From Beroe ovata (lineage: Eukaryota > Ctenophora > Nuda > Beroida > Beroidae), in assembly GCA_946803715.1 (NCBI GenBank), contig CAMPET010000271.1:22660-86659 (forward strand): a stretch of 64,000 nt of DNA, written 5' to 3'. The notes below the pieces were generated by a model. The model did not search any database, was not told the origin of the DNA, and was given only the letters and a program-made list of their open reading frames with translations. This document shows positions 1-64,000 of this stretch, one piece after another (positions within the stretch are counted from its first letter, which is position 1; each line of letters begins with the position of its first letter). Both the position numbers and the translations under genes were made by a program.

Positions 1-536
1 TTTGAATAAAAACTGTTCAGGAATTGGTGGTGATCCATTCAACGGAACGAACTTCATCGATTGTTTGGAAGTGTTCCTAAATGACCCCGAAACAAAAGGT
101 ATTAGAATATATGCAGTTGTGATGTTGTCTGGACTTGAAAACTCAATAAGTTTTCCCAACTCACTATCACACCAGGAATTGTGATGATTGGTGAGATTGG
201 TGGCAGTGCTGAAGAAGAAGCTGCTGAGTATCTCAAGGAGCACAACTCAGGGTCCAATGCTAAACCAGTTGTGTCGTTCATCGCCGGAGTTTCAGCTCCC
301 CCTGGCCGTAGGATGGGACACGCTGGAGCCATCATTTCCGGCGGCAAAGGAGGTGCTGGTGAGAAAATAGCTGCTCTTGAGTCGGCAAATGTTTGTGTGA
401 CGAGGAATCCTGCTATGATCGGGACATCGCTTGTCCAGGTTGGAAATTAGAGATGTATTTGATGACCGGCGAATGTATCATTCGTATTTGCTTAAACATT
501 TCATTCTGAATTTCTTATTCTCAGATGATGGTGTAG
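1..536 (+). CDS. SUCLG1: Succinyl-CoA ligase alpha subunit, C-terminal part
   Basis: Partial gene entering from the left edge. Exons read 2-98, 176-447 and probably 525-536. The protein contains [19 protein letters not shown], then [15 protein letters not shown] and [20 protein letters not shown]. This is the conserved C-terminal half of the mitochondrial TCA-cycle enzyme that couples succinyl-CoA cleavage to nucleotide triphosphate formation. The RMGHAGA segment holds the histidine that is phosphorylated in this family. The first intron is only 77 bp and joins in phase 1 to restore [13 protein letters not shown]. After TSLVQ the reading frame hits a stop at 448-450, but a good donor (CAG/GTTGGA) lies at that point and an acceptor (TTCTCAG) at 524 gives a 12-nt last exon ending QMMV-stop, closer to the usual C-terminus. 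Identity is certain; the last exon is inferred. Confidence 0.93.
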
Positions 537-819
537 TAATTACAAAGATAGTTCTGAGAAGTATCAGACAAGACAACCTTACGGAGATTTTACGGCTCAC
601 CCAGGTCTTGGGAAATTAACTGGGTTTGTGGACACATGATTGATATGCCTCCTTCTACAGAAGCGTGTTTTGGATCGATATTTCGAGTAAATTATTACTT
701 GGCATTGTGATTGGGAAACATTTTGAGAATTTAGCTAAGTTGTGATTACTGAAAACAGAATTATGTTTTCATTAGTATTTTGCAAAAATGTCTACTACCT
801 CGAGGAGTAGGGATCACGG
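537..819. other. 3' flank of SUCLG1, no gene seen
   Basis: AT-rich sequence following the SUCLG1 stop. No coding pattern or RNA gene is visible; it ends where the first copy of the CpG-rich repeat locus begins. Confidence 0.5.
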
Positions 820-1567
820 CCAACATGTGACATCGCCGTCTGAGTTAAGCCAGCGGCTGACTTGAGCTTATTCATTATTAGGGAATCAGGACATGGTGAT
901 AGTGCAGATGCTTGTAGGATTTCTCGCTGGCGGGATTCCATCCCGATTTTATCGGGCGGAATTACAATTGCGCGGTGCCGACGGTAGGGAAAACCCTACA
1001 ATGTAGACACTATTGCATTGCACTAGGCCGTCAATGCAGAGAGGCTAGGCCCGCATCGCTAATCCTAATCGCGGTTCATGTTCACTTGAATAATGGATAT
1101 CTTGGTTGCCGCGCCGGATGTTATCTGTGCTGTCCACTGTTTCTTGCGCTCGCCTTATTCAATTTCATATACTCGGTGACTTGAAAAATGAAAAGTCGAG
1201 TAAGACGCGCAGCCAGCATGCTGATGCAGCAGCGCGTGCGGAGTATTTGGCCTGGGTCATGCAGCGGGAAACGCAGCGCATCCGGCAAGCTATAGGCCTA
1301 TAGGCCTTTTAAAATTGACGCGAAGCGTCGAGCGCCAGTGAGGTTGATCAGCGAGGTTGAGCACTTGAGCGTTAGCGAATAGCGGCGCGCGCAAAACCCG
1401 GGCCTATCAGGGACAGGCTTGCCTGGCGATGCTAGGCCCAGCTGACGCGAGCCGCGAAGCGGCGAGCGCCAGCGAGGAATAATTTGCGGCGCGCGCGCAA
1501 TGAAATTCTCGACAGGGGCTATCATCGTGTGCACACGTTGCGCGCCCCTGTTCTACTCAGTGAACTG
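820..1567. repeat. CpG-rich repeat locus, allele-like copy 1 (empty sites)
   Basis: CpG-rich repeat block that begins ACATGTGACATCGCCGTCTG. It is followed after a single N (1568) by a second, nearly identical block starting with the same words. Copy 1 carries AGCCAGCG once (848-855) and GTGCGGAG once near 1238, whereas copy 2 has elements inserted exactly at those words. It includes the module CTGGCGGGAT...CGGGCGGAATT, also found near 1793, 36597, 60110 and 60810. No coding capacity is apparent. The two blocks are best read as uncollapsed haplotypes rather than a true tandem repeat. Confidence 0.7.
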
Positions 1568-1601
1568 NACATGTGACATCGCCGTCTGAGTTAAGCCAGC
1601 G

Positions 1602-1714
1602 TGTTCCCGCGCTGCGTGACCCAAATACTCCGCGCGCGCTGCGCGTCTCCGTGGGTCTCCTTTCTACGACTTTTCAGTTCACTGAGTAGAACAGGGGCGC
1701 GCAACGTGTGCACA
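1602..1714 (+). mobile_element. 113-bp CpG-rich MITE with 8-bp target duplication
   Basis: Starts TGTTCCCGCGCTGCGTG and ends CGTGTGCACA. The two ends are imperfect inverted repeats (TGTTCCCGCGCTGCG against TGTGCACACGTTGCG). It is flanked by AGCCAGCG at 1594-1601 and 1715-1722, and the matching locus at 848-855 has AGCCAGCG only once. The same element, 106 bp long, is at 13393-13498. It has no coding capacity. An 8-bp duplication fits hAT, P or Merlin-type transposases; the TGT terminus does not settle which. Confidence 0.85.
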
Positions 1715-2101
1715 AGCCAGCGGCTAACTTGAGCTTATTCATTATTAGGGAATCAGGACATGGTGATAGTGCAGATGCTTGTAGGATTTCTCGCTGGCGG
1801 GATTCGATCCCGATTTTATCGGGCGGAATTACAATTGCGCGGCGCCGACGGTAAAGAAAACCCTACAATGTAGACACTATATTATATTGCACTAGGCCGC
1901 CAATGCAGAGAGGCTAGGCCCGCATCGCTAATCCTAATCGCGGTTCATGTTCACATGAATAATGGATATCTTGGTTGCCGCGCCGAATGTTATCAGCTGT
2001 CCACTGTTTCTCGCGCTCGCCTTATTCATATACTCGGTGACCTGAAAAGTGGTCGAGTAAGACGCGCAGCCAGCATGCAGCAGCGTGCAGCGCGTGCGGA
2101 G

Positions 2102-2215
2102 TTGTCAGATGTTACCTGTCCTGTTTCTCGCGCGAGCGCGCCTTCATCGAAGGCCGATGAAGGCGCGCGCGCCGCGCGCGAGAAACTATATAAGGTCATC
2201 GATAAAATCTGACAA
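2102..2215 (+). mobile_element. 114-bp hairpin MITE with 8-bp target duplication
   Basis: Starts TTGTCAGAT and ends ATCTGACAA. The interior folds on CTCGCGCG blocks and CTTCATCG...CGATGAAG. It is flanked by GTGCGGAG at 2094-2101 and 2216-2223, while the allele-like copy 1 carries that word once, continuing directly into TATTTGG. It is a different family from the TGTTCCC element because the termini differ, although both generate 8-bp duplications. Similar TTTCTCGCGCG hairpins occur near 7816, 60203 and 60737. Confidence 0.8.
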
Positions 2216-2415
2216 GTGCGGAGTATTTGGGTCATGCAACGAGAAACACATCGGGCAAGGTATAGGCCTTTTAAAATTGCGACGCGAAGCGTCGCGGTCG
2301 AGCGCCAGTGAAGTTGATGTCAGTGAGTTTATCAGCGAGGTTGAGCGTTAGCGAATAGCGGCGCGCGCAAAACCCGGGCCTATCACAGACAGGCAAAAAA
2401 TGTTTGATTGCTATA

Positions 2416-4089
2416 AAAAGAGCCGTGCCGCGCGCGCAACGTAATTTCAATTCTGTTCACAAAATAACTTTGCGAAGTTGCATCTACATATGTCCAAACA
2501 CGCAATTAATCATGTTGTACTGTATAAATGTGATCGATTGCATAGTACACAAAGGACATTATCATACCATTAATTTAGTTAATAGTTTTAAGTTGCATTG
2601 TTTTTGAACTTGGATTAGGTAAATTCTAGTTCATATGTGATGACCAGAGTTATACCATGACCAGTCGCGATCTTAACCCGTCAAATTCACTTTCAGTAGC
2701 AACTGTCGTCCGTTCAAAGTATTGATAAGCGTACAGTAGATAGACACCGGACACGTCATGTCTTGCAAGACATTGCATGAAGTTGAGATATTGTGTTGTA
2801 CTGTTCACATCTGGCTGTACCTTGCACTTGTTGACATTCCCATTACAGTTAACCGCCAAATGTTTTATTGACTTGTACGACGTACGTCATCATCAGATAC
2901 CTATGTTGTGAGTGTAGAATGTAGATGTATCAACTGTCACACTGTAATCGGATATATCGAACGGCTGATATTTGGTTGGTCTCTTTACTCACTTAAGTTT
3001 GTCTCGTTTCTTACTATCCGTTGTTAATTATGATGGTATCGGGTAATATTCGTCGTTCACTGGTAAGTAGTGGTAATTTAGAATTGAGCCTTGTGGCCGT
3101 AAGATTGTTCGTAGAATAGGATAAGCCGTTGCCATGGTACTATATTTCGGTTTAGTCTTTGATTAGATTAATAACGTTAGTCTTCATACATGTACACTGT
3201 ACAGCATAAAACGAGCAACTGCGTGTCCTAATCGCCAGAGTCAGCGCAGTGACGAGCTGATAACTTGATATCTTAAACTTATTAATATGTTGTCAGTTGT
3301 TGTATTGTGAAGGACTTGCTAACAAAATGCACAATACCCATTAATGCCCTAGGTTCAATGAATTGACTGCGCTCCGTGAAATATCTTCTGATTGAGCCAA
3401 CATTCATTTGGAATCTTGTGACTTCCCTTATCTATTTCTCATGATTCAATTGAAAATAGCGACTTTTTCGACACGTCACACTAGTGTATTTGAAACATGA
3501 TATAACACGTGGTGTTTAACACGTGAAATGTTGATTAAATGGTAGTCAGATTGTAAGGTGATATTGGTGTATGATTCGTGGTAAGAGGGCAGGTGTTGCT
3601 ATAATGGTCATCACCTGCTCAGTTCATTCCTCAAACTGATGATTATACAGCTGCGTGTGATGGATGTCTCATCTACATGATACTTCACTTAACACCTTAA
3701 ATTATGATGTGTTCTGTCCGTCTCACGACAATCGACTCATGTAATGCCACTTCAACACACAGTATTTGGAACTGCCACCCTGTTATCTCAATCGATGACT
3801 CGGGCGTCGTCGGCTTGATTCACCAAGTGACGAAGTAGAGTTTTTTACGTGCCGAATTCATTATTCATTGAGTAATACGTATCCGTGAACAGATCAGTAA
3901 ATATATTTAAGTTTATGCTGCTACTTTGTTTCACTGCCGAATTAGTTAACCCGCCATTATGTTTTACTCTATCATTCTTCACACATCCTGTTGGAGAACA
4001 TAAATTCCATCTTTTTATGCTTTTTGCCCAATTCACTGTCAATGTCATAGCTGGTGATGAAACACGCTTTCTCTTGCCCTTGGAAATTG
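2416..4089. other. Gene-free stretch
   Basis: No exon, RNA gene or repeat structure could be supported. Open frames here are short, lack splice-consistent borders and resemble no family I know. Confidence 0.4.
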
Positions 4090-4097
4090 CATTTTCT

Positions 4098-5221
4098 GGT
4101 AAAAGGGTCATAAGATTTGTAATTGTGTCCATTGTGTCCAATAAGAAAATGTCTAATGCACGTGTAATGCACGTCCATTGGACGTCCATTAGACACTCCA
4201 CTCAATGTGAAAATTTGGTTTTTTGTTCCATTGTGCACCAGTGGACACAATGGACGCAATTTCGATGCATTTTCGATGTCTAATGGACATGTTCAATGGA
4301 CACAATGGACATCGCTCTTGTGCATCTGGGTGGACACATTGGACACATCTACAAATCCTCCCTTGTTGATGGACATCAAACTGGTATTTTAGTCTAATGG
4401 ACACAATGGACAAATATTGACCAATAAACACAATGGACACAGTGTGTGCAATGAACACGTCCATTGGACACACGAAATTCATTGGACACAGCATGTCCAC
4501 TAGACATAATTTGCCCATTAGACAAAACATGCCCATTGGACACGCAAATGTCCATTGGACACCATTTCCACTGGTCACAATATGACCATTGGACGAAATA
4601 TGTCCATTAAGATCAAAATTTTCATTGGACATAATATTTCTATGGGAAATCCTAACCGTTACCCTAACCCAATAGACGTATTGTGTCCAATGGACATGCT
4701 GTGTACAATAAACGTATTGTGCATAATAGACATAGGTTTTATTGTGTGCAGTGGACGACGACGTCATGTGAACAATTGACATAATGTGTTCAGTGGACAC
4801 GATGAATCCAATAGAAACGATGTATCAAGTGCGTCCAATGTACATGTGTATTGGACACACTGTGTCCACTGTGTCCATTGGTCAATACTTGTCCATTGTG
4901 TCCATGGGACTGAATTACCATTTTGATGTCCATCAACAAGGCCGGATTTGTAAGTGTGTCCATTGTGTCCACCCAGATGCACAAGATCGATCTCCTTTGT
5001 GTCCATTGAACATGTCCATTGAACATCGAAAATGAACAAATTGTGTCCATTGGTGTTCAATGGACAAAAATACCAAATATTTTATATTCATGATGAGTGG
5101 AGTGTCTAATGGACGTCCGTCGTCCAATGGACGTCCATTAGACGTGCATTTAACGTGCATTAGACATTTTCTTATTGATGGACACAGTGGACACAATTAC
5201 AAATCTTATGACCCTTTTGCC
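4098..5221. mobile_element. Foldback transposon of 1124 bp with GTCCATTG minisatellite arms
   Basis: The two ends are long inverted repeats. The left end begins GGTAAAAGGGTCATAAGATT; the reverse complement of the right end begins GGCAAAAGGGTCATAAGATT. Homology continues for roughly 300 bp inward on each side, including matching blocks near 4365-4395 and 4908-4940. The arms and centre are built from degenerate copies of GTCCATTG / CAATGGAC / GGACACAATG. Perfect 8-bp direct repeats CATTTTCT flank it at 4090-4097 and 5222-5229. No transposase is encoded; long open frames inside are by-products of the repeat. GG termini with 8-bp duplications recall Merlin-type elements, but this assignment is tentative. 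Confidence 0.85.
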
Positions 5222-5229
5222 CATTTTCT

Positions 5230-6805
5230 TTCCTTCCTTCATACTTTTTTAGGGCAAGTTACGTGATCACTGATTTCTAATCACGTGTGTGTAAATTGGT
5301 CACATTTCACGAAGCATGCTGAATATTGTAAGTTAGTAGAAACATAACACCAATCCCACGCACTCCCTACATCCTTATCTTCGGAAAAATGTGTTCATCG
5401 CTCCTTCTACTCAATCCTAACATTGAATAACGAATGTAATATCATTGGGTGATGTACTGATGTATGAATGTAGGCTTATTTCGACTATTTCTCCCTTTTC
5501 TTTCCTACCAGCGTCAAGATATTAAATCAATGCATTATTATTCAGTATTCGCATTCAATTCTTGTGTGTCTTGATCAGGGAATTCAAGTAATCTGACATG
5601 AGTGTCAGTGGTTCCTGTCAAGTAATAAAACTGCTATCAAGTCTCAATTGATGCATTTCTGTGGTATTTCAAATGCTGACCACCATGACTGTCTCATGAT
5701 AGTCATAGCGTATCTGACACCATAGCAGCATGGCGTTGCAGGCATCAGACATCAGTTGAATGAGAATCTTCTCACATGGTTTTAGTGACTGGGACTCTTG
5801 CATAATCTGATACCTGTTTATGGTGCTGAGTGCGGACGCTTCTTCTGGTGTTTAATATAGGTGCAATCCTCTCAGTCTCCAAAGAGTTGTGACATGCTTT
5901 CTCAGATCATGCACAATAAGACAGTCAGCCTGCAGCCCCCACCTCGACACCGCTAACTGGTGCATAAAGTCACAGTGTATGACGCACTTGGTTATGTTTC
6001 AGGATTTGGAGCCTCCCCATAGTGATCGTGTGAGCTGAGTATGGTTCTTCTGGAAATTTGAGCACCATGATTCTGAGACCTCAGTTAAATACCGAACACG
6101 TGACCTTTGACCTATTCACTATTCAGTGTCCACTGTGGACTCATTGTGCGCGCGGCATGTAACCCGATATTGTGTTAAAAGTGCTAAGTTAATTGGATTA
6201 CATTATAACTTTAAGTGACTGTGGGGTGACACCAGGAGCTCGTACATTGTGTTATCCTCCTTTTCCAGTCTAATTTGTTGTTTTCTCACTGTTATTATGG
6301 TACCCAGGTGCAATTCTCTCTGACTCGGAATAACGTCTCATATCTTGTTTCCGTGTACCGACTCTTCAATCATTACTTTCGCTTGTCTTCTCCACCTACT
6401 CGCAATCACAGTATCACAATCACTGTATTGCTAATCTGCCTCACCACAGCCACCAGTAGCCACTGTTCTAGTGCTCTACAGTGGGTGGGTACGTGTGACG
6501 TGCACTTTGAATCTGCCGTTGAGTAAAGGTCGGTTACAGTGACATGATATTAGAAGCATCTCGTATTACTGATAAGAAGCTCTTATCGATGGGGTTTCTG
6601 GTGTTGTGGAATGTAATGCGATACCGCTAACACCCCAGTCCCTGCTCTTATCTCACACTTCTATATTGTCCTCGCATCTTTATGTCTTTCTCTTCACTCC
6701 CAAAATCCGTTTATATTTCCGGAGTTTTTATTGCATCATTTTCCATCAATCATAATATCCACTATACACTAACCCCCCATCTTCTCAACTAGCCACAACA
6801 ACACC
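5230..6805. other. Gene-free stretch upstream of profilin
   Basis: No coding region recognised. The last part (about 6750-6805) is pyrimidine-rich and ends CTCAACTAGCCACAACAACACC before the profilin ATG, so a 5'UTR splice acceptor (AACTAG) just upstream of the start is possible but unproven. Confidence 0.4.
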
Positions 6806-7228
6806 ATGTCTTGGGACTCATACGCCGACTCTCTGATCGGGGGATACTGTGAGCATCATGCCGACAAGATGGCTATCATCGGTCTCGACTCCGCCTCTTG
6901 CTGGACCACACCTGGTACCCCCACCACTCTCAACATTTCCCCCGAGGAGGCAGCAGCCATCGCCAACGTGTTCAAAAACTGGGAAATTTCCCGAGTCCAG
7001 AGCACATTCTCCAGCGGTATTTTCGTGGAGGGAAAGAAGTACCGGTTCCTGAGAGCCGACGATGATGATAAGCTGGTCGTGGGAAAGCTTGCCGAGAACG
7101 GTGCAATCACGCTCCAGAAAGCCGAGCAGTGCGTGCTTGTGGCTCACACCGCCGAGGGGAAGCAACAGGGCAAAGTGAATGATGGCACTAGCAAGATGGT
7201 TGAGTACCTCAAATCTGTGGGATACTAG
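6806..7228 (+). CDS. Profilin
   Basis: A single open exon of 140 codons. Profilins are small cytosolic proteins that bind actin monomers, poly-proline ligands and phosphoinositides, and control actin filament growth. The N-terminus MSWDSYADSLI matches the family signature (SW..YVD.L), whose Trp and Tyr form part of the poly-proline pocket. The middle contains GIFVEGKKYRFLRADDDD and the C-terminus ends in the amphipathic helix GTSKMVEYLKSVGY. Length is typical. The ATG follows a CAACAACACC leader and is the first in frame. Codon use is markedly C-rich at third positions compared with the flanking DNA, consistent with high expression. No intron interrupts it. Antisense open frames here are shadows. 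Confidence 0.93.
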   Translation: MSWDSYADSLIGGYCEHHADKMAIIGLDSASCWTTPGTPTTLNISPEEAAAIANVFKNWEISRVQSTFSSGIFVEGKKYRFLRADDDDKLVVGKLAENGAITLQKAEQCVLVAHTAEGKQQGKVNDGTSKMVEYLKSVGY

Positions 7229-8140
7229 GAACTGTAAATTGGGGGACTTTTGGGGCGTTGTTTTCTAGCTAGCTGTTTTAATGTGTTTTAAAGTGTTTCC
7301 TCAGTGATTTGTTGGAGTGATTTTTTCTGGTAGTTACACCAATTTTTTGTTGACTTTTAGTTCTATAACTTTAAGTATTACTTAACATCTTCAAGTCCAA
7401 CTTACAATTACATAATCGAGGTCATTTCTTAAGTTTGTCATCCTGATGGCTGATCCACGCAGTTCTTATGATCTCCTATCGAATTCGATGTCATGTCGTC
7501 ATGACTCATCGTCGAAGTATTCCCAAGTTCAATAATCATTCCGGGCTACCCTTTTCATGAGTTTATTTCATGATACAGGATATTGAAATTCAAATATTGC
7601 CACTTGTAGATTTTCCTAAAAGTAAAAACTTCTTCGAGACAATGCAGTGTGTTTTAATTTGTTTCGGTGCTAGTAGTTAAATCTAAATTGGCTGAACTTT
7701 CCAAGTTAATATGCTCCACAGCCCGTCGGCCCATGGTTCGCTCAATCACAATTGACATGGTCATGTTGCCGGGTTTTGTCACTGTCAGTGTCAGACTCAG
7801 ATTTTATCTGACTTCTGTTTCTCGCGCGCGCGAGACGGAATCGGAGAAAGAGAGTTCAGATGAAATCTGACAACCCCAAGGAAGTATCTCCCTTGGGGAT
7901 CATAATCCTTTTGTGGGCCCCTCGGGCCCAAGCTCTCTTTATAAATAAGTTGAAGAAGGGAGGCTAAAGTTAACAATAAACATGAATCTTAATCAGAATA
8001 CTGAATAGGAGTTATACTTATTCCCAATCTCAAGATGCACTGATGAAAATATGAAATGTAATTCGCGACATCTCGTCTGGAATCGGGATATCATCAAAGA
8101 AATGATAGGATTCCCATGTCATGTCATACTCATTGAGACT
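7229..8140. other. Intergenic, includes a CTCGCGCG hairpin near 7795-7872
   Basis: Between profilin and the 3' end of ABCG gene A. A foldback lies at about 7795-7872: CAGATTTTATCTGAC, then TTTCTCGCGCGCGCGAGA, then ATGAAATCTGACAA. It resembles the hairpin MITE at 2102-2215, but I found no clear target duplication. No gene seen. Confidence 0.5.
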
Positions 8141-8194
8141 GAGTCAGACAGTCACTATTTTATTGGAACACTCGCCAAAAACTTACTTAACGCG

Positions 8195-8326
8195 TATGTG
8201 TACACATGGAAAAAAGGGCGGATGGAAGGAAAAATAGACGCGCAATTGTTAGCAATTGTATGCAGTCTCACTGTAAAGTGCGCGTCTTTTTCTTACCGTC
8301 CATTCTTCCTTCCATGTGTACACATA
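8195..8326. mobile_element. Short foldback MITE, probably TA-flanked
   Basis: Terminal inverted repeats TATGTGTACACATGGA (8195-8210) and TCCATGTGTACACATA (8311-8326) are perfect. A second inner pair (AGACGCGCA / TGCGCGTCT) brackets a short loop. If the outer TA on each side is the target duplication, the element is mariner-like in form. It has no coding capacity. The sequence just to its left (8141-8190, CAGACAGTC...GGAACACTCGCCAAAA) recurs at 8646-8694 without the MITE. Confidence 0.65.
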
Positions 8327-8521
8327 CCGGTAACCATCATCATGATCAAAGAAAGGCTAAGATTTGAAAACTTCTATTAGTTATTAAGAAATCAATATAA
8401 TCTGCAGTTATAATTCAACTAAAACTTGAATGTTCTTAGTCCAAATTGTGATAGCAAAGCAAGTTCAACTTCAAGAACGGCGATTCCTTGATTGTTTGTC
8501 AATCATGAATGTGAGAGGAAA

Positions 8522-11500
8522 CTATCGTCGGACTCTACAAATGAGACAGCTCCAAGCGAGTCCACACATGACAACTCCAAATATCCAGAGTGCCGCCATG
8601 TTCGGCCACCACATTGTTCCCTGAGGAATGGATATATGTCACTGTGTCAGACAGTCAGTACATATTGGAACACTCGCCAAAAAGTTATTACTTAACCAAA
8701 AGGTTATTACTATGGGCATCCGTTTGATAATGCAAAAGACGGACTTTTGATTGAGAGAATGCACTAGAACTCACTGGATTAATTCCATATCGGAGCAGAA
8801 CGTCAGTTCCGTTGTTAAAGAAACAAGGGTGATGAGGACAGTCTGAAAAACAAAGACATTACTACGTATACTTATATAGTAGGGGTTGCGGAACAAAGTG
8901 ATGAGGTCAGTGAACTGTCCCAAATAATCCATATCATATTCATAGCAAACGATAAATGTCACTGGTCAAAGACCGAATAACGAATTCTCACCCAGCTCAA
9001 GTCCTTGAAACTCGTTGATCATGAGCATGTCAAATCCATATCTAATCCAAGAGATGTACTTCACAGGGAGGAAATAAATAGGAGTCGATCTGCAATCATT
9101 GGATTAGGATCATGACACTCACGAGGCACAATTCAAGATGTTAAGATTCAGTCATTGTCAATACCATGCCACTTCAGTCAATATCATTTCAGTCAATATC
9201 ATTTCAGTCAAAAGCACTTCATAGCAGTCACTTCATATCAGTCACTCACTCGTCATTCTGGTAGAGTCCACCAAAGAGGAAGAATGGCATGATGACAGGA
9301 GCCGTTAGAGCCCCTGCTATCCTCACATCACCAGTCCAAGCCGAGAGGAACCAGCCTAGTCCAGTGGAGGACCAGGAAATCCCGATACACGCGAGGACAG
9401 AGATAAAAAACGCACTCACGGACTTCTTCAGACCTGTCAGAAACTGTCATAGTCAAAATATGCAGAATATCACACTTCTGGGATATAATAGATAGCCTGG
9501 AAAGTTAACATGATGATTCATGTTTCCTAGTAGTAGAAGTAGTTATATTAGAGAAAATAGGGGGTGGCAAATGTAATCGGTATGCGTACCTATCATGAAG
9601 TAGCAGATAGCCAGCTGAATGAGCGGCAAGCCCACAAGATACGGAAACTCGGCAAATATCTTGGAAATGAAGTAGGGAATCGTCGTGTACATGCCATTCT
9701 GGTATTCTCTCTTCACAACCGGCAGCTCCAGTGGGATAGACTGAAGTACAGGGAAAATTTGGGTAACAATTGGCGAAGTAGGGCGTGGTCATTGCAGCAT
9801 CATAATTGAAGACGTGTTGCCACTACAAAACAACGTGTCTTCAATTATACGAACCATGGTTTGTATGAAAACATTTCCGAACGTGAAATACACCACGATG
9901 TTGAAGAGCACACCACTCTTGTTTTGGGCAGCGGTCTGGTCATTCTTGGTGTCGTAATATGCTAATCCACACAACAATCCAACAATCTGGATGGAATTAA
10001 TGTAAATTACAATGAACACTCACTCACTCAGACAATAATACTACTAGTGAATAAGTCACTCAGCCTTCACTCAATCACTCACAGTCACTCGTCACTCACT
10101 CACAGTTACACATTATAACTCACTATAGTCTGGATAATCCGAGTCCGGGTGTAAGCAGGGTTCCGCACAGTGTTCAGGAAACTTCTCTTGAAATTCTCAC
10201 CCACTTGCCTCCACTTTGAGGATCTGATTTCGCTACCACTAAGAGAGAACCGTCCTCAAATATTAATCAACAATTGATTCGGAATTATAAATGCCCTGCC
10301 CTTTTCTGACATGACCAATGAATGCATTTCATACGGACAAATTACTGCGTCCGCTAAATGTCCAATTTCCATGTCTGCAGTATCCACTCAATATGCGGCA
10401 AGAATCTAGCCCTACTTTTCCTGGTCCAGGTTTAATTCCAATTCTTATGACGTCAGATGGAGGGAAATGTCACTCACTTGATCTCAGTCCTTCCGAATCC
10501 ATCCATGGAAAGTCCAATCGTCATTTGAACCTTTTTATAGTCTTCAGATCTTTTGTAATAGTCAATCATTCTCTGGCGATGGTAGGTAGATTAAAATTGA
10601 ATGAATATTAATAACGCATTTAATCTGTCATGAGCATTTGTCATGCGGTTAATGAAAAATGGCAATCACGGGGAAGTAATATTTCGTTTAACCGTATGCA
10701 ATGATTAATGTGCATGAGTTTTTGGGTGGAATATATGACTCGCACTGCTCACGTATGTAATAGAAATGTCATCCTTTCTCTCGCTCTAACTATTATAAAA
10801 CTGAGAAAAACTTGCAAGAACTGAGCTTGAACTGGAAACTGCACATATACACCAGGAATGACCACTTACCCTGCATTTGTTCCTACAAGCCTCTTCATCC
10901 CCTGGCCGAATTGCGAGAGTGAAGATGTAGTGGTCGGCTGGGTTGTAGTTGGTGGGACAAGGCATGCCATATCTAGCAAAGTAATCCAGAGCAGCGCTCG
11001 ATTCGCCCAGGAACGCTATCTGTCCCTCGGACACCAGACACACCCTGTCAAACATGGCAAACAATTCCGATGTTGGCTGATGTATTGTACACAGAATAGT
11101 GCGGTTAGCTTTGGCCAGCTTGCTCATCAGACTGACTACACTCTCTGCCATATAGGAGTCCAGTCCGGATGTCGGCTCATCGATAAAGAGAAGTGGTGGG
11201 TCCATGAGAAGCTCGGTGGCTACCGATAGCCGCTTTCTTTCCCCACCTGTGGGGGACGAGTAGTTGGTGATGGTGGATATTATCATGAGATGGGAATTGT
11301 GATAGGGGGTGAATGACCTATCATGTCAAATGACAGATGTTGACACTGTCACAGTTGCTGTCACAGTTACTGACATTGTCACAGTTGCTGTCATTGCTGT
11401 CACAGTTACTGACATTGTCATGGTTGTTGACACTGCCATGTGACACTGCCATGGTTGCTGTTATTGTCATGGTTGCTGTTATTGTCATGGTTGCTGTTAT

Positions 11501-14329
11501 TGTCATGGTTGCTATAGACACTTGCCTGATATTCCCCTAACGAGTCCCCCTGGATAACCCACTAGACTGTTCATCACTTTCAATAATCCCAACTTGGACA
11601 GCGTCTTGAACACTTTCTCTTCCTTCTCATAGCTCCTCACTGTTCTATCCATCCGTAGATTAGCCTGAGGTTGGAGAAACTTGTTATTTCACAGTCGACA
11701 TTTGTCAATGCCATGAAAACACACACAACAATAAATAGAGATTATCGCCTGGGGCCGAAATTTGAACTGAACATTGAATTACTCCCTGACTTTATAATAA
11801 TAAGTCCCTTCTAAAAGAATCTCCTGGCTCACAGGTAGGTACTAACATGGAACATCATGACTTCATAAACAGTCATTGTGCCGATGAAGTAATCTTCTTG
11901 TTGCACATACGCACTGATCAACTTGATGCTATCCTTATCCATCTCCTTACCATTCACATTAATTGCACCTGTAATTCATCATGTTATGATTGATCACGTG
12001 AGACACTCTTCACACGTGAGTACACTCTTCACACGTGATGTCACACGTGCCACATGATGTCACTAATCACGTCATGCTCAGGATGTGAGCAATCACAGTG
12101 ACCCACATCAGAAACACGTGTACCCTGGTCATGGCTAAACTTCGCTACCTAGTGTCATGTGCAAGTCATGGTAACACGTCCTATAGCTTGTACTGCTGAG
12201 TGCTCAACCTACCAGAACACTTGAGTTTAGCCTCATTGCGGAAAGCGAGTGTGTTGAGCAGTGTGGTCTTGCCCGCCCCACTAGCCCCCATTATTGCCAT
12301 GCATTGTCCTGGCTCCACTATGCCACTCACTGAAAATAGTTATGTGGTGGTGACTGACTCACTCAGTTGATTAGGGGAATCAACTGAGTGAGTCGTGAAT
12401 AGTTGTTGCGACAGTGTTCATATCAGCTGGGGCGTTGAATTGACCCACTCAATGCTTTGTAGATGTTGCTGTGCATGTCAGTTACCTATAGACTCCAGTT
12501 GCCATTGCCCGAAATTAATTAAAATTTGTTGCAGAAGTGGCCAGACATGTTGTCAACTGGGAGCACTGGTGTCTGAACACTTAACAGAGTTAACTTGGCA
12601 CTTAATAATCCCAGCATTAAACTGGGTAAACGCAAGGCAACTACAGGATTTGCCACAAGACGGATAGCCATCGGAAATATGGTGTCTTTAAAGATTCTTA
12701 TAATTTTGTTCTTTTTAAAGCACAAAATTAATTCCAAAAATCTCCTTAAACTGTTGCCAGAGTATTAATATAGGTAGTGGGAGGTATAGTTTATGGATCA
12801 AGTTTCCGAAATGGGAATGCTCCGTAGACAGGGACTTTGACGAAAATATCAGACAAAAATTGACAGATATTTAAGTCATCAGAAGACGATCCAGCCCTAT
12901 AATGTATGCTATGGATCAACAAGTGGTATTCTGGTGATGCTATTGGTGCTGTCAGATATGATAAATATCTGTGATTTTATTTAAATGTCTGTGATCAGAG
13001 GCTGAGTCCAAAGGGTTATCATCATGAAAGATAGCATATTCTAAATCAAGTGAACACCTCGTGTGGTGTGAGAGAAGTGGTGTCTATGATGGTGTCACTC
13101 ATTCTCACCTCCTTTGAGAATATCGACCATCTCTGGGTCATCGGATGACCGGAAACAAGAAACCCGGGTATTTTCCCTCTTAGCAGTGACTGAGACATCC
13201 ACCCAGGACAGTGTTACTCGTGAAAATCTCTCGAACCTTCCACCATCTTCCAGCTGAGAGAGTGGTAGTGTCAATGTTAATAAAGTGGTATCAATAAATC
13301 TGTGAACTAAGCTGGAATACTGAATGTGGTAACATTTGAGCTTTGTGTGTGATATAATACCCAAGTACCGTGTGATTTGACAGCTTGTCGAATGTTCCCG
13401 CGCTGCGTGACCCAAATACTCCGCGCGCGCTGCGCGTCTCCGTGGTTCACGGACTTTTCAGTTCACTGAGTAGAACAGGGGCGCGCAACGTGTGCACATT
13501 GTCGAACATACCGTGTTGACAGTGAAAGAGTCGTCGCCGATAGACACACTGAATGGAGGTAGTTCCTCGAGGTGATTTGAGCATTTCCTCACTGGAGGTT
13601 GAGAAAGGGAGTGACTGTCTGACGCATACAAGTCGTCAATATCTGCTGCCTGGCGAGAGAAAACCCATCAGATATGAGAAGGATATGAGTTTGTCACGTG
13701 ACACGTGATGAAAGGAACACGTGCTACTCACGTGGTTGTCATTGTTGTCATAGCAACTTTCATCATCATCCTGGACGAGTGATTCCTTGTCAAGATGGTG
13801 TAGGAGCGAGTGTTTACTCGTATCGTTGTAGCNCTCGAACCTTCCACCATCTTCCAGCTGAGAGAGGGGTGGTGTCAATGTTAATAAAGTGGTGTCAATA
13901 AATCTGTGAACTAAGCTAGAATACTGAATGGTGGCAACATTTGAGCTTTGTGTGTGATATAATACCCAAGTACCGTGTGAATTGACAGCTTGTCGAACAT
14001 ACCGTGTTGACAGTGAAAGAGTCGTCACCGATAGACACACTGAATGGAGGTAGTTCCTCGAGGTGATCTGAGTATTTCCTCACTGGAGGTTGAGAAAGGG
14101 AGTGACTGTCTGACGCATACAAGTCGTCAATATCTGCTGCCTGGCGAGAGAAAACCCATCAGATATGAGAAGGATATGAGTTTGTCACGTGATGAAAGAA
14201 ACACGTGCTACTCACGTGGTTGTCATTGTTGTCATAGCAACTTTCATCATCATCCTGGACGAGTGATTCCTTGTCAAGATGGTGTAGGAGCGAGTGTTTA
14301 CTCGTATCGTTGTAGCTGTTGTAACTCAT
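8522..14329 (-). CDS. ABCG half-transporter, gene A
   Basis: Coding exons (5' to 3'): 14216-14329, 14003-14140, 13109-13253, 12213-12329, 11847-11968, 11526-11664, 10870-11246, 10478-10572, 10124-10238, 9855-9986, 9590-9740, 9250-9433, 8992-9089, 8775-8842, 8522-8620. Total 2094 nt, 697 residues. White/ABCG-type order: ATP-binding domain first, then six membrane helices. Walker A GASGAGKT is at about 147-154, signature SGGERKR at 258-264, Walker B LLFIDEP with Asp281-Glu282, H-loop His314. The C-terminal half holds helices, QNGMY, and a Cys-rich outer loop in exon 14. It ends RVRR-stop. Such half-transporters dimerise to move lipids, pigment precursors or xenobiotics; the substrate is unknown. 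The exon 6 donor is GC (CAG/GCAAGT). Exon 1-3 sequences are partly duplicated across the N at 13833. It is a tandem paralogue of 16205-25422. Confidence 0.92.
11321..11525. repeat. Intronic minisatellite, TGTCATGGTTGCTGTTAT-type
   Basis: Tandem degenerate units built from GTCACAGTTGCT and GTCATGGTTGCTGTTATT, in intron 6 of ABCG gene A. It lies directly against the GC donor of exon 6 (11526). The open frames through it are repeat artefacts. Confidence 0.75.
13393..13498 (+). mobile_element. 106-bp CpG-rich MITE with 8-bp target duplication, second copy
   Basis: Same family and orientation as 1602-1714: starts TGTTCCCGCGCTGCGTG and ends CGTGTGCACA. Flanked by TTGTCGAA at 13385-13392 and 13499-13506. 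The allele-like copy of this intron, near 13990-13997, has TTGTCGAA once, running straight into CATACC. The element therefore sits in an intron of ABCG gene A in one of the two assembled versions only. Confidence 0.87.
13732..13857 (-). pseudogene. Truncated second version of ABCG-A exons 1 and 3 around a single N
   Basis: 13732-13832 repeats exon 1 of ABCG gene A but lacks its ATG end. 13834-13857 repeats the beginning of exon 3 and stops at the N. Exon 2 is likewise present twice, at 13512-13649 and 14003-14140, each 138 nt. The arrangement (1-2-3 truncated, N, 1-2-3 truncated at the opposite end) is what two overlapping allelic contigs joined end to end would give. It is probably an assembly artefact rather than a real pseudogene. 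Confidence 0.7.
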
Positions 14330-15088
14330 GTAAGTGACGTGTACACCACTTCTTCCCTATAGGGGAGGGGGAATGTGTGACAATGTCACTGCGGTGCCAA
14401 AATCACTGAGTTGTGCGTGAGTTTGCGGCAATATTTGATGTTTCAATCAGAGAATATTGATATGACAGCAAAAACTTTAAATTTTGACAGCAAAAACTTT
14501 ATATTTTTATTAAGCAAAAACTTGATATTTTTATTAAGCAAAAACTTTATATTTTTATTAAGTATCATGGAAGATCGAAAGCTACGCTAACCTACAAAAT
14601 TACAATCCGTTTAAACTTTAAACTGTATGTCAAAGATTAGGATAACTCTTTAAAGCATGTCTACCGGAAGCGAATACAATCAATACGACCCAAAATCAGG
14701 AATAGGGAAACTCATTTAAATGGATTATCGATGAACAAACTACTCAATTAATTAGATATCGTGTACGTCGTGGTTTCTGGTTACACCTATAATTTGGTGT
14801 CAATAATTGATGATAGATTAATGATTAATTGGGCAACGCTTGTACATGGATGGCAGTTGAGTTAGACGAAAGAAGCATACAAAATCATAATAACAACTTG
14901 AATTGGTCATGGCTAACAGGAAACGATTACACTTTCCCTTCTCTTCAACGAGATAACAGGGGATAGAAGATAAGCGAACCTTTAGTGTGTGAGTGTAAGT
15001 TTCTGAATTTCAAGCATCGCCGAGATAATCAATAGTCTTGTGTAGAAGAAGATTATCAACAATTATCAACAATTTGAATCAATTGTTC
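14330..15088. other. Intergenic between the ABCG genes, left part
   Basis: AT-rich; contains a short AAAAACTT(T/G)ATATTTTTATTAAGC repeat at about 14466-14563 in three to four copies. No gene seen. Confidence 0.5.
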
Positions 15089-15253
15089 CGGTTCGGTCGT
15101 ATGAAATTATATCAATGACCCCCTGCTGATCTCCTGCTGACCCCCTACTGACCCCCTGGTGAACCCCTACTGACCCCCTGGTGAACCCCTACTGACCCGC
15201 TGCTGAACCCCACTGACCCCCTGGTGAACCCATTGATATATTTTCATACGACC
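15089..15253. mobile_element. 165-bp foldback element with CTGACCCC minisatellite core
   Basis: Inverted ends GGTCGTATGAAATTATATCA (from 15095) and the reverse-complement form CATTGATATATTTTCATACG (from 15231). The core is made of tandem CTACTGACCCCCTGGTGAAC units. AATTGTTC occurs at 15081-15088 and 15254-15261, a possible 8-bp target duplication, though the left end has six extra bases outside the matched inverted repeat. The architecture (foldback ends, minisatellite core) parallels 4098-5221 on a smaller scale. Confidence 0.6.
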
Positions 15254-16204
15254 AATTGTTCATTTCCGGATGTTAGATAAAAACCGGCAAATGTCCCATG
15301 AAACAGAGATTGATAATTCAATGGTGAAATTAGTTATAAGCCACACATGGTTTAAGTGAAACTCACCATCATGTAAGACAGTAACCATTCTCTACGCTAA
15401 TGGTAACATTTCTCTACGCATCCCCCGTCATTGTATTGGTGTCGTGTCCCATTTCGGCATACATACGTTGATGATCGTGGAATTGGCGTCATGATGCTTC
15501 CTGGAAATGTCAATAAATAGTTGTGTGTCAATAAATAGTTGTGTGGGGGTTTGCGTATGGGGGTTTGCGTGAGTGTGTGTGTCTGTGTGTGTGTGTCTGT
15601 GTGAGTGTTTTATAGTAGAAACTCACCGTCATCAATGCTAGGCTTTGACCAGCTGTCAGAGTGGGGTGTGGTCATCGCCATACAGCGTTCATTTTTTGTC
15701 ATTCTAAGTGGGATAGCTGATTGTTTATCTGACACTTAACAAAATTTATGTCAATATTAATCGATGGAAATTATTAATGCATCAAAAATTGCCAAAATAG
15801 GTGATATCTGTGCACTGCAGTGACTACGCCAAAACCACATGTTTCTTGAATATCAAAAACACGAATCAATCCAATAAAATCACATACATCAAGGAGGAGT
15901 TCTGAGCTACCAAACAACAAGAGAAGGAAGAAAGTAGAGAAGACAACAGAGTACAGCTGATACTTATGTGTACAGCTGATACTAATATATAGGAAGGGTC
16001 ACTCCAAAAATATATTCAGTTCAGTCTTCGCTCTACACAGGGTAAAGTCCTACTTTGGTTATTTAACGGGATACCGTGGTCAGTTTATAATCGAATTCAT
16101 CATGATGACAGGACACTACCGTAGCAACAGGTTGCTATGATAATGAGTTGCTATGGTGATAAGTTGCTATGGTGATAAGTTGTATCAACACCAGATGGGG
16201 CAGA
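15254..16204. other. Intergenic, 3' side of ABCG gene B
   Basis: No gene seen. Includes a GT/GGGTTTGCGT simple repeat at about 15540-15610 and a GTTGCTATGGTGATAA repeat at about 16125-16185 just downstream of the gene B stop. Confidence 0.5.
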
Positions 16205-17247
16205 TCATCTTCTCACTCTACAGAGGAGACAAGACCACCCGAACATGGCGAGAATCGCACCAAACATGAAGAGAGCAAAGACATTGGGCCACCATAACTC
16301 TGTCTGAATGTGATGACATATCACAATAATGGGTTACAAGTTACGGGGGTTACCAAAGATCTCGAAAACTGTTCAAGTTGCTATTGAGTAAGGTTTACAT
16401 AGAGTGGTACTTACTACTTACCGGGTCAAGACCAAACTGTTCGAGAATTGCTGTTCCGTTAGGACATGGAGAAAAGTCGATACAATCTGGGAAACAATTC
16501 GCTGTATTATCAACAGATACTGATAAGGAGGTGTCAGGTATATAGTCGTGTAATAGTTTGAGCCGGTACATACCTAGTTCAAGATCCTTGAGCTCATTGA
16601 CCATCAGCATGGAGTATCCATATCGGAACCAGGATGTCCACTTGAAGGGATAGAAGTATACCGGCGTAGAACTGTGACGTTGTTGTCATGGTAACACAAA
16701 CTGTCATGGTAATACAAGACACAATATACAACAAGACGTGGTAACAACCCAACAGATTTCATCACTTACTCCTGACTCTGGAATAGACCACCAAAGAGGA
16801 AGAAGGGCATGATAATGGGTGCAGCAACAGCACTAGCTATCCTCAAATCCCCGGTCCAAGCTGCTATGAACCAGCCCAGTCCTGTGGAGCCCCATGACAC
16901 GAATATACATCCAGCTACACACGTGAAGAAGGCCCCAACATCCTCCCTTAACCCTGCCAGGAGATATTGTAGTAGCGTGATTTATTGTTTTTGACGTATA
17001 GTTTCTTTTCAATGGTCAACCAGGATTCGTGTGGACCAGGATTCGTGGCGTACGGTAACCTACCTATCATGAAGTAGGAGATAGAGATCTGTATGAGAGG
17101 TAACATTATCAGGAAGGGTATCTCTGTCACTATCTTAGAGATGAAGTAGGGAACTGTCGAGTACATTCCGTTCTGATACTCCCTTCTTACCACTGGTAAC
17201 TCCATCGGGATTGCCTAGTGGAGTGTACACTGTACATCACAATTGCG

Positions 17248-17278
<31 letters not shown>

Positions 17279-20200
17279 NNNNNNNNNNNNNNNNNNNNNN
17301 NNNNNNNNNNNNNNNNNNNNNNNNNNNNNNNNNNNNNNNNNNNNNNNNNNNNNNNNNNNNNNNNNNNNNNNNNNNNNNNNNNNNNNNNNNNNNNNNNNNN
17401 NNNNNNNNNNNNNNNNNNNNNNNNNNNNNNNNNNNNNNNNNNNNNNNNNNNNNNNNNNNNNNNNNNNNNNNNNNNNNNNNNNNNNNNNNNNNNNNNNNNN
17501 NNNNNTGTGTGTGTGTGTGTGTGTGTGCGTCTGTGTCTGTGTATTTGTATCGAGAGTATCCAGATTGTTCAACTCACCAGACACTGAATGAAGACAGTTC
17601 CAAAGGTGAGGGATATGACAATGAAGTACAGGACACCTGCTTTGTTCTGAGATACAGTTGACAGGTATTCTCCATTGGCAGGGTCGATTGTGTTGGATAT
17701 GTTGAAATAGGCCAGTCCGGCGAGTAGGGCAATCACCTGAAGCCAGGAAAACTGCAATCTAACTGAAACTCGAAACAATGCAACGTCACATCCGGCAGCG
17801 ATATCGGTGCCCAATGGCATACACGTCACACTACAGTGCGACATAGATTAAATAGATAGTCAAAGATAGGTAGTCAAATTAAATAGGTAGTCAAAGTACA
17901 CTGTAGTACAACATGCCATTGCAGACTTCATTCGCACATGACACATATCTACACTACAGTGCAACACTATACACATTGCACTCATGTGCGACACTATACA
18001 TTGGTTCAACACCACTGTGCGACACTACATAGGTTCAACACCACTGTGCGACAGTACTCACCAAGCACTGGCCGATACGACTGCGGGTATACCCAGGGTT
18101 TCTCACTGTGTTGAGGAAGCTGCGCTTGAAATTCTCAGTCACCTGCCTCCAAAGTGGAGATTGGACCTTTTCTCGGCTGTGTGGGGATGATGTATGTGTC
18201 AATTGTCAAAATTCTTGTTGACAGCACGACCCCATGTGTCAAGACCCCTTATGGTGTCAGTGTCACAACTACAATGTAACGACCCCAGGGTGTCACTTGC
18301 ATCATATATGTAACTGTGGCTACAACCCACGATGATCAAATTCCGATGTTATAAATCAGATAGTGCCAAGTGGAACTCAGATCATTGAAACCAGTGCAAC
18401 ACAAAGCAATCTATTTCTAATCGTGACAGGATAATGATTTTCAAATAACATGTTTGCTGGTCAACCGCTCGCAATTTCTATAGATAATTCCCCACCCACT
18501 AGCCACAATCCCTTGTTTTGAATTTGTTGATCTTTGATCGCTTTTAGTGAATTTCGATTTGTGGTTTGCATTCATTATCGCATCAGGTTCCTAATTCAGT
18601 TCATTTCTAGCAGTTGTAGACGATTAGATTTCATTTGGAATAGATTCAAAAACAGCAGCGCCACCCATAAAACTATAGGTTTTTGACACACCCTGTATTA
18701 GTAGGTATATCCACGTCCATGTCCATGTCAGAACACTAGGTATAATGTGCAAATTCAACCAAGAAATACCGCAAGGCATGTTGACTATGAAATCCGTGTC
18801 AAACCACCGAAATTTTCACTGCAAACAGTTGTGGTTTAACTAACTTAAAAATAAATATTTCCAAAATTAGCTGCATTTCACTGCCGCGCGGCGCAATTCA
18901 TCCCCATATCCCTCCACCATGTACCTGAGGTGTTTCGTTGACTGATCCGCATCCTCGTTGAGAGAAGCTATCTTATCCATCACATTCTTGTGATACTGTG
19001 ATGCTCGGTAATAGCTTGTGATTTTCTGCGAGGTGGAATAATCAGAGAAAACGTGCGGTAGTAATGTGTAAACTTTTTCTCATAGTTGTGGGAATTAATG
19101 CCTCGTAATAATCAAGTGAACATGGCGTTGTAAAATAGCCCCCCTTTTCCCGTTTTGGTCTGGTTGAAAAGCCACGATTTAACTGTCCCTGTCGAGATTC
19201 CTGAATGCTGAAAGTAGCGCGTGCGAAATATATTTCCCATGGTATGAAAATGGTTTGAACTATATTAGTGATGTAAGGTTATGTAACTCATGAGGATGTC
19301 TCAGCCGTTGAAATGTTGAAATATAGCGGTAACAGTAGCTTGCTTTCCAATCGTTTCATAAAATTGTTACATTACACCTATTCGGTGCATAGTATCCAAA
19401 TTTCACTCGGCTTCGCCTCGAGAAATATGGCCAAATACGCACCTCATAGGTTTGATGTAACAGTATATTATGCACTTCGGCTACTTATATATAAAATCGT
19501 TGTGAACAATCACATTAAAAGTATAACTTTTAGTTTTAAACCAAAACGCCAGGGCGGATCTGAGAATTCTTCTACAATATTTCAAGCTAGTCATTTCCTA
19601 TAATTCAATTCGTGTTTTATAGAATTAGAAAAAAATTCTACTTTTAAGTAACTACTATGCGACTCTTCTCCAAATCACAAATGTTCAATTCGTGTCGCGC
19701 TCAAGATTTGTATCGTAAAAACGCATATCAAAGCTGATCTTCAATGTAACACTATAATACACCCAGTCAAAATCCCAAAATTCATTGCACTGACTGTGAG
19801 TGTGAGACAGTGGCCGCTTAGTATTCAGGATGTCGCGATGGTAAGCTGGTATTTGTCGGGTCCCAAGACATAACCCCGAATAAAACCCACCGCAAAACGA
19901 AGCTTTTCACAAAAACTACTTAATCTAGTATTCATAACCGTTCATACGCGTTAGTCATACGCATTAGTCTGAGTATGAGAAAGGACGAAATAGTATCATT
20001 GGTGATCGTACTACAAATCTTCCTTGAATACTATTCACTGCTCGATACCCCTGTTCTCACTGGACACCCCGTGCCACGCCCGCATTACTCTCATCTGGCA
20101 CACCTATTGTCACGCCCGCATTACTCTCATCTGGCACACCTATTGTCACGCCCGCATTACTCTCATCTGGCAGTTCGCACACCTATTGCTGCATACATTA

Positions 20201-23200
20201 ATTACCCTCACCTTGCACACCTATTGCTGTACACTCTAATTATTGTCACCTTGCGGCTTGCACACAAATTTCTGCACACCTTAATTACGCTCACCTTGCA
20301 CACAAATTGCTGCACACCTTAATTACCCTCACCTTGCACACCTATTGCTGTACACCCTAATTACCCTCACCTTGCACTTCTCCTTGCACTTTTCATCCTC
20401 GCCGGGTCGAATTGCGAGTGTGAAAATGTAGTGATCTGCTGGGTTGAAGTCCCGTGGACATGGGTAGCCCGCGTCAGAGAAGAAATCTCTTGCTTCATTT
20501 GACGGTCCAATGAATACCATCTCCCCCTCTGCCACCAAGCACACCCTGGAAAACACTTGTTTCATAGATCGTAATGCGTTTTAAACTTTACGACATCACT
20601 TTATTATTATACCATCAAATTTTACTTTATACGGTCAAATTTGAGGAGAAAGTGAGGTATTGACGATAGTTTGGCCAGTAATACTATAGTATAAGCCACC
20701 TATGCGCAATCTAATGTCTGAGGATCTCAAGCTCAGATAAGCCTTTCACTTGTCAAATGTATAATATATACCTTGAGACAATATCTCAAGTCAGAAATGG
20801 ATATTGGATAATGAATTCACACGGCGCCTGGAGGAATATAGGCACTTTCCATAATCTACTCTATATAATTCTTATACAGAGTAGATTATGGAAAGTCTAT
20901 TAATTATAGTTCCGAACTATATTTCGCGATATTCATTATTCAGTCTCCATGATTCAAATAGTAATGTCGATCCCAATTCGACCTATAGTAATAGTTGCTA
21001 TTATATGTCTGCATCACGACAAACACATGAACCATTGTTTGGTACTGCACCAGTGCACCACTCCATTATAGAAGGAACTGCACTATATCGGGCACTGCAC
21101 TGTAGCGGGCACTGCACTATAGCGGGTACTGCACTATAGCGGGTACTGTACTGTAGCGGGCACNATCTACAGATGCCGCGAGGGGCTTGCCAGCCCCTTG
21201 ATAGTTCCGAACTATATTTCGCAATATTCAGTCTCAATGATTCAAATAGTAATGTCGATCCCAATTCGAACTATAGTTGCTATTATATGTCTGCATCACG
21301 ACAAACCCAAGAACCATTGTTTGGTACTGCACCAGTGCACCACTCCATTATGGAAGGAACTGCACTATAGCGGGTATTGCACTGTAGCGGGTACTGCACT
21401 ATAGCGGGTACTGCACTGTAGCGGGTACTGCATTATAGCGGGCACTGCACTATNTAGCGGGTACTGCACTATAGCGGGCACTGCACAATAGCGGGTACTG
21501 CACTGTAGCGGGTACTGCACTATAGCGGGTACTGCACTATAGCGGGCACTGCACTATAGTGAGTACCTCACTGTAGCGAGTAACTCGTACTGTAGTGCCC
21601 ACTATATCCCCCAGTGGGACGACAGTAGTATCATGACCTACGTGATACACTAGCAACACTATATTATAACGATGCCTCATAGCACTTTCATAAATGCCGT
21701 TCGACAACTCTGGAATTAGTTTCTGTTTCGAAGATCAATTTGAATCTGTCACGTATATCGTACCACGTGTTACATATTTCCCGTATGTTCTGATATAAGT
21801 TTTGACATCTCACTCATGATTTATAGCTCTGGCAGAAGACAGTTCGGTAGATTAAGCTAGTGGCACTGGCGTCTGGCCTGGCATGGTATGACATACGGCA
21901 CAGCGGTGGCATCGCAATTTCCGAACAATGAACATGTGTCCAGATTAGCCCACCACTGTACGAAACGCCAGACGCATTCCTTTTAAGGAATATCGCTGAA
22001 TGAAGGAATTTCTGTAACCAAGATATAACGCGCTATTGCAAGAAATGGTAGCGTGATGTGCTGCGTGGGGCAGCAATCACTGACAGCTGCTAATGACAGC
22101 ACAATTGATCATTGGATCATTTCTGTCGATATGATGTCCATATTCGTGATAGCTGCAATGTGCTCTGCAATGGCCACTGCATTGTTATGACATTGACTGC
22201 AATTTACTGATGCATCATCCACAGACGTCAGGTTTCACTGTAAATAGGTATACTAATTTTGGCGGCAGTACCCCAACTACAATTCACCTGTCAAAGAGGG
22301 CAAAGACTTCGGATGTTGGCTGATGTATTGTACACAGAATAGTGCGGTTAGCTTTTGCCAGCTTCCTGATTAGCCGTACTATACTCTCAGCCATGAAGGA
22401 GTCCAGTCCGGATGTCGGCTCATCGATAAAGAGAAGTGGCGGGTCCATGAGAAGCTCGGTGGCTACCGATAGCCGCTTCTTCTCGCCACCTACGGTGTGG
22501 GTCGGAAGGTTAATAACGTATCATTGGACGCAAAATAGTAAATGTAAAATCTTCAACGTAATGATCATTTTCGATTCATGATTTAGTGATTCCCACTGAT
22601 TTAGTGATTCCCACTGAACAACTCTGGTCACCTGAAATGCCGCGAATAGATCCGTCAGGTAGTCCAACTAAACTGTCCTTCACTTTCTGTAGCCCCAGAG
22701 CTGTCAAGGTGGCTTCCACCTTCTTCTTCTTTTCATTCATAGATATGTGTTTATCCATACGCAAATTAGCCTGTGTTTTGAAGACATTTTGTCACAAGAG
22801 AATATTTTGTTGGCATTGCGTTCATACAGTTCCTTGCGAATGCTATTAGGGGTGATATATGAAAAAGTTGCTCAGTTTTTAATGGTAAAACACGTCAAAG
22901 AACTCGACACACATGCGTTTATACCCATTCGTTTATAACTCTTGCTATGACACGAATCTACTCACGTGGAACATCATAACTTCGTAAACAGTGAGAGTCC
23001 CCACAAAGTAGTCTTCCTGTTGCACGTACGCACTAATCAACTTCATTTGTGAGCCACCGATCGGTAGTCCGTTAACCCGTATATCTCCCGAATACTTGAG
23101 TTTAGCCTCATTGCGGAAAGCGAGTGTGTTGAGCAGTGTGGTCTTGCCCGCCCCACTAGCTCCCATTATTGCAATAAACTGACCGGGTTCTGCTAGACCT

Positions 23201-25422
23201 GACACTGTAAATAACGGAGCTGGTTGATAATCTATAGTGTGTTCACAGTCATCAAATAGAATTATGTCCGTCTTCTACAAGAAAATTCACAGAGATTCCA
23301 GACACAACCGGACACAGACATGCGCTTTATAAACCTCCTTTCAAGATGTTTAGGGATTTATCGTCAGATCCCTTACAGAAGCCTCTGCTCTGTTTAGTGT
23401 GGAGCTGAACCGCAACATCTTTCCAAGTCAGTGATATACGCGAGAAGGCGTCATACCGCCCACCGTCCAACTGGCAATGACAAAGTTAACCGTATATGGT
23501 ATTGTTTGTCTGTGATATCAGTTCGTATTTGACAGAGCTAAATAATGGAGAGAAATACTAATAGTCAATAAAGTTAACTTCCTATGACATGCTCGAATAT
23601 CGGAGCTCAAAGCCATTCGAGCGATTAAAAGTCCAAGTGAAACGTCATACGAAATCCACTGCGGATGACAAAGAAAATCACTCTATTATAGACAAGTGAC
23701 CCCCCCTCCATGCACTCACCGTTCCTATGCCAATACTTGTGGAACTCTTCACTGACGGACTCCTGCTCCCCTTGTACTCAGGTAACGTTATTGACGCTGT
23801 CAGGCTATGCTGATCTGTCCCATTACCCATGATGTCATGGTGACCACCCGTCGTCATGTTGTCATGATCGTCATGGTGGTCGTGAGATATACTCGACAAC
23901 AAGTTCTCAGTCGTCATGGAGTTTGCTATGACAACTGTGTTCCGAGCAGCTGGGGACCGTGGTGTCTCTGTGTTAACCTATAGTGATGCAACAGCTGTGA
24001 GTATACGTCATATGTTGTCATACGTTGTCATACGGTGACAACACATAATGTGGTGTCAACGATAGGTCAAACAACAGATTTGACATATATTGGGTCGAGG
24101 CACAATTACCTACGCAAAAACACTGATAAGGTCGAAAAGTAGGTCAATCTAGTCTGGTTACTGGAATATCACTGCTAAGTGCTAGATAAGTAGATATGGA
24201 TTATGGAACGAGCCATACCAGGTATTTTATTTTTAGGTATACCAGGTATTTTAGGTATATCATGATCAATGACCATTTAACATGTACGCATGTCTAATGG
24301 GATCTAAACGAGGCCGCTATACTTCCTCACTACAAGTACTACAAGAAGAAGCTACGAGTCCCTTAGTGTAAGGAACTTCTATCAAATGAAGAAAGCTTTT
24401 AACAGTTATTAGAGAATGTCATGCCCATGATATAGGGTTCGCCATAAAAAGCCTAATAGCAGATACGAAGGGATGTCACTGAATAATTCATCAAATGTAT
24501 GTATATGCTCATATCATGAGGAAGTAGGTATACTCACCAATTTATGGAACTGGTGGCGGGTATTATACCCGCTGGTGTTATACCCGCTGTTATACCCAGT
24601 GTTATACCCGCTGGTGTTATACCCGCTGTTATACCCGGTGTTATACCCGGTGTTATACCCGGTGTTATACNTACCCGCTGTTATATCCGCTGTTATACCC
24701 GGTGATATACCCGGTGTTATACTCGGTGTTATACCCGCTGTTATACCCGCTGGTATTATACCCGCTGGTACTATACCCGCTGTTATACCCGCTGGTATTA
24801 TACCCGCTGGTATTATACCCGGTGTTATACCCGCTGGTATTATACCCGCTGGTGGGTATAATACCTGTCCAATACGCGAGATACCCGCCCACAATACGAA
24901 GAATGTCATGTGATATGGTGTGCACAAATTATACACGAATCATGATTCCGCTGATGTATGATTTTTATGTACCACGTTGAGCTTACACAGAGTACACGCA
25001 GTGCACACGGCTTTGAGCAGCGCTGAGTGAAGCAACGACAATGCTAACTACTATCACAGAACAGTACTGTGTACAGTTTTGCTGACTATAATTTGCGAGT
25101 TGCAATGTACATTGTACATTGTACAGTGTACACTGTATGATAATGCAACAGATTGTTGTTGCTTTTGCAGTGCGGTAACACAACTTGTATCATTAAGAGC
25201 TGCGAAAAAGTGCAGTGCGATGGTTCAACTAGAAAAAGCACTTCAAAAACATTGAAATGACAGCAAAATGTTAATAGGTATAAGCGTGAAAACACTCAAA
25301 AATCCTCTACACACATCTGGCACATCGTAGGTACCCTACTGACATATCGAACTAACCTGATCCTTGTGCCCGATGTATCTGTCCCATCGTAAGTCTTCTT
25401 CACTCGCTGGTTCCCCCATCAT
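16205..25422 (-). CDS. ABCG half-transporter, gene B
   Basis: Coding exons (5' to 3'): 25357-25422, 23720-23977, 23335-23470, 22966-23204, 22632-22770, 22288-22489, 20371-20545, 18925-19025, 18062-18176, 17578-17736, 17064-17214, 16770-16953, 16574-16671, 16422-16501, 16205-16303. Total 2202 nt, 733 residues. The start is the first of two ATGs ([10 protein letters not shown]); an in-frame-terminated 7-codon upstream ORF precedes it. The His/Asp-rich N-terminus is longer than in gene A. Walker A GASGAGKT is at about 168-175, signature SGGEKKR from 279, Walker B LLFIDEP near 298-304, H-loop His335. Six membrane helices follow, with the Cys-containing outer loop [15 protein letters not shown], ending RVRR-stop. 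Role as for ABCG half-transporters in general; substrate unknown. Introns hold three large minisatellites and a GT-repeat gap. Confidence 0.93.
17243..17535. repeat. (GT)n microsatellite with 227-bp assembly gap
   Basis: GT repeat on both sides of an N run at 17279-17505, in an intron of ABCG gene B. The Cys/Val open frames across it are meaningless. Confidence 0.95.
17860..18060. repeat. Intronic short repeats (ACACTACAGTGCGAC-like)
   Basis: Degenerate repeats of AAATAGGTAGTCAAAG and GTGCGACACTACAT, in the intron between the exons at 17578 and 18062. Confidence 0.6.
19284..19485 (+). repeat. Dispersed hairpin repeat, copy 1
   Basis: Shares TAACTCATGAGGA, GCGGTAACAGTAGCTTGC, TTTCCAATCGTTT and TCACTCGGCTTCGCCTCGAG, in the same order and strand, with 44803-44971. 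A hairpin GGTGC..CCAAATTTC / GAAATATGG..GCACC is centred on the GGCTTCGCC loop. It lies in an intron of ABCG gene B. Confidence 0.8.
20060..20370. repeat. Minisatellite that repeats the 5' splice site of ABCG-B exon 7
   Basis: Units of about 37 bp (CTCACCTTGCACACCTATTG CTG...) directly abut exon 7 (20371-20545). On the gene strand each unit contains GTGCAAG/GTGAGGGTAATT, the real donor sequence, so several near-perfect copies of the exon end plus donor lie downstream of the true one. A shorter (about 28-bp) variant, CACGCCCGCATTACTCTCAT, makes up the far end. Confidence 0.85.
20890..21605. repeat. GCACTATAGCGGGTACT minisatellite with duplicated flank and two single-N joins
   Basis: Array of units of about 15-16 bp in an intron of ABCG gene B. 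Single Ns are at 21164 and 21454. The unique flank 20905-21080 (GTTCCGAACTATATTTCGC...) recurs at 21205-21355 with small differences, again as expected for joined allelic contigs. Confidence 0.85.
24550..24865. repeat. TATACCCGCTGGTAT minisatellite, intron 1 of ABCG-B
   Basis: About twenty units of 12-15 bp (GTTATACCCGCTG / GTATTATACCCGCTG), with a single N at 24671. It gives rise to long spurious LYP- and GYNT-type open frames on both strands. Confidence 0.9.
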
Positions 25423-27671
25423 GATATGAACCTCAGTGTCGAGTTACAGTGCCATGATCGTCATGTCTGTAGAAAAAAGAGAGGGGTGAAATGAACCAAT
25501 TATAGATCAGTATTAACGTGCCAACACGTTCATTATCAGAACTAGTACGTGGTCACACGTTACTAAGGTCTAAGGGTGGGTTTATATTTGAGGATAATTG
25601 GGATTTAATACGTTCCCAGATGATGTGTCCACCCCCTAATACCCCGAATAAGATTCCAGAATATGGTAGAACTGTTGTTAGAATTGACATTTAACTAACG
25701 GTGTAATTTGACATTTCCGATGCATATTAAAGAGGTGGTACCTATATCAGAGATTGACTGTTCACTGGGGTGGTTATAAATTTCGTAGATGATTTGTAAA
25801 AGTTATCAACCGAAAACTGCTATTATCACAGGAATTCCTGTGATAACATACAAACAGCGGCATTTATCTAGCAACAATCCTACTACGTACTCGAGTACAC
25901 GCAATCATATTCATAACAATAGGGCAACCCATTAGAAAACAAAATGAACAACTATAATAGTAACAGGGTGAGCTATGCTCCCATACATATTTGTACACAC
26001 ACACAGCGGAACTCTATTATACACATAGTTGTACAATAGCAACTGTAATAATTGAACGCAGTTCATACATTGTAAGCGCACCACGTACTACTGACTATAC
26101 TTCAACAAGCAGCAACATTGCCATCACGTAGTTCTGTAAATACTAAACATTGCTAAATATACATTGCTAAATATACATTGAAATTTGCAGATTATTCTGT
26201 CACGCATTATAACAACAAATAACAATATCTAAAAAAAGGATACATGTTCAACGGTTTCCAAATATTCCCAAACTCTGGGATTGACTATTAGGTTTTTTGT
26301 GTCACACAATTCCATGGGTTTGATGATGGCTGTTTTCACTTTTCATAAGCCTTAAAACACATTTTAGGTTTAACAAATGGCTTGCGACATTAGGGACTTA
26401 TATAATGCTCTCTCGTTTACGCATCTAATTGAATCTTCCTAAAATTGAGAAATGAGCCACTCTTGCTCCAGTCACGTTATTTTAATTCATATTCAGTGAA
26501 TTTCTGGAGGGATTTTATGACACATACTTTAATGTTACATAATTGTTGGAAAGTTATTACGTTAGCTAATCACACTCTGGCCCTCTCTCTCTCTCTCTCT
26601 CACCACAACCACCCCTCTCACTTGTATGTAAAAACCCTCCACCACCCCTCTCCCTTGTATGCAAAAACCCTCTCTGCCCCTCTACATAACATGTTCTGTA
26701 GAGTTATTAATCAATATGAACGTGTTTCGTACCGTACAAGAGCAATAACTGGACCGACCTCGCTTCTTCATTTGCTTATTGCTTCATCAACTCACGGGGC
26801 AGTAGCCAGGGTCTTGTGCCGAACACATACTTCGTTTTTTGTTAAGAATGTAATTCAACCACTTGTTCAAATCGCTACGTAATACTATAATTCCCTTATT
26901 TCAATCCATTAATGGAGTGGACAGATTGATGAGTTACTTCATTCTATGGATGTATAAGACTAAGTGAAAACTTGACAAAGTGAAAAAAAGTGAAGTTATC
27001 AAAGACGTGGTCTTGCGGTTGCTTACTGAAAGTATAATCGACTCTAGATATATAACATCCTTAAAGTAGGAATAAATCAGAAACAATGATGAGATTAATC
27101 CTCGATTTCTGCTTCGACAGAACATTGAATACATCGGAGTTTCAAACGCCTAATGACTCAAGCAAAATCCGAGTGGAAAGTCAGCTTAAGAATCAGGGGA
27201 CAGGGGTATTCACACTTCTGGTTCAAAGAGAGTATCACAACGGATCCGATACTCACTCTTCAAATTCAAAGTATATGTACAGAATCAACAGTGTACAAAT
27301 AATATACACAATGTCATACACGCAACGTTCACCAAATGTACACGCAAGACGGGAATGTAGAGACATTGCGCGCGCGTTGCAAATTAGGTCACGTGACGTG
27401 TACTAATGGTATACAAACACCACAGATGTAAGAAGTTGCGCGTACGTATATGATAACGAACACATTCTCGTCATTTCAGTTCTGCGTTTTTGGCTTTGCT
27501 GCTGCCTGATTCACTTACACTTCACAGAAAGTGCGACTTGTGAATGAACAATATACCGTTGTAAAAGTAGTTCGATCTAAATGCGTAGAATGTCAAACTA
27601 TTCATTTTCGTTTGATGTTAAACGGAACATTACAGCAACTCGAATTCATCTATCGTTGCTTGCATGATCCG

Positions 27672-27770
27672 GGGGCAGGACTGTAGGTCGGGGGACTGTA
27701 GGTCGGCGGACTGTAGGTCGGCAGCAGGACTCTAGGTCGGGAGCAGTACTCTAGGTCGGGAGCTAAGCTA
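27672..27770 (+). repeat. GGACTGTAGGTCGG minisatellite, locus 1
   Basis: Alternating GGACTGTAGGTCGGCAGC and GGACTCTAGGTCGGGAGC units, ending GGGAGCTAAGCTAATGAG. The same two unit types in the same order, ending GGGAGCTACGCTAATAAG, recur at 30612-30712. Confidence 0.8.
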
Positions 27771-30611
27771 ATGAGGTTTCTAACATGATCCATCTTATTT
27801 ATATATTGATTTCCTTGTGAATAGGACTCCGCTGTTATATTTGTTAAATATTCTTCAGGGCTGATTCCGCTACAATTTCAACGTTTGTAGTATAGAAATG
27901 TTCGATCTGAATCAGATTAGATTCATGTGCTCGATATTAACGAATTAGCCAAATCAAATCATATTTAGCAACCCAGCAATTTAATCAGAGTTTGGAATTG
28001 CAGGCATGTTATTCATACTGCATATGGCTAGGATGCTGCTGTATTGTAAGTTGTTGCAAGACCCCTATAACTCGACCATTTCTGTCCATCATAATTGGAA
28101 ATTTGGTCGCTGACCGATTAGGACATGACCTCGATTAAGTCAATGATGGTATTTAGTTAATGAACTATATTCCTTTGGAGAACCATTGCTGTCGTAGATC
28201 CGATGTTCGTTATTCCAACCAATTATGCTCATATTGATAGGTGTACCCTCAATTAACCAATATGATGGAATTGATTGACAGTTCATACATGTGAGTGACA
28301 TGAATTATGAAGGAGTGCGATTTGACCGCCATATTGTCGTACCTAATTCATAACTATCGTCATAGAGTATCTATGTGTCACTATAGGTGTGTTTGCACTT
28401 GCAGCATACTTTTTGTGTACTTAGACTCGTATCGTACGACTTGTATATTTATAGATCTTTTGAATACTTCCTGTGATTCACATTAATCAAAATCCAGATA
28501 CGATGTATGCACTATTTTCCATTATCATGGTTTACTACTATCTTCATCCAGATAATCGCGAACATTACGTTATTCCCAGACATTTCCCCCGCCCACACAA
28601 ACGACACGAAACAGTCACAGCTGCCAGAAAATTGATTTCCGAAATTGATTTCAGTCATAGTTACTCACTTGAATTAATGTCAGGTGGGGTTCTCCCATCG
28701 CTCACATATGATGCTATTCATATATGATTGCTATAATATCATGATACTCGATTTATCATCGCACACATCGGTTACATGTTAGTATTATTACGTTATGATG
28801 AACGATTACCGCAATATGGTTTCATTCAATTTATTCCGCCCTGTGACTTCAGTTTTTGTATTGCGTTTCCAGCATATCCTACTATAAGTACCATCTCTGT
28901 CTCTGTGTGTGTAATCCTTGCTGGTCTGGCTAGGTGTAGCTCAGCTCACCCCTCTGACAATTATAGCAAGGAACCACAACATGAGGTTTTGGGAATTACT
29001 TCCCTGAATCGATATTTTTGAGTGCTGTTTCCCTGTTATCGGGTATTTGCAAGGTAAATAAAATCAGACTGCTCATTGCAAACAAAACATAGCGATTGAT
29101 CATCAAAAAATCTCGATCCTAAACCAAGTTTGGAGCAATTTTCCACAGCAAGTGAAGGAAATATTATGAGATAAGAATATGTCACGCGGTCTGAAATATC
29201 AAATAACTGAATTCCCTATGAAATTTGAACATCACGAAGGAATCAATTTCAAGTGGTCGGGCAACAAGGCCATTTTGACAACCACACGACCTAGAAATTT
29301 CCAACACGTCAGGGGAAGAGGATAGTTCTATATTTGGACAGTATCGGCACTGAATCAAGTGCAATATAGACGGTCACATTCCTACGTGTGACGTATCAAT
29401 AGCTTGTCACATACAATCGATTTGTTGATTTGTATTTACACTGAAGATGAGTGATTCGATTTACTCTAAAGAGGTCTCTTTGTTGTTCGACCACGGTATT
29501 TACTTCCTACTCCAGTAGTCCAGTGCTGCTGACCGCAGAATCACGTCATCATGGCGTATGACGCGCGTCCCTCCTTATACCGGTCATTGTCAGGATTTAA
29601 GTTAAACGATCATCCATGAATAATTTAATGAATAATTAATGATCTCTCGCGCCTATTACTTTGATTCATGCTCAATTCATATATGAATTATGAGCATTGC
29701 TCATATATGAATTTGTCAATTGTAGTAGGTGTGGAGGGAAGAATGTCACGTGTTTATGTGACTTCCTGGGATAGGTATAGCTCAAGAAATAATGAGAAAT
29801 TTCATTTCTTGATAGTTGATGGGTATCTTGACTCAGAATTTCATTTCTTAGTAAATTTGTTTTTGATTAACCGGTAGAAATTACTTTTTGGCTTGGTGCT
29901 CACCATTTCGGACTAGGTACGTGATTCGCTCTAACGATCACAGTTATTTGACTAAAGTAAGGACCTACTACTTACTTTTAGTATTTAGAAGAGTTTTAAA
30001 GGTCGTCGAATGACATGTTTTGGAAATCATCTTATTGTGATCTCATGATCTATCATATTCATTATTCATAGACCACGTCCTTGGGGTCCTTAGATATCAG
30101 CATCAATTAATCATGCGATTTTCGGGCGTGTTATGTTATTGGTCGGACACAACATATCTAACTGATATCATGACGTTTGTCACTTAGAGATGCTAATATT
30201 ATGTCTATTATAATATGAACTTTGACTATTTACGTCACTGTAGTCAGTAGTCAGTGTCACTATATACACTGGTTATTGCAACTTGCGCGCGGTTCAATTC
30301 AATTTCATACCTGCTTCACAGGACACATTATATTGGGCAAACATTACAAAGTATTGAACCGACCACCCCAAGTTCCGATGTTGTTGATCATAGCGACGTT
30401 GATGTTTTCCGATTGGCTGGTTGAGAGCTGCGCTAAGGCGTGTCCATATAGTGTTGTTAATGTCCAATATCAATTACGTGCGACGACGCACACACACCAT
30501 GTAACACTAATGAAAAACCTTGCTTAATAAAGTTATTGGATAACCCGTCCCTCGACATCCATCATAAAGAGGTCAGTTTCAAATTCATGTCCCTGGAAAA
30601 TATCCCCACTG

Positions 30612-30712
30612 CCGACTGTAGGTCGGGAGATTTCCACAGGGTGGACTCTAGGTCGGGGGACTGTAGGTCGGCAGCAGCAAACCAGAACTCTAGGTCGGGA
30701 GCTACGCTAATA
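30612..30712 (+). repeat. GGACTGTAGGTCGG minisatellite, locus 2
   Basis: Shorter and more interrupted relative of 27672-27770, 2.9 kb away, including the shared 3' unique tail. This suggests both are copies of one mobile or dispersed repeat rather than independent slippage arrays. Confidence 0.75.
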
Positions 30713-30754
30713 AGTTTATCTGCCGCCACTAAGACGGCAACAACTGCAGCATGG

Positions 30755-30755
30755 G

Positions 30756-30793
<38 letters not shown>

Positions 30794-30975
30794 NNNNNNN
30801 NNNNNNNNNNNNNNNNNNNNNNNNNNNNNNNNNNNNNNNNNNNNNNNNNNNNNNNNNNNNNNNNNNNNNNNNNNNNNNNNNNNNNNNNNNNNNNNNNNNN
30901 NNNNNNNNNNNNNNNNNNNNNNNNNGTGTGTGTGTGTGTGTATGTGTGTGTGTATGTGTGTGTATGTGCTGTAGA
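30755..30975. repeat. (GT)n microsatellite with 132-bp assembly gap
   Basis: GT repeats flank Ns at 30794-30925. Confidence 0.95.
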
Positions 30976-32349
30976 CCCTGTTACACCGGGTTATTTATGT
31001 TCGTGATGCTCAGTGAGTATTGCTCAGTGAAAATTGCTCAGTGAGTATTGCTCAGTGAGTATTGCTCACGATGGTTCTATCATTGTATTGCCTGCCTCAA
31101 TATCTATGATAGGTACACTGTACAGTGGTGGCAAACCAGTAGTGTCAGTATAATAATCATGTAGCTTGAGCATGATACTGTAGCTGGAGTTTGCCAGCTG
31201 TCCAGGCGTGTGCTCTGTTTCACACCCAGCTGCCATCTCGTTACTCCCGTCTCCCCGTTATGTGTGGCTGCAGTAAACACACTATGGTACTGTATGGTTC
31301 GGTATACCAATCAAATTATATCAAGAGTGATCGCTGCCGTGCAGTTTTGCCCTGATTGTTGGACAGTGCGTATGTGAATCAGTGGAAAAGTTGTCGTGAG
31401 TTCTAGAGAACTGTATGGTGGGTTGGACACACTGACACACGCCAATGTTGTCGATGATGTGTGCAATGGTTTGCTTGTGTCTGTGTGTATGTCTGTGTCT
31501 GTTTGGTTGTGCATGTGTGTTTATTTCTGTGTGTCTGCGTGTTTATGATTGTGGACTGTGAGTGTCTGTGTCTGCGTGTGTACCTACTGTTTCTGTCTGT
31601 GAGTGAGTGTGGGCTGCAATGCTATTCTGTATCTCATCTTCTCATGATGAAGCGAACTGATATGTCTCATTTTGCCCAATATCAAAGCATCACGATATAC
31701 CGTAACTAGTATAATGTGTTCCGTTATTAAACTTTTCCGGGTAAAATGTCTGCTACTCAACAAATTCATGACTCGAAAATACATCCTAGATGTTATTTAG
31801 AAAGTTGTTTCTAGGCTCTGTCACGTGGTTTCAGCACAATTATAAGTGTCAAGCTGTTTCGGGATGCGGTAAATCTTGCTGATGCGGTAAATCTTGCTGA
31901 TAGCGCGCCACATTGGACTTGCGCGTCAGCAATAGTCAAGTCATGCCAGCATGTATATACCTAGTCAAGTCAGGTGCATAATATAGTCATGTCAGCATAT
32001 AGTCATGTCAGGTGTATCGATTCATTAAATTATTTGATTAAGTCACTTTAAACCCCCCCCCAGTGTTTGTGTCGCTTCTATGTGGCGATGGAGTATCGAC
32101 AGGAAGTCACACATGCCATATTTATAGCTGTGTCGATAATCGATATGCCACAATTTCTGATGCGTGTCCCGTCTCCCGTATCGATCGCTTGCAGAGATCC
32201 AATTTTGACAGTTTCGTATATGGAAACATCACTTTGAAAAGTTCACCAGAGATCATCATTGCACCGGGCATATATTAGTGCAATATTTGCGTGCAATGTA
32301 ACTTCACTGAATTCTCACCTCTCCGACAGCATGTACCACTAGTGAAGCG

Positions 32350-35300
32350 ATGCAGGGGTTTGGAGACACAGACGCTATTGCTACAACCACTGATAAACCA
32401 CACTACTGGAAATCATTCAGTGGAGCGGTGAGTACTGTTTCCAAACACAAGAAAATGTTTATTCAGTCACCGAGTGAGATAGCAGACTTTGTTATTTTGG
32501 TGGATACTTGATTATACTTATAGCTTGATTTTGAAATCAAGGCATGGATAACGGGTGCATACATGATAGACAGTTCATGATAGACAGATCAATGACAAAT
32601 GTATGACAATTCCTTGACAATTCCTTGACAATTCTATGACAGTTTCTATGACAGTCCCATTACAGTTGCTATGACAATTCTATGACAGTTTCTATGACAG
32701 TTGCTATTACAGTTCCATTACAGTTGCTGTGACAGTTTCTCTCGGCAGGGTCTCATGGTTGACTACTTCCTGTTTGTGGTGATTCTCCTGATGTTCGTAG
32801 TGGGGGTGATCTGCAACAGTCTCGTTCTCCACACTTTCCAGTCACACGCCTACAGAAGTGGCAAAGTGCTCTTCAGCCATCTCTGTATAACGGATCTTCT
32901 TACGGAGATAACACAGGTTTGTGTCACGCATATGTTACAATGAAGTGGTTATGTGCCTAGCCTGGCGAACACGCTGGAGATCCTTGCTGTGCTGTATGGC
33001 ATCTTAAGCAAAGAATCAAAACCGTGTGGTTCCGTGCAGATCAACCTGTTGCCACGAAAGTTGGATGGCAAACCTTAAATGTGACATGTTACACATGTAA
33101 CTTATTCCAGTTTGTAACATGTTCCTCAATGGGTAACGTGATGACACGCTGACGCCTGACATGTAACACTGCGTAACTATCCCCAGGCTCCGACTGCCAT
33201 GTTCATCTTGTTACATCATCGATACGTGACGGATATAGCTGCCTCCAGTGTCATGTGCCTGTTTTCGGGGTTCATGTTCGATGTTCTGACCCTCACTTCG
33301 CTATTCTTAACGGCAGGTGAGAACAGCCCGGGAAGTAATTTTATCGTGTTTTGATCGGTCTTAATCGTTTTTTATCGTTCTTAATCGTGTTTTAATCGTG
33401 ATTTTATCGTGATTTAATCGTGTTTTGATTGGTATCTCATTTCTTTTTGATTGGAAATGAAGTATATGGCAATCGGCAATTGCCCACCTCTACCCTAAAA
33501 TTACATAATGTGACGCCTGTCAATCAGAATCTCATGATATTTCGAGACATCATTTTACCGAGACTCTATTTTGAGGACCTAAGTGTAATGAAGTTCAATA
33601 GGGGGGGGGGGGNCATGTCACACCTCTGATAGCACACTGAAAATGTCAAATTCGTGTCCAATGACCCATAACCGATCGAGCTGCTGCTAAATTTGACAAC
33701 ATCTTCTGAATGATATGACGTTCGGGTTGACATGTTCAATTTCAGCACCAAATTTGACGTTAAGTTCCTGCCCTGATATTATACTATGTTATCACTATGA
33801 TATTACCTATGTTGCGATTATATAAGTGGGGTTCGGTGCTAATTTCATTCATCATTGATTGGCAGATGCATTTGGTAGATTTTGGTAAATTGGAATTTAC
33901 AGGGCTATTTCTTTTTCCACCGCCCACTTTATTTTGGAGGTCCACCCAACTATCTATCTTATTGTTATTGCAACACAATGGGAATGGGGGTTACGGCTCA
34001 ATACCTATAGTCGGTTGTCATGATAATTACTATGTTTCAATGATTTCATATGTCTTGAGTGGGTATATGTTTCAGTATGCTGTGTGGACAGAACGCTAGC
34101 TTTGACAAAACCTATCCGATACAAGAACCTCATGAGTAGGAGCGTGACTATCAGTGCAGCTACAGGTACAATGGTACATCAGCTTGGGAGCAATCACATT
34201 GAACTATGTTCCACTAGACCGTAGCCTTGTTCTGAACCATGTGGTCACGAATCAGCATGGTCTTGACCATACCAACCTGACCATACCCTCTTGACCATAC
34301 CATCTTGACCATGCCATCTTGACCATACCATCTTAACCAAACCATCTTGACCATACCATCTTAACCAAACCATCTTGTCCAATATTCATACCATCATCCC
34401 AAACATGACTTCTCACACGCGCTAATTGCCCTTCAGGAAGTTGGTTGATGTCGGCTGCCATTATCAGTGGATTTGTGTTGACATTCATCATAGAGGAGAA
34501 AGAGTGGAAAGTGTACAAAAACTACAGTAACCTCGCTCTCTGTGACCCACAGGTTACTATCTCCGTGTCTTTCTTTTATAGGAACAGTGGACAGTGCACA
34601 CAATGCATAGTGTATAGTGTTATACATTGTGCAATATTTTGTATAATACATTACGCATAGTGTACAGTATATTTTGTACACAGGACACAATGTACACTAT
34701 ACAGTACACACTATTTACATTGCTTACTATGAAACACTGCAATACTCCACAGTACCTGTGGGCGGACCCTATCCGAACAAAGAACAACATCCTCCCTAAA
34801 GTGACTAAGAGTGTCTTAGCAACAATAACCGGAGTGCTGGTTGTCTTTATCTGTGTTTCCAACGTGCTGGTTGTCGTTGTTCTGAGGCAGAGGTCTCAAC
34901 GAGCACTTTCCACTGTCAGAGTCACTTCAAGGTATAGCATCAGGGATGACGTATCACTAAGTAATCCGTGATGACTTATGAAATGTAATTTTTCCAATGT
35001 TCCACTTCCACTGATCCTCCCACAGACGGAAAGACCATAAGAGTGACGCAGAGCGGAAACGACGCGTAACAGAGGTATCCCAGACAACCATAGCCGCTGA
35101 CGACACTGTGACACATGTTACCATGGTAGCGCAGCAGATACCAGCTGGTGCCACTGCATACCTCAACAACTTACAACTCCATCAAGAACAGTGTAGCCGG
35201 ATAAAGATGAAGGACAAAGTGGCCACGGAGTCGGTTGTCATCCTGGGCAGCTATTTTGCCGTTACATTCGGCAGTTTTATTATCCTCCAGTATTTCATGC

Positions 35301-35608
35301 CAGTGGGATTTTACCTGGTCAGCAGTGAGACGAAGTACAACACTTTGCTCCTAGTGCAGCTCCTCCTCCTACTCAACTCAACGATGAACCCACTCGTTCA
35401 CTACTGGAGGAATAGGAAAATCCGGAGCATGGTAAATGCGCTCGTTCACGACATTTGCAAGGCCATATTCACCGGTAAATTCGGTAGCACGGCTACAAAG
35501 GTGCTCAACAAGAACAATAGAGCAGCAGAGACGAGCTCTGGTATTCATAATCAGACCGGCAAAAGAAACTTTGATAGACAGCTTAAATTTGATGCGTTGT
35601 CTGACTGA
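32350..35608 (+). CDS. Class A (rhodopsin-like) GPCR 1, orphan
   Basis: Exons 32350-32427, 32749-32916, 33187-33316, 34076-34165, 34437-34552, 34753-34931 and 35026-35608; total 1344 nt, 447 residues, all phases consistent. TM1 is YFLFVVILLMFVVGVICNSL; the TM2 region is KVLFSHLCITDLL with the class A LxxxD pattern. TM3 ends in CVDRTLALTKPIRYKN, where the usual DRY reads DRT. Later come TM5 (SVLATITGVLVVFICVSNVL), a basic third loop, TM6 after ATESVVILGS, and TM7 LNSTMNPLVHYW carrying the NPxxY-like NPLVHY. The cytoplasmic tail is about 70 residues. It is a plasma-membrane receptor acting through G proteins; the ligand cannot be inferred. Introns contain locus-specific minisatellites. Confidence 0.87.
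32580..32745. repeat. CTATGACAGTTGCTATTACAGTT minisatellite before exon 2 of GPCR 1
   Basis: Tandem degenerate units of about 12-14 bp (CTATGACAGTTG, CATTACAGTTGC) run up to the exon 2 acceptor at 32748. The repeat itself may supply the polypyrimidine/branch region. Confidence 0.75.
34250..34390. repeat. CTTGACCATACCAT minisatellite in GPCR 1 intron 4
   Basis: About ten 14-bp units CTTGACCATACCAT / CTTAACCAAACCAT. Confidence 0.85.
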
Positions 35609-35989
35609 TAGTGATATCAGGATATGTTCAGTGCGTATGACTATGTAACTTAGACTTAGAGATGTCAAACATGGACGTTTAATCAGTACTCTTATCTAAA
35701 TTATTTATTTTATTTCCATTCCCAATTTCAGGATAATCATAAATTGCTGTATATGTAAATTGCTTAAATGTGTCAGTTTTGGTGATCAACTTTTTGTTAC
35801 TCATACTGAGTTACTTTAGACTCAAAGTGAAAGTTACACCTGTAATTACACCTGCGAAGTGTAAATAGTGCTTCTTATTCCTGTCATGGTCAATTGTGCT
35901 TCATCACATGCTTGTTCGTATGACTATGTCGTAACGATTGTTATCATTATGGATATGAAATCTGATTTTGACGATGTTTCTCGCGCACG

Positions 35990-36340
35990 CCCCTTTTCTA
36001 CTCACTACTCAGTGAACTGAAAAGTCGTACTCGTAGAAACCACGCGCGCGGCAGAATGGGTCTTGGCTGTCGATGATAGCCCCTGTCGAGAATTTCATTG
36101 CGCGCGCGCGCCGCAAATTATTCTCAGACAGCTGGGCCTAGCATCGCCAGGCAAAATGGGTCACGCAACGTTGAGCTTGAACTGTGCACACGCTGCACTG
36201 CGCGCCCTTAATTTACAATTACTCGGTGATCTAAAACATAAAAAGTCGCAAAAAGGAGACGGAGCCTGAGCCAGCAGCGCGCGCGCGGGCGGAGTATTTC
36301 AATATACGCTGCGCGGGAATGTATGTTCAACTTGAACGTG
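35990..36340. repeat. CpG-rich repeat cluster related to the TGTTCCC MITE family
   Basis: Contains CTACTCAGTGAACTGAAAAG, AGACAGCTGGGCCTAGCATC and GGAGTATTT blocks also present at 1300-2400, in rearranged order. No boundaries resolved. Confidence 0.5.
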
Positions 36341-36450
36341 CGGGAACATTGCCAGGCGATGCTATTTAGCATCGCCAGGAAAGTCTTAATCTCATGTCCA
36401 TGTCATGTCACGCGCAGCCGGCAGCGCAGAGTTTAGTATGTAATGTACTT

Positions 36451-36846
36451 GTGCACACGTTGCGCGCCCCTGGCCCCCTGTTCTACTCAGTGAACTGAAA
36501 AGTCGTAGAAAGGAGATGCGTTGTCGATCGATGATAGACCTTGCAAGGGTAGGGTGAAATCCTACAAGGCCTTGTAGGATTTCACCCTACCCTTGCTGGC
36601 GGGATTTTATCCCTGTCGGGGCAGATTGAAAATCGCGCGCACCGACGGTAGGGTAAAATCCTACAATGATAGACCCTGTCGAGAATTTCGTTTCGCGCGC
36701 GCGCGACGCAAACTTATTCTATTTCTCAGACAGGCTGGCTGACGCAAGCCGCTTCGCGGCTTGCATCAGCGCGGCGGTCTGACATCGCCCGACAAGGAGA
36801 TGCGCAGCGCGCGCGGAGTATTTGGGTCACGCAGCGCGCGGGAACA
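36451..36846 (-). mobile_element. Longer (396-bp) relative of the TGTTCCC MITE, reversed
   Basis: Starts TGTGCACACGTTGCGCG and ends GGGTCACGCAGCGCGCGGGAACA in reverse-complement orientation to 1602-1714. Flanks are AATGTACT and CGTGTACT, 6 of 8 matching, so the target duplication is decayed or absent. The interior holds a perfect 54-bp palindrome (36543-36596), the CTGGCGGGATTTTATCCC module, and a GACGCAAGCCGC/GCGGCTTGCATC hairpin. It is therefore composite or an older full-length form. No transposase. Confidence 0.6.
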
Positions 36847-37234
36847 CGTGTACTAGTAATAATAATATAAATAGAATGTAGAAGGGAATTGGAATTGAAA
36901 ATGAAAGTGGACTTATGTCTTATAGTTATACTTATAGAAATAGAAGTTGCTTTAAATTTTTCCCCGTGATATTGATTTCAATGTCTCACTTTCCCATTTC
37001 CGAATACTGCATTATTCAACTACTACTACTACTAGAAGTAGAAGTTCGCCATTTTTTAGCATTTAGTTAAATGAATGGCTGATATTGATAATTGATCTGT
37101 TCTCAGCTGTTTCTGATTCCAGAGAATCAGCCATCTCTGACTCTATAACTATTCCTCCTCGATATGATCAGTGACATTGCGGTGATCATGTCGGCGTGAA
37201 ACTGAAATAGATGTCCATGTCCTCAAACTTATTC

Positions 37235-40200
37235 TCATAAAGCTTCTGTTTTTGCCGGGTCAGACCAGCTCCGAGAAAAAGTTCCCAAACTCCTGTGATG
37301 TTCTATCCTAGCTGAACCGGCCCCCGGCACAGAGGGACTAGAGACAGGGCGGGAAAATCTGCGATTTTTAAGGGAGGGAGGCCGGGTGCCGGGTTTGTTA
37401 CTGTTCATGGTGTTGTGAAATGTGTAGAGATAGGGTGTTATAGCACTGTTAGTGATAACTAGCATCTTGAGGAGCCGGTTACAGTAGTGCGTGGTTGTTT
37501 CGCCCATCAGTTCCTTCGACCAGTTGAACTTGATCACTCCGCAAAATTCAAGAACATCAGACAGCATCTTTATCCACCTGAAAGACAAAGTGTTAGAGAA
37601 AAGATGATATCAACAGACACTGACACAGACAATGAACCTAAGAGACACTGGCACGCATCACACAAACACTCACACAAACACACTTACTCATAGTGATACA
37701 CACCCACACACAAACCCACTCACATACCCACACACATCACACAAACACGCACAGACAAACCCACATACATACCATGCGAAGTTGCACAAAATGAAGACGA
37801 GGACTATCTTGAGTACGGAGCGCGCGGCATCCACCAGCTCCTTGTGCTTGGCATACTGTAGATCCCCCGACCGGACACCTATGTCACTGCTGGACGAGGA
37901 GGACATGCCGGAGCAGGGGTTCCAGCAGTTGCAGAACAGAACGGAGAATCGGAAAACCCTGGCTTCCGTACCTGGGAGAATTTCTGTGGTGAGGTGTAGA
38001 GGGAATACAGATACTCCTGGGGTTCCGCACAGGCCAGTCTGTTGTCCCATAAGTTGAATGCAAGATATCATGGTTAAATTCAGGAGAGTTTACAACCCCT
38101 ACTCCTCTCACCCCGAGGGAGAAGCCAGTGGCAGTAGGGGGAGTGGTAAACTGTCTCCAGCACACGCTCTATTGACATGTGATGACCGTGCATATCTAAC
38201 AAACGATTTATCATATCCCAAACCTCATTCATTACATATATTGAACTCATTTATAATGGATCTACTATAGAATACCTCAGTATAGAACAGATCTCTACTT
38301 GTTTTGAGGATAATCCGAAAACAGAGGGATACAGCATACAAAATATGCGGATATATTTAACAGGGTTGATCAGCACTAACCCTTGTTTCATAACGTAATC
38401 TCGCGGAGTAAAGGACCTGAGAGCGACGGAGGTTTACAGAGACTAATTTGTGCGACTGGGTATTAGGAGAAGTGTAACGAATCTCGCACGAAAATGCCAT
38501 GGTATTCGAATCCACCCACACACACATATCTCGATCCGGTATTTTCAGCCTCGCATGGAGTGGGATTGGGGGACGGCAGGATTTTAGTCTGTATCGCGGG
38601 CAGCAGCAACGGAAATTTTTCAGACCAAAATCGATTTACATTAAATCATTTGTCCTCCGGTTCTGATCATTTTCATCATTGATTTTTCCGTTTACCCCTA
38701 CTACGCTAAACCTTCTGCTCTTCTGATCATGATGATTTCACAGTCAAAATATTGCCTGTTTCAAAGACTTAACTTTTACTTGGATGCAACTGATAGTGAT
38801 ACTCGGTTTCGGTGCTAGGACTACTACTTTTTGAGTTGGAAGCTATTCTAGCGATACTGCAGTTTATAGCTGCCGCATAGTCATGATAATCCCGGTCCCT
38901 GCCGGAATGAGGCTATAATCTCGGCCAGGACAGTCTATCTCGATCAGTGGTAGACCACTAAACCCTTGTCTACTTAAACTCCAATTTATAGCTTCCATCT
39001 ACTAATTCAATAAGTGCAATTGATCTTCATCGTTTGTAGAACTCAGATCATTGACCGTATGGCGTATAATCGTTTCTATAATATCTGAAATTCACCATGA
39101 AACATGGCTGCTCCTCGTATTGCGAAGGCAATAGGATTCGACTCAATGATCTTCTTCAGTATTCAGTAACCACCGCTTTTGAGACAAATTAGGATTTCCT
39201 TTGATTTTTTACATTTTATTCAACTCAAAGCGTGCACAGCTATACTTATCATAGTGGCTTTTGAGAGACGTGATCCCATCTTATTATTCTTACATCAACT
39301 CCTGTAATTAGGACAACCACACATCAACTTCGGAACGACCACAATTTTGGTTGTCGGCTACAACCCCTCGTATACCTCGTGGAATGGTGAACCGGGACCT
39401 GAACATGGGTGACAACAACAACCCATCTGCTGACAACAGAAAACACGATGTCCTCGTTGTTAACACCAGACCTAGCTGCACAGATATCGAATACGACACG
39501 AAGGAACACCACAACTCCGATATCGAGGATATTCACGATGTGAGCCTGCTCCTTCCACCCATCGAACAACACAGCAGTGCAAAGAAATTAGACCAAATGA
39601 CACTAGGTGATAAGGGAAGCAGGTACCTAGGGTATGGGGTGGTTTCATGCTCTATTCGCCACATAATACACTATGTATCGACTAATCCTGCTCAGCATGC
39701 CAAGATGCGGTGAGGGTAGGCAGCGTCGACACACGATCTGTACGACCAAGTCCAATGGAGTGTTACAGATAGTGAGAGAGAGGGTGAGAGCGAAGTACGA
39801 TTTGGAGAGAATTGTCACACTCAATTGTTCAGGTATATATGTGTGATCTGGAGTATGTGTGTGATCTGTAGTATGTGTGATCTGTAGTATGTGTGATCTG
39901 TAGTGTGTGATCTGTAGTATGTGTGATCTGTAGTGTGTGTGATCTGTAGTATGTGTGATCTGTAGTGTGTGATCTGTAGTGTGATCTGATTTCACTAATT
40001 ATGAGTTAATTCTTTTCGTCCCAATTTCCTACAACCACATGCCAATGTGCGGACACACACACACTCCCCTGATAACACTCTCCAGGAGAAGAGTATCAAA
40101 TCAGAGTGAAACAGCTGGTCAAGTACCCCGACACTCTCCTCGGATCAGAGGAGTTAGAACAATTCTACTGCCCGGAGTTACAGTGCTACTTCTTCGACAG

Positions 40201-43200
40201 GAACCGACAGTTCTTCGAGCATATAATCCAGTACTACCAGTGTGGACGTCTCAACATCCCCCGGGAATTTGATTGGTCGGTGGTGAAGGTCGAGCTGGCG
40301 TATTTCCGGATACACGACAAACAGTGGGGGGAGGAAGGGTCGGGAGAGTCGGGGACTGAGGATCATGAGCGCGGGATAAACTCAGTGGGGGATGTGGGAG
40401 GGGGAATGAGGGGGTGTTCACCATTCAGGAGGGATCTCTACCTCTTCCTGAACAATCCCAAACATAGCAGAGCTGCCATGCTGTACAACTTTGTGGATGT
40501 CATACTAGTGTCACTGGCACTGTTCATCATGATGTTGGAAACTGACAAGTATCTGGTCAAAAACACGAACACAAACAGTGACGTTAAACTAGACTTTAGA
40601 GTGGTGAGGGTGGTTGATAACTTCCTCATGCTGTTCTTCACCGTGGACCTGGTACTAAGGATAGTGTCGTGGCCGTCTCACAAACAGTGCAGCTACTTCA
40701 AGGACCCCATGAATATCGTGGATTTGGTGGCAGTCAGCCCATATTACGTGAGCCACATGGCTGAGGTGTCGAACAGAGACGATATGGAGATGGTGGCTGT
40801 TCTGAGAGCTACACGCCTCCTTAGGATGGTCCGCATATTCAGGTATTACCATGGTAACAGTTATACTAGCTGTAACACTGGTATCTCACAAGTCTCTATG
40901 ATCTACAGTCTACACACATCTTCCAAACAACTCATTGTCTCCCTGCTATCACCGAGAGTTATCACATAGTAGATACATATCCATAACAGCAGCTATGAGG
41001 ATAAGAATGTCATATCGCTCTGATATCATCTCCGGCAATAACAACTGCTGACAGACAAGATATATAATGAGGGCATAATGAGGACAAAACTCAGTTGAAA
41101 TTTCTATGTACACGACAGTTCCATAGGCATAAGTGTATCGAATAAAATGGCGGCTTCCATACCTCATACTGATACAATTCCATACATCACTATCTCAAAT
41201 CTGTTATAGCCACCTCACTCATTGCTGATAATTCCTCAACACCACTATCTCATATACAATAACTATTACCCACCCCCTCCCGTAGGTTTGTCCGTCACTC
41301 CGAGGATCTATTCCAGATCATCAGGTTTGTGTACCAGACCCGGAATCAGCTCGGCATCATCTACATTTTCTCCAACCTCATCGTTCTCCTGGTCGGAGCC
41401 GTGATGTTCTACGCGGAGGGGCGACCCCAATTCGACAGCATCCTCGCGTCGTGTTGGTGGAGTCTCGTCACGCTGTTCGCAGTGGGATACGGCGATAATG
41501 TGCCGCGCACACTGCAGGGTTGTATCGTGGCGACCATCGCCGTGGTTGTCGGCATGGTGATCATCACGCTACCCATAACGATAGTGGTGGGCAAGTTTGC
41601 GGAGTGGCACGGAGTGCACAAGACCAGGGAGAAGAGGGGGCGGGGACCAGAGCGAGGAAAGAGGGGGAGGAGGCGGGGATCACAGAAACAGAGGAGTGCC
41701 AAGGGTAGACCCATTAATTGATACCCTCTGTGCTAACATAATGATGTAGAATGAGTGCCTAGATCCCCTAAAGAGCTGTCAGCCACAGGGATGTCAGTTT
41801 TTCATTTTCAGCTATGGGACTTCAGGATGGATGTGTTCAAACGTTTCAATCCTATATCCAGTGATCCAGTGCATGTTCCATGCGCCTTGCTTGTTGCTAC
41901 AATTAAGACTATAACTCACGAATCATGACCTGTATTAACTCTCATGACTCAGAGTCCCTATTTCGGAACCACTGGTTCGATCGGGCCATCATCATTCGTC
42001 GACATAGTCATACCCCCCTTGTTTTTACTAAAATATATCTCAACTATTTCGAAGTAAAGGTAGAAAAACAGCCCATTTGCCGTGATAGAAAACGGTGCGG
42101 AAGCCGATTCTAAACGGCAATTACGTAATTAGACAGCGCAGTGGGTAATTGATCGACACTGATGCTCGGTCGCACATACCTGAAATGAGCTGGTAGATGA
42201 TGAGCCAGCAGCACACCATGACGATAGTTGCTGGCACTAGCGAGGGAAGGGAGATGATGGCGATGTAGAGGAACGCTTGCAGAGGCTTACCCTGGGCAGG
42301 ATTCGCGGTGTGAGCTGGACATCAGTGTGGAGTGATGCCTTCACTCGTCTTACTAAATCAGTAAGAAAGGATGCCAACTCATTGTTCTGATATTGGATGG
42401 AGAGAGCTAATGTAACTCACATTGACTTTGGTGATGATGGCATTGTACCAGCTACATAGTGAAATAGACTGGAAGTAGTCGTATGTTACGTCCCACATGT
42501 AGGGCAACACGGCAAGGTAAACACTGTATATCCATGCCAGGAACACTGCTACGTAAACCTGATAATCAGGTGATTATCCAATGAATTAATGAATGAATGA
42601 TTTCATGATTGGCTGGTTTTGGAATTGAAGAAATTGATTGATGAATGATCTAATGAATGAACAAATGAATTTACCTTTCTGGTTGTGATAAGAGTGTTGT
42701 ATCTCAGGGATTTGCAAACAGCAATGTAGCGTCCGTAACTCATTATGGCATTGAGGAGTACACTGGCTTGGGGAGCGATTACATCTGACATGCCGTTAAT
42801 GTTGCAGAACACTTTGAACAGTGTGCCGTTATACGCCACTTCCCTGTGATGGAGTGTGGAGACATGAAAAATGAACATAGTTATCGGGATTATTCTCTCT
42901 TGACTGAGCATAGTTTGCGCTCCGTCAATCCAATAAACTGATATCTAAGGGAGATCTCATACCTCTCTGCACTCAACAAGTTGAAAGCCATGAAACTGGA
43001 GTTGAAGAGTCCACAAATGAAGTCTGTGATGATGAGGTTAACGAAGAGAAACGCTATGTGGGAGAGTTTCCGTCGTTGAACAAACTTCATCCTTGCAAAG
43101 AGATACAGCGCTCGTAGAGTTCCTGGGGATTGAGAGTGGTGTCAATGTGTGTCATTTACTTGACTGATTGAACAACGACGCCTGTTGAGTACAATGTAGA

Positions 43201-43916
43201 CAGAAATTTGAATGTGACGCACCGCGCACTATAATTCTTTGAAAATTCACTACACAGAAAATAACTTTCAAGTCGAATTGTCATTCATCCATTGTTACGA
43301 CACGGCCTCTGATTGGCCAGAAATGGAGGCGTCTGATTGGCTATGTGTGGAAACGGAGGGAAGGAGGGATCTTAAAATTTGTCTTCTGGCTACTTTAGTT
43401 GCCATAGCAACCGCTGTGATTTTCCTATTAAATTAAAGTAGAGGCGGTGTGTCAACACAACACATCTTTTTTGTCTCTTCTATCCCTTCTCCAATGCTTT
43501 TTTGTAAAACAAAAAAAGGTGATTGGGGAGGGAAAAAATTAAAGTTGATGATTTGGTGAAAAAAGTTGATGAGTTGAGATCTGTGTAAGTCAGTGATCAA
43601 TAATCAGTTATTTCAATCTGCAGGGATTTGCGCACTCCTCTTAAATAACATCTTACGAATCGAATTCTAGTTGCATCTTTTGATGGAATGATAATTAGAA
43701 ATCAGAACTCTGACAGTGTGCAATAAGTATCCCTGAACTCAGTGGAATCGAAGCATAGCAAAATTGATTGATCATACCATACTCGACTATGGAAATGGGG
43801 AAATTGAATTGATACCAATCGCACCAACTACAGCTAGGTATAAATTGAAAATTGGATTCCCGAAGTTAGGTTTGCATGTGTGTGGGATCGGAACGCAGGT
43901 GGGAGGGTGTGTGTGT

Positions 43917-43955
<39 letters not shown>

Positions 43956-44253
43956 TGTGGGTGTGGTTGTGTGTGGGTGGGGGGGGGGGGGGGNNNNNNN
44001 NNNNNNNNNNNNNNNNNNNNNNNNNNNNNNNNNNNNNNNNNNNNNNNNNNNNNNNNNNNNNNNNNNNNNNNNNNNNNNNNNNNNNNNNNNNNNNNNNNNN
44101 NNNNNNNTGTGTGTGTGTGTGTGTGTTGTGTGTGTGTGTGAGTTTGTGTGTGTGTGTTTGTGTGTGTGTGTGATTTGTACCTGTGACTGCGACAATGGAA
44201 ACGATGACCATGAAGGCTCCCATAACATAGTCAGCTGCTGAACTGATGGCCAT
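37235..44253 (-). CDS. Class A GPCR 2, orphan, with nested gene in intron 5
   Basis: Exons 44181-44253, 42963-43122, 42675-42843, 42421-42558, 42180-42291, 37773-37971 and 37235-37577; total 1194 nt, 397 residues, phases consistent. ATG is at 44253 in a spliced-looking context (TTCAG/GTGAAATGG). TM1 GAFMVIVSIVAVTG; TM2 IAFLFVNLIITDFICG; TM3 ends SYGRYIAVCKSL (GRY instead of DRY); TM4 VAVFLAWIYSVYLAVL; a Cys in loop 2 (SLCSWYN); TM5 FLYIAIISLPSLVPATIVMV; TM6 VLKIVLVFILCNFAWW lacks the usual CWxP proline; TM7 LVITNSAITPYLYTFHN has TPYLY where most receptors have NPxxY. The tail is Ser/Arg/Pro-rich. It is a plasma-membrane receptor with ligand unknown. The 4.2-kb intron 37972-42179 contains the Kv gene on the opposite strand. 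Confidence 0.86.
39384..41721 (+). CDS. Voltage-gated K+ channel, Shaker superfamily (Kv)
   Basis: Exons 39384 to about 39604-39620 (donor not settled), 39769-39832, 40085-40856 and 41287-41721. The small second exon supplies RIVTLNCSG and joins in phase 1 to EEYQIRVKQLVKYPDTLLG, making an intact T1 tetramerisation domain (…FFDRNRQFFEHIIQYY, GRLNIPREF). S1 follows AMLYNFVDVILVSLALFIMM; S2 FLMLFFTVDLVLRIV; S3 FKDPMNIVDLVAVSPYYV; S4 LRATRLLRMVRIFR joins across a phase-2 intron to FVRHSEDLF, giving arginine at every third position. S5 GIIYIFSNLIVLLVGAVMFY; pore TLFAVGYGDN; S6 GMVIITLPITIVVGKF. The filter has Ala where TVGYG has Thr, and the S6 PVP motif reads PIT. It ends in a basic tail. It lies wholly inside an intron of the minus-strand GPCR 2. 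Confidence 0.92.
39838..39985. repeat. GTGTGATCTGTAGTAT minisatellite in Kv intron 2
   Basis: About eight units of 14-18 bp beginning immediately downstream of the exon 2 donor (39833). Confidence 0.9.
43905..44172. repeat. (GT)n/(G)n repeat with 114-bp assembly gap
   Basis: GT repeat and a G run flank Ns at 43994-44107, in intron 1 of GPCR 2. Confidence 0.95.
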
Positions 44254-44802
44254 TTCACCTGAAACTATCATTTGGGCATATCAAAATAGGGGTTGAAAGT
44301 TGAATGAAGTTGAATTGGAAACAAATTGGGTTCAAAACGTCAAATCCAAGAGAACGATGTTTTGCCTTGGTGCGGTGTGTTTGATGAATGCCACAAGGAG
44401 AAACCATCTCTCACTCTCAGAAGGTATAATGTAATGAAGTTTTGCCACATTGTGCGATAGGAGGATAATAAATACCGCAATAGGGAATGATGCAGTGGAG
44501 AATGATGCACGTCATGGCCCCCCTGAAAACCGCTATGTAATGCGGTATGTAATGTGCGAAATCGCGGTATGATTGTTTACCCAGAGTATGATGAAAGTGG
44601 CACGCAATTACGCATTCAGAATCTCATGACCTGATGAAAATACGGTTACGGTATACGCGAATCATCAACAACCTTGGCCTTGGGCCCGGTTTTAACCTCA
44701 ACATTAATTTAATGTTGTCTTTATTTGGCACCCATTTCAATTACAAGGAAATGTTTTCAAGCATGATATAAATATCAACTGTGCGATATTATTATTATTA
44801 TT

Positions 44803-44971
44803 TAACTCATGAGGAAGTTTCAAAAGTTGAAATGCTGCGGTAACAGTAGCTTGCTTTCCAATCGTTTAATAAAATTCGGTGCGTATTGCCCAAATTTCAC
44901 TCGGCTTCGCCTCGAGAAATATGACCAATACGCACCTCATAATAGGTGTGATCTAACAATATATTATGCAC
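44803..44971 (+). repeat. Dispersed hairpin repeat, copy 2
   Basis: Same repeat as 19284-19485. The hairpin GGTGCGTATTG (44879-44889) / CAATACGCACC (44926-44936) is perfect at its ends in this copy and imperfect in the other. Confidence 0.8.
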
Positions 44972-45729
44972 TGCAAACTGTGCCACAATAAGTGATTATG
45001 GAACGGTCTCCGATCCCATTACCTATAGTTTTCTAGAATGCACTGCATAAACCTACCTGGTAGTTGCATGATGGACACACACACACACACAAACACACAC
45101 AATACTGGTACAAAGGATAATACGAGTGAAAATTGAACCTTTGAGTGCGAGTTTCGCAGATGTCATGCCTTATTACAACTAACAATATGATACCAATTGG
45201 ACGGGACAGCATATATTCTGTAATCACAAGTCATATTAGATTCGAGATGAATGTGAGAATAGTAAAATGACTTCATCATTCAGGTATGAAGGATGAATCA
45301 TCAATCCAATTTCAAATAATACCAGTATTCCTATCTAAATGAACATGGAGAATTGATACATGAGCGACTGCACGGCGAAAGGGCGTGGTCGAGGAGGGGG
45401 GACATGTATCATACAAACTACGCAATATACAGGAACCATATCATATAGAGGGCAGAGAATCATGGAAGTCGGAACAGCCACATTTACAATCGGGGAATGG
45501 ACCTGAAGTGGAATCCACAATGCAATCTAGGTGTTGCCGTCTATAAAAGTGAAACGAATTGATTTATTGCAGCATGAGAAATGAGTACTATCTTGATATT
45601 GGATTTGATAAGATCTTGATATTGAATATGAAAAGATCACTACTTAAAACTATATCGAGTTGGAATTCATTGGAATACGGGAGAATTCCAGGTTAGCAGT
45701 GCTCATCTCAAGGGTTCACCTGAGGGTAT

Positions 45730-45945
45730 ATAAAGTAATATCCCCGCGGTCTTTCGGGAATATCGAATATCACACGCGCGCGCGCGTGTGATATTACTTT
45801 ATCCACACGAGGGCTTTAGCCCGAGGAGTGGATATGTATTTTACAGCACGCAGGGCCCGGAGGGCCCGAGTGTCTGTAAATGTTATATTCCCGGAAGACT
45901 GCGGGGATATGATTTATATCCACGATCGGGAGATTTTCGTTTCGG
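45730..45945. repeat. CpG foldback with ATATCACACGCGCGCGCG palindrome
   Basis: Central palindrome ATATCACACGCG...CGCGTGTGATAT at about 45769-45798. Outer arms TAATATCCCCGCGGTC (from about 45738) and GACTGCGGGGATAT (near 45898-45911), with TTCGGGAATAT / ATATTCCCGGAAG between. It has the form of a non-autonomous mobile element; no target duplication identified. Confidence 0.6.
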
Positions 45946-47394
45946 ACAAAANATCCTCATGTAATGAAATGCATTTTTTCGATAAATGTGGAATTCGAAT
46001 TCAGTGCAACATAATCTAAATCAGCAAGAGGAAGTGATGCAGCATTGTCGAAATGAAGATTGGAAATATCTAAGTGTGCTCGTCACACTTTAGCACAGAT
46101 TAACTTCGCACCACACCTCATAGTGAATCATTGCATCAGCTCTACTATTTCTCTAACACTGTACTAACGAACTATACAATCGAAAATGAGATACGATCAT
46201 GATCCAAAGGAACAAGCAGAAAGTGATGGTCATATATTCCTCACATATGCACCACAATATATTAATATAGTCCAATACTGCTGCTCCTATGGGCTATGGC
46301 AAAAAATCATACTGCTCTATAGTGCTTTATGATACCTATTATCTGTAATTAAAGGTGGCAAGATGGTTGTTCGACTTGTAACAACATCCGTTTTCCGCGG
46401 TATATCCAGGAAAAGCCATTAGCTATTATCATCCCAGCCTTATAATACTTACCTTATACTGTAACTCTGGCAGTATTCATTCATTCATTGTGGTCGTCAA
46501 GGGGTGGAATCTCAGAGGGTTCAGATAATAGATATTGGATATACATTAAGATGGAAGTGTGCAGTGAAAGCTTGGGCAGTGAAATACTTCATCCCAACAA
46601 CTTGTCGATAATCGATCTCAGCTGCCCAGATGCTATTGACATGATATCAATTAATTAGCGCCATTCATATGAAGCACAAATTAATGTGTGTGTTTTTGAC
46701 AACAGCTACAAAAGAAGATGCGACAAATCAAAGATTGGTATCAACATCACCCTATCATGTTATAATACCCTGTATATAGTGTGATTCATGTATTTTATAA
46801 TAGTGTGTATGTATGGAGCAAGCAATGAGACAGACTGCATAGTGCTAATGGAACTGTGGATCTAAGCGTCTACGAAATCGGCTTATTAATGAAAACTGCT
46901 TTTTGTAGGAATGAATATAGTCCTGGTAGAAAGTCGATACCGGAGAAAACGTGTGGAGCAACACAATCTGCCATAAATTGCCGACAAATAGCACTCAGGG
47001 TCCGCCGTGGGGTACAACATTTGCAATTATTATATAGTTCACCAGGAGGGTTGAAATTGGTGTACCACCATTCCAACCATTATAAATTAGGAGAGTGTTA
47101 TAATCTCACACATATTCTATTTGAATGGAATAGTGCTGGAATCCAGTGCCGCTGGAATACACTCTAGTTGCAGGAGTAGCATTGTCTGTAGTCAGACATG
47201 TTTGTTATGTTGCACCGAAATTAAGTACTTTCAGCAATGGGTGGGAGGGGCAATAATTGATAGCCAATGCCATTACTGCAATGATTCAATCTGTCAAATA
47301 TAATTCTGTAATCGTAGGCAAATCGTGAATGACTTGGCACAAGAACATCCGTCAAATTGACATTACTTGAAATTGACCTCTCTCTCCGCAGTAT

Positions 47395-47449
47395 CAACAC
47401 TATGACCAATCCCTGATTGATCGTCAATCAGGGATTGGTCATAGTGTTG
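47395..47449. repeat. Perfect 26-bp-arm hairpin with 3-nt loop
   Basis: CAACACTATGACCAATCCCT... (26 nt), TCG, then its exact reverse complement. No T-run or coding context explains it. It could be a recent palindromic duplication or cruciform-prone site. Confidence 0.9.
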
Positions 47450-48467
47450 CTATTGCAGAAGGATAGATCAATTTCCAGTAATGTTTTACTCTTTGCATAT
47501 ATAGGTATGACAGTGAAACCAGCTGTGCTCTGAATAGAACAAGAGCACGCTGGTATACAAGTGGGTAAGCAATCTAAACCATTTGATGAATCGCTACTCG
47601 GATGATGGACAAACTCAAAGACCTGCACCTAGTGACCGTGAAACGAGCGAGTGTGGGGCTGTCACGTGACAACAAACTCACTCCACCACGCGTTGTCATG
47701 GATACCACGTGACATGGTCGCGTGATCAAACGCTGTACGAGATGCATGTAACTTGTGCGGGAAGCTGTCGCTGATCACCAGCCAGGAGGTCTCGCGACAA
47801 TAAGGAAAAGCTGTAAGGAAAGTGTCACAGTGATAAGTGACGGCGGCAATCATGTGATAAGCACTTAGCAGCAATGTGAAGTGGGAGAGGTAGTTAATCT
47901 GTTTGACATGTGGGTTATTGTAACACTCGCACACACGCACTCGCAAACGAGTTTTTGCATCACTCAACTGATTTAAACTCCCATCCGGCCATGCACCTTC
48001 ATCTGAAGCCGTGGATCATGAGATAACAGATTGCAGTTTAATGAGTTTAGGTGGGAAGTTCCTGTCACGCAGGAGCGCACAGCTGCAGCAAGAGCTTGTT
48101 ACTGCAGTCGCCCGACATATCATGAGCTACGGACTCAAACATAATGTAGATGTCTGGATAACCAGCTGTTTTCAATAGAAACGTTAACAAATCTTACATT
48201 TTTGCCTCATTTCCATGCCGGCCAGGAATCTGCTGTCATCATTGAACAATGAACATTCACTCCATCTTCTGGTCCGTTATCTTTATCGTCGAACAGTTAT
48301 CCCATCTCCAGCAAGTTAGATACTCATTACTCAGCCCGTATACCTGCCCGGAATTGGATACCCTGATTACTATTATCACGTGCAACTTGACACAATCGCG
48401 GAGTAGATTATGGCCATAGTATGGTCGGAATAGAGTGGAGAGAGAGAGTAAGGTCTAAAAAACTCAC

Positions 48468-48590
48468 CTCCCCAAGATGAGAATGGGATTACGATGATGT
48501 CTGTAGATCCAAGTGCTCATCCAGAGTTCATTCCTTGTAAGAAGACAGTTGCCCATTTCTAAAATCATGCTGCTCGCTACGGAATATGGC
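48468..48590 (-). CDS. Possible orphan exon, weakly TLC-like membrane segment
   Basis: A possible exon bounded by a minus-strand acceptor (TTCCGTAG) and a donor (GGGGAG/GTGAGT at 48467-48466). Encodes SSMILEMGNCLLTRNELW followed by MSTWIYRHHRNPILIL. The L-E-x-x-N-x-L-L-x-x-R spacing resembles the TLC-domain pattern, but nothing upstream supports it because E(z) begins its 3' exon at 48850. Treat as hypothetical or a gene remnant. Confidence 0.2.
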
Positions 48591-48849
48591 ATAAGGTTAG
48601 CAATAACATTAAACTTGTGACCAACTAGCTCAATCGTCAAAATAATTAATAAATTACCAAAGCTTCCATCACCATTCACCAGTGATAATACAATGAAATA
48701 GAAAAATTCTTCATGTGAGAAATGAGAATGTGATATCATAGTCATGATATAAAATGATAAATCTAGGCATATATATTGAAAATCTCATAGCTCTCCATAG
48801 TTCGAAAAGATCGGGGTTCGTATGATTCTATGCGATTCCGAAAAGTTAT

Positions 48850-51800
48850 TCATACGAACTCCGGTTCCCGTTCGATACTGACAAACTTCAGAGCCTCAGT
48901 TGGACCGTATCTGTAATCGAAAAACAGTTCCTCACCCGCGTCAATGTTCCGTTTGGCAAAGATACCGATACGGTGATCCCCGTTAACCATCATGACCCGA
49001 GCGAAACAGTTCGGACTTATGGAGTGGTTGGCAAAACGGATCTTGTTTCCCTTCCGGGTCGCATCCACCACGTAATCTTGTGTCAGATTGAAGAGAAAAC
49101 TGCACTTGTACTTGTCGTATACCTGATGTATTATCATGGGTGAGAGGTTAGAGATGGTTTCTCAGATGACATACGGTCAACACACAGAGGGGTTCCGGGT
49201 TCATGACGTGTGGTTGAGTTGTGGTGGTCGTCGGTGGTTTCTAGTGCGACAACTCACCTTTCCCCGTCTATCTGCCTCCTCCTGGGAAATAACCTCCCCA
49301 CAATACTCCGATAGGAAGTCGTTCTTCTGGCATGCCTCCTTCACGAATATTCCCCATCCAGCCACATCTGAGGGCGCCAGGAGGAGATGCTTGCCTTGTC
49401 GACGCTGGATACACACATTCTTGCACGTGGTCGCTTTATCGTTCATCGTATCTCCTAGATAGGGGGTTGTTATGTTGAATGAAGGAGTGGATACGTGTAA
49501 TAAATAATAATGGCTCTGTGAAATATTGATTGAAAGAGTGGCTTCGTGCAGTCATAATGAAGGGATATATAATTGGAGTTGTATTTATAGGAAGAAGCAA
49601 ATACTTTCAGCAGTCTACACAAATGCCCGAGTATTATAATTATATCGATGACACATGGCGGGAATTGCTCTCCACGGCACACTCCAAACTTCATTGTGTA
49701 ACGCATACCTGCACCACAGCTTGAACAAAGGTCAGGGTCACACTCCCTAACAGCTACGAAACACGGGCACATCTGAGTTCGACATGACGACTTGCATTTA
49801 CACCCTGTCAAAACGCCCGTGTTGTCAACGTGTTGACAAAGTGGTGTCAGTATCAGGGCGAGGGTTGCTAACGTGTTTAATCCAAATAAAGTAACTATAA
49901 TATACCCATTACCCAGTATAATAAGATTATTCCAGATAATTCGAATAGAATGACAGGGTTATGCAGTATGCACATCACTAACCAGTGAAGCGGTTGGAGC
50001 AGTCTCTGCTACAGTTACAGAACTTTTCACAGAAGTGACCACCACTTACACAAGAACAACACGGGTTACACGGTTGTCCGGGATGGTCACATGGTACAAA
50101 ACTACCAACCTGGGGATAGGGGAAGAGTGTGTGTGTGGTCAATGTTACCAGTTACTCATAACACCTAGCCTGGTTCAGCGTATATGGTAGTATATGGTAG
50201 TAGTTTGGGCTATTATTAGCGTATGGACTATGGACTAGTAACGTACCAAGTTCCCGGGGTTTTCCTGTGCTTTCTTTAGAACTTTCTGGAAATTCTTCTG
50301 GAACCGCTTCTTATGCGCGTTCACGGAAATTCCCTGAAATGAAGTTATAAACATGAAATCTGGCAGATAGATGTGTCTGCTTCATTAGTGTATTTACTAT
50401 TCTATGACAAGTGACGACTGACCTTTCCCCTCTTCCGCTTCTGTTTTTTACGAGAAGTTTGTGGCGATGTGTCGTCTTGTTGCATGTGTGACGCACAGAA
50501 CTTGGTATACTCGAAAACCTGCAGATAATTGAGACGTCAGACGGGCCTTTGGTTGGATCACAGTTTGTGTCACGCGAATATCACACCCAATTTCAAAAAT
50601 GCACCGTATAAGATATTTATTCAAAAATTATCGTTTCACAAAAATTGGATTTTGAATTCCACCTCGAGGCAGGTTTTCGTCCTGAGAACCCGAGCCAAGC
50701 TGCACGAGTTCTGCTGAAAGACGGGGAAGAGAGCACTGAACAAGCTCTCCTCATTAGTGTCCCACCCAGCAGATATCTCCACTTGTCGTCGTATAGTTTG
50801 GGAGCTCTGCGGAGTAAGATTAAGAAGTTGTGTCAGTGGCAACAAGTTGTGTCGATACTAACAAGAGAAATGGAGTCCATTTGTCGCAGTGTTGCAGGGA
50901 CAGGTGCTCGATACTGATTACTGGCATACTGAAACGATCATGAGGAGTGTTTGATACCTGTGATATGTCACTTTTGTCATCCCCATCACTCTCAGAGGAG
51001 AGGGCTGGGGAGGAGGTCATGGATAGGCTCGGAGATGAGGAAACAGAGTTGTCATCAGCCTGAAAGTTCCTCTTCTTCATTTTGGAGATTACAAACCGTT
51101 CATTCACATTTCACAATGAGAATAAGGGAATAGAAACCCGAAACATATCGAATCCTACCTTGAAAAGACGTTTCTTGGTTTCCTCACACACTCCCTCCAT
51201 TCCCTCCGACCTCCTGATGGGGGTCGGTGGTCGGGAATACTTGTGTAAGTAACACTCAGGGGAACACGGAACTGAGGAGAGGGGTTCCCGTCTCTTCTTC
51301 GGTAATCGAGGTTGTGAATTCCACGAGTGGAGGAAGCAGTCGTACTTGTAGCAACCCCGACAGAATAGCGATTGGTAGGAATGGAGCACCTGCTCACGTG
51401 AGACCTGTGAGAGAGAGAGAGCGAGGGAATGAGTGATAGTTTAGCAGTCCCAGATAATTATAGTGATGCCAGATGCTTAGTGGTGGGGATATACTACTGA
51501 TGATTATAGTACAAGACACGCATACTTGGAATGCAGCATTCAAAGCATGTTTCACCTGCTTATTTCACTTGCCTTGTGTGGGAGTTTCTCGTCAATGTTC
51601 GAACAGCTTACAGTGTTGATCTGTGTGCCTGTGATCTGGATATACTTGTCATACAAATCCTCTATACGACCTGTGAGACATCATGGATGATGAGACATTC
51701 CGAGGCAAGATGACTGGGTGAGTTTTATGTTAATCATACTTAGATCATTAATAAGGAGGGAACTATAGAGGAATTCAAACCTATTTGAGGATAGAGAGGC

Positions 51801-52229
51801 GAAATGACATGTATTGCATCCACTAAAGAGAGATTGTCATATTTCTGAACCTTCGAGACCAGCTCTTCCAAAACCTAGATGAGACCGGTTACCACAAAAG
51901 AGGGAGATGAAATGGTATGTTAAATCTGTGACTATTATACTAGAACATTCTTGAGAGAAGTACATGTACCTCATCAAAGCATGTATCTGTAAATCCGCAT
52001 CTATCATGAATCTTCCCGTCATAGTTGAGGATCAGTTCCTCGATGAAAGATGTATCTTGCTGGAGAACCTGATTGGATATCAGACGGTATAGGGTTTTAA
52101 GGATGTTTTTACTTGCCTCCTGAGCAGTTACCATGGTTACTCACCTCCTCACCCATGTACGGTATGTTGTGAAGTACAGTTTCATCCTCAACAAACACGT
52201 TCTGAGTGACTGGTACCCATGTATAGTAT
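48850..52229 (-). CDS. EZH: Histone H3K27 methyltransferase E(z)/EZH, N-terminus missing
   Basis: Exons (5' to 3'): 52145-52229, 51970-52068, 51781-51874, 51573-51670, 51159-51404, 50958-51059, 50663-50806, 50423-50518, 50247-50333, 49983-50109, 49709-49804, 49258-49454, 48850-49122; 580 residues recovered. Catalytic subunit of Polycomb repressive complex 2 (with Eed/Suz12 partners), which methylates histone H3 Lys27 in the nucleus. Landmarks in order: [12 protein letters not shown] and [34 protein letters not shown], basic linker, Cys-rich CXC domain ([42 protein letters not shown]), then SET domain ([35 protein letters not shown]). The catalytic motif NHS and the FDYRY tyrosines are intact. 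The 51573 exon has a GC donor. The first ~110 residues of the family were not found between 52230 and 52750, so they are divergent or lie upstream of the plus-strand GPCR gene. Confidence 0.94.
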
Positions 52230-52753
52230 CTGAGGGTTTTGCTCGATTGTGGAATCACGAGGTTTGGTTACGATTAATATTGAGCAAAAATATTGTTTCA
52301 TGGTGCCAAACCAATGTTCAGGCACTGATATTTATCGTTGTTAAAATCACAAAAATTCAATCGTTCAAAATTATGAGCTCCGTGAGTTTGTTACGGACCA
52401 GTTGAAATTGCGAATATAGTCAACTTGAATACATTTGCGTTATTGTGCACGATATTTTCTGGTCAATAAGATTGGATTCAACGACCAAAGCCGACTTTAT
52501 GTTGTCATGGTAATATAGGAACCTTGCGAATCAGCATAGTCCATTTTTGATGTTAATTTTTGAATCAGAGTGGTGGCATAAATGATTCATAAGTTGGGTC
52601 GAAATCGCGAAATCTCTAAAATTACGGGTACTGGTGGACAAGGAAAGCTATGTTAATAATTCATATTTCTGAATGCAGTACAGATGGATCGCTCAATTTT
52701 GGATTTTCATTACTTTGGACTTCGTTTGAGGCTGGTGATCAGAGAGATAGGGA

Positions 52754-55090
52754 ATGTGGTTTGCACTACTTGTCGCACTGGTCAGATCTGTGGACATGAA
52801 GAACATCACCATTCCTACACTCCGTAAGCTGCTCCGATACGAAGATTGGACTTGGAGTGTAGGGGCAGGCCATAGCCCACATTTGTTCTCCACATTCACA
52901 GCAGATGGTATAGATGAACTCAACAATTGTGGTCTATTAGCAACCAAACTCATTGGAGAAATCAGGGAGGGACGCATAACACCCAAGGTTCTGTTGGAGA
53001 TCATTGATGCATTCGGAAGACCGGCTCCGCTCTGCGAATTCAACTTAAATCATTTCGATGCTTTCGCAATGGATCTCGACGGTTTCAATGTTAGGTACTT
53101 TGATCACTATTACTGTGAAACATTAGTCGCCTCAAGATGTGACGGGATAACCAACTGTCTGAGTGATGAATGTGATTGTGACGCCACTTTGAACAAGGTC
53201 TTCTATTGCTCTGATGGTTCGGGTTGTGTCGTGTTCAAAGATCTCTGCAACGGTTATCATGATTGTAAAGACGGCTCCGATGAATGCCTCTGCGAGAAAA
53301 CATATTCGATCAGCTGTCCCTCCTTGAGTGATAAACCCTTCTGTACTAGGAACTGTAGATTGATGCATAGGTTCATTAACAGTGATTCCATTGAGAATTG
53401 TAGTGTCACAGCTTTTGATGGAAAGGATTGTGATATAGAACAGGATGTCCTAACAGAGGTATATCACAGTAACCATATTGAATTCTTCGATTGTATGATA
53501 GAAGCATATGAATCAGTTCTTCCGCCCTATATATCGATAGATAATGATGCTGTTCCGAATTACTGCCGTCAAAACTGTTCCAATGAAACAGATTATGCTG
53601 ATTGGGTGCATGTTTGTGATTATTTGCTGAGAGGGGATCAATCAGGAAGTCCCATCTACAATATGCATGCATTTGTTTTCAACTGTGACAAGAAAGCTTA
53701 CTCCGGGAATACAATTGGCCTAGGATTTGTATGCAATGGCATTGTGGATTGCGACAATCTGTCAGATGAGAAAAGGTGTCCGGGGCGATTCTACTGCTCC
53801 CAGGAAACTGCTGAGTGGGTGTCTCAGGACAAAATATGCGACAATGTAAAAGATTGCACCAATGGATACGATGAATGCCAAGAATGTGGTGAGGGGTTAT
53901 TCTCCTCTAGCAGATTCCTCATTCAATCAAAGATAGTCTTCATGTTAACCATTGTAGGGGGAATTTCGATCTTTCTTACCAATGTAGTAGTTGGCCTACA
54001 GTGTTATAAAAATCAGTCTAATAATTTGGCAGGGGCTCATGACAGATTAATTCGGCTACAGGTATTTGTCTATGATGGTTTGATGGGCATTTATATGATA
54101 CTGATATTCCTTGCAAGTGTTATACTAAAATTCAAGGGGGACTTCTGCCTAATCCAAGAGATATGGAGGTCAAGCTTTGCTTGTTCCTTTTTGGGGGTTG
54201 TATTCTCAGTATCATCACATGGGTCTTTCATTTCAATTGTCTTCATGAGTGTGATAAGATGCCTAGTATGTCACAATCTAGGTGATTTTATTTCTTCTGC
54301 CTTTATAAAAGTATTCTCCCTATCTCTGCTGATTATCAACTTATCCAATGCAATAGTCCCTCTCCTTCCTATCCTTGAGATCCAAAACATCTTCAGAACA
54401 GAAATATTCCTAGCCAATGTCCTTGATAATCCATTCATTGAATCCAATCCTTTGAACATGAGCAGGGTCCATGATCTCCACTTAAAGGCGTTTGGGAGAG
54501 AGGATACAATATACAGGGAACTTGAAAACCTCAATACAATCTCATCTGATTCTCATCTATTTGATTACCTTGAGATTGGTTACTATGGTAATACAGCACA
54601 GTGTGTTCACAACTTGTTCAGTTCTAAAGAATCTTACCAGATCGTGAAATTGAATTATTGTTTCGTCATTGGACTTCTCCTTATCATTCTTTGTATCTGC
54701 TACATATTGATAGTCAGAAATGATCTCAAAGGAAAAGCTGAATTAGCCAAGGTGGGTGGAGCTAGGAATGCTAACTCATCTTCTGCTCTAACCGTAAAAG
54801 TTACCCTCATGATAATTTCACAGATCATTAGTTGGGTATCCCTTATAGTAGCACTGGTCTATTACAAGTATATCAAACAGGAAGCTGCCCCCATGGCAGT
54901 ATTTGAGTGGCTAGCCCTGGTAGTAATACCTATCAACAGTCTTCTCAATCCAATATTCTACAGTGATCTTTATAAGAGGTTTGCTGCTCTGGTTTTGGAA
55001 CTTTGGAAAACAGTGAAGAACATGGTCAGGAAGAAAGAATCAACGAATGAAATTGAAATGACTGAAATTCAGCAATCATCTGCTAATTAA
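52754..55090 (+). CDS. LDL-receptor class A repeat GPCR, intronless
   Basis: One open exon of 778 codons. MWFALLVALVRSVDM is a likely signal peptide. The ectodomain (to about 390) is Cys-rich with LDLa-type modules: C..FKDLCNGYHDCKDGSDEC (about 152-178), FNCDKK...FVCNGIVDCDNLSDEKRC (about 310-342) and YCSQ...KICDNVKDCTNGYDEC (about 347-375). The seven helices run from about 393 to 738: TM1 IVFMLTIVGGISIFL, TM3 FISIVFMSVIRCLVC (DRY replaced by IRC), TM6 TLMIISQIISWVSLIV, TM7 WLALVVIPINSLLNPIFY with an intact NPIFY. The TM4-TM5 loop is long (about 540-630). It resembles LDLa/relaxin-receptor-like GPCRs but I see no leucine-rich repeats. A polyadenylation signal AATAAA lies at 55323. The gene is head-to-head with E(z), about 520 bp from its most 5' recovered exon. 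Confidence 0.9.
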   Translation: MWFALLVALVRSVDMKNITIPTLRKLLRYEDWTWSVGAGHSPHLFSTFTADGIDELNNCGLLATKLIGEIREGRITPKVLLEIIDAFGRPAPLCEFNLNHFDAFAMDLDGFNVRYFDHYYCETLVASRCDGITNCLSDECDCDATLNKVFYCSDGSGCVVFKDLCNGYHDCKDGSDECLCEKTYSISCPSLSDKPFCTRNCRLMHRFINSDSIENCSVTAFDGKDCDIEQDVLTEVYHSNHIEFFDCMIEAYESVLPPYISIDNDAVPNYCRQNCSNETDYADWVHVCDYLLRGDQSGSPIYNMHAFVFNCDKKAYSGNTIGLGFVCNGIVDCDNLSDEKRCPGRFYCSQETAEWVSQDKICDNVKDCTNGYDECQECGEGLFSSSRFLIQSKIVFMLTIVGGISIFLTNVVVGLQCYKNQSNNLAGAHDRLIRLQVFVYDGLMGIYMILIFLASVILKFKGDFCLIQEIWRSSFACSFLGVVFSVSSHGSFISIVFMSVIRCLVCHNLGDFISSAFIKVFSLSLLIINLSNAIVPLLPILEIQNIFRTEIFLANVLDNPFIESNPLNMSRVHDLHLKAFGREDTIYRELENLNTISSDSHLFDYLEIGYYGNTAQCVHNLFSSKESYQIVKLNYCFVIGLLLIILCICYILIVRNDLKGKAELAKVGGARNANSSSALTVKVTLMIISQIISWVSLIVALVYYKYIKQEAAPMAVFEWLALVVIPINSLLNPIFYSDLYKRFAALVLELWKTVKNMVRKKESTNEIEMTEIQQSSAN

Positions 55091-56663
55091 CTTTGTTTTG
55101 ATGACTTACTAAGAGTCAAGGGACTTGACTAGGAACTTGACTGCTACTTTTACATTTTGATTTGATGACTATAATACATATCCTCAGCTTCAGCTGAGGC
55201 ATATATTGTATAGATATTCAAAAAATCATTTTGCTTCTACCTGCTTGTCGGTTCTTTTCAATGTTTTGTCATTGTGAACAACGAGAGAAAATGGCTGTTT
55301 AACAGTTCAAAACCAATTAATGAATAAACGTATAAATAATAAATATGGATCACTTGGTATAAGACCGTTGTGTCTAAAGATGCCGAATCTTGGAAAACTT
55401 ATTGATTTTACAATCAAAATTTGCAACCAAAACTTATTGATTTACAATCAAATTTGAGCTTATGACTAAGGCAAAAGTCCGAGGAACCTGTCTCTCATAT
55501 AATAACGCTGTTCAAGGAACTTGGCTGTTTTATTGCTCATTTGAATTTTTTTTCAATTATCCAGCAACATCAATGTTGTTATCCAATTCTCATGGCTGTC
55601 CATGAGAACACATCGCAATTATTCATATTTCAAATGGACCATCAGACATATACCTCCCCGCCACACATCCATTTCGATAGAGAAAAATGGAATTAAATTT
55701 GTACAATTAATTTAACTGGTTGATCACATCCCTTTCTTCTTCAGGAACCAATCAGATGAAAAGTGTCCAATCAAAGAGGCCCCAAACGACACCATTTGTT
55801 AGCAACAGCCTTTGGACAAGACAGAGTCGTTATGTGCCTAGCCTGGCGAACACGGTGGAGATCCTTGCTGTACGGCATGTTAAACGAGGAATCGAAACCG
55901 TGGAATTTCGTTCAAACCACTCTGACACAGAAGTTGACAGCCTAATCACATTTCATTTCATGGCCGTCTACGATCCTTCATCAAGCGAATGCCTCAGACT
56001 GCAAACTTTATACATCTACGGATCGACGTGAGTTATATATATTCAGAATTTGATCCCAATAGTCTAGGTCGGCTCAAGTTTTACTCTTCCATGTATTGGA
56101 AATTCACGTGAATTTGATATTGAATTATAGTCCACCTCCAAATAACTGCTTTAACCTATATCCATTATTCTTATAATTGACAAGGAGGATAAGCCTGAGC
56201 AATGGCAGAGTTTGTGGCAGAAACTTCTCTCTGACCCTTCATCGGAACAAATTATTGTTCCGATGCCGCGTTCTTTCTCATATCACAGAATTTAGAATGA
56301 AGGACGCACAGATGCTGCGTACAAAACAACCAAATCTCATTTGGTTTTGGGAAAATTATGTTTATCATTTTGTCAGAAAAGGCGATCGAGAAAATTTCTA
56401 TTTCCCACGCCGCGCGGTGTACGTTACACACAGTATAATATACAATTCAAATTATCCCGCAAGCGCGAAGAGATTTCATATTTGAGCTTCGCGCCCGCTC
56501 GAAAATACTTAAATTCGATGTGCACTCAAGCTGAAGCAGTTGCAGCAGTGCCTCAGTGAAACCGATATCAATTGCTGTGTATGTGGGGTAATTGAAAACG
56601 GGAATGCAATCAATAACAAACTAAATTCATGTTTATATTCCCACAAAATATGTCAAAATTGAG
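55091..56663. other. Gene-free stretch after LDLa-GPCR
   Basis: 3'UTR to about 55345, then no supported gene. A stretch at about 55829-55915 (TTATGTGCCTAGCCTGGCGA..., GGAGATCCTTGCTGT) is nearly identical to 32949-33045, marking it as dispersed repeat. Confidence 0.5.
55829..55915 (+). repeat. Dispersed repeat shared with GPCR 1 intron 2 (32949-33045)
   Basis: TTATGTGCCTAGCCTGGCGA, then ACAC(G/C)(G)TGGAGATCCTTGCTGT, then a diverging tail with GAATC(G/A)AAACCGTG. One reading frame here gives VVMCLAWRTRWRSLL, possibly decayed transposon coding sequence, but no family can be named. Confidence 0.65.
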
Positions 56664-56735
56664 TTCCGACACCGGGAATCGAACCCGGGTCTTGTGGGTG
56701 AGAGCCACAGATGCTAGCCCCTACACCATGCCGGA
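56664..56735 (-). tRNA. tRNA-Glu(CTC)
   Basis: 72 nt. Acceptor stem TCCGGCA pairs with TGTCGGA (one G-T), discriminator A. D arm with box A TGGTGTAGGGG; anticodon stem TGTGG/CCACA with loop CTCTCAC (anticodon CTC); T stem CCGGG/CCCGG with box B GGTTCGATTCC. A TTTT terminator follows the 3' end on the minus strand. No intron. All arms pair, so it is probably functional. Confidence 0.95.
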
Positions 56736-57094
56736 GATATTCATTGAGGAATTTATAACAACTGATAAAGCTTTTTCTGGGCATGTTCAAAGTAAAACTT
56801 GAATGCTACGAACAATGAACATGAACACTGTTCATTGGACAATTATGCTGTCATGGGATACCAGTCGGCGTGAGAAGAGGCGAAAGACTCCAAGTTCGAA
56901 CTGGGGAAAAATTAACGTGATCAAAATGTGTAAAGCTTGCTTTATTGCGAGTCAGAACTTGCTAAATTTCTAGCTACCCAATTGGCTAATTTGCCGTTTG
57001 TTGATGGTATTCTCTTACGATCCATCATGGAATAGACGCCAAATCATCGAAATGACCCAGAACATGTTTTCCAATGATAGTTCAGCAAAAGAAG

Positions 57095-57166
57095 TTCCGA
57101 CACCGGGAATCGAACCCCGGTCTTGTGGGTGAGAGCCACAGATGCTAGCCCCTACACCATGCGGGA
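57095..57166 (-). pseudogene. Second tRNA-Glu(CTC) copy, decayed
   Basis: 72-nt near copy, 431 bp from the intact gene. The anticodon arm and D arm are identical, but the acceptor stem TCCCGCA now gives a C-C mismatch, and the T stem CGGGG opposes CCCGG with one mismatch. Box A, box B and a TTTT terminator remain, so it may still be transcribed; the two stem mismatches argue against a good tRNA. Confidence 0.8.
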
Positions 57167-59004
57167 CACAATCACTGAGACAATCACAGAGACCATGAAG
57201 CAGACAATCACGGAGACAATCACGGAGACAATCAAAATTTTCGAATCCGTCTTGTGCGACTACGTCAAGGCGCGTAGTTAGCAATGAAAATAACAAGTGC
57301 AGTCAGAAGTGGGTGGGTTGCACAGGAAGCAATAAAATTGTCTTTGGCCGTTTTTTGTATCAGTATGTTTTATTGTTTCCCACAAGTTTGAAATTGGGCG
57401 TGGTTTCATGGCGAGTACTAACTTAACATGGTTGTAAAGAGGGTGGATATTTCAAGTGTGAGAGTAGGATTTGGTGGAAAATCAGTGTCATAGGTTAAGT
57501 TATTATTACCTAGAGACCTTCAAAAACGTAGTTATAAAGTGTGGAGTCACTCATCAAACTTTGACCGATACCTACCCCGATCAAGATTCGAATTTTCGTT
57601 CTATTTTCATTCAAATACCATCATGGATTCCTGTTTTTGGACGAGGAATAACTGTATATCGCTAGGACTCACTGTGCCCCTTCTACTGAGCATATTCTCA
57701 TTATATATGGCTAACACTCACTGTGCTCCCGCCTCCCGTCAACTGAGCATATACTTACTGTATATTGCGAGCACTCAATAAGCTCCCTTCTACTGAACGA
57801 CGAGCGTGTATTGACTTATGGCGCTTAGCACTAGCTTCACTCCCTTCAAAGAATTTTTGGATTCGATACAAAAGAAACACGCTGATCAATCAATCCTATT
57901 TGCTATGCCTCTCCAATAGCAGCAACCTTCTTTTCACACAGACATCCACCAACAATTCTGTTGGCTACTGGCTGGTCATGGCGTCTTGTATTCGACTTGT
58001 ATTGTATTCGTGGTAATAAGAAGTTGTAAAAGTTGAAAATAATGTACTTTCGTCATTCACCCTCTAAGAAGCGGACGTCCGCTTTTTGAGATGATATATA
58101 TTTGGAAGAGGGGTGAAAAATGCCGGAATCTTCATTACAAAATATGTGAACGATCCCTAATTTGAAGAGAAGCATAGTTCAATGCTATTCAAACATTGAC
58201 ATCATACTCACTTTGGTAGAGCTGGCATAGCTTCAAAAACTAAGCTTGGGCATTTAGTCTTCTTGGAACCACTGCTACTGATAGTGACTTGTTTGTATGA
58301 CGAGGTTTCTTTTCCTTGTAGCGACAGTAACCTAGGGTATAAGAATCGTGTTTGCTATCAAGAGAGAAACAGGAAACTACAGCTTTTACATCAGCAATTA
58401 TATGGCTGCATTATAGGAAGGTTGGTAGGTAATACCTCTCTGATTTGAAAGAAATAGCACGAGCATTTGCTTTGTATTCATCAGCTCTAGATGCAAGTAG
58501 CTTCTTGTTGATCTCCCACTCTGAGCTGATACAAGTATAGGTTAGGTACCTTACAAAGTAAGGGGAGGGAAAAGTAGGATAGGGTAAAATAACTTAAGAC
58601 ATAAAGTTATCTTGGGCTAAAGAGCAGGCCAAACTAAGAAATTTTTGTTGCTCATTCGCATGATATCTGTTTGTATGGCTAAATCTAAAATAAAAAGGAT
58701 ATATCTTTAAATATCTTTAAATATCTTGTTTTTACTGAGTTAAACTTAGCACACTTTGTGAAACAGTCAAAGGCAAATCAGCAAAAAATGGAACCCCCAC
58801 CCCATTCCCAAGTTTACCAATTAAAGACTAACTATCGTTTCAATTGTCCTAGTCCGCAACCAGAGGAATACCAGAAATTTCCCAGAAATTCGAAGTAACT
58901 ATAGGAATCTTGAAAATAACCCCTCTTCGAATGTCGACCAAGTTCAGGGTGCAAGAAAATCTAATATGGATAAATGAAGAATTGCATAATGGAAATAAAT
59001 GGAA
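57167..59004. other. Gene-free stretch
   Basis: A GGAGACAATCACA repeat at about 57170-57232 abuts the tRNA copy. A GAGCATAT/CACTGTGC degenerate repeat is at about 57665-57785. No exon supported. Confidence 0.4.
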
Positions 59005-59205
59005 TCACCTAAATTTTGTTTCTCTTTCCTCCAATTTCCTCTTGCGTATCACATTCAAATCTTCACATGCCATATCCGTAAATCTGGTTAGCTGTTCCTG
59101 ACTTAGGAAACAGCAAAGTTGCAAATCATTTGAATCATCAACAATTGAACTGGTGGCTAAAGGAGGCGGCTTTTCTGATTCTGCTATAGCTTCCATACTA
59201 TTCAC
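59005..59205 (-). CDS. Possible exon of unknown origin
   Basis: Begins at an acceptor (AAGCCACAG/GTGAATAG) and stays open for 66 codons ending at a stop or at a possible donor (TTTAG/GTGATT). Encodes a polar stretch with FLSQEQLTRFTDMACEDL and a basic KRKLEERE end. It might be an ORF1 remnant of the neighbouring LINE or a host exon; no family recognised. Confidence 0.25.
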   Translation of the reverse strand: MNSMEAIAESEKPPPLATSSIVDDSNDLQLCCFLSQEQLTRFTDMACEDLNVIRKRKLEERETKFR

Positions 59206-59933
59206 CTGTGGCTTTGGAGAAGATCCAATTCAGAATTGAATCAAATTGAAATTATTCTTGACAGCAGTGTACAATTATACAATGTATAATATACATTCCA
59301 ATCATATCTTTCCAATTGAAAAGACTGTTTTATGAGGCCCTCCCTAAAGGCCTCACAATTTTTGTATCAATTAATAATACAGAAATTAACTTAAGAAGCA
59401 AGGTCAACAATTTATCTGAAGATTGGGGCACAATCCAAATGATCATAGACTACTGCAAAGGTATGCTCCCTCAATGAGCAATAGCATAAGGAGAAATTAT
59501 TTAAAAACATCTCTTATTTGATAGAATTGATCCAATTTAGAAAAACACAATCATTTGATCAATTTATCGATACGGTAGTAATGTACTTAATTAGTTGATA
59601 GATGATGAACTCTGTAAAGATTAGAGAATTTTGCTTTGCATCAATGTGCATCAGCGGTCAAGCATTGCCAGACAATTAATCAGTTGTTTCAAAGATTTAA
59701 ATTATTGTTTACCAACTAATGCACTATTACAATATTTCATTATTACTATATGCTAGTGAATAAAATATAAGAGATATGGTATCTAACCATCACAATTCAC
59801 AATATATTAAAAACTGGGCATTAACTACCATTGAAAAAACACCACCCTAACATAGGTGTCCAATATAGAAAGGTAGCAGGTAGTTAACAACTATCTGTGC
59901 CTTACAAAAGAAAGAACAGATTAACATGACTGA

Positions 59934-60055
59934 CTAATAAATGTTAATGCCCTTCCTTTTGGCAATATAGGGATTACTCCTAAGATATTCAACAAATTTA
60001 GGTAAATAACTAGGACCTTCTATTTTTGCAATACCAAGATTGATTTGTACTTATC
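59934..60055 (-). mobile_element. 3' end of a second LINE copy
   Basis: Reads ...KIEGPSYLPKFVEYLRSNP then YIAKRKGINIY-stop, closely matching the C-terminus of the LINE at 61003-63123 (RIEGPNYLNNK..., NPFIAKKKGINLN). The coding sequence breaks off upstream at the CpG foldback beginning near 60070. It is a truncated, dead copy. Confidence 0.8.
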
Positions 60056-60067
60056 CATAGTGTGATC

Positions 60068-60310
60068 AACCCGCAATTGTAATTCCTTGCCAGGGATAAA
60101 ATCCCGCCAGCAAGGGTAGGGAGAAACCCTACAAACAGTGGCTTGCATCAGCGGTTTAGCATTGCCTGACAATTTATGGCCGGATGCCATCTGTCGGCCG
60201 CTGTTTCTCGCGCGCGAGAAACAGTGGACAGATAACATCCGGCAATGCACTACCCTCGCTGGCGGGATTTTATCCCGCCATCCCGGAAATTGCAATTGTG
60301 TGACGCCGAC
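60068..60310. mobile_element. CpG foldback element with CTGGCGGGATTTTATCCCGCC arms, copy 1
   Basis: Left arm GCAATTGTAATTCCTTGCCA then GGGATAAAATCCCGCCAGC; right arm CGCTGGCGGGATTTTATCCC then GGAAATTGCAATTGTG. Inner hairpin GGCCGGATG...CTGTTTCTCGCGCGCGAGAAACAG...CATCCGGC. The same element is at 60651-60860 after the single N and related modules are at 904-970, 1788-1860 and 36597-36665. No coding capacity. Confidence 0.75.
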
Positions 60311-60525
60311 GTTAGAATAGAATAGAATGATTTTGACAGAGGATCAACTCAAATATTCAGTTCCATTTTCGAAAAATTACTATCATTGTTAAGTAACCTT
60401 TTTTCAAGGTACCCATGTAAAGAACTTCCTAATTAATCAGGCAGTCCTGTGAATTAAAAATATACAAACCAATGTTAAACGATTATATCAACTTAAAAAC
60501 AGTGTAATAATTTAAACTATGGTGA

Positions 60526-60649
60526 CGCTTCACCAGGATGATTGAAGAGGTAGGCTTGCTGCCGTACTCTGAGCGGCTGCGGGTTCTGAAGCTGACCACA
60601 TTGGCCGAGCGTCGATCGAGGGGTGATCTGATTGAAGTTTTTAAAGTTT
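60526..60649 (+). mobile_element. LINE reverse-transcriptase C-terminal fragment, plus strand
   Basis: One frame reads RFTRMIEEVGLLPYSERLRV followed by LKLTTLAERRSRGDLIEVFKV, matching RRFTRLCDGIGMLPYSKRLE and the following residues of the 61003-63123 LINE but in the opposite orientation and more diverged. It is cut off by the N at 60650. Confidence 0.85.
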
Positions 60650-60650
60650 N

Positions 60651-60960
60651 GGAGAAACCCTACAAACAGTGGCTTGCATCAGCAGTTTAGCATTGCTTGA
60701 CAATCTATGGCCGGATGTCATCTGTCGGCTGCTGTTTCTCGCGCGCGAGAAACAGTGGACAGATAACATTCGGCAATGCAATTATTTTGTGAAATTTTTC
60801 CCTACCTTCGCTGGCGGGATTTTACCCGCCATCCCTGAAATCACAATTGCGTGGCGCTGACGTTAGAATAGAATAGAATAGAATGATTTTGATAGACCAA
60901 TGTAAAACGATTATATCAACTTAAAAACAGTGTAATAATTAAAACTATGGTCAAATAAAG
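60651..60960. repeat. Second, allele-like copy of the CpG foldback locus
   Basis: Starts right after the N with GGAGAAACCCTACAAACAGT and follows 60118-60335 closely, then jumps to sequence matching 60471-60530 (AACGATTATATCAACTTAAA). It therefore lacks the ~135 bp at 60336-60470 and the LINE fragment. Confidence 0.75.
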
Positions 60961-61002
60961 TACAGCTTTGAATAAAACATAAAAATTCAAAAGATTGTTT
61001 GG

Positions 61003-63123
61003 TTAATTCAAATTTATACCTTTCTTCTTCGCTATGAAAGGGTTTTCTAGAAGATACTTATTAATCTTTTCCTTGTTGTTCAAGTAATTAGGTCCCTCTA
61101 TCCTATCAATGATTAACTTAGATACTTCCCAATAGTTACGGTCAGAACATTCTTTACTTTGACTCTTGAAAATGTCTAAATTAGATTCAAATGCGTTGAC
61201 ATTCTCTGAGTTTTTTACATAAACTGGCAATTTGTTCCAATAATTCCTTATCCGTTCTGGAAGGAATTTTGATCTCAAATCACAAATACCCTTGTTACTA
61301 TTAAGACCTTTGGCTAAAATATTTAGACCGGACCTGCTCAATTGAAACAGGTCCTTTCCATAATTAACTTTACCTTGAACAATTTTGAATGTCTCTATGA
61401 GGTCACCACGAATACGTCGCTCCCCTAAAGTAGTAAGCTTCAATATTTCCAGCCGCTTGCTATATGGTAACATGCCAATGCCATCACACAAACGAGTAAA
61501 ACGACGCTGAATAGACTCCAGCTGTAAGATCATTGACCAATTACCGTGACAAGCTACTGGATTCCAGACATTAACACAATATTCGAGCTTAGGTCGGATA
61601 ATACTTTTATAGATTTTATTAAGAATAACAGGGTCTCTTTCTATTATATTTCTGGATATCCAACCTATAGTTCTATTTGCAGCTCTCAGACAGGAATATA
61701 TATTCTGATTCCAATCCAAGTCAGAATTTACTATGATCCCTAGATCTTTCTCTTCAATTTCAGAACCAAGTAATTTCCCATCTAAGAAATAGTCATTATG
61801 GAGATTTCCATTATAATTTAAGTGCATAACCTTGCACTTCTCTGTATTAAATCTTAAAAGCCATTTTGACTCCCAATGCTCTAGTGCATTCAAGTCATCC
61901 AATATGCCAGTCTTATTACTAGCATCAGCAATAAGCTTCAGATCATCAGCAAATAATTTAGTTATATTTTTTATGGTCTCTGGAAGATCATTAATGAACA
62001 ACACAAATAGTAAGGGCCCTAGGACAGAACCCTGAGGTACCCCTGACAATACTTTTCTTAGTGAAGAGTAACTTCCTCGCACACTTGTCCTAATGGATCT
62101 ATCAGTAAGAAAATCTCTAATAATGCTAAGAGTATTACCCTTGATGCCATAATTTTCTAACTTGGTCAGGAGCCTGTAGTGTGGAACGGTGTCGAAAGCT
62201 TTCCAAAAATCTAGATAGAAAATGTCTACAGGACATCCCGACTCAAGCATTGCTATTGCAGCATCAACAGTTTCTAATAAATTTGATACACATGATTTTC
62301 CATCAACGAAACCGTGCTGATTTACAACAATTCTATTGCCAACATATTCCAATAAATGCTTCCGAATTAACTTTTCATAGATTTTACTCAAAACACAAGT
62401 TAAAGACACTGGTCTGTAGTTTAGTGCTTCTAGCTTAGAATCCTTCTTATGTAGGGAGACAACATTAGCCAGTTTCCATAATTTGGGAATACCTTCATCT
62501 TTAGTGCACTTTGAATAGAAAGCAGTGAGATATTTAACAAAGTCAGGGTTATCTGCAAGAGACTTGAGTAATTTGGGATGAATGTTATCGGGACCGAAAC
62601 TTTTAAATATATTAATTGATTTAAGTTCCTTGTAAACATCAGCTTCAGTCACCTCAATATTACCTATCAACTCATCACAATCCTTATAACAATCCTGAGG
62701 CAAGGGGCCGGATGGTTCATTCACAAAGACAGAACTAAACGCATTAACAAGACACTCTGCAGTGTCACTATCATTCTCAGTCAGAGTGCCATCATCTTGC
62801 CTCAGAAAAGTCACCATTGATTTAACATTACGCCTATTTCTCAGATAAGAATAAAAAGCCTTGGAATTATGCTTAAGATCATTAGTTATCAATTTCTCAT
62901 ACTTCCTTTTTGATTTGGTCTCAACACTTTTCACATCATTCTGCTTAGATATTGCATAACTAAAGTTTTCATTAGTTGGATTAGCATCAAATGCGGCCCA
63001 GGCCAGGCTCTTGGCTTTTATAGCACGCTTTAAGCTGGAATTTATCCATGGCATGTTATAATTATCAGTTTTTGCCTCACTTAGAGGGGCCATAGGGGTT
63101 ACCTTGTCAGTAATTTTGAGCAA
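61003..63123 (-). mobile_element. Non-LTR retrotransposon (LINE) pol, 5'-truncated
   Basis: An open frame of 706 codons encoding the reverse transcriptase of a Jockey/CR1-like LINE. Landmarks: NYRPVSLTCVLSKIYEK (about 235), QHGFVDGKSCVSNLLE, FYLDFWKAFDTVPH (about 302-315; Trp-Lys where most relatives have Ser-Lys), SGVPQGSVLGPLLFVLFIND, and the catalytic FADD at about 391-394. The C-terminal domain IYKSIIRPKLEYCVNVWNP is typical of this clade. The apurinic endonuclease normally upstream is absent because the frame runs into the N at 63130. The long undamaged frame suggests recent activity. Whether a full element exists beyond the join is unknown. Confidence 0.93.
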
Positions 63124-63130
63124 CTTGCCN

Positions 63131-64000
63131 TATACACTGCAGTACTCTCAGAACTTGGGAGTCACGGTACGTCGAGACTTGGCCCCCATCCCGGTCGCGT
63201 ACGGCTTGGTTTGGGCTCGAGAGATATTGATGTCAGGAGGAGTGGCGTCAAGCGAAATTGATGTCAATTGTCAAGAGGGACTGATGTCGAAAGAGACTGT
63301 TATCTAGAGGAACTGCTGACTAAAGCTGTAGTGTCGAGTGAAAGTGTGCCAAGCAAAAATGACGTCAAGAAATAGTGGTGTTAAGAGATTACAGAGGATG
63401 GTGCCATGGAAGATGTCGACAAAAAAGGCCGTAAACTGTCATTGACCATGTTAAGTGAGAGTAATGTCAAAAAGTTTGTACATACCGACGGATGCAATCG
63501 TGTTCATCTCTGACTTCTCTCATTTTATTTCGAAGTGTAGACTTGAGTAGTATAACGAAGTTTAGGTATCACTCTGGCCGAAAGCACTTGCATGTCTTGC
63601 TGTTGTCATTTTCCCGAACGCACGATTCGCGTGTGCGTGTGTTTGTGCGTGATTCCATGCTCATTAGATGTAATGATCATTGATCATCGATATTGAAATT
63701 TGAAACGTTTCAAAACAAATAAACAACGAAATGAAGCGCATCCATACGCGCGCATTTAATTCGCACGTGCAACTCTTGAATCGCATAGCAACGGCGTAAA
63801 ATGCAAATTTCTGCTACACTATTTATTGATTTTTGCATCTTTTCTCAAAACTTCCGACGCCGATAACAAAAAATCTAAGGCCTAAATCAAAAATCCGAAA
63901 TGATTATCACGAGCGGAATCCTTTTTTCTACCACCTTGCAAAAAATCCCGGCTCTCCAACTCCATTTGGTCGAGTTATTTGCAAACAGCGGAACCGATTT
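63131..64000. other. Right edge, no gene seen
   Basis: Sequence after the single N at 63130 has no LINE similarity, so the N may join unrelated contigs. It contains a degenerate TGATGTCAA(G/T) repeat at 63225-63470. No exon supported. Confidence 0.4.

Follow-up and report, generated by a model that had tools for sequence, protein, structure and literature searches.

The window analysed here, a stretch of 64,000 nucleotides (64 kb) from the ctenophore Beroe ovata, contains a mobile insertion of 1,124 bp (positions 4098-5221) that has its ends in common with other copies in the genome and is flanked by an 8-bp duplication. We consider it probable that this element is a non-autonomous foldback DNA transposon of MULE type, in the style of Phantom and Tm1, which is a kind of element that is already known. 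For the family as a whole, named here after its repeated word GTCCATTG, we infer a MULE-like superfamily by analogy rather than proven membership.

The limits of the element are exact. Its inverted arms have the ends GGYAAAAGGGTCATAAGATTTGTAA, with GGTAAAAGGGTC starting at the left boundary (4098) and GGCAAAAGGGTC at the right boundary (5221) when read in the inverse direction, and a perfect 8-bp duplication, CATTTTCT, flanks it at 4090-4097 and 5222-5229. The coordinates, the GG ends and the flanking duplication are as given in a preliminary description of this DNA. The features are as follows.

4090..4097, no strand: left target site duplication CATTTTCT (8 bp, sequence read)
4098..4122, + strand: left terminal repeat GGTAAAAGGGTCATAAGATTTGTAA (25-bp end; 97 genome matches at up to 3 mismatches, reversed control 0)
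4098..4482, + strand: left foldback arm, with GTCCATTG words in both orientations
4483..4819, no strand: middle between the longest matched arms, with word repeats at 18-bp spacing
4820..5221, - strand: right arm, an inverted copy of the left arm
5197..5221, - strand: right terminal repeat, inverted reading GGCAAAAGGGTCATAAGATTTGTAA (end comparison)
5222..5229, no strand: right target site duplication CATTTTCT (8 bp, sequence read)

Three pairs of stretches account for the match between the arms, namely 4098-4147 with 5172-5221 (90% complementary), 4139-4194 with 5122-5177 (91%) and 4268-4482 with 4820-5034 (87%). As a single strand, the element is predicted to fold into one hairpin running nearly from end to end, with an energy of -388.5 kcal/mol (a raw value without a shuffle baseline). 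The element thus has the long inverted arms with internal tandem repeats of a foldback, and it carries no transposase of its own. The earlier view of this structure as unusual for a transposable element was overstated, since tandem-repeat arms define foldback elements, Tm1 being an example in the accessible part of PMC3169594.

The repeated word is confined to the element within the window. All 18 matches to GTCCATTG lie inside it, 10 on the + strand and 8 on the - strand, which bears out the proposal of a minisatellite present in both orientations; 2.98 matches were expected by chance, and 18 were reached in none of 100 shuffles. The exact word GGACACAATGGAC occurs three times in the element, as does its reverse complement, and neither was found in the window outside the element. 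The half-sites GTCCA and TGGAC occur 22 and 27 times in the element (54 and 46 times beyond it in the same window), and the dyad GTCCAWTGGAC is found at five places in the element and at none in the remaining window. The half-site GTCCA looks like the elementary unit of the arms, and a unit with GTCCA/TGGAC symmetry accounts in part for the presence of the minisatellite on both strands.

At the genome level, the 15-mer GTGTCCATTGTGTCC gave 307 matches with at most one mismatch, compared to 9 for the reversed control. Among the 100 of these matches that were listed, all of them exact, 88 sit within 1.4 kb of a listed family end, and 6 of the remaining 12 places (on C88, C140 and C193) adjoin weaker ends with 4-6 mismatches. 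Because the listed word places cluster near family ends, the word looks like a part of the element rather than a general satellite present there by chance.

Other features were recorded in the same window. Its minisatellites amount to 73 rows, and those in the stretches at 20.9-25.0 and 27.4-31.2 kb were found to have no long inverted arms. Words like GGACTCTAGGTCGGG, always on the + strand, form one array at 27678-27760 and another at 30613-30699 (9 matches at up to 2 mismatches, 0.03 expected); by eye, these words resemble the arm unit of L088, a transposase locus described below. A 714-aa open frame at 61003-63147 reads, also by eye, like a non-LTR reverse transcriptase.

The genome search for the terminus that had been proposed as a check returned 97 matches to the 25-bp end at up to 3 mismatches (77.8 Mb, 534 contigs) and none to the reversed pattern; blast with the whole element gave at least 120 matches. 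Viral contigs searched for the family end gave 0 exact matches. The 97 ends form 25 inward pairs of less than 20 kb, 24 of which are no longer than 1.65 kb. The remaining pair, on C47, spans 12.7 kb with nearer partner ends between, and lies outside the coding check.

Within the fetched loci, 23 paired copies with both ends were identified, spanning 134-1,322 bp. An 8-bp duplication is present in 13 of them (8 exact, 5 with one mismatch), whereas exchanging left and right flanks between copies gave 3 pairings out of 506 with at most one mismatch, one of these exact. Duplications of 9-12 bp were found in none of the 23 copies, and each length from 5 to 7 bp gave at most one exact case. Since L036 and L060 share one target, 12 of the 13 duplications are independent. 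Each locus contributes a single pair to these counts; L017 has two right ends, of which the outer was used (the inner has no duplication), and for L014 the nearer of two was taken. Six loci that overlap others (L007, L008, L018, L019, L020 and L022) were excluded before counting, as were two pairs of L034 and one of L065 with a very weak end. The start of L021 was shifted by one base, and the ends of L017 and L021 were picked with the duplication in view; without both, the count is 11 of 21. Altogether, the copies vary in length while their ends agree and target duplications occur, as in an FB-type family, and the other copies agree with the initial reading of the window element as the product of transposition with an 8-bp duplication, belonging to a non-coding family. 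The duplication length falls in the 8-11-bp range of MULEs, and, in combination with the terminal 5'-GG, it also matches the 8-9 bp of Merlin elements.

The preliminary description had named copies lacking the GG...CC boundaries or the duplication as evidence against it, and this applies in part, as 10 of the 23 copies have no readable duplication (L004, L005, L006, L009, L012, L014, L023, L024, L053 and L057) and 13 have one. Two of the ten have a visible reason. L014 (C57:284424-285408) has no duplication because 41 bp of target are gone beside its intact left end, as seen against an empty paralog located downstream within the same locus. L009 (C73:102924-104030) has none because the copy sits inside a palindrome; its flanks match each other inversely at 395 of 400 bases and its own arms are 97% alike. 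This palindrome reflects either an inverted duplication with the foldback at its centre or an artefact of the assembly. A second empty paralog, that of L017 on C437, has the 8-bp site once, with two differences (read by eye). Both empty paralogs support insertion. At another locus, L063 (C163:28900-31090), an insert with GGCACGTAGCCAG.../...CTACGTGCC ends was seen by eye in family sequence, and L062 has about 500 bp of this insert and the outer flank in common with it.

Two subfamilies can be distinguished by their ends. In subfamily B (end TGTAG; TGTAT in L017), the arms are 94-99% identical within seven of eight copies (90% in L035) and 92-99% alike when compared with the best arm of another copy. 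In subfamily A (end TGTAA), the two arms of one copy are 85-91% alike, compared to 88-95% for an arm and its best match in another copy; A arms are thus mostly further apart within copies than between them, which fits divergence of the arms before the copies spread. Subfamily B is the younger of the two. Comparison of arms within and between copies gave no sign of within-copy homogenisation. L021, with arms 78% alike within the copy and a left arm 97% like B, looks like a recombinant, and the B copies L027, L032 and L035 have in common an alternative central spacer of about 147 bp (94-96% alike). The conservation of half-site columns was 0.940 in subfamily A, compared to 0.936 for other columns, and 0.945 in subfamily B, compared to 0.903 elsewhere, the latter being confounded by the variable centre. 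Words and spacers therefore do not differ clearly in conservation, and selection on putative binding sites was not seen in this comparison (A negative, B confounded).

A DDE transposase gene with the same ends, the second check that had been proposed, was not found among the family loci by tblastn. The search for a transposase-coding copy with GGYAAAAGGGTC ends covered 91 loci with 33 MULE, one Merlin and one hAT queries, and the best 100 of 107 matches to a 16-bp end were compared by eye in search of an autonomous copy. Beyond the transposase loci themselves (L026, L044-L046 and L087-L091), the only tblastn match was at L004 (C3:610174-610546), where MULE/FLYWCH-like pieces lie about 430 bp to the left of the family copy and outside it. 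MULE fragments were seen beside family loci at L026 and L004 only. At L026, the family fragment was considered as an arm of the adjacent MULE and rejected, as its outer side faces the MULE. Many other ends have no visible partner, and a duplication-guided search at loci of this type gave three candidates (L003, L039 and L069); their second ends are unlike the family, with 14-19 mismatches in 25, and were discarded.

The same genome harbors coding elements with a comparable architecture. The MULE domain search gave 7 matches, and the proteins of two elements, C117 and L088, each retrieved 21 MULE pieces as queries. The C117 element (L087, C117:87874-90829) is 2,956 bp long, and its frame of 542 aa encodes both a FLYWCH (E 1e-8) and a MULE (E 1.2e-10) domain. 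Its inverted arms of 62 nt are 97% complementary and consist of 15-bp CGGAATCCCGAACTA repeats, with the inverse word within the same arm, and its duplication reads GCTGAAAT (8 bp) or, alternatively, GCTGAAATGA (10 bp). Among ENA sequences, relatives of its transposase reach 65% identity. A second copy, enlarged to 7,881 bp (L089, C343:55541-63421), encodes a protein 98% identical to that of C117 over 491 residues and has the exact 8-bp duplication ATATGTAA. The ends of both are asymmetric, one starting 5'-GGTATACC and the other 5'-GATTCACC (also written GGTATACCCCC and GATTCACCCCC). Two derivatives with C117-type ends and both arms, at C288:21826-22941 (1,116 bp) and C3:944379-945685 (1,307 bp), are about the size of the window element, and searches with the C117 and L088 proteins gave no MULE match at either. 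The exact 8-bp duplication is present at two of these four C117-type sites (C117 and C343); at C288 the flanks are a GT repeat in which a duplication is not readable, and at C3 they mismatch, with one base being N.

L088 has arms of 140 nt, 98% complementary and made of GGACTCTACGGCGGA repeats, which enclose two separate frames carrying the FLYWCH and MULE domains; its left outer end is N. The five MULE loci that were fetched include two with arms on both sides, a third completed outside its stretch and two with a one-sided word array. The third is L089, where a repeat scan of the fetched stretch gave no arms, the right arm lying inside and the left arm beyond the stretch. L026 and L090 each have a word array on one side of the MULE frame, compared to both sides in L088. 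These one-sided arrays could be a coincidence, because minisatellites abound in the genome, as their number in the window alone indicates.

The assignment to MULEs follows from this combination. A 5'-GG, an 8-bp duplication, word-built arms and transposase-less members come together here in a FLYWCH+MULE family, and they were not found together at the loci examined for Merlin (three) and hAT (one), which favors a MULE over Merlin or hAT. The step is an indirect one, because the search gave no coding copy bounded by the family's own ends, and these ends resemble those of C117 (by eye) in the first GG only. A MULE transposase between terminal repeats is present in the separate C117 family and was not found between the ends of the GTCCATTG family.

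The preliminary description had suggested a Merlin-like family, in which an IS1595-like transposase would recognise the GG ends and make the 8-bp duplication. The ends and the duplication length are compatible with this suggestion, as the accessible part of PMC8101967 gives Merlin elements a terminal 5'-GG, duplications of 8 or 9 bp and repeats of 24-462 bp. Additionally, the genome has a Merlin-type transposase domain over the Pfam cut-off at three places, one with an open 326-aa frame, and 10 Merlin tblastn matches altogether. However, the loci fetched for three of the matched places (L044-L046) have no inward pair of family ends, and no IS1595-type transposase lies between such ends there (the right side of L044 is cut by the contig end). 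The sequence GGNAAAAGGGTC, at up to 2 mismatches in 12, occurs once in L044, inside the frame, once in L045 and not in L046. L044 has no inverted repeats of at least 14 nt, although its contig continues for only about 95 bp past the frame. In L045 there are 11 inverted pairs, including one of 61 nt (463-523/1795-1855) whose right member overlaps the transposase relic instead of bracketing it, and none of the three pairs in L046 closely brackets the relic with words. Family loci gave no Merlin match by tblastn, in an uneven comparison of one Merlin query with 33 MULE queries. With such ends lacking at the three Merlin loci and the architecture shared by MULEs, we regard a Merlin-type family as unlikely.

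A hAT or P-superfamily (Galileo-like) foldback family appears less likely still. Duplications of 8 bp are possible for hAT and P elements, hAT ends start with CAG or TAG, and the ends of the present family lack such a start. According to the available text of PMC3688188, the arms of the P-superfamily element Galileo are foldback-like, and these arms hold additional transposase-binding sites as told in part of PMC4079207. The P-type RNase H domain gave no match in the genome, and the control genomes gave none either. The hAT dimerisation domain was found at four places, none of them within 20 kb of any of the 97 ends by coordinates; one (C18) is 10.9 kb from a weak 16-bp end match. The locus with the longest hAT frame (L091, 807 aa; the one fetched of the four) has four inverted pairs of 14-18 nt and no long arms, and just two tandem repeats of about two copies each.

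An origin without transposition, through expansion of a minisatellite in the genome and palindrome formation via strand switching, would fit word arrays of variable size in two orientations and the palindrome at C73, but is highly improbable against the sharp common ends, the duplications (13/23 compared to 3/506 when swapped), the empty sites and the clustering of the listed word matches near ends (88 of 100); the duplications refute it for the family, and a single odd locus could arise in that way.

Under the preferred reading of the window element as a MULE-type foldback, a DDE transposase encoded elsewhere in the genome would recognise the GGYAAAAGGGTC ends and probably also the GTCCA/TGGAC words of both arms. 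Acting in trans, it would excise the element and insert it with an 8-bp staggered cut. This transposase would most likely belong to the MULE superfamily, have a FLYWCH zinc finger and be encoded by elements with word-built foldback arms, so that the GTCCATTG family would be mobilised by a MULE transposase. The words are putative extra transposase-binding sites, by analogy with the Galileo arms as described in part of PMC4079207. As a tentative extension, it is possible, if rather doubtful, that the FLYWCH-MULE lineage of this genome has family-specific, often near-palindromic arm words that serve as dispersed sites for FLYWCH dimers, word and finger co-diversifying. Candidate words are GTCCAWTGGAC in the window family, CGGAATCCCG at C117 and others at L026, L088 and L090; if the suggestion were true, these would provide a ready-made series of finger-target pairs. 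Under the same tentative reading, hairpin arms of this type may also favor palindromic duplications like that at C73.

These observations suggest that a gene-less foldback family can be assigned by comparing its architecture with that of coding elements elsewhere in its genome. The terminal GG and the duplication length alone are insufficient for this, as Merlin and MULE elements overlap in both. MULE loci with differing arm words in one genome also offer a direct test of the arms as binding sites.

Foldback arms of short repeats are likewise present in TU of the sea urchin (8-bp duplications) and FB of Drosophila (9-bp duplications), to which the window family is likened by description and not by sequence comparison. 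Foldbacks of both hosts are mentioned in the accessible part of PMC4079207, which also describes Tetris of Drosophila virilis as a non-autonomous foldback with tandem repeats in its arms and 8-10-bp duplications. As with the present family, Tetris has no autonomous partner reported there and was assigned to Mutator by inference; its repeats are about 220 bp long, in contrast to the short words seen here. Merlin elements resemble the window family in the terminal GG and the 8-bp duplication, and word-built foldback arms are not among the features stated in the available portion of PMC8101967. Phantom MULEs, as covered in part of PMC6446971, have a FLYWCH+MULE transposase, 8-10-bp duplications (8-11 bp for MULEs in general) and repeats of 18-613 bp, and in aphids the transposase ORF is followed by a minisatellite. 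The FLYWCH and MULE pair is carried by C117, a putative member of this clade by its domains, and by L088, whereas the window element is non-coding and lacks a transposase.

A description of the GTCCATTG family was not found in the literature, which was matched by words and not by sequences held in Repbase or Dfam, and the earlier suggestion that the family is undescribed holds within that scope. The closest published kind is Tm1 of Meloidogyne, a Mutator/Foldback family with FLYWCH and MULE domains, 13-15-bp tandem repeats in its arms and 8-10-bp duplications in 45 of 53 cases, according to the accessible text of PMC3169594. In the same source, the duplication of Tm1 is mostly 9 bp, compared to 8 bp here. 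The GTCCATTG family also differs in its terminal sequence, in that no coding member was found and in having its word in both orientations within each arm, where it can form a dyad. Tm1 includes a single coding member, which has both the FLYWCH and the MULE domain, and its outer motifs are asymmetric like those of the C117 element; as in the window family, foldback arms of short tandem repeats are combined with a non-coding member of about 1 kb and MITE-like members (PMC3169594, in part).
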